A stretch of 23,593 nt of DNA from a virus, in IMG/VR virus record IMGVR_UViG_3300011013_000099, positions 1 to 23,593 of that record. One strand, 5' to 3'. Of this stretch, positions 1 to 23,593 are shown piece by piece. How positions within the stretch are numbered: position 1 is the stretch's first letter; the number at the start of each line of letters is the position of its first letter. The notes beneath the pieces were generated by a model. That model was not told the origin of the DNA. It saw only the letters and a list, made by a program, of their open reading frames with translations, and ran no database searches. Made by a program: the position numbers and the translations under genes.

Positions 1-2
1 CA

Positions 3-251
3 TCATATTATGCTGATGGGTTATGTTATTCAAAAGATGAAATTGATATAGTTAATAAACGTGATAAAAAATTACTTTTTAAAGTTATAGCTCATGAATT
101 AAGGCATGCATGGCAACATTTTCATAATTTTTGGAAAAATAATACAGTTTTAAGAGAAAATGATTCTGTAAAATATGAAAATATTATATATAATAAATTT
201 TTAAAAAATAAGGAAAAATTATATGGGAATAGCATATTGGATATCACCTAA
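3..251 (+). CDS. C-terminal end of a protein with an HExxH motif
   Basis: The window opens inside this gene. About 82 residues are readable in frame before TAA at 249-251. They contain AHELRHAWQ, a perfect HExxH signature of the kind used by zinc metallopeptidases, where two His bind zinc and Glu activates water. The third zinc ligand cannot be assigned, and the N-terminus lies outside the window. The tail after the motif is rich in Lys, Asn and Tyr. The gene overlaps the start of the next one by 29 bases, which suggests they are co-transcribed. A metallopeptidase-like role is inferred from one short motif only, so the function stays tentative; that it is coding is better supported by the continuous frame and codon use. 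Confidence 0.55.
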   Translation, partial: SYYADGLCYSKDEIDIVNKRDKKLLFKVIAHELRHAWQHFHNFWKNNTVLRENDSVKYENIIYNKFLKNKEKLYGNSILDIT

Positions 252-771
252 AGGTGAAATAATTGATGTACAACAAAAACATATAAACACTGTAATAAGA
301 TACCCTGAAAAATTTGGATTTACAAAACATTTTGTTAAATTTATGTATGATAAATATAAAGAAAAAATTGGTCAAGAAGGAAAAGCAAGAGAAAAGTTGA
401 TGCTTGCATTATTTAATGAAGGTTGGATAAGAATAAGAAGATATAAAACATTTTGGTCAATAAATGTTAATAAACTTATTGGAAAACAGAAAACTTATAT
501 ATATGAATGGGCAAAGAAAATTTTTAAAGGGTTACATGGTTTTAAAGAATTAGATCCTTATATGCCTGTTAAAATTGATCAGAAAGGTCAAAAAATTAAA
601 ACTATTGAATTAAAAAAGATGGCTGATTCTGATAAATTTGTTGCTGAACATAAACTTATTGAAACAGTAATTGAAAAAATGGAAAAATTAAAACCATATC
701 CAATAGTTAATGAATATATTAATAATGATGTATCTTTTAAGACTTTTAAAGATTATATTATAAATGGTTGA
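223..771 (+). CDS. Conserved-looking phage protein of unknown function (182 aa)
   Basis: This is a soluble, basic, mixed alpha/beta-looking protein. The N-terminus reads as a short beta hairpin (GIAYWISPKGEIIDV), followed by a helical stretch rich in aromatic and Lys residues near residues 35-60, then a GWIRIRRYKTFWSINV segment near 67-82. From memory, proteins starting with a similar WISPKGEII segment occur in other large phages as hypotheticals, but I cannot name a function. The start ATG lies inside the preceding gene, after AAGGAAAAA at 210-218, and the stop TGA overlaps the start of the next small gene. No signal peptide or membrane segment is visible. Coding status is well supported, function unknown. 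Confidence 0.75.
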   Translation: MGIAYWISPKGEIIDVQQKHINTVIRYPEKFGFTKHFVKFMYDKYKEKIGQEGKAREKLMLALFNEGWIRIRRYKTFWSINVNKLIGKQKTYIYEWAKKIFKGLHGFKELDPYMPVKIDQKGQKIKTIELKKMADSDKFVAEHKLIETVIEKMEKLKPYPIVNEYINNDVSFKTFKDYIING

Positions 772-901
772 TAAAATATTATTAATTTGTGTAAACTGTA
801 AATATTATGGTGGTTGTAATGAAAATACGCAAGATTATGATCTTTGTATCTTTAATAGGCTTGATAGTTCAAATCTATTCAATCACCTTCAAACAATTTA
901 A
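764..901 (+). CDS. Small Cys-rich peptide (45 aa)
   Basis: The ATG at 764 overlaps the TGA of the upstream gene (769-771), a typical translational coupling arrangement. The 45-residue product contains CVNCKYYGGC and a later Cys (residues about 9, 12, 18 and 28), a pattern that could bind a metal or form a small zinc knuckle. It has a hydrophobic N-terminal stretch (ILLICV) too short to be a clear membrane anchor. It ends 16 bases before the next gene and two genes before a radical SAM enzyme, so it is one possible peptide partner of that enzyme, though nothing here proves it. It is short, but the tight overlap and the clean stop make it a fair gene call. Confidence 0.5.
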   Translation: MVDKILLICVNCKYYGGCNENTQDYDLCIFNRLDSSNLFNHLQTI

Positions 902-917
902 ATAAGGAGAATTTATT

Positions 918-1301
918 ATGTGGTTAGATAATGTTTCAGATATGGATAATATACTTATTTCTTACATAAGAGATAATAAAAATCAAAAAATTGGTATGCT
1001 TATTTCTGGTATTAATAAATATAAAAATAATAATGTATGTATTGGTTGGTCTTTATGTAATAAACAAGATCAATTTGATAAATATATTGGTTTTGATATT
1101 GCACAAGGTAGAACATATTTAAATGATAGGATATATGAAAATCATGTTGATGAAAATTTTAATATTTTTGAATTTATACCAAAAACAGTAATAAAAAATT
1201 TACCAAAATTTCTTATTAAAATTTACAAATATTATAAAAAAGAAGAACTTTCAAATTTAACATCTTTTTTACTTAATAGTTTTTTTACTTTTGAGGATTA
1301 A
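918..1301 (+). CDS. Unknown small phage protein (127 aa)
   Basis: The gene starts at ATG 918 with AAGGAGAA at 903-910 as ribosome binding site. The product has a beta-rich first half with the segment VCIGWSLCNKQDQFDKYIGF near residues 40-59, followed by IAQGRTY; this central block resembles, from memory, a small hypothetical family repeated in many large phages (GWSLC...D.FD...G..IA.GR). The C-terminal 60 residues are helical, Lys- and Phe-rich. No catalytic motif, signal peptide or membrane segment is evident. It lies three bases before the radical SAM gene, so the two are probably translated from the same message. Function unknown. Confidence 0.7.
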   Translation: MWLDNVSDMDNILISYIRDNKNQKIGMLISGINKYKNNNVCIGWSLCNKQDQFDKYIGFDIAQGRTYLNDRIYENHVDENFNIFEFIPKTVIKNLPKFLIKIYKYYKKEELSNLTSFLLNSFFTFED

Positions 1302-1304
1302 ACA

Positions 1305-2309
1305 TTGAAAACATTTAAATCTAAAAATTATAATTTTATATTTAATAAAAAAACAGGATTCTTTGCAAGATGGGGTAAAACAATAAAAGATGATCCTGAA
1401 TTGTCTCCTTATGGTAATGAAATACTTGATATTGAAGTTACTGATATTTGTAAAGGACCTGGAGGTGTACCATGTCCATTTTGTTATAAATCAAATTCTT
1501 TAAAACATACAAACAATATGTCTTTGGAAAAATTCAAAAATATTATTGATAAAATGCCAAAAACTATTACACAAATTGCTATAGGTGCTGATGCTCAATG
1601 TACATCAAATCCTGAAATATGGGATATGATGGAATATACAAAATATAAAGATATTATACCAAATATAACAGTTGCTGATATATCAGATGATACTGCTAAT
1701 AAATTAGCAAAATTTTGTGGTGCTGTTGCTGTATCAAGATATGAAAATAAAAATTATTGTTATAATTCTGTTAAGAAATTGATAGACAGAGGAATGAAAC
1801 AGATCAATATACATATAATGGTATCAAAGCAAACAGAATCAATGATATATGAGACTTTAAATGATTTTAAAAATGATAAAAGACTTAAAGGTCTTAATGC
1901 TATTGTTCTATTATCACTTAAAAAGAAAGGTAGAGGAAAAGGTTTTGATATTTTATCACAAGATAAATTTAAAAAAATTGTACAAACAGCTATGAATAAA
2001 AATATTCCTATTGGTTTTGATAGTTGTTCTTGTCATAAATTTCTTAAAAGTATTGAAGGGTCAAAAAATTATTCAAAACTTAAAATGTTATCTGAACCAT
2101 GTGAATCAAGTTTATTTTCTGCATATATAAATGTTCATGGTGATTTTTATCCATGTTCTTTTACAGAAGGTGTTGTTGGATGGGAAACTGGAATATCTGT
2201 TGATACATGTAATGATTTTCTTAAAGATGTATGGTATAATAAAAGAACTGTAAAATTTAGAGAAAATTTAATTAATAATAAAAGAAAATGTCCAATATTT
2301 GAAGTATAA
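1305..2309 (+). CDS. Radical SAM protein with a Cys-rich C-terminal part
   Basis: This probably binds a [4Fe-4S] cluster and S-adenosylmethionine to start radical chemistry; the substrate is unknown. Near the N-terminus Cys49, Cys57 and Cys60 form CX7CX2C (ending CPFCYK), a spaced variant of the usual CX3CX2C signature. The middle part has the alternating strand/helix pattern of a partial TIM barrel. The last third has further Cys (SCSCHK, CESS, PCSF and a final KRKCPIF), reminiscent of SPASM or twitch domains that hold auxiliary clusters. Length (334 aa) fits such enzymes. The start is TTG at 1305, since GAGG at 1293-1296 is well spaced and no better ATG follows soon. It follows an unknown gene by three bases. 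Family assignment is fairly firm; role in the phage is unknown. Confidence 0.8.
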   Translation: MKTFKSKNYNFIFNKKTGFFARWGKTIKDDPELSPYGNEILDIEVTDICKGPGGVPCPFCYKSNSLKHTNNMSLEKFKNIIDKMPKTITQIAIGADAQCTSNPEIWDMMEYTKYKDIIPNITVADISDDTANKLAKFCGAVAVSRYENKNYCYNSVKKLIDRGMKQINIHIMVSKQTESMIYETLNDFKNDKRLKGLNAIVLLSLKKKGRGKGFDILSQDKFKKIVQTAMNKNIPIGFDSCSCHKFLKSIEGSKNYSKLKMLSEPCESSLFSAYINVHGDFYPCSFTEGVVGWETGISVDTCNDFLKDVWYNKRTVKFRENLINNKRKCPIFEV

Positions 2310-2347
2310 AAATGTTATTTATGATTAGAAAATTTTAGGAGAAAATA

Positions 2348-2953
2348 ATGAAACTTATTGAACAAAGTTATGAAATAATTAGTTTACCTGAGAATCTTTT
2401 AGAAACACTTGAACAAGCAGGTAGAACATGTTATAAAAGTGAAAATAAAATAACAAAAGAATCATCACCTAAATTTGTAAAAATGCTTATAGATAGTGGT
2501 CATCATGCAATGATTGAGTTTGGTGATATAATTGTTAAATTTATTACAAATCGTGGTGTTACTCATGAAATTGTTAGACATAGATTAAGTTCTTTTGCTC
2601 AAGAATCTACTCGTTATGTGCGATATGATAAAAGTATGGAATTCATTAAACCTGTATGGTTTGATGAATGTACTCCATATGATATAGATGTATTTAAAAA
2701 TTTTTTAGTTGATGCTGAGTTAACATATAAAAATCTTTTAGATTTAGGTTGGAGACCAGAACAGGCAAGAGAAGTTTTACCTAATGCTTTAAAAACAGAG
2801 ATTGTATGGAAAGCTAATATTAGAGAATGGAGACATATCTTTAATTTAAGATGTTCTAAAGCATCCCATCCACAAATAAGATCATTACTGCTACCATTAT
2901 TAAAAGAATTAAAAGAAAAATTACCAGTAGTTTTTGATGATATTAAATTTTAA
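2348..2953 (+). CDS. thyX: Flavin-dependent thymidylate synthase ThyX
   Basis: ThyX makes dTMP from dUMP using methylene-tetrahydrofolate and FAD/NADPH, unrelated to ThyA. The defining RHRX7S signature is present: Arg77-His78-Arg79 with Ser87 (RHRLSSFAQES). The product is 201 residues, slightly shorter than typical cellular ThyX (about 220-250) and in the range of phage versions. Further conserved elements are the HHAMIEFGD segment near residue 52 and the C-terminal RSLLLPLLKELK. The start at ATG 2348 follows TTAGGAGAAA at 2335-2344. In a phage this gene supplies dTTP for rapid replication and works with the dUTPase at the end of this window. The assignment is firm. Confidence 0.95.
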   Translation: MKLIEQSYEIISLPENLLETLEQAGRTCYKSENKITKESSPKFVKMLIDSGHHAMIEFGDIIVKFITNRGVTHEIVRHRLSSFAQESTRYVRYDKSMEFIKPVWFDECTPYDIDVFKNFLVDAELTYKNLLDLGWRPEQAREVLPNALKTEIVWKANIREWRHIFNLRCSKASHPQIRSLLLPLLKELKEKLPVVFDDIKF

Positions 2954-2965
2954 AAGGAGAATGTT

Positions 2966-3388
2966 ATGAAAATAAGATGTGGTTTTGTAAGTAATAGTTC
3001 ATCAAGTTCTTTTTATATATATGGTTCTTCAATAAGTATATATGATAATGATAATAACAATAATAATAAACTAATTGAAATATTAAAAGAAAATTTAAGT
3101 AAAGAAGAATATGAAAATTTTAAACTTTATTGTTTAGATAATGATGGTAATATTGATTCAATATATGAAGTAGGAGAATTTATTAAAAATATTTTACCTA
3201 AAGAATTTTCTATTAAACATATAAATTATGATGAAGATAATATTTATGTTGGTATTGATCCATCAAGACAAAAAGATAATATAACACATGGTGAATGGAA
3301 ACAAAATATTAAAAATAAATTAACTGATATTTTTGGTAAAGAAAATTTAGATATGGGATGGTATGAGGATTGTTCTTATGATGGATAA
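2966..3388 (+). CDS. Unknown protein with N-terminal FVSNSSSSSF tag, copy 1 (140 aa)
   Basis: The first 16 residues read MKIRCGFVSNSSSSSF, the same tag that starts two further genes at 4041 and 4763. After the tag the proteins diverge completely. Here the body is acidic and Asn-rich (a run of Asn and Asp near residues 27-36), with helical segments and a C-terminal MGWYEDCSYDG. There is no transmembrane segment or standard secretion signal, since the tag is polar. The start at ATG 2966 has AAAGGAGA at 2953-2960. The gene sits directly after thyX in a packed operon leading to the DNA polymerase. I do not recognise a function; the tag is the informative part. Confidence 0.75.
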   Translation: MKIRCGFVSNSSSSSFYIYGSSISIYDNDNNNNNKLIEILKENLSKEEYENFKLYCLDNDGNIDSIYEVGEFIKNILPKEFSIKHINYDEDNIYVGIDPSRQKDNITHGEWKQNIKNKLTDIFGKENLDMGWYEDCSYDG

Positions 3389-3431
3389 AAAATGTAAAAT
3401 CTGTAATAATTGGAAGGAAATAGAAAAATGA
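3378..3431 (+). CDS. Possible micro-ORF (17 aa) with CxxC
   Basis: A 17-residue frame (ATG ATG at 3378-3383, stop TGA at 3429-3431) bridges the stop of the preceding gene and the start of the next. It encodes a peptide with CKIC. Its stop overlaps the next ATG in an ATGA junction. It may only couple translation between neighbours, or be a chance frame. No ribosome binding site of its own stands out. Confidence 0.15.
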   Translation: MMDKKCKICNNWKEIEK

Positions 3432-4036
3432 TTGATGATACTGTAAAAAAGGCATTATGTGATTCAATGCTTGCTTCATTAAAAAAACAAATGAAACAAT
3501 TTACTGATGTTACAAATAAAATGCAAAATACAGTAAATGATTTAGGTTCAAAATTATCTGAAATAACACCAGATGATAATATTAATGATTCTATTAATAC
3601 AATAACTAATAATGTTCCTGATTTTAGTGCTAATATTGATGACTTTAATGATTTAATAAATGGTTGTACTGCATTTAGTATGATGGGTATTAAAAATCCT
3701 GCTGATGCTTTAAATGATTTTTTAAATAATAAAAAACCATCTTTTGGTAATCCATTAACTGATATGGCATTTAATTTATTTGATTTAAGTAAAAAAATTA
3801 ATGAATTAAATCCATCTAATCTTATTGCTGATATTGATAAATTTATTAATTGTTTAGATGGTGTTTGTGGTTATGATGTAACTGAACAAATAGATGAAAT
3901 AAATAATACAATGGATAAATCATCATTAGATATTAATGGTAATTTTGATATGAATAATATGATGTTAAAGGCAAATAATAATGATGTTATTGATCAATTA
4001 AAATTAATACAAAACAAAATAAGTGAAATAGGTTAA
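3428..4036 (+). CDS. Unknown acidic, helical Asn-rich protein (202 aa)
   Basis: The best start is ATG 3428, with AAGGAAA at 3414-3420 in front of it; an upstream in-frame TTG at 3410 would place the ribosome binding site inside the gene, so I reject it. The product is acidic, rich in Asn, Asp, Ile and Leu, with repeated amphipathic helices and heptad-like spacing (for example LKKQMKQFTDVTNKMQNTV near residues 17-35), consistent with coiled-coil assembly. It contains three Cys but no clear metal motif. It lies between two genes with the FVSNSSSSSF tag but does not carry the tag itself. Function unknown; a structural or scaffolding role is only a guess. Confidence 0.7.
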   Translation: MIDDTVKKALCDSMLASLKKQMKQFTDVTNKMQNTVNDLGSKLSEITPDDNINDSINTITNNVPDFSANIDDFNDLINGCTAFSMMGIKNPADALNDFLNNKKPSFGNPLTDMAFNLFDLSKKINELNPSNLIADIDKFINCLDGVCGYDVTEQIDEINNTMDKSSLDINGNFDMNNMMLKANNNDVIDQLKLIQNKISEIG

Positions 4037-4040
4037 TAAT

Positions 4041-4373
4041 ATGAAAATACGTAATGGTTTTGTAAGTAATAGTTCATCAAGTTCTTTTATTGTTAAAAAT
4101 AAAACTAATGAAACAAAGACTATAAAAGATTTTGCAATGGAAACTTCTTTTTTTATAAAACAATTTAATGAAATATATGATTATGAATATACTGTAGATG
4201 AATTTATGTCTGGTATTGATCAATATAGATATATATGGAGACCTGGAGAAGAATTAGAAGTTATTTTTGGTGATGAAGATGGTGTTGTAATGGGTCAAAT
4301 TTATGATTATATGTTAAGAAAATCAGATTATTCAAAATCATTTATGTGGTATTTAAAAGAAATATTAAGATAA
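4041..4373 (+). CDS. Unknown protein with N-terminal FVSNSSSSSF tag, copy 2 (110 aa)
   Basis: This begins MKIRNGFVSNSSSSSFIV and then diverges from the other tagged proteins. The body has helical and aromatic segments (YRYIWRPGEELEVIFGDEDG near residues 62-81) and a C-terminal helix. The DNA of the tag is almost identical to copy 1 at 2966 except for a few codons, while copy 3 differs at several synonymous sites. There is only a weak ribosome binding site (ATAGGTT around 4028-4034), so translation may depend on coupling to the gene that ends four bases upstream. No recognised domain. Confidence 0.7.
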   Translation: MKIRNGFVSNSSSSSFIVKNKTNETKTIKDFAMETSFFIKQFNEIYDYEYTVDEFMSGIDQYRYIWRPGEELEVIFGDEDGVVMGQIYDYMLRKSDYSKSFMWYLKEILR

Positions 4374-4387
4374 TAGGAACAAAAATA

Positions 4388-4759
4388 ATGACAATAGGAA
4401 CAAAAGTAATGAAAATGAATGAATATAAAGGTTCTTCAATTTCTTATAAAGTAGCATGTTCTTGTGGTAGTGATGATTGTAATTGTGGTATTGATTTTGA
4501 AATTGATAAAGATTTTGGTGTTATAGTTAATTTTTATAAAATTATAAAATGGGCTGATTATTTTAAATATAATTGGTTTTTTATGAGATGGTGGGCAAGA
4601 ATTAAAGTTGCTTTAAAAGTATTATTTACAGGTGAAATAAAACTTGAAGGTGATTTTTTTGTTCAAGGACAAGATCATATAGAATCTATTATAGAAATAT
4701 TTAAAGAAGGACAACAAAAAATGTTACAATGGGAAGAAGAATTTCAAAAGGTAAAGTAA
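4388..4759 (+). CDS. Small phage protein with CxCG...CxC motif
   Basis: The core is the Cys cluster ACSCGSDDCNCG, likely a metal site, followed by a beta-rich stretch, an aromatic helix (KYNWFFMRWWARIKVALKVL) and a C-terminal helix. From memory, small phage proteins combining a CxCG motif with a WxRIKxALKxLF helix are common in large phages and unannotated, so this is probably one of them. The start is ambiguous: a short direct repeat (AATAGGAACAAAA) at 4373 and 4394 places an AGGAAC site before ATG 4388 and again before ATG 4409, with a further ATG at 4415. I list 4388; starting at 4409 would lose seven residues without touching the motif. No signal peptide. Confidence 0.7.
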   Translation: MTIGTKVMKMNEYKGSSISYKVACSCGSDDCNCGIDFEIDKDFGVIVNFYKIIKWADYFKYNWFFMRWWARIKVALKVLFTGEIKLEGDFFVQGQDHIESIIEIFKEGQQKMLQWEEEFQKVK

Positions 4760-4762
4760 AAA

Positions 4763-5173
4763 ATGAAAATTAGAAATGGATTTGTTTCAAATAGTTCAAG
4801 TAGTTCTTTTATTATTGCTATTGGTAAAATAACAGATAAACAAAAATTTCTTGATGAAGCTAAAAAATTTAATTTAGATGAATGGTCATATGAATTGAAT
4901 GAATATGATGGAAATATTGATCAAAAAGTTGAATCTTTTACATGTAATGAATTATCACTTGGTAAATATAAAGGATTAAAAGCTGGTGATATTGTTGTTA
5001 AAATTACTTATTTTGGTAATGAAGGTGATAGTTTTTTCATGAATGAATATGATAATGATATTAATTATAATATAGATTGGGATGATTTTAATAATTCAAT
5101 AACAAAATTTTTGGATAATTGTAAAAGTATAGAAAATCTTGAAATTTCATATGGAGCAGCAAGAAATGGATAA
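4763..5173 (+). CDS. Unknown protein with N-terminal FVSNSSSSSF tag, copy 3 (136 aa)
   Basis: This begins MKIRNGFVSNSSSSSFII. The tag codons differ from copies 1 and 2 at many third positions (for example GTT TCA versus GTA AGT) while the amino acids are kept, which argues for selection on the peptide rather than a recent DNA copy. After the tag comes an acidic alpha/beta body with KAGDIVVKITYFGNEGDSFF near residues 73-92. AAGG at 4748-4751 may serve as ribosome binding site. The last bases overlap the start of the next gene. Function unknown. Confidence 0.75.
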   Translation: MKIRNGFVSNSSSSSFIIAIGKITDKQKFLDEAKKFNLDEWSYELNEYDGNIDQKVESFTCNELSLGKYKGLKAGDIVVKITYFGNEGDSFFMNEYDNDINYNIDWDDFNNSITKFLDNCKSIENLEISYGAARNG

Positions 5174-5408
5174 AAATCAATTTGAAGAATTAATCATGAC
5201 AATAATTAACGGTTTTAATGATATTAAAGATGCTATTAATAAATTAGAAAAAAGTTTACAAAAATCACAAAAAAATGTTAATATAAAACAAAATGATGAT
5301 TATTATGGTATACCTTTAAATAGTGTTCATCATCCAAATAATCCTGAAATGATAGCAAGTCCTATTCATAAATGGGATGAAAAAATTAAAATGTGGAGAA
5401 AAAATTAA
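5166..5408 (+). CDS. Unknown small protein (80 aa)
   Basis: The start at ATG 5166 overlaps the stop of the preceding gene and has GGAG at 5153-5156 at good spacing; an alternative in-frame ATG at 5151 would add five residues. The N-terminal half is a probable amphipathic, coiled-coil-like helix (residues 3-40). The C-terminal part is extended, with PLNSVHHPNNPEMIASPIHK, and could be a binding peptide. It lies ten bases before the DNA polymerase gene and is probably co-expressed with it. No family recognised. Confidence 0.6.
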   Translation: MDKNQFEELIMTIINGFNDIKDAINKLEKSLQKSQKNVNIKQNDDYYGIPLNSVHHPNNPEMIASPIHKWDEKIKMWRKN

Positions 5409-5417
5409 AGGTTAAAT

Positions 5418-7253
5418 ATGTTTAGAAATGTATATTATGATTCACCAAAAAATCAAATTCATTTATGGGAAGAAATTAATGGTAATAGAAAATATAGTAC
5501 TATACCTTGGGTTCCATATTTTTATCAAAAATCAAAAAAGAAAACAGGTATAAAATCATTAGATGGTTTTGATGTAAAAAAGAGATCATTTGATACATAT
5601 AAACAATATTCTGTTTCTCAAAAAGAAGCTATAAATGTATATGAAAATAAAGTTATACCTGTCATTCAATTTTTAGCAGAAAAATATTCTTGTATATCTG
5701 ATGATGAATTAACTGTACCAGAACTTAAAATTTATTCAATTGATATAGAAGTTCATTCAGAAAAGGGGTTTCCTCATGCTAATGAAGCTAAATTTCCTAT
5801 TACTGTTATTAATATAAAAGAATTTGGTGGTAAATCATATTCATGGGGTTTACAAAAGTATAATAAAAAATTTGATATTAAAGATATTCATGATAAACAA
5901 ATAGATGTTGAATATCAATATTGTGTAACAGAACCAGATTTACTTAAAATTTTTATACATTGGATGAATAGACATCCAGCAGATGTTTTAACAGGCTGGA
6001 ATATCATAGCTGAAAATAAAAAAAATAGATATGGTGGGTTTGATTTACCATATTTAATTAATAGATGTAAAAAAATATTTGGTAAAGATACAAAAATATA
6101 TAAAAAATTATCACCTATTAATAAAGTTAAAATATGGAATCAAAAAAGTACTAATACAATGATGGTTGATATTGCTGGTACAAGTATTATTGATTATCTT
6201 GCATTATATAAATGGTATACATCAAAAAATCAAGAAAATTTTAGACTTGAAACTATACTTCAAGATGAATTAGATATTGGTAAACTTAATTATAATGAAG
6301 TTGGATATGATGATTTGAGAGATTTATATCATAATAATTGGGAATTATATGTTGATTATAATATTTTTGATAATCAAAGAATTGAAGAACTTGAAGAAAA
6401 ATTAGGTTATATAAAACTTGCACAATCATTATCATTATTATGTAAAACACCAATGAAAAATTATAATTCATCTGTTCAACAAATAGAAGGTTTATTATTA
6501 ACATATTATAGAAGAAATAATTTATGTGCTCCTTATTTTGCTGGTGGTAGTCAAGAATATTTTCCTGCTGCATATGTTAAAGAACCTCAAAAAGGTATTC
6601 ATGAATGGGTGAGTGATTTGGATATAGCTTCTTCATATCCAACTAGTATAATTATTTTTAATATGAGTCCAGAAACTTATATGGGTAGAATACAATTATC
6701 TGAAAATGAAATTATAAGATGTTGTAAACAAAAACAATTTGATATTGATTTTACTTTTATTAAAACAAATGGTATTAAAAATATTAAAGGTGATCAATTA
6801 AGAAATTTTAATTTATTATTAAAGAAAAAATTAATAACTATAGCTCCATGTGGTACTGTTTTTGATAATACTAAAAAAGGTGTTTATGCTTTAGTTGAAA
6901 AAGCTGTGTTTTTTAAAAGAAAAAAAATAAAAAGAAAAATGCTTATATTAAAAAATCAATCCAATGATTGTAAAAAAAGTGATCCTGAAAAATCAAAAAT
7001 GTTAACTGAACAAGCAGAAAGATTTTTTACTACTCAATGGGCATTAAAAATTATATTAAATCAAGCTTTTGGAGTGCTCGCAGTACCATATTCACGTTAT
7101 TTTAATACAGATATTGCGGAAGCTATAACATCTGCAAGTAAATATACTATTTTACATGGGCAAACTATTGTAAATAGAATATTAAATAATCCAAGTATTG
7201 ACAAAACTTTTAATGATGAATTAAAAAAAATAGTAAAACAAATAAATGCTTGA
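5418..7253 (+). CDS. Family B DNA polymerase, N-terminal part (exonuclease, fingers, motifs A and B)
   Basis: This is the first 611 residues of a T4 gp43-like replicative polymerase. The 3'-5' exonuclease motifs are visible: Exo I with Asp109 and Glu111 (YSIDIEV), Exo II with Asn195 and Asp209 (GGFDLPYL), and Exo III with Tyr314 and Asp318 (DYNIFDN). Polymerase motif A is DLDIASSYP (Asp402) and motif B is KIILNQAFG (Lys544 to Gly552). The frame stops at TGA 7251-7253, before motif C (DTDS), so this chain alone lacks one catalytic aspartate pair and the thumb. The missing part lies in the next gene. T4 gp43 is about 900 residues; 611 plus the downstream segment gives a similar total. Aeromonas T4-like phages are known to have polymerase genes split into 43A and 43B, which is a precedent. 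Assignment firm; the break is unusual. Confidence 0.93.
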   Translation: MFRNVYYDSPKNQIHLWEEINGNRKYSTIPWVPYFYQKSKKKTGIKSLDGFDVKKRSFDTYKQYSVSQKEAINVYENKVIPVIQFLAEKYSCISDDELTVPELKIYSIDIEVHSEKGFPHANEAKFPITVINIKEFGGKSYSWGLQKYNKKFDIKDIHDKQIDVEYQYCVTEPDLLKIFIHWMNRHPADVLTGWNIIAENKKNRYGGFDLPYLINRCKKIFGKDTKIYKKLSPINKVKIWNQKSTNTMMVDIAGTSIIDYLALYKWYTSKNQENFRLETILQDELDIGKLNYNEVGYDDLRDLYHNNWELYVDYNIFDNQRIEELEEKLGYIKLAQSLSLLCKTPMKNYNSSVQQIEGLLLTYYRRNNLCAPYFAGGSQEYFPAAYVKEPQKGIHEWVSDLDIASSYPTSIIIFNMSPETYMGRIQLSENEIIRCCKQKQFDIDFTFIKTNGIKNIKGDQLRNFNLLLKKKLITIAPCGTVFDNTKKGVYALVEKAVFFKRKKIKRKMLILKNQSNDCKKSDPEKSKMLTEQAERFFTTQWALKIILNQAFGVLAVPYSRYFNTDIAEAITSASKYTILHGQTIVNRILNNPSIDKTFNDELKKIVKQINA

Positions 7254-7276
7254 CAACTTAAACATAATAATATAAT
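7250..7276 (+). promoter_or_regulatory. Possible sigma70-type promoter between polymerase parts
   Basis: TTGACA at 7250-7255 and TATAAT at 7271-7276 are both perfect consensus boxes, but the spacer is only 15 bases, shorter than the 16-17 of the other promoter candidates here. The -35 box overlaps the stop codon of the N-terminal polymerase gene. It could drive separate transcription of the C-terminal part. Confidence 0.4.
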
Positions 7277-7411
7277 AAAAATTTTTAATAAAAAGATGAT
7301 ATCTTTACTTTGGATTTAGAAAAATGGTATATTATTATGTAAAAAAATGTTATTGAAGAGCATATAGAAATTATTGTAATTCTTATAAATTATCTTTATT
7401 GAGAGGTAAAA
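7254..7411 (+). other. Non-coding insertion between the two polymerase parts
   Basis: This stretch of about 158 bases separates two pieces of polymerase coding sequence that would be continuous in related enzymes. It holds the promoter-like boxes at 7250-7276, a small hairpin with arms AAAGAT (7292) and ATCTTT (7301), and a good ribosome binding site GAGAGG at 7401-7406. I see no open frame of useful length, no group I intron P/Q/R/S elements and no GUGYG start typical of group II introns. It may be the remnant of an inserted mobile gene. Confidence 0.5.
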
Positions 7412-8326
7412 ATGAATAAAAAAGGAATAAAAAGTGTAGGCGATATAGATTATGTCGCCTACATTTGACAGATTGATACTGATAGTTTATTTATTAAAAA
7501 TAAAGAATTTTTATTAAATCAAGGTATGGATGAAGATAAATGGAATAAAATACCTTTTGATGAAAAAATTAAAATAATAATTGGTTTATCAAAAAAACTT
7601 GAAACTTATATTAATGATTGTTGTTATAAAGAATTACAACAAGGATTATATAATAGTATAGTAGAACAAGATGATTTTTCTATTATTTTTAAACAAGAAA
7701 TTGTATGTGAAACTGCATTATTTGTAAGAAAAAAGAAATATGGTTTTCATGTAGTAAATGATGAAGGTGTACCAAAAGATAAAATTGATGTAACAGGTCT
7801 TGAAATAATTAGATCTGAAACACCAAGTGCTTTTAAAGTTATTTTAAAAAAGGTTTTGGAAATGATCTTAAAAAATGCTTCTGATAATGAAATAATGAAA
7901 TATGTAAATGAAAGTAAAAAAAATATTAAAAATGAAGAAGCAAAAAACATTTCAAGTAATATTAGTATAAATAATCTTGAAAAATATATCAGATCTGATG
8001 ATACACCAATAAAAGGAACACCTTATTATGTTAAAGGTGCAGCAAATTATCATAAATTATTAAAGGTTTTTAATCTTGAAAACAAATATGAAAGAATAAA
8101 TGAAGGTGAAAAAGCATCTGTTATATATGTTAAACCAAATCCTTATAAAGTAAAAGTTATTTCATATATACATTGGCCTAAAGAATTTGAAGAATATAGT
8201 ATTTTACCTGATTATGAAAAACAAATAGATAAATTTTTTATTAATAAAATTAAAATATTACTTAAACCTATGAATAGAGAAAATATTTTAACAAAAAATA
8301 CAACGTTTGATTTATTCTTTAAATAA
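7412..8326 (+). CDS. Family B DNA polymerase, C-terminal part (motif C, thumb), with in-frame TGA
   Basis: GAGAGG at 7401-7406 precedes ATG 7412. The first 18 codons give MNKKGIKSVGDIDYVAYI, which matches the strand leading into motif C, then TGA at 7466-7468. The same frame continues with CAG ATT GAT ACT GAT AGT (QIDTDS, motif C) to TAA at 8324-8326. Downstream are a thumb-like segment with TPIKGTPYYVKGAANYHKLL and a C-terminal TTFDLFFK resembling the sliding-clamp binding tail of T4 gp43. The only ATG after the TGA (7526) is beyond motif C and would give an inactive product. So a recoding event, or an unseen splicing event, seems necessary. If ribosomes skip from ATT 7463 to ATT 7472 the protein reads YVAYIDTDSLFI, the standard form. 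Identity firm; expression mechanism open. Confidence 0.85.
7436..7462 (+). other. RNA hairpin immediately before the in-frame TGA in the polymerase gene
   Basis: Arms GTAGGCGATAT (7436-7446) and ATGTCGCCTAC (7452-7462) pair over 11 positions, one a G-U wobble, around a 5-base loop AGATT. The hairpin lies entirely in coding sequence and ends exactly at the codon before ATT-TGA. It uses GGC, GTC, GCC and TAC, codons otherwise rare in this AT-rich window, so pairing rather than codon preference seems to be selected. No U-tract follows, so it is not a normal terminator. Confidence 0.8.
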
Positions 8327-8335
8327 AGGAGTTTT

Positions 8336-8692
8336 ATGAAATTTTTAGAAAATGTAGAAATTGGTGATGAAATTCTTGTTAAAAGAATAAATGCTTATGG
8401 TGATATATCATATTATAAAGATATTATATTAAGAGTATTAAAAACAAAAATTGTAACTAAAACTAATGAATTTTATACTAAAAATGGTGAATCTTTAGAA
8501 AATAATGAAAAAATACATAATACTTTGGTTGAATATACTGATGATGTTGAAGAATATATGCTTAGAGAAAAATATAATTCTTTATTAAAATCACTTAGTA
8601 AAATGAAATTTGAAGATAATAAAAAATTTGAAAATTTTATTGATAAAATTAAAAATATATATAATGCTAATTTAATAAAAAAAAGAAAATAA
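8336..8692 (+). CDS. Unknown small protein (118 aa)
   Basis: The start at ATG 8336 follows AAAGGAG at 8326-8332, nine bases after the polymerase stop. The N-terminal 60 residues look beta-rich (VEIGDEILVKRINAYGDISY), possibly a small barrel. The C-terminal half is helical and Lys-rich (REKYNSLLKSLSKMKFEDNK). No catalytic motif, Cys cluster, signal peptide or membrane segment is visible. Being the last gene before the tRNA-Pro and repeats, it probably closes the operon that starts near thyX. Function not recognised. Confidence 0.65.
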   Translation: MKFLENVEIGDEILVKRINAYGDISYYKDIILRVLKTKIVTKTNEFYTKNGESLENNEKIHNTLVEYTDDVEEYMLREKYNSLLKSLSKMKFEDNKKFENFIDKIKNIYNANLIKKRK

Positions 8693-8699
8693 ATATTAT

Positions 8700-8773
8700 C
8701 AGGAGTCGATCAAGGTGACACGTGGCATTTGGAATGCTGCTATAGATTGGTTCAATTCCAGTGCTCCTGACCA
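8700..8773 (+). tRNA. tRNA-Pro (anticodon UGG)
   Basis: Acceptor arms CAGGAGT (8700-8706) and GCTCCTG (8763-8769) pair with one wobble, followed by A and an encoded CCA. The anticodon stem is TGGCA/TGCTG around loop TTTGGAA, anticodon TGG at 8730-8732, reading CCA codons. The T-arm ATTGG-TTCAATT-CCAGT is good. C1-G72 with A73 fits bacterial tRNA-Pro. The D-arm is short (16 bases between acceptor and anticodon stems) and pairs poorly, and position 8 is C rather than U, so folding is somewhat irregular. Confidence 0.75.
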
Positions 8774-8778
8774 TTTCA

Positions 8779-8864
8779 TTATTTTATTCAAAATGTCCTC
8801 GCTCAGATACTTTTTATTAAAAATTTTATTATTTTATTTAAAATGTCCTCGCTCAGATACTTTT
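8779..8864 (+). repeat. 36-base direct repeat, two copies 50 bases apart
   Basis: Copies at 8779-8814 and 8829-8864 are identical except for one base (C or T at position 11 of the unit). The core AATGTCCTCGCTCAGATACT is much more GC-rich than its surroundings. The repeats sit between the tRNA-Pro and the ligase promoter. No clear palindrome is present. With only two copies and a 14-base gap they are not a CRISPR array. Function unknown: perhaps a protein binding site or processing signal. Confidence 0.8.
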
Positions 8865-8874
8865 CATAATTATA

Positions 8875-8903
8875 TTGACAATATATAAATCAAGTGTTAT
8901 TAT
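8875..8903 (+). promoter_or_regulatory. Sigma70-type promoter for the ligase operon
   Basis: TTGACA at 8875-8880, a 17-base spacer and TATTAT at 8898-8903 lie about 30 bases before the ligase start. The pattern matches other promoter candidates at 13927, 15002 and 20376, which supports a shared host-type promoter class. Confidence 0.65.
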
Positions 8904-8934
8904 ATTTCTATAAACTTTAAAGGAGAATATAAAA

Positions 8935-10710
8935 ATGGAAATTGAAACTTTAAAAGAATATGATAGATTATATGCATTAGGTATGTCTCCATTATCTGAT
9001 TTAGAATATGATAATCTCAAAGAACAATTAAAGAAAAAATATCCAACTCATAAATATTTTAAAACAGTTGGTTCTTATGTAAAGAAAAAAGTTAGATTAC
9101 CTTTTGTACTTGGGTCTTTAAATAAAACAAAACCAGATGGATCATTTCATACATGGAAAAGAAAACATAAAGATGATTTTGTTGTTTCACCTAAACTTGA
9201 TGGTGTGTCTATTCTTGTAAATTATGATAATGGTAAAGTAAATAAAGCATATCTTAGAGGTGATGGTGAATTTGGTCAAGAAATTACAGAAAAAGCAAGA
9301 AAATTTGTTAAATCAATAAAAGAAAAAGATTCAGTATGGACAAGGGGTGAAGTTCTTCTTGATTATTTACCAGAAGGATTTAAAAATAAAAGAAATGCTG
9401 TAGCTGGTATTTTAAATGATGATAAAGATAAAAATAACTTATTAAAAGACCTTAAACCTATTTTTTATGAATATCTTAATGCTGATATTGATCTTGAATC
9501 AAAAAGATTAAAAGCATTAGAAAGAATGGGTGTAAATGTTGTTGTATGGAAATTATTTAATGATATAGATGAAAATTTTCTTGTAAATTTATTATCAGAA
9601 TTTAAAGAAAAAAATTCTGATTTACTTATTGATGGTCTTGTTGTTACTAAAAATAAAAGTGATAGAGAAAATGTTAAATATCCTGATCAAAAAGTTGCAT
9701 TTAAAGTAAATCAAAATGCTATTCCTACAAAAATTATTGATATTAGATGGAATACTTCAAGAAAAGGTAGGGTTATACCATTAATTTATGTTGAACCAAC
9801 TAATATTGATGGTTCTACTATATCTAAAGTAACAGGTCATAATGCAAAATATATACATGATAATGGTATAACTATTGGAACAACTATAACAATCGTGAAA
9901 TCAGGAGATGTAATTCCGTATGTGGTTGATGTTATAGATGGTACTACAGCAAAATTACCAAAAAAATGTGATACATGTGGTAAACAATTAACCATGAAAG
10001 GTGTAGATTTGATATGTACTAATAAAGAATGTGATGCAAGAACAGTTAAAACATTAACACATTTTGTAAAAACTATTGGTGTTATGGGTATGTCAAAGGC
10101 TACATTCAAAAAACTTAATATTAATAGTATAAAAGAATTATATAATTTAACTGTATCTGATATAGTTAAATTAGATGGTTTTGGTATTAAGAAAGCAGAA
10201 AATATTATAAATGAATTAAAAAACAAACTTAATATTATGCCTGATAAATTTTTATCAGCACTTGGAATAAGTGGTCTTGGTAATACAAATGCTAAAAGAG
10301 TAATGAATTATTTTAATGATATTGAAAAAGTATTTTTTGCAAAAGATTTTTCAATGATTGATGGTATTGGTGATAAAACAAGTGAAAATATTGTTAAAGG
10401 TCTTAATAATGGTTATTTAATATATAAATTTTTACTTGAAAAGGGTTTATCATTTGTTGAGAAAGAAGAAGGTTCTGAATTTTTTGGTAAAACTGTAACA
10501 TTAACTGGTACAGCACCTATTAAAAGAGATAATTTAATTAGAATATTAGAAAGTCAAGGATGTGTTGTAAAAAATATTAGTAAGAAAGTTGATTTTTTAA
10601 TTACAAATGATATAGAATCAAATAGTAGTAAAGCAAAAAAAGCAAGAAATTATAATATACCTTTTATGTCTTATGATGATTTACTTGAAAAATTAGGAGT
10701 TATTGAATAA
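8935..10710 (+). CDS. ligA: NAD+-dependent DNA ligase
   Basis: This seals nicks in DNA, using NAD+ as AMP donor. Domains in order: a short N-terminal region, the nucleotidyltransferase domain with KLDG (adenylated Lys87) and the later YLRGDGEFG and TRGEV motifs, an OB-fold (GRVIPLIYVEP, VKSGDVIPYV near residues 278-330), a zinc finger with Cys345, Cys348, Cys361 and Cys366, helix-hairpin-helix repeats (about 375-500), and a C-terminal BRCT domain (about 505-591). At 591 residues it is shorter than E. coli LigA (671), mainly at the N-terminus, where the Ia domain that binds NMN is reduced. AAAGGAG precedes ATG 8935. T4 itself uses an ATP-dependent ligase, so an NAD+ enzyme here marks a different lineage. 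Confidence 0.95.
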   Translation: MEIETLKEYDRLYALGMSPLSDLEYDNLKEQLKKKYPTHKYFKTVGSYVKKKVRLPFVLGSLNKTKPDGSFHTWKRKHKDDFVVSPKLDGVSILVNYDNGKVNKAYLRGDGEFGQEITEKARKFVKSIKEKDSVWTRGEVLLDYLPEGFKNKRNAVAGILNDDKDKNNLLKDLKPIFYEYLNADIDLESKRLKALERMGVNVVVWKLFNDIDENFLVNLLSEFKEKNSDLLIDGLVVTKNKSDRENVKYPDQKVAFKVNQNAIPTKIIDIRWNTSRKGRVIPLIYVEPTNIDGSTISKVTGHNAKYIHDNGITIGTTITIVKSGDVIPYVVDVIDGTTAKLPKKCDTCGKQLTMKGVDLICTNKECDARTVKTLTHFVKTIGVMGMSKATFKKLNINSIKELYNLTVSDIVKLDGFGIKKAENIINELKNKLNIMPDKFLSALGISGLGNTNAKRVMNYFNDIEKVFFAKDFSMIDGIGDKTSENIVKGLNNGYLIYKFLLEKGLSFVEKEEGSEFFGKTVTLTGTAPIKRDNLIRILESQGCVVKNISKKVDFLITNDIESNSSKAKKARNYNIPFMSYDDLLEKLGVIE

Positions 10711-10721
10711 AAAATATTATT

Positions 10722-10880
10722 ATGAAGAAAAAAAAGAAAATAATTAAACCTAGAGATTGGGCAATGGTTCATTTAATTAATAGAAATGGTGGCGGTATTC
10801 ATAATAAAAAACATAGTAGATCTTTTAAAAAACAAGAATTAAATAAAAAAATCAAACAGGGAGAATTAGAGGATATTTAG
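10722..10880 (+). CDS. Small basic protein (52 aa)
   Basis: The frame from ATG 10722 to TAG 10878-10880 encodes 52 residues, very rich in Lys, Arg, His and Asn: KPRDWAMVHLINRNGGGIHN near residues 9-28, then a basic helix. Short basic proteins of this type, with HN-K-H-R patterns, occur in many phages as unannotated genes; they may bind nucleic acid. The ribosome binding site is weak. The gene starts 11 bases after ligA and ends one base before the next ATG, consistent with an operon. Confidence 0.6.
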   Translation: MKKKKKIIKPRDWAMVHLINRNGGGIHNKKHSRSFKKQELNKKIKQGELEDI

Positions 10881-10881
10881 A

Positions 10882-11061
10882 ATGGATAAAGTTCAAAAAG
10901 GTGTTAGTATGGCAAAAGCAGAAGCATTTAATCAAATTGTTAAACTTTTAAATATAAATGATTATGATGATAAAGTATTTAAAGAAATTTCAAAAGTTGT
11001 AAAATTAACTCTTAATACTATTGAAAAAATTAAGGAAAAATATGTCTCAAAAATTAAATAG
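10882..11061 (+). CDS. Small helical protein (59 aa)
   Basis: ATG 10882 follows GGAGAATTAGAGGA at 10860-10873, and the gene ends at TAG 11059-11061, overlapping the methyltransferase start by 20 bases. The product is predicted to be almost all helix (SMAKAEAFNQIVKLLN, then FKEISKVVKLTLNTIEKIK). There are no Cys and no known motif. The overlaps on both sides suggest translational coupling in the ligase operon. Unknown function. Confidence 0.55.
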   Translation: MDKVQKGVSMAKAEAFNQIVKLLNINDYDDKVFKEISKVVKLTLNTIEKIKEKYVSKIK

Positions 11062-11818
11062 TATTATTCATGGTGATTGTATAGAAGAAATTATAAAATT
11101 AGATAATAATTCAATTGATTTAGTAGTTACAAGTCCACCATATAATGTAAATCTTGGCAATAATAAATATAACAAAGATGGTTATTCATCATATGATGAT
11201 AATATACCATATGATGAATATTTACTTTGGTTAACAAAAGTTTTCTTTTTATTAAAACAAAAAATGAAATCTGATGGAAGAATTGTTATTAATATTGGTG
11301 ATAGAAAAAATGGTGAATTTCCAACACATTCTCATATTATACAATTTATGATAGATTTAGGTTATAAACCTTTTTCTACTATTATATGGAATAAAAACAC
11401 AACAAGTAATAGGTCAGCATGGGGTTCATGGTTATCACCTTCAAATCCATCATTTCCAACACCATTTGAATATATTTTAATTTTTTATAATAGATATAAA
11501 AAGAAACAAAAAAAAGGTATAACTGATTTAACTAAAAGTGAATTTATTAATAATAGTTATGCTATATGGGATTTTCCATCTGAAAAGAAATCAACTATTG
11601 ATCATCCTGCACCTTTTCCATTAGAATTACCATTAAAATGTATTAAACAATTATCATGGGTTGGTGATACTGTTCTTGATCCATTTGCAGGAAGTGGTAC
11701 AACAGGTGTTGCATGTAGAAGAACAAATAGAAATTATATATTAATAGAAAAAGATGAACAATATATATCTTTAATTAAAAAAAGGGTAAATCAATTAAAT
11801 ATAGGAGATTTTACTTAA
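11042..11818 (+). CDS. DNA methyltransferase, beta-class (N4-cytosine or N6-adenine)
   Basis: The enzyme transfers a methyl group from S-adenosylmethionine to an exocyclic amine in DNA. Catalytic motif IV is TSPPYN (residues 30-35), near the N-terminus; the SAM-binding motif I is DPFAGSGTTG (from residue 213), near the C-terminus. This order (IV before I) defines the beta class. SPPY rather than DPPY is common in N4-cytosine enzymes but also found in adenine ones, so the modified base cannot be fixed. Length 258 is normal for a stand-alone methylase. I chose ATG 11042 because TAAGGAA at 11030-11036 sits before it. No restriction partner is adjacent, so protection from host restriction or regulation is the likely role. 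Confidence 0.9.
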   Translation: MSQKLNSIIHGDCIEEIIKLDNNSIDLVVTSPPYNVNLGNNKYNKDGYSSYDDNIPYDEYLLWLTKVFFLLKQKMKSDGRIVINIGDRKNGEFPTHSHIIQFMIDLGYKPFSTIIWNKNTTSNRSAWGSWLSPSNPSFPTPFEYILIFYNRYKKKQKKGITDLTKSEFINNSYAIWDFPSEKKSTIDHPAPFPLELPLKCIKQLSWVGDTVLDPFAGSGTTGVACRRTNRNYILIEKDEQYISLIKKRVNQLNIGDFT

Positions 11819-11820
11819 TT

Positions 11821-12096
11821 ATGCCAAAATGTATAAAATGTGGAGCAAGGTTACATCCAGATTTTTGTCTTTTAATAAATGAACATGTTGAAAAATGTCA
11901 ATGTGTTTTTTGTTATACAGGTAAAAATGAAGTAACCATACAAGATGAAAATGGTAATGATATTAGAAAAGTATCTAAACAAGAAGCTATCAATAAATAT
12001 GCTGAATATATCAATGAACTTTGTGAAAAAAGAAATATTAAATCAATTATTGAAACAGGTAAAAAACCAAAAATAATTTTACCTGGAGAATTTTAA
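11821..12096 (+). CDS. Small Cys-rich zinc-ribbon-like protein (91 aa)
   Basis: The N-terminal half has six Cys: CIKC (residues 4 and 7), Cys16, then CQCVFC (26, 28, 31), a pattern suited to one or two zinc sites. The C-terminal half is helical (KQEAINKYAEYINELCEKR) and ends with KPKIILPGEF. It starts two bases after the methyltransferase stop. From memory, similar small proteins beginning with a CIKCGA segment are widespread in large phages. It might bind nucleic acid or serve as an adaptor; the function is not known. Confidence 0.7.
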   Translation: MPKCIKCGARLHPDFCLLINEHVEKCQCVFCYTGKNEVTIQDENGNDIRKVSKQEAINKYAEYINELCEKRNIKSIIETGKKPKIILPGEF

Positions 12097-12097
12097 A

Positions 12098-12319
12098 TTT
12101 ATAAGTAATTGAAATTATTATATATTTAATTTTTGGGTATACTTTTTGCCTAGACGAACCGCCAAAATATTAAAATTTTTATTAAAAAACATCATGAATT
12201 TGATTAAATTTATTCAAATATGTGATATAAAATGTATCTATAATTTATAAATAATTGAAATAATTACAAATCTTAATTTTTGGTATACTTTTTACCTAGA
12301 CGAACCGCAAAATATTAAA
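12098..12319 (+). repeat. Duplicated intergenic element (about 76 bases, two copies)
   Basis: Copy 1 covers 12098-12174 and copy 2 covers 12244-12319, offset by 146 bases. The most conserved part is TATACTTTTT, one variable base, then CCTAGACGAACCGC, followed by AAAATATTAAA. In copy 1 TTTTGG and CCAAAA flank this core and could pair; copy 2 has lost one G on the left and one C on the right, leaving TTTTG/CAAAA. Copy 2 ends at the ribosome binding site of the glycosyltransferase. The rest of this gene-free stretch is AT-rich with no other signal I can see. It may be a promoter or an RNA leader; TGGTATACT resembles an extended -10 box. Confidence 0.75.
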
Positions 12320-12329
12320 GGAGATATAA

Positions 12330-13406
12330 TTGAGTAAAAGAATCATAAAAGGACCAACAACTATATTATATCATACATATGTTGCAGATATGGCTGGATG
12401 TGGTTATATTAGATGTATATTTCCATCTATGTTAGTATCACAATATGTTCATAAAAAAACAATAAGATTTATACCATCATATGGTATGTATTTTATTAAT
12501 GATCCTGCTTTTTATAAAAATCAAATGTTTACAATATTTCAAAGGTCAGCTACACCAGAACAATTAAAATTAGTTTTATATTTTAAACAGAATTTTAAAC
12601 AAAAAACTAATACACCATTATTATATGAAATTGATGATCTGTTAACAGATATACCTGATTGGAATTATGCTTCTGATTATTATAAAAAATATTCAAAAGT
12701 TGCTATTGAAATAATGAAAAATATGGATGGTATGATAGTATCAACTAATAAATTGAAAGAAATATATTCAAAATATTGTTCAAAAATAAAAGTTGTACCA
12801 AATCATTTAGTTAAAGGGTTTTGGGGTGAAGCTAAATATATTGAACAACAAAATAAAAAATTAAGAATACTTTGGTCTGGATCAGGTAATCATTTTGCAA
12901 CTAAAAAAGGTCAAAGTGGTGGTGATTTTGGTAAAGAACTTTTATCTTTTATAAATAAAACTACTGATAAATATCAATGGGTTATAGTTGGTGGTTGCCC
13001 ACAAGAAATTAAAGAAAATAATAAAATTGAAAAACATGGATGGATACCATTATTAGAATATCCTAACTATATGAAATCATTAAAAATTGATTTAGCAATT
13101 GCACCATTAGAACAAAATCTTTTTAATGAGTGTAAATCAAATATAAAAGCATTAGAGTATACAGCAAGTGGTATTCCAGCTATATATACAAACATAGAGC
13201 CATATAAAAATATGACTGTTGTATGTGATACAGAAGAATGGATGATTCATCAAATTGAAATGTATTTAAGTAATCCATATAAACTAAAAGAATTATGGAA
13301 TAAAGATTATAAAAAACTAAAATCACAATTATTTTGGGAAGATAATAATAATTTGACTAAATATTTAAATAAAATGTTTGACATTTTTAATTCAAAGTTA
13401 TATTAA
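12330..13406 (+). CDS. Glycosyltransferase, GT4-like (358 aa)
   Basis: This probably transfers a sugar from a nucleotide-sugar to DNA, protein or a host glycan. The architecture is GT-B-like: the N-terminal half has YEIDDLLTDIPDWN (about residue 100) and MDGMIVSTNKLKEIY then KVVPNHL, as in group 1 glycosyltransferases. The C-terminal half has LRILWSGSGNHF, YQWVIVGG, a KHGWIPLLEYPNYM segment, and IDLAIAPLEQNLFNECKSN, which matches the donor-binding E-x7-E region (E248-ish onward). The start is TTG at 12330 with AAAGGAG at 12317-12323; no other start fits as well. No signal peptide. Its isolated position after a duplicated leader suggests separate control. The acceptor is unknown; a modified DNA base or a virion glycoprotein are options. 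Confidence 0.8.
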   Translation: MSKRIIKGPTTILYHTYVADMAGCGYIRCIFPSMLVSQYVHKKTIRFIPSYGMYFINDPAFYKNQMFTIFQRSATPEQLKLVLYFKQNFKQKTNTPLLYEIDDLLTDIPDWNYASDYYKKYSKVAIEIMKNMDGMIVSTNKLKEIYSKYCSKIKVVPNHLVKGFWGEAKYIEQQNKKLRILWSGSGNHFATKKGQSGGDFGKELLSFINKTTDKYQWVIVGGCPQEIKENNKIEKHGWIPLLEYPNYMKSLKIDLAIAPLEQNLFNECKSNIKALEYTASGIPAIYTNIEPYKNMTVVCDTEEWMIHQIEMYLSNPYKLKELWNKDYKKLKSQLFWEDNNNLTKYLNKMFDIFNSKLY

Positions 13407-13418
13407 AGGAAAAGAATT

Positions 13419-13643
13419 ATGAAAAGTAGAATTTATATGAGTGAAAGAAAAGAAAATAAAGACAGAATTTTTGGTTCTGCTAAAAATTATATACCATGTT
13501 ATATTAATGATGAATATGGAAATATGAAACAAGCTTTATTTACTGATATTGAAATCAAAAAAGCATTAGAAAGAGGTAATAAAAATCCAGAAGATTTTGA
13601 ATCTCAAAGTTTTTTTGAATCATGGTTGAAAATATTTGATTAA
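13419..13643 (+). CDS. Unknown small protein (74 aa)
   Basis: ATG 13419 follows AAAGGAAAAG at 13405-13414, directly after the glycosyltransferase. The product is charged, with MSERKENKDRIF near residues 7-18 and a mixed C-terminal part (IEIKKALERGNKNPEDF). The DNA for MSERKEN is shared base for base with a stretch in the gene at 15574. An internal ATG at 13437 could also start translation, but lacks a ribosome binding site. No domain recognised. Confidence 0.6.
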   Translation: MKSRIYMSERKENKDRIFGSAKNYIPCYINDEYGNMKQALFTDIEIKKALERGNKNPEDFESQSFFESWLKIFD

Positions 13644-13657
13644 GGAGTTTAATTTTT

Positions 13658-13912
13658 ATGAATTATGATGATGATATAGATAATTTAGAAAAAAATGAAT
13701 ATATAGTTAGAATACCAGTAACAGGATTTGTTGAAGTTACAATTAATGCAGATAATACAAAAGATGCCATTGATAGAGCATTAGATTTAAATGTTGATAT
13801 TAATGAACCAATGACTTATGATTATGGTGAATTTGAAACTCATGAAATAATTATTGATAAAGATAATACTTTTAATGGTGTTCTTAATGAAATTGAAGTT
13901 GAAGAAATATAA
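13658..13912 (+). CDS. Unknown small acidic protein (84 aa)
   Basis: AAGGAGT at 13642-13648 precedes ATG 13658. The product is strongly acidic and looks like an alpha/beta sandwich: a strand segment YIVRIPVTGFVEVTINADN, a helix KDAIDRALD, then strands to the end. This strand-helix pattern, with Asp/Ala-rich helix after INADN, is common in small phage proteins, but I cannot name the family. It ends the block before the promoter at 13927. No membrane segment or metal motif. Confidence 0.6.
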   Translation: MNYDDDIDNLEKNEYIVRIPVTGFVEVTINADNTKDAIDRALDLNVDINEPMTYDYGEFETHEIIIDKDNTFNGVLNEIEVEEI

Positions 13913-13926
13913 TAAGTAAAAAATAC

Positions 13927-13954
13927 TTGACATATGATTTAAATGATGTATAAT
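13927..13954 (+). promoter_or_regulatory. Sigma70-type promoter for the PEP-CTERM gene
   Basis: TTGACA at 13927-13932, a 16-base spacer and TATAAT at 13949-13954 are consensus boxes, 42 bases before the next start. This suggests the following gene is transcribed independently by host-type RNA polymerase. Confidence 0.75.
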
Positions 13955-13996
13955 TGTTTTATTAAAGTTAACTTATAAATTTAAAGGAGATTTAAC

Positions 13997-14755
13997 ATGT
14001 TCAAAAAATTATCAGTATTTACATTGTTTTTTGTTTTTATGTTAACCAGTTTATCTTATTCAACTACAATCACATTAAGAACAATAAAAAGAAGTAAATC
14101 ATTTACAGCAGATGTATCTGCAAAAAAACCACTTGAAAGTCTTGATAAAAGAAAACTTTATTTAAATGTTTATTCAACACCTTTATTGTTAGATTTTGAT
14201 AATAAAACATATGATGCTTTTTGTGTTGATTTTTTTGCACATATTCATACAGGTGTATGGAATAATGCAAAATTTTCATCAGCAAAAGATTATTTTAATA
14301 CTAATTATGTTGATCCAGAAAATTCATTAAATTATGCAATATATAATTTATATCATAATTGGGATACTACAATGAATAATTCAAAATCTAAATCATTTGC
14401 ACAATTAAATACTTGGGATATTTTATATGATTTTCAACCTATTGAAGATCAATGTATTGATAAAAATTTTATATATTGGAATGTTAAAAATGCATTTGGA
14501 AAAAATTATACAAAAAAAGCACATAATAATAGTTTATATCAAAATTGTTTGTTAAATAGTAGATCAAATAGGTCTTATGAAGTAGAAAGTTTTATTGATC
14601 AATTTTCAGTTGTTGAATTTGGTGATACACCTGGAAAATATCAAACATTACTTATTAGAAAAACAAATTCACCAGTTCCAGAACCAGCAACACTTTTATT
14701 ATTTGGTATAGGTTTAATTTGGATATCAAAAAAATCAAAAAATAGTTTACTTTAA
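13997..14755 (+). CDS. Secreted protein with C-terminal PEP-CTERM sorting signal
   Basis: The N-terminus is a Sec signal peptide: MFKK, a hydrophobic core (LSVFTLFFVFMLTSL), then SYSTT as probable cleavage zone around residue 22. The C-terminus is a textbook PEP-CTERM tail: VPEPA, then the hydrophobic TLLLFGIGLIWI and the basic SKKSK before the end. In bacteria exosortase recognises this signal and processes the protein at the cell envelope. The middle part (about 200 residues) includes YDAFCVDFF, a segment often met in PEP-CTERM proteins, plus two other Cys. AAAGGAG at 13982-13988 precedes ATG 13997, with its own promoter. A phage gene like this could alter the host surface during infection or be acquired from a host. 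The signals are clear; the role is unknown. Confidence 0.88.
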   Translation: MFKKLSVFTLFFVFMLTSLSYSTTITLRTIKRSKSFTADVSAKKPLESLDKRKLYLNVYSTPLLLDFDNKTYDAFCVDFFAHIHTGVWNNAKFSSAKDYFNTNYVDPENSLNYAIYNLYHNWDTTMNNSKSKSFAQLNTWDILYDFQPIEDQCIDKNFIYWNVKNAFGKNYTKKAHNNSLYQNCLLNSRSNRSYEVESFIDQFSVVEFGDTPGKYQTLLIRKTNSPVPEPATLLLFGIGLIWISKKSKNSLL

Positions 14756-14786
14756 TATAGATATTGTTTATAATATAAAAAATAAA

Positions 14787-14863
14787 GCGGGTGTAGTTCT
14801 AATTGGTAGAACTTTGGCCTTCCAAGCTGATAGTTATAGGTTCAAATCCTATCACCCGCTCCA
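14787..14863 (+). tRNA. tRNA-Gly (anticodon UCC)
   Basis: The acceptor arms GCGGGTG and CACCCGC pair fully, with T73 and an encoded CCA. D-arm GTTC...GAAC encloses TAATTGGTA with the expected GG. The anticodon loop CTTCCAA gives TCC (14821-14823), reading GGA. T-arm ATAGG-TTCAAAT-CCTAT is perfect. A TATAAT box at 14769-14774 lies just upstream. GGA is a frequent Gly codon here. Confidence 0.95.
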
Positions 14864-14873
14864 CAAAATATTA

Positions 14874-14959
14874 GCAGGGACACAGGTGATGTGGTGACAC
14901 CAAGGCACTGTAAATGCCCCGTTTCGACTTTGTAGGTTCAACTCCTACTCCCTGCACCA
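14874..14959 (+). tRNA. tRNA-Tyr (anticodon GUA)
   Basis: The acceptor arms GCAGGGA and TCCCTGC pair fully, followed by A and an encoded CCA. The anticodon stem GGCA/TGCC holds loop CTGTAAA, giving GTA. A long variable arm (CCGTTTCGACTTT region) marks a class II tRNA, as expected for bacterial tRNA-Tyr. T-arm GTAGG-TTCAACT-CCTAC is good. It lies ten bases after tRNA-Gly and is probably co-transcribed and processed with it. Confidence 0.95.
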
Positions 14960-15001
14960 ACAAATATTCAATTAAAACATTTTTCCTTATAAAAACACTT
15001 C

Positions 15002-15030
15002 TTGACAATATTATAATGATATGATATGAT
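15002..15030 (+). promoter_or_regulatory. Sigma70-type promoter
   Basis: TTGACA at 15002-15007, a 17-base spacer and TATGAT at 15025-15030 precede the gene at 15064, after the tRNA pair. TATGAT is repeated just upstream, so the exact -10 box could shift by five bases. Confidence 0.65.
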
Positions 15031-15063
15031 ATTTATAATATTGATAATTAAAAGGAGATTAAA

Positions 15064-15570
15064 ATGGCTGTTAAACATTTTGTAACAAAAAATAATATAA
15101 TTTGTGGAACAAAAGCAAAAAAACCATTAACAACAGAAGTTAAAGAACTTGTAACATGTAAAAGATGTCTTAAAAAATTAGGTATTGTTATTCCTAAAAA
15201 AGATGCAACTCAAAAACCTAAAAAAGATGCAACTCAAAAACCTAAAAATAGAACAATTGAAAAAAATCAAACTAAAAGAAAAAAACCTTTAGGAATACAT
15301 TATATTAAAGATAAAAAATGGGGCCATTGTCTTAAAATAAATTCTAATGTTTTGTTAAAAATTGGTGATGATCTTGATGATAAAGTTAATGTATTAATTA
15401 TTATTTCAACAGAAGGTATGATGTCAACAAGTATGAAATTTGCTAATACATTGCAGTTACTTAAAGTAAAAGAAGCAAATTACCTTAGAGGATGGTTTAT
15501 TAATCATAAAATGCATAATGGTGGTGTAGTATATGTTCATGAGGTTAAAGAAGCATTTGAAAAGGAATAA
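15064..15570 (+). CDS. Unknown basic protein with Cys motif and internal repeat (168 aa)
   Basis: AAAGGAG at 15051-15057 precedes ATG 15064. The N-terminal 45 residues, with ICGTKA and VTCKRCLKKLG, form a single-zinc-like Cys cluster that I have seen, from memory, at the start of other phage hypotheticals. Next comes a linker with two perfect copies of KKDATQKP, coded by a 24-base tandem repeat, and a very basic stretch. The C-terminal part (about residues 75-168) is a mixed domain with WGHCLKIN and later VYVHEVKEAFEKE. A nucleic acid binding role would fit the charge and Cys pattern but is only inferred. Confidence 0.65.
   Translation: MAVKHFVTKNNIICGTKAKKPLTTEVKELVTCKRCLKKLGIVIPKKDATQKPKKDATQKPKNRTIEKNQTKRKKPLGIHYIKDKKWGHCLKINSNVLLKIGDDLDDKVNVLIIISTEGMMSTSMKFANTLQLLKVKEANYLRGWFINHKMHNGGVVYVHEVKEAFEKE
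15193..15248 (+). repeat. 24-base in-frame tandem repeat
   Basis: Two perfect 24-base units (15193-15216 and 15217-15240) plus the first eight bases of a third encode an eight-residue linker repeat, PKKDATQK. Being a multiple of three it preserves the frame; copy number could vary between related phages by slippage. Confidence 0.9.
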
Positions 15571-15573
15571 AAT

Positions 15574-15783
15574 ATGTTTTGGTTTAATAAAAACAAAAAA
15601 GATAAAGATGATGAATTAAATATCTTTAAAGAAAAAACCAGAAAAAAATTATCATATATTTATCAACATATTAATGAAATATTAATAATGAGTGAAAGAA
15701 AAGAAAATACTATTTCTATATCTGTAACTTTAATGAAATATTTAAAAACTGATATTAAAGACTTATTTGATAGTTTAGAATAA
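15574..15783 (+). CDS. Unknown small helical protein (69 aa)
   Basis: ATG 15574 is three bases after the previous stop, with AAAAGGAA upstream at 15560-15567. The product is mostly helical, with a basic N-terminus (MFWFNKNKKDKDD) and the heptad-like KLSYIYQHINEILIM. It contains MSERKEN, coded by the same bases as in the gene at 13419. There is no membrane segment despite the aromatic start. Unknown function. Confidence 0.55.
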   Translation: MFWFNKNKKDKDDELNIFKEKTRKKLSYIYQHINEILIMSERKENTISISVTLMKYLKTDIKDLFDSLE

Positions 15784-15799
15784 TTATAAAGGATACATA

Positions 15800-16426
15800 A
15801 TGAAAGATAAAAAAATAAAATATGATAAATTAATGAATAAAATTGATGGTAAATTTGGTAAACTTGAAGATTGGTTTCTTAATTTATCATTTGTAAAAAA
15901 TAAACCACTTGAAGATAAATATTTTACATTATGTAGAATTAAAATAAAACTTAAAGATTTTTTATGGAATGATCCTAAAAATTTTATTGTTAATACATGG
16001 AAATATAGAAAAATTCTTAAAGATGATAGATGGTTTGATCATTATCATCTTATGAGTTTACTTAAACATAAGCTTAAAAATGATGCTAAATATTATAGAT
16101 TATATGGTGTTTCTATTGAATCAGATAAATGTGCTTCACAAATGGAAGAATGTGTTAAACTTCTTAATGTAATGATAAAAGATGAATATGATGAACATGT
16201 TATTGATAATGTTAGAAAAAAATATGGTATGAAAACAATTGATGAACTCTTAAAAGAAGATATAAATTTTTCAATAAATGAAAAAGAAATTTTGTTAGAA
16301 GATCAAAAAAAAGAATATAGTAAAAATATTAGAAAAGGATATGAAGAAGCTAATAATAGAAGACAACATGATACTAAAAGACTTTTCAAAATAATGTCAG
16401 ATAATATTTGGAGTTGGTGGGATTGA
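15800..16426 (+). CDS. Conserved-looking phage protein, helical (208 aa)
   Basis: AAGGATA at 15788-15794 precedes ATG 15800. The protein is helical, with a DRWFDHYHLMSLLKHKLK segment near residues 76-93, CVKLLNVMIKDEYDE near 117-131, and a C-terminal HDTKRLFKIMSDNIWSWWD. The combination of a W-D-...-LL-KLK segment, a KLL...DEY helix and a final WWD recalls a hypothetical family common in large phages and metagenomes. No catalytic signature is known to me. Its stop overlaps the next start by one base (TGATG), so the two are probably translationally coupled. Function unknown. Confidence 0.75.
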   Translation: MKDKKIKYDKLMNKIDGKFGKLEDWFLNLSFVKNKPLEDKYFTLCRIKIKLKDFLWNDPKNFIVNTWKYRKILKDDRWFDHYHLMSLLKHKLKNDAKYYRLYGVSIESDKCASQMEECVKLLNVMIKDEYDEHVIDNVRKKYGMKTIDELLKEDINFSINEKEILLEDQKKEYSKNIRKGYEEANNRRQHDTKRLFKIMSDNIWSWWD

Positions 16427-16998
16427 TGTATTATGAACAATTAGATATAATCAATTCTTTTAAAAAGGTCAAAGGTCAAAGACCTGTTAAAAAATTACCT
16501 AAACTCACATCAGAAAACCTTACACAAATCAAAAATCTTACAGATAATTTTAATACAAAATGGTCTAATATAGATCCATCAATTTATTTTAAATGTGGTT
16601 TAAAGCTATGGAAAACCTTTTCATATTCAAGATTTATGAATAGTGCTATTTTGGAAAAATATATTCATAAAGATAAAATTATAAAAAGAAAAATAATAGA
16701 AAAAAATGATATTATTGAATCATTTCAATACATAAAACATAAAAAACATGATTCATTATATTCTTATACAAAATGTAAAGATGGTACATTGTTACATTTA
16801 TGTTGTCTTGATTTTTTTTATAACAAAATTGATAAAGTATTGATTTCTTATTTAATGTTTTATAATTATTTTAAAGTATCAGAACTTGATAAGAGATATA
16901 CAAATTATATATGGAATAATAAAAAAGAAATGAAAGCAAAAGTAAAAAGATGGAAAAGAGTAATTCAAAAATGTGAAAATGAAATATTAAAAGGATAA
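16426..16998 (+). CDS. Unknown protein (190 aa)
   Basis: The start ATG 16426 shares a base with the previous TGA; an upstream TTG at 16408 is possible but less likely given this coupling. The protein is basic, with a Lys/Pro-rich N-terminal segment (KKVKGQRPVKKLPKLTSE), a central hydrophobic and Cys-containing part (LLHLCCLDFFY near residues 130-140) and a very basic C-terminal helix (KAKVKRWKRVIQKCEN). No membrane segment is convincing. I do not recognise it. Confidence 0.65.
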   Translation: MYYEQLDIINSFKKVKGQRPVKKLPKLTSENLTQIKNLTDNFNTKWSNIDPSIYFKCGLKLWKTFSYSRFMNSAILEKYIHKDKIIKRKIIEKNDIIESFQYIKHKKHDSLYSYTKCKDGTLLHLCCLDFFYNKIDKVLISYLMFYNYFKVSELDKRYTNYIWNNKKEMKAKVKRWKRVIQKCENEILKG

Positions 16999-17002
16999 AA
17001 TT

Positions 17003-17146
17003 ATGAAAATAAATGATAAACCATATATGGATAAACCAAAGAAAAAAGATCAAATTAAAGATCAATTAATATATGGTAATGGTGAAACTCTTGCTGAAAA
17101 GAAAAAGAAAAAGAAAAAATATAAAGAAAATAAACTTAATGAATAA
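17003..17146 (+). CDS. Small Lys-rich peptide (47 aa)
   Basis: AAAGGATAA at 16989-16997 precedes ATG 17003. The 47 residues include KPKKKDQIKDQLIYGNGETL and a run of Lys near the C-terminus. The stop at 17144-17146 overlaps the next gene's start by eight bases. The composition suggests a nucleic acid binding or disordered peptide. It is short, but the ribosome binding site and overlaps are in keeping with its neighbours. Confidence 0.5.
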   Translation: MKINDKPYMDKPKKKDQIKDQLIYGNGETLAEKKKKKKKYKENKLNE

Positions 17147-17609
17147 TACAAAAAATATTATATCATATTCATCATATGATGATTTAAAAAATCATAAAGA
17201 TGTTTTTTTAAAATTAGGTTTTGAATTAGAAAATACTATGAATAATATTATTAGTAATATTTGGAAAGAAGATCCAAATATTACTTTAAAAAATGATTTT
17301 AAAAAATTTACTAAAGATAATTGTATGATAATTATAGCTTATAATAATAGTAATCCTATTGGTTTTATTGTTATTAATACTGATATTAAATTTGAAGTAG
17401 GTTATATTCATATGTTATTTGTAGAAAAAGAATTTCAAGGTAAAGGAAATATTGGAAAAGGACTATTAGAAAGATCTAAAGTATTTTTTAAAAATACTAA
17501 AGCTAAATCTATATCTGTTGGTACTCCTTGGAAAAATATTAATGGTAAGAAATTTTATAAAAAAATGGGATTTAAAGAAGAAAGTGTTGGATATATGTTA
17601 GATATATAA
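17139..17609 (+). CDS. GNAT-family N-acetyltransferase, copy 1 (156 aa)
   Basis: This is a GNAT-fold enzyme that would transfer acetyl from acetyl-CoA to an amine; the substrate is unknown. The fold signature is clear: a strand with IGFIVINTDI, then VGYIHMLFVEKEFQGKGNIGKGLLERS, where QGKGNIG is the CoA pyrophosphate loop (motif A), and the C-terminal NGKKFYKKMGFKEES (motif B). I chose ATG 17139; the longer upstream frame would run through the small Lys-rich gene. A close paralogue lies at 18794, with the same length and most residues unchanged. GNAT enzymes in phages can modify host proteins or counter toxins, but that cannot be decided here. Confidence 0.85.
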   Translation: MNNTKNIISYSSYDDLKNHKDVFLKLGFELENTMNNIISNIWKEDPNITLKNDFKKFTKDNCMIIIAYNNSNPIGFIVINTDIKFEVGYIHMLFVEKEFQGKGNIGKGLLERSKVFFKNTKAKSISVGTPWKNINGKKFYKKMGFKEESVGYMLDI

Positions 17610-17619
17610 GGATACAATT

Positions 17620-17943
17620 ATGGCTTTTACTAAAAAGAAAAGAAAGGAAATAGAAACTTTAATCTATTCTATATTTGATAAACTTGATAAAACAAATGAA
17701 AATACAGATAGATATAAAACTTTTTTTAAAAATTTAAATGATAAACAATTTACTTCTTGGGCTACTAAATTTCTTAAAGATCCTGAAGAAAATTTTTATT
17801 TAGAAGTTTTACCTTATAAAAATGAACCTCATTTAAAGGATATTAAAAAAGCTGCAGATATACTTAAAATTCCTTTAGAAGAAACAGTAACTTTTCCTCA
17901 TTTAGGAGGTATACAAACTCCTAAACCTGTTCCAGTTGGGTAA
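17620..17943 (+). CDS. Phage protein, first exon interrupted after PVPVG
   Basis: AAGGATA at 17608-17614 precedes ATG 17620. The 107 visible residues are helical at first (FTKKKRKEIETLIYSIFDKLDKT), then have LKDPEENFYLEVLPYKNEPH and end TPKPVPVG, with TAA at 17941-17943. The stop lies at the first bases of sequence with group I intron features, so the true protein probably continues after splicing. From memory, longer phage proteins with a similar N-terminus continue through a conserved PVPVGY segment; I am not certain of this. A possible 3' exon with a Pro-rich end lies at about 18307-18411. The function is unknown. Confidence 0.7.
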   Translation: MAFTKKKRKEIETLIYSIFDKLDKTNENTDRYKTFFKNLNDKQFTSWATKFLKDPEENFYLEVLPYKNEPHLKDIKKAADILKIPLEETVTFPHLGGIQTPKPVPVG

Positions 17944-18311
17944 AAATTGCTCAATTAAAATCCCTTTAATTGCTGGAAACTCTTAACATGTGATGATGAA
18001 GACAATCAGCAGCGAAGCCTTAATTGAAATGTATAAATATAAGAAATTCTAGTTAGCAACTAGAAATATAAAAATTGATATTTCTTGAAATCTCATATGC
18101 CTTGGAATAGAAATTTAGATACATCCCCGGGGAAGATTTTAAATTTATAAAATTTTGAAGCTTTAGATAATATACATTTCAAGATAGAAAATTTTTTATA
18201 AAGACTAGTCATTTTATAGTTTGAAAATAAAACTAGTTTTAATAAAAATATTTTTATATAAAAATTAAGGAACGTTCAACGACTAGTGCATAGCACGTAC
18301 ACCTAAGTGGG
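17942..18311 (+). ncRNA. Group I intron core (P, Q and R elements)
   Basis: The 5' exon ends TTGGGT, the same as at the T4 td splice site. Within the intron are a P-like element AATTGCTGGAAAC (17968-17980), a Q-like element AATCAGCAGC (18004-18013) whose CAGC pairs with GCTG of P to form P4, and an R element GTTCAACGACTAG (18274-18286). Just before P, CAATTAAA and TTTAATTG form a hairpin with loop ATCCC. A TCCCCGGGGA palindrome lies at 18124-18133. I cannot find a convincing S element (AAGATATAGTC type) before the putative 3' exon, so the intron may be degenerate, unusual, or continue beyond. The end is only estimated; no homing endonuclease is encoded. Confidence 0.6.
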
Positions 18312-18411
18312 TGGAAACAGAGAAAATGTATATAAAATTCCTAAATTCAAAACTCCAAGAGAACCTCAAAATTTTAATCCTACTGTTGGAGAAATACCAC
18401 AATATGTATAA
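18307..18411 (+). CDS. Candidate 3' exon of the interrupted gene
   Basis: An open frame runs from after TAA 18304-18306 to TAA 18409-18411 and has no start codon with a ribosome binding site. It reads NRENVYKIPKFKTPREPQNF and ends NPTVGEIPQYV. The Pro-rich style matches the end of exon 1 (TPKPVPVG), and codon use is like that of real genes. The following gene has AAGGGATAT just after the stop, as expected for an operon. The exact splice junction cannot be fixed: joining after TTGGGT requires that the 3' exon begins with the last two bases of a codon. Confidence 0.4.
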   Translation: MGGNRENVYKIPKFKTPREPQNFNPTVGEIPQYV

Positions 18412-18422
18412 GGGATATAATT

Positions 18423-18782
18423 ATGACAATATTTCTTAAAGAAAAATATGAATTAAAAGATACTTATGAAAAAAATAAAAATTTTTGGTATATAGATAAT
18501 TTAATTAAAATTACTAAAAATTTACCTATAAAAACTATGAAAGTTGATAAGAAATTTCTTAATAAAAAAATAAAAGAAAGTTGGACACTTAATACTTTTT
18601 TTGATCTTAAAATTCATATAGAAAAAATTAATAAAGCCAATTTAAAATATCCAATTATTATTGATTCTAAAAATAATATTATAGATGGTAAACATAGAAT
18701 AATGAAGGCTATTCTTCAAAATAAAAAGATAATTAAATTTGTAAGAATTAATAAAATGCCTCCTGCAGATTTTAAATATTAA
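18423..18782 (+). CDS. ParB/sulfiredoxin-fold-like protein (119 aa)
   Basis: AAGGGATAT at 18411-18419 precedes ATG 18423. The C-terminal half has YPIIIDSKNNIIDGKHRIMK (residues 79-98), the DGxHR segment typical of ParB N-terminal / Srx-like nucleotide-binding domains, followed by ILQNKKIIKFVRI. The first half is helical and basic. At 119 residues it holds only this single domain and lacks the DNA-binding part of true ParB. Small phage proteins with this fold can act as nucleases, kinases or CTPases, so the role stays open. It lies between the interrupted gene and a GNAT paralogue. Confidence 0.6.
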   Translation: MTIFLKEKYELKDTYEKNKNFWYIDNLIKITKNLPIKTMKVDKKFLNKKIKESWTLNTFFDLKIHIEKINKANLKYPIIIDSKNNIIDGKHRIMKAILQNKKIIKFVRINKMPPADFKY

Positions 18783-18793
18783 GGAAAAAATAT

Positions 18794-19273
18794 ATGATAT
18801 TTCTTAATGAAACAAAAAATCTTATATCTTATTCAGAATTTGATGATTTAAAAAATCATAAAGATGTTTTTTTAAATTTAGCTCTTAAATTAGAAAATAT
18901 TATGAATAATATGATTAATAAGGTTTGGAAAGAAAACCCAAATATTACTATAAAAAATGATTTTAAAAAATTTACCAGAGATAATTGTATGATAATTATA
19001 GCTTATAATAATAATAAACCTATTGGTTTTATTGTCATTAATACTGATATTAAAATTAAAGTTGGTTATATTCATATGTTATTTGTAAAAAAGGAATTTC
19101 AAGGTAAGGGAAGTATTGGAAAAGGGTTATTAGAAAGATCTAAAATATTTTTTAAAAACACTAAAGCTAAATCTATATCAGTTGGTACTCCTTGGAAAAA
19201 TATTAATGGTAAAAAATTTTATAAAAAAATGGGATTTAAAGAAGAAAGCATTGGATATATGTTAGATATATAA
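18794..19273 (+). CDS. GNAT-family N-acetyltransferase, copy 2 (159 aa)
   Basis: AAGGAAA at 18781-18787 precedes ATG 18794. The sequence is colinear with the GNAT at 17139 and most positions are identical, including VGYIHMLFV, the motif A loop QGKGSIGKGLLERS and the last 30 residues almost unchanged. Differences cluster in the N-terminal 20 residues (MIFLNETKNLISYSEFDD here) and scattered conservative changes. This is a tandem paralogue separated by the intron-bearing gene and the ParB-like gene. Duplication with both copies intact suggests different substrates, dosage, or recent copying. Confidence 0.85.
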   Translation: MIFLNETKNLISYSEFDDLKNHKDVFLNLALKLENIMNNMINKVWKENPNITIKNDFKKFTRDNCMIIIAYNNNKPIGFIVINTDIKIKVGYIHMLFVKKEFQGKGSIGKGLLERSKIFFKNTKAKSISVGTPWKNINGKKFYKKMGFKEESIGYMLDI

Positions 19274-19316
19274 GTTTACTTTTATAAAATAATTATATAT
19301 AATATAAAGATATGGA

Positions 19317-19375
19317 GTCCATTCATCAACTAAAAATCAGATGGACAAATTAATTAAAAATACTTGCAATGATGA
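19317..19375 (+). promoter_or_regulatory. Possible pseudoknot in the gp32 leader
   Basis: GTCCAT (19317-19322) pairs with ATGGAC (19341-19346). Inside the loop, TCATCA (19323-19328) can pair with TGATGA (19370-19375) downstream, giving an H-type pseudoknot, followed by an A-rich stretch with the ribosome binding site. T4 gene 32 is autoregulated by gp32 binding to a leader with a pseudoknot and an unstructured A/U region, so the layout is a good match. There is no loop between the first arms, so one base pair may open. I infer function from position and analogy only. Confidence 0.45.
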
Positions 19376-19406
19376 TAAGGAAGTATAAAAAAGGGAGAAT
19401 ATGCTT

Positions 19407-20366
19407 ATGAGTAAATGGATTAAAAAAGATAAATTTAAATCTTTTGTAAATCAAAGAGAACAAGAACCAGAACCATCATCTAATAATAGTTTTGTTAAAA
19501 AGTGGAAAAATCCTAAAATGGGTACTGTTGAAAAGGCAAATGTTTATAGAGTAAGATTATTGCCTGATAAAAATAGTGAATTTTATAAACATTATTATTA
19601 TCATTATTTTATGACAGATGAAAAACATCATTTTATTAAATGTTCTAAAACAGATGGCATGGATAATTTTTGTCCTTGGTGTTCTATTACACAGACACTT
19701 TACAAAGGTAATAAAGAAGATAAAAAGCTTGCTAAAAATTATCAAAGAAAAGAAAGATTTGTTGGAAATATTGTTGTTATTGATGATCCAAGAGATGAAG
19801 ATGTTGATGATGAATACAAAGTCTCTGGTAAAGTAAGATTATATGAATTTCCTGCAACAATTGAAAGTAAAATTAAGGCTGAACTTACAGATAAAGCAGA
19901 AGGATTTGGTTCAGCAGTATTTGATCCAGAAGATGGTCATGATTTGTTAATTAAAATTAAAGCTAAAAAACCTGATCCAAATGGCAAAAGTTGGCCTGAT
20001 TATTCTGATACAATGTTTGCTAGAAAATCAACTTCACTTGGTACTGAAAAAGAAATTGATGATCTAATGGAAGAGACAACTGATCTTGTTGAATATCTTA
20101 AAGATTCTACTCTTAGCTGGGAAGAGCATAAAAAACTTTTACAAATTGAAGGAGTTTGGGAAGATGTAGAAGATGAATGGAATAGAAGAGTTAATGAAAC
20201 AGAAGATTTAATAAAAAAAGAAAAAAAATCACCTAATGAAGATGTTAAGAAAGTAACTATTAATGCTGATGATCCAAAAGAAGAAAAATCACCGGATGAA
20301 GATGATCAATCATTTGATGATGATGAAGATGAAGCAGCATTAATGGCAAAACTTATGGATAATTAA
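19407..20366 (+). CDS. gp32-type single-stranded DNA binding protein
   Basis: This would coat single-stranded DNA at the replication fork and in recombination. A zinc site has ligands His66, Cys79, Cys89 and Cys92 (CPWC), spacing H-x12-C-x9-C-x2-C, the same as T4 gp32 (H64, C77, C87, C90). The N-terminal segment is basic (MSKWIKKDKFKSFVNQR), the core has ANVYRVRLLPDKNSEFY and RFVGNIVVIDDPRDEDVDD, and the tail is acidic with DDDEDEAALMAKLMDN, the region T4 gp32 uses for partner proteins. Length 319 is close to T4's 301. GGGAG at 19393-19397 sits nine bases before ATG 19407, better than for ATG 19401. Assignment strong. Confidence 0.92.
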   Translation: MSKWIKKDKFKSFVNQREQEPEPSSNNSFVKKWKNPKMGTVEKANVYRVRLLPDKNSEFYKHYYYHYFMTDEKHHFIKCSKTDGMDNFCPWCSITQTLYKGNKEDKKLAKNYQRKERFVGNIVVIDDPRDEDVDDEYKVSGKVRLYEFPATIESKIKAELTDKAEGFGSAVFDPEDGHDLLIKIKAKKPDPNGKSWPDYSDTMFARKSTSLGTEKEIDDLMEETTDLVEYLKDSTLSWEEHKKLLQIEGVWEDVEDEWNRRVNETEDLIKKEKKSPNEDVKKVTINADDPKEEKSPDEDDQSFDDDEDEAALMAKLMDN

Positions 20367-20375
20367 AAAAAATTC

Positions 20376-20403
20376 TTGACAAACAAAAAAAAGTTATTAT
20401 ATT
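20376..20403 (+). promoter_or_regulatory. Sigma70-type promoter for the Hsp20 gene
   Basis: TTGACA at 20376-20381, a 16-base spacer and TATATT at 20398-20403 lie 54 bases before the Hsp20 start. The -10 box falls inside the left arm of a 17-base inverted repeat, so an overlapping operator is possible. Confidence 0.65.
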
Positions 20404-20439
20404 ACATAAAGTAAATAATTCATAATATAATAACTTTTT
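20388..20439 (+). repeat. 17-base perfect inverted repeat
   Basis: The arms are 20388-20404 and 20423-20439, with an 18-base centre. The left arm overlaps the -10 box of the Hsp20 promoter; the right arm ends in five T. It may be an operator for a dimeric regulator, or serve as a transcription terminator for the gp32 message arriving from upstream. The two roles are not exclusive. Confidence 0.75.
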
Positions 20440-20456
20440 AATTTTAGGAGGAATAA

Positions 20457-20816
20457 ATGAAAAATTATAATTTTTGTGCTAAAAATCAAGATATTATTAA
20501 TCCTTTTAGTATTTTTGATATATTTTTTGATACAAAATTTGATGAAAAACTTAAAAATATTGGTGATGGTAAATATACATTAAATGTTCCAGGTTATGAT
20601 AAAAATGATCTTGATATATATTTTAAAGATAATAAACTTTTTATAAAATCAAAATGTAAAGAAGATGAATGTAATTCTGAATTAGATATATATTTTTATG
20701 TTAATAAAAATGTTGATAGAAATAAAACAGAAGCAACAGTTGAAAAAGGTGTATTAACATTAAAATTGTTTGAAAAAGATAAAAATGAAAATATACAAAG
20801 AATTGAATTGAAATAA
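20457..20816 (+). CDS. Small heat-shock protein, Hsp20 / alpha-crystallin family
   Basis: This is an ATP-independent holdase-type chaperone. TAGGAGG at 20446-20452 precedes ATG 20457. The alpha-crystallin domain covers about residues 38-119: KYTLNVPGYDKNDLDIYFKD at the start, KLFIKSK, and the signature ATVEKGVLTLKL (A-x-x-x-x-GVL-x-L) near residues 98-109. The 37-residue N-terminal arm has INPFSIFDIFFD, hydrophobic as in the family. At 119 residues it is short, and the C-terminal IxI extension is reduced (NENIQRIEL). Hsp20 genes are known in T4-like cyanophages. It is in its own transcription unit between promoter and terminator, so probably expressed on its own early. Confidence 0.85.
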   Translation: MKNYNFCAKNQDIINPFSIFDIFFDTKFDEKLKNIGDGKYTLNVPGYDKNDLDIYFKDNKLFIKSKCKEDECNSELDIYFYVNKNVDRNKTEATVEKGVLTLKLFEKDKNENIQRIELK

Positions 20817-20839
20817 AATATTATCTCTTTATTATTTTT

Positions 20840-20889
20840 AACCCTTTGTAATGTATAAATAAATAAAAATACATTACAAAGGGTTTTTT
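20840..20889 (+). terminator. Strong Rho-independent terminator
   Basis: Arms AACCCTTTGTAATGTAT (20840-20856) and ATACATTACAAAGGGTT (20869-20885) pair perfectly over 17 bases around a 12-base AT loop and are followed by T's (20884-20889). It lies 24 bases after the Hsp20 stop and before the next gene, whose ribosome binding site follows directly. Confidence 0.95.
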
Positions 20890-20908
20890 AATTTAAGGAG
20901 AATATGTT

Positions 20909-21445
20909 ATGGCAAATGGTAAAGCAAAAGGTAGTGGATATGAAAGAACAATATGTAAAATGTTATCAAAATGGTTAAATGGAAAAGAAAAACCTTATGT
21001 ATGGTGGAGATCACCATCTTCTGGTGGTTTAGCAACTATTACAGCACAAAATCCAAATCTTACGGGTGATATAATATCAGTACTTCCAGAGGGTAATTTT
21101 TTAACAGATATATTTAGTATTGAAGTTAAAACAGGTTATCCAAAAAGTTCATTTCATAAATTTTTTAAAAAAGTAAAAAATAATGAAATTTTACAATTTT
21201 GGAAACAGGCAAAATTAGATGCTTCAAAAAGTAATAAAGAACCAATGTTAATATATAAAAAGGATAGGAAAGAACCTTTACTTTTTATTAGTGAAAATGT
21301 TAAAATGAAACTTTCTAATCTTAAAAAAATAAATAATTTTAGAATGAATATTGAAGGTGAAAAAATTTATATATTTAATATGGAAGAATTTTTTACTATT
21401 ATTTCACCAAATGATATAATAAAAATAAACTGGAGTAAAAAGTGA
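20909..21445 (+). CDS. PD-(D/E)XK nuclease-like protein (possible resolvase)
   Basis: AAGGAG at 20896-20901 precedes ATG 20909. The N-terminal GSGYERTICKMLSKWL provides the helix with a conserved Glu (E12); WWRSPSSGG and TGDI (Gly-Asp near residues 53-54) follow, and FSIEVKTGY supplies the E-x-K catalytic core (residues about 70-74). This order (E, GD, ExK) matches Hjc-type resolvases and other PD-(D/E)XK nucleases. Later QAKLDASKSNKEPMLIYKKD is common in such phage proteins. It could act in recombination or repair, near the RNase H and gp32 genes. Substrate unknown; the family is reasonably supported. Confidence 0.7.
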   Translation: MANGKAKGSGYERTICKMLSKWLNGKEKPYVWWRSPSSGGLATITAQNPNLTGDIISVLPEGNFLTDIFSIEVKTGYPKSSFHKFFKKVKNNEILQFWKQAKLDASKSNKEPMLIYKKDRKEPLLFISENVKMKLSNLKKINNFRMNIEGEKIYIFNMEEFFTIISPNDIIKINWSKK

Positions 21446-21888
21446 AAATTACAGAAACACCTGATACTTTTTTTGATATAATTATAATTTTTCTATATGA
21501 TATGATAATTAATATTAATGAATCAGTTATAGATAGGAAAGATTTATTAGAAATAGTTGAAATGCTAAAGAAAAAAGGTCTAAAAACTCAATTTATGAAT
21601 CATTATTTGAGTCTTGATTCACAACAAAGACTTGAATATAAAAGAATAAAAGAGATTTTTTATAATAAAAAATCTAAATTAGTAACAATTAAAATTGTTA
21701 ATGATTCATCACTTAATGAAGATAATGAAAATAATGAAGAACTTGATGAAAATTTTTACAAACTAAAAGATCAGGTAAGACAAGTTATTAATCTTATTAA
21801 AAGACAAAAATATAAAAAACCTTATAAATTAATAAATGATTATACAATAGATAAAATAATAACACATGTGTTAAAGGAGAATAAATAA
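21442..21888 (+). CDS. Unknown protein (148 aa)
   Basis: The gene starts at GTG 21442, overlapping the previous stop (GTGA), with GGAG at 21431-21434. A hydrophobic helix at residues 10-24 (FFDIIIIFLYDMIIN) is too polar-flanked to call a membrane anchor with confidence. The rest is charged and helical, with an acidic middle (NEDNENNEELDENF) and a basic C-terminal part (KDQVRQVINLIKRQKYKKPY). Its stop overlaps the next start by one base. Unknown function, likely co-translated with its neighbours. Confidence 0.65.
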   Translation: MKITETPDTFFDIIIIFLYDMIININESVIDRKDLLEIVEMLKKKGLKTQFMNHYLSLDSQQRLEYKRIKEIFYNKKSKLVTIKIVNDSSLNEDNENNEELDENFYKLKDQVRQVINLIKRQKYKKPYKLINDYTIDKIITHVLKENK

Positions 21889-22214
21889 TGGGTGCATTTA
21901 CAGATGATAATAGGCCAGAAGATACTATAAAAATGGATGGTGATTTAGAACAAAATAAAACAGAAGATGGTTTTCAAACTGATGTTGATGGTGTAAAATC
22001 ACAAGGAAGCATTAAAAGAGGTAAAGATGAATTTCCATGTTTTGACGTATCATATAAAGAGTTCTATCAAAATATGGAAGGTGGAAGAAGAAGAATTAGG
22101 TTTGATAGAGATACTCCACAACAAAAATATTTTCAAAAATCAAAATATCAAAGAAAATTTTATATTAAATATACTGATGATAAAGGAAAAGCATTAGTAA
22201 GACCAATAAAATAA
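21888..22214 (+). CDS. Unknown small protein (108 aa)
   Basis: AAAGGAG at 21874-21880 precedes ATG 21888, which shares a base with the previous TAA. The N-terminal half is acidic and low in structure (FTDDNRPEDTIKMDGDLEQN). The C-terminal half is basic, with GGRRRIRFDRDTPQQKYFQK and RKFYIKYTDDKGKALVRP. The charge split suggests a disordered arm and a nucleic acid or protein binding part. It precedes the RNase H gene by 15 bases. No family recognised. Confidence 0.65.
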   Translation: MGAFTDDNRPEDTIKMDGDLEQNKTEDGFQTDVDGVKSQGSIKRGKDEFPCFDVSYKEFYQNMEGGRRRIRFDRDTPQQKYFQKSKYQRKFYIKYTDDKGKALVRPIK

Positions 22215-22229
22215 AAAGGTAAATTAAAT

Positions 22230-23132
22230 ATGTCAAAAACTGTTCTTATTGATGGTAATAATATCATGACAAGAGCATTATATAGTGAAGGTACTTTAAT
22301 AATAGATCCATCTAACAAATATAATGTACTTGATTATGATTGGAATGAATTTAGATTTAAAATATTTCAATATATATACTTTTCAATTAAACAAGCTAAA
22401 AATTGTTCTGAATTAGTATTTGTAATTGATGGTAAGAGACATGAAACTTGGAGAAACTTTAAATGGAAAAGATATAAAACTAATAGAGATAAAAAGAAAC
22501 CATCTGATAAAAATATTGATTGGGATGAAGTAATGAAACAATATAATAATTTTTCATTAGAATTATCAGAAAATTTTCCTTTTAAAATTATTAAATATAA
22601 ATTAGCTGAAGGTGATGATATTATTGCAACTATTGTAATGAATACACCACAAAATCATTATATTGTTAGTGTTGATAAAGATTATATTCAATTATATGAA
22701 CCTAATAGAGTTGAAATTTATAGTCCTTTAAAACAACATACAATTAAACATCCAAATCCTGAGCATTTTATTATTGAACAATGTCTATTAGGACAAGCCA
22801 AAGATAATATCTATAATATTTTAACACCGTTAGATTATCCAGAAGATAAAAGAAAAAAAGGTTTTGGTCCAAAAGCACTTGAAAAAGTTATGATAATTGG
22901 ATATAAAAAATGGTTAAAAGATAATAATTTAGAAGAAAGGTTTGAATTTAATAGAAATTTAATGGATTTTAAAAGAATACCTAAAGAACTTCAAAAAATT
23001 ATTATGAAAAAATATGTAAAAGAAAATAAACCAGATCCAAATTTAATGTATAAATTTATTAAAAAACAAAATTGGACATTTTTTTTAGAAAATTGGAATG
23101 AAGTTGAATATATGTTAATGGAACTTTATTGA
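22230..23132 (+). CDS. rnh: T4 RNase H / FEN-family 5'-3' nuclease
   Basis: This enzyme would remove RNA primers and flaps at the replication fork. Acidic metal ligands typical of the family are present: Asp8 (LIDGNN), Asp67 (FVIDGKRHETWRNF), Glu127, Asp129 and Asp130 (AEGDDIIA), Asp149 and Asp151 (VSVDKDY), and Asp192 (AKDNIYNI). The basic cluster KWKRYKTNR after Asp67 corresponds to the region that contacts DNA. The helix-hairpin-helix area contains KGFGPKALEKV. Length 300 is very close to T4 RNase H (305). The site GDxxD, usual before the last Asp, is changed to GQAKDN, so one ligand may be missing. It is placed near gp32, the nuclease and dUTPase. Confidence 0.88.
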   Translation: MSKTVLIDGNNIMTRALYSEGTLIIDPSNKYNVLDYDWNEFRFKIFQYIYFSIKQAKNCSELVFVIDGKRHETWRNFKWKRYKTNRDKKKPSDKNIDWDEVMKQYNNFSLELSENFPFKIIKYKLAEGDDIIATIVMNTPQNHYIVSVDKDYIQLYEPNRVEIYSPLKQHTIKHPNPEHFIIEQCLLGQAKDNIYNILTPLDYPEDKRKKGFGPKALEKVMIIGYKKWLKDNNLEERFEFNRNLMDFKRIPKELQKIIMKKYVKENKPDPNLMYKFIKKQNWTFFLENWNEVEYMLMELY

Positions 23133-23171
23133 TATTTTTTATTAATATATAGTATAATAAAGAATTTAAAT

Positions 23172-23593
23172 ATGAATAATGATATTAAAAAATGTGGTAA
23201 TGATTTTGAAGTTATAAATGATGATGTTATTTTACCTTTAAGAGAAACAAAAAAAGTAAAAGGATATAATTTTTCTATTATAAAGGAGAAAAATGTGAAA
23301 AACAAAATAAGAGGTTTTGAACCTGTAGTAAAAGAACATCTTAAATCTTATAAAAAAATTAATGATGTTATTTTACCTTTAAGAGGAACAAAACAATCAG
23401 CAGGATATGATTTTTTCTTACCAAAAGATATAATGATACTTGGAAAACAAGGAATGTTAATATGGTCTGATGTTAAAGCTTATATGCAGCATGGAGAAGT
23501 ATTTGAAATATATCCAAGATCATCTATTGCTATTAAATATAATATTAGAATTAAAAATATAGTTGGTATTATAGATGCAGATTATTATTCAAA
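23172..23593 (+). CDS. dut: dUTPase (partial, cut by window end) with duplicated N-terminus
   Basis: This hydrolyses dUTP to dUMP and pyrophosphate, limiting uracil in DNA and feeding ThyX. Trimeric dUTPase motifs are visible: motif 1 AGYDFFLP, motif 2 PRSSIAIK, and motif 3 GIIDADYYS at the very end of the window. The frame is open from ATG 23172, but a GTG at 23295 has a perfect AAGGAG at 23283-23288, so translation may start there. Between the two, residues NDDVILPLRETKKVKGYNFS look like a decayed copy of NDVILPLRGTKQSAGYDFF at the true domain start. TATAAT at 23151 (TAGTATAATAAAG) may be a -10 box. Enzyme identity is firm; the true start is open. Confidence 0.85.
   Translation, partial: MNNDIKKCGNDFEVINDDVILPLRETKKVKGYNFSIIKEKNVKNKIRGFEPVVKEHLKSYKKINDVILPLRGTKQSAGYDFFLPKDIMILGKQGMLIWSDVKAYMQHGEVFEIYPRSSIAIKYNIRIKNIVGIIDADYYS
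23223..23393 (+). repeat. Direct repeat inside the dUTPase 5' region
   Basis: A 30-base segment at 23223-23252 recurs at 23364-23393 with one mismatch, both in the same frame, coding for DVILPLR(E/G)TK. The offset is 141 bases, a multiple of three. It marks a partial duplication of the start of the dUTPase gene. Confidence 0.85.

Follow-up and report, generated by a model that had tools for sequence, protein, structure and literature searches.

The gene at positions 13997-14755 of the window (the whole stretch of 23,593 nucleotides that was analysed) raises the question of what a phage does with a protein that carries both a signal peptide for export and a tail for sorting to the surface of its host. 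The roles of PEP-CTERM proteins are mostly unknown. The initial annotation described the product as a phage-encoded PEP-CTERM surface protein and was silent on the body between signal and tail, which is predicted here to be a thioester domain (TED). Thioester adhesins are covalent binders known from Gram-positive bacteria, which attach to their targets by way of the reactive internal bond of the domain.

Phage context, signal peptide and sorting tail

The window is an IMG/VR virus record and a T4-like contig in which the genes for gp32, a T4-type RNase H and a family B DNA polymerase (PolB) lie on the same strand. When it was compared with a second viral contig, L003 (IMGVR_UViG_3300005264_000126), 20 genes were found to be common to both in the same order, with 38-83% identity, and the protein encoded at the equivalent place in L003 was 42% identical to the window protein. 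The codon use of the gene was found to be like that of its neighbors, as had been claimed, with a mean synonymous log-likelihood at the 55th percentile among window genes and a GC3 of 0.060 compared to a window-gene mean of 0.080. Since a syntenic orthologue is kept in a second contig, comparison of the sequences indicates that 13997-14755 is a maintained phage gene. The earlier view that it is not a very recent acquisition was thus right, on grounds stronger than codon use, namely the 42% identical orthologue and the shared gene order. Mis-binned bacterial DNA or a very recent capture would be in keeping with bacterial relatives that are ordinary chromosomal genes, and is scarcely credible given that the contig also encodes gp32, RNase H and PolB on the strand of the gene, and given 20 syntenic orthologues, an orthologue of the gene itself and native codon use. 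The phage genes and the synteny also counter the possibility, raised in the initial annotation, that the contig is bacterial in this section. A scan with the single protein found no close relatives in viral contigs or annotated phages, and a search of bacterial genomes with a two-sequence alignment likewise found no close relatives.

The ORF, its coordinates, the signal peptide and the tail were all as first described (Table 1). The tail scored 24.3 bits with PF07589 (curated cut-off 20.7) and 22.9 bits with TIGR02595 (curated cut-off 16), and PF07589 matched none of 14 control genomes. Among the 34 plus-strand ORFs of the window, only this one had hydrophobic segments at both the N- and the C-terminus. 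The hydropathy profile gave 2.25, 1.9 and 1.03 for the N-terminus, C-terminus and middle of the protein, respectively, with a Sec-type N-terminus and a body free of transmembrane segments, and the C-terminus contained the PEP motif, a hydrophobic helix and a basic end. The same combination of Sec signal and PEP/hydrophobic/basic tail characterizes the PEP-CTERM/exosortase (EpsH) system (PMC1569441); its described members are bacterial, and phage goes unmentioned in that paper of 2006. The promoter-like site upstream, one of two perfect sigma-70 consensus sites in the window, agrees with the claim that the gene has its own promoter, and its position next to tRNA genes was also borne out, although the second, tRNA-like element was called by neither ARAGORN nor Rfam.

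Table 1. Positions of the gene, its predicted protein features and flanking elements in the window. L003, L060 and L129 denote loci in other viral contigs.
Feature	Position	Strand	Basis
Glycosyltransferase (phrog_7162), conserved upstream neighbor	12330..13406	+	Orthologues in L060 (69%) and L129 (44%)
Sigma-70 promoter-like site, TTGACA-16 nt-TATAAT	13927..13954	+	12/12 consensus matches
Ribosome-binding site, AAGGAG	13984..13989	+	By inspection
Gene for thioester-domain PEP-CTERM protein, 252 aa	13997..14755	+	ORF; syntenic orthologue L003:6023-6775
Sec-type signal peptide with inferred cleavage site, residues 1-22	13997..14062	+	KK n-region, hydrophobic core, mean KD 2.25
Predicted thioester domain, residues about 23-222	14063..14662	+	Motifs, family homology, AF2 fold match
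Cys76, predicted thioester cysteine, motif FCVD	14222..14224	+	Invariant in family; outside search pattern
Gln136...Trp140, central-helix motif AQLNTW (TQxxPhiW)	14402..14416	+	Invariant, yet within gathering pattern
Gln216, predicted thioester glutamine, motif YQTLL	14642..14644	+	Invariant in family; outside search pattern
PEP-CTERM sorting signal PVPEPATLLLFGIGLIWISKKSKNSLL	14672..14752	+	PF07589 and TIGR02595 over cut-off
tRNA-Gly (TCC), downstream of the PEP-CTERM gene	14787..14863	+	ARAGORN; Rfam RF00005 60.2 bits
tRNA-like element, probably tRNA-Tyr (GTA), CCA encoded	about 14872..14959	+	Inspection and fold
gp32-like ssDNA-binding protein, T4-like marker	19401..20366	+	PF08804 E 4.6e-19; phrog_224

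Other features were observed elsewhere in the window. The family B DNA polymerase is encoded in two ORFs (5418-7253 and 7526-8326, matching phrog_262 at 20-564 and 609-838, respectively), and a perfect promoter consensus is present between them at 7250. Three different proteins (2966-3388, 4041-4373 and 4763-5173) have a common N-terminal leader, MKIR(N/C)GFVSNSSSSSF. Two 45-nt direct repeats, 93% identical, were found at 8773-8867 between a tRNA-Pro and the gene for an NAD-dependent ligase, and two very similar GNAT-like acetyltransferase genes (17073-17609 and 18794-19273) constitute an apparent duplication.

Thioester motifs, bacterial relatives and predicted fold

Bacterial TEDs carry three motifs (PMC4450167; PMC6194298). 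The thioester Cys belongs to [YFL]C-Phi-zeta, the central helix bears TQxxPhiW, and a late strand bears PhiQ-zeta-PhiPhi, which includes the thioester Gln. All three motifs were present in the window protein, in its L003 orthologue and in a protein from a further viral contig, L123. The second motif was weak in the window protein, with A in place of T and T in place of Phi, and read TQLNLW in the L003 orthologue. Among 918 background ORF entries, the combined motif was found only in L015, a viral PEP-CTERM protein.

A bacterial family was gathered by scanning bacterial genomes with the central-helix motif alone, which gave 50 loci in planctomycetes, proteobacteria, Desulfobacterota, Armatimonadota and similar taxa, mostly encoding secreted proteins whose tails are of the PEP-CTERM or VPLPA type. 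Signal and tail were cut away from 29 of these proteins and an HMM was built from the remainder. Among 984 ORFs it matched the window protein with E 5e-9 (32 bits) and its L003 orthologue with E 2e-7, and nothing unrelated was found below E 0.1. In the joint alignment of 34-35 sequences the only invariant columns were C76, Q136, W140 and Q216, of which Q136 and W140 were fixed by the way the family was gathered; C76 and Q216 were conserved in 35/35 sequences against a mean column identity of 21%. The identity between the window protein and the bacterial family members was 10-21%. The Pfam TED model, PF08341, gave matches in 21 of the 34 members, the best with E 8.5e-5, and its curated cut-off was passed by the proteins of Desulfobacula (25.5 bits) and Dethiosulfatarculus (23.1 bits). 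PF08341 matched neither the window protein nor the L003 orthologue, so that the TED claim is one of homology through the family and of fold, and not of direct Pfam membership. Searches of PDB sequences gave chance matches only. A match to PF24215, a phage head-tail domain, was discarded as chance (13.2 bits compared to a cut-off of 27). Taken together, the profile and alignment results indicate that the window protein is homologous to exosortase-type bacterial proteins with TED motifs. Loci L073-L122 (for example L100:4996-5769 and L108:6726-7580) represent a broad exosortase-type family of Gram-negative bacteria with TED motifs.

No exosortase gene was found on the eight phage contigs searched, and an EpsH exosortase was encoded in nine of the ten bacterial genomes bearing family members. 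From these gene contents it is fair to infer that the host must supply the exosortase, as the initial annotation had proposed. When 297 Desulfobacterota genomes were searched with a two-sequence profile, only the Desulfobacula match (39.8 bits) extended over the greater part of the body, and the other matches were mostly to the tail; in 274 genomes of the class of genome G020, no match was found at E 1e-4. The samples and thresholds of these searches differ, and the Desulfobacula match is suggestive only as a pointer to the host.

An AlphaFold2 (AF2) model of residues 23-225, made from a 35-row alignment, had a pLDDT of 71.9 and a pTM of 0.72, a middling confidence with weak insertions, and the pLDDT was about 90 around both C76 and Q216. 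A model made from only two sequences had a pLDDT of 33 and was discarded. In a Foldseek search of the PDB, ranks 1-7 were all TEDs, headed by 5a0g with E 3.2e-4 and a probability of 1.00, and the entry that followed them, which is not a TED, had an E of 1.3. The 12 entries aligned with VIA-align were all TEDs, with Z of 7.9-10.8 over 143-166 residues at 3.2-4.1 Å, and 5a0g was again the best (Z 10.8). Nothing similar was found in a library of viral structures (best E 1.1). According to this model, the body of the window protein most likely folds as a class I-like thioester domain.

The modeled fold and the shared residues predict a thioester and are not proof of the bond. A TED-like fold without a thioester, which exosortase would display as a stable domain for non-covalent binding, would fit what fold and homology alone convey about a protein as divergent as this one, and is nevertheless improbable in view of a Cys and a Gln that are invariant in a family of such low overall identity. 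With a TED as its predicted body, the description "surface protein" is replaced in the predicted mechanism by "reactive, covalently binding surface protein".

Known thioester proteins and the proposed mechanism

Like the Gram-positive TEDs (PF08341; SfbI, CpTIE, Cpa, SaTIE and BaTIE), the window protein has the three motifs and the predicted TED fold, with the domain at the N-terminus after a Sec signal and a sorting tail at the C-terminus. In contrast to them, it is phage-encoded, its tail is of the PEP-CTERM type (exosortase, diderm) whereas theirs is LPXTG (sortase), and its 252 residues include no stalk domain of the isopeptide or ester kind that TIE proteins usually have. In the survey of Walden 2015, TED candidates occurred "exclusively in Gram-positive bacteria" (PMC4450167), and the published surveys consulted describe TEDs in Gram-positives only; the exosortase-type TEDs of Gram-negative bacteria are apparently an undescribed class. 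A TED encoded by a virus was found in no described virus. In the literature collection searched, no paper was found linking "thioester domain" with "PEP-CTERM", or "PEP-CTERM" with "viral genomes", which is weak evidence of novelty. The presence of a TED on Gram-negative exosortase-type proteins points to what some of the PEP-CTERM proteins may do biochemically, and would be the first such activity in concrete terms.

Two precedents bear on what such a domain could do. The TED of SfbI captures a lysine of fibrinogen covalently (PMC4450167). The closest precedent in function on a mobile element is the conjugative plasmid pLS20, which encodes a TED adhesin, TIEpLS20, whose Cys68 is needed for conjugation (PMC8092201); like the window protein it is a TED adhesin on a mobile element and has been proposed to join cells, and it differs in belonging to a Gram-positive plasmid, in having a class II TED with Cna domains and in lacking a sorting signal. 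By analogy with this adhesin, the window protein most likely alters what the infected cell attaches to.

We propose that a T4-like phage encodes a small thioester protein that is sorted by its host. The protein would be expressed early in infection, a timing suggested by the host-type promoter, and exported by Sec; the host exosortase would then recognize and process the PEP-CTERM tail, and the protein would be released to the cell surface or the exopolysaccharide (EPS) layer. Within the class I-like TED, Cys76 and Gln216 would spontaneously form an internal thioester. Attack by a nucleophile, either the amine of a lysine or, with less certainty, the hydroxyl of a sugar, would join its bearer covalently to Gln216, the bearer being a polymer of the matrix, a neighboring cell or a phage particle. 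The most likely use would be the covalent fastening of the infected-cell surface or matrix, which would alter aggregation or attachment and, through them, phage spread or exclusion. This explanation, which builds on the phage location, the conservation, the tail, and the TED homology and fold, is given as a whole a probability of roughly 0.6.

The initial annotation had also raised superinfection exclusion. The sorted TED might occupy or cross-link the receptor or EPS covalently and so mask the receptor, or it might trap incoming virions, in either case keeping competing phages from adsorbing. The gene is phage-encoded with its own host-type promoter and adjoins a glycosyltransferase gene, the tail suggests surface display, and the same biochemistry would be compatible with such a role. 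The window protein had no PADLOC match and, in PHROGs, only a match at E 0.2, that is, no homology to a known superinfection-exclusion or defense family. Exclusion would moreover be a specialization of covalent surface fastening with the same anatomy, and as the specific function it is a live but less likely alternative.

PEP-CTERM genes and thioester-domain motifs in other viral contigs

A search of phage genomes for other PEP-CTERM tails, suggested in the initial annotation, gave around 35 viral contigs with PEP-CTERM-type ORFs, the search consisting of two exact DNA patterns and some of the short contigs possibly being host DNA. About 40 of the 56 matches to the first pattern were dropped as chance translations (for example "VPEPATLLTKK") or as out of context. 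PEP-CTERM genes were found amid phage genes for tail sheath (L054), tape measure (L033), gp32 and baseplate (L127), gp32 (L129) and clamp loader (L128). The setting of the window gene recurs in L129, where glycosyltransferase and gp32 flank a PEP-CTERM gene that is unrelated to it. TED motifs were present in three other viral PEP-CTERM proteins, those of L003, L123 and L015, and each was paired with a second PEP-CTERM gene. The L123 protein scored 81 bits with the bacterial family profile. L015:1730-2434 scored 2.3 bits, with no detectable homology despite its three motifs; it was rejected as a family member and is kept as a lead only.

The partner of the orthologue in L003 (6840-7715) is PepA-like over its full length, with 73 bits to NF033554 (cut-off 80), and a third exosortase-type protein of this related phage contig, with a PVPES variant tail, is encoded at L060:3226-3795. 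In flocs, PepA binds EPS to the cells (PMC9850573); it shares with the window protein a PEP-CTERM tail and is thought to bind EPS, but only the tails match and the window protein is no PepA homologue. The PepA-like neighbor and the recurrence of PEP-CTERM genes in many viral contigs would suit a host-derived biofilm or floc fitness protein that strengthens EPS binding of the infected cell as PepA does, with no thioester reaction in infection. Against this reading, which we consider unlikely, C76 and Q216 are strictly conserved in the phage copies, which argues that the reactive bond is in use.

Covalent fastening of the infected-cell surface thus remains the preferred explanation, and the predicted TED that T4-like phages have kept next to other PEP-CTERM genes suggests a covalent rebuilding of the surfaces of infected biofilm cells. 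In a wider formulation, for which the odds appear about even, phages of diderms would carry exosortase-sorted TEDs that act as a covalent glue. A second PEP-CTERM protein would often accompany the TED in a surface-cargo locus (between glycosyltransferase and gp32 in the T4-like lineage), and the phages would thereby reprogram the infected cell at its surface or in its matrix during infection. No earlier TED would then be known from a virus, and this one would rest on a wider, apparently undescribed class in Gram-negative bacteria.

Additional viral loci were recorded. The two PEP-CTERM genes of L015 (1730-2434 and 1101-1733, both on the minus strand) lie beside thymidylate synthase in a T4-like contig, and the TED motifs read FCLE, VQESIW and IQSML. 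In L126, which is the contig of L123, a clear TED PEP-CTERM protein (2392-3129, minus strand) and a second PEP-CTERM gene (1719-2321, minus strand) form a pair near virion structural genes. PEP-CTERM genes were also present in the large or T4-like viral contigs L016/L128 (228 kb), L056 (142 kb), L054 and L051, and some such contigs carry two PEP-CTERM genes each, so the arrangement is not a one-off.
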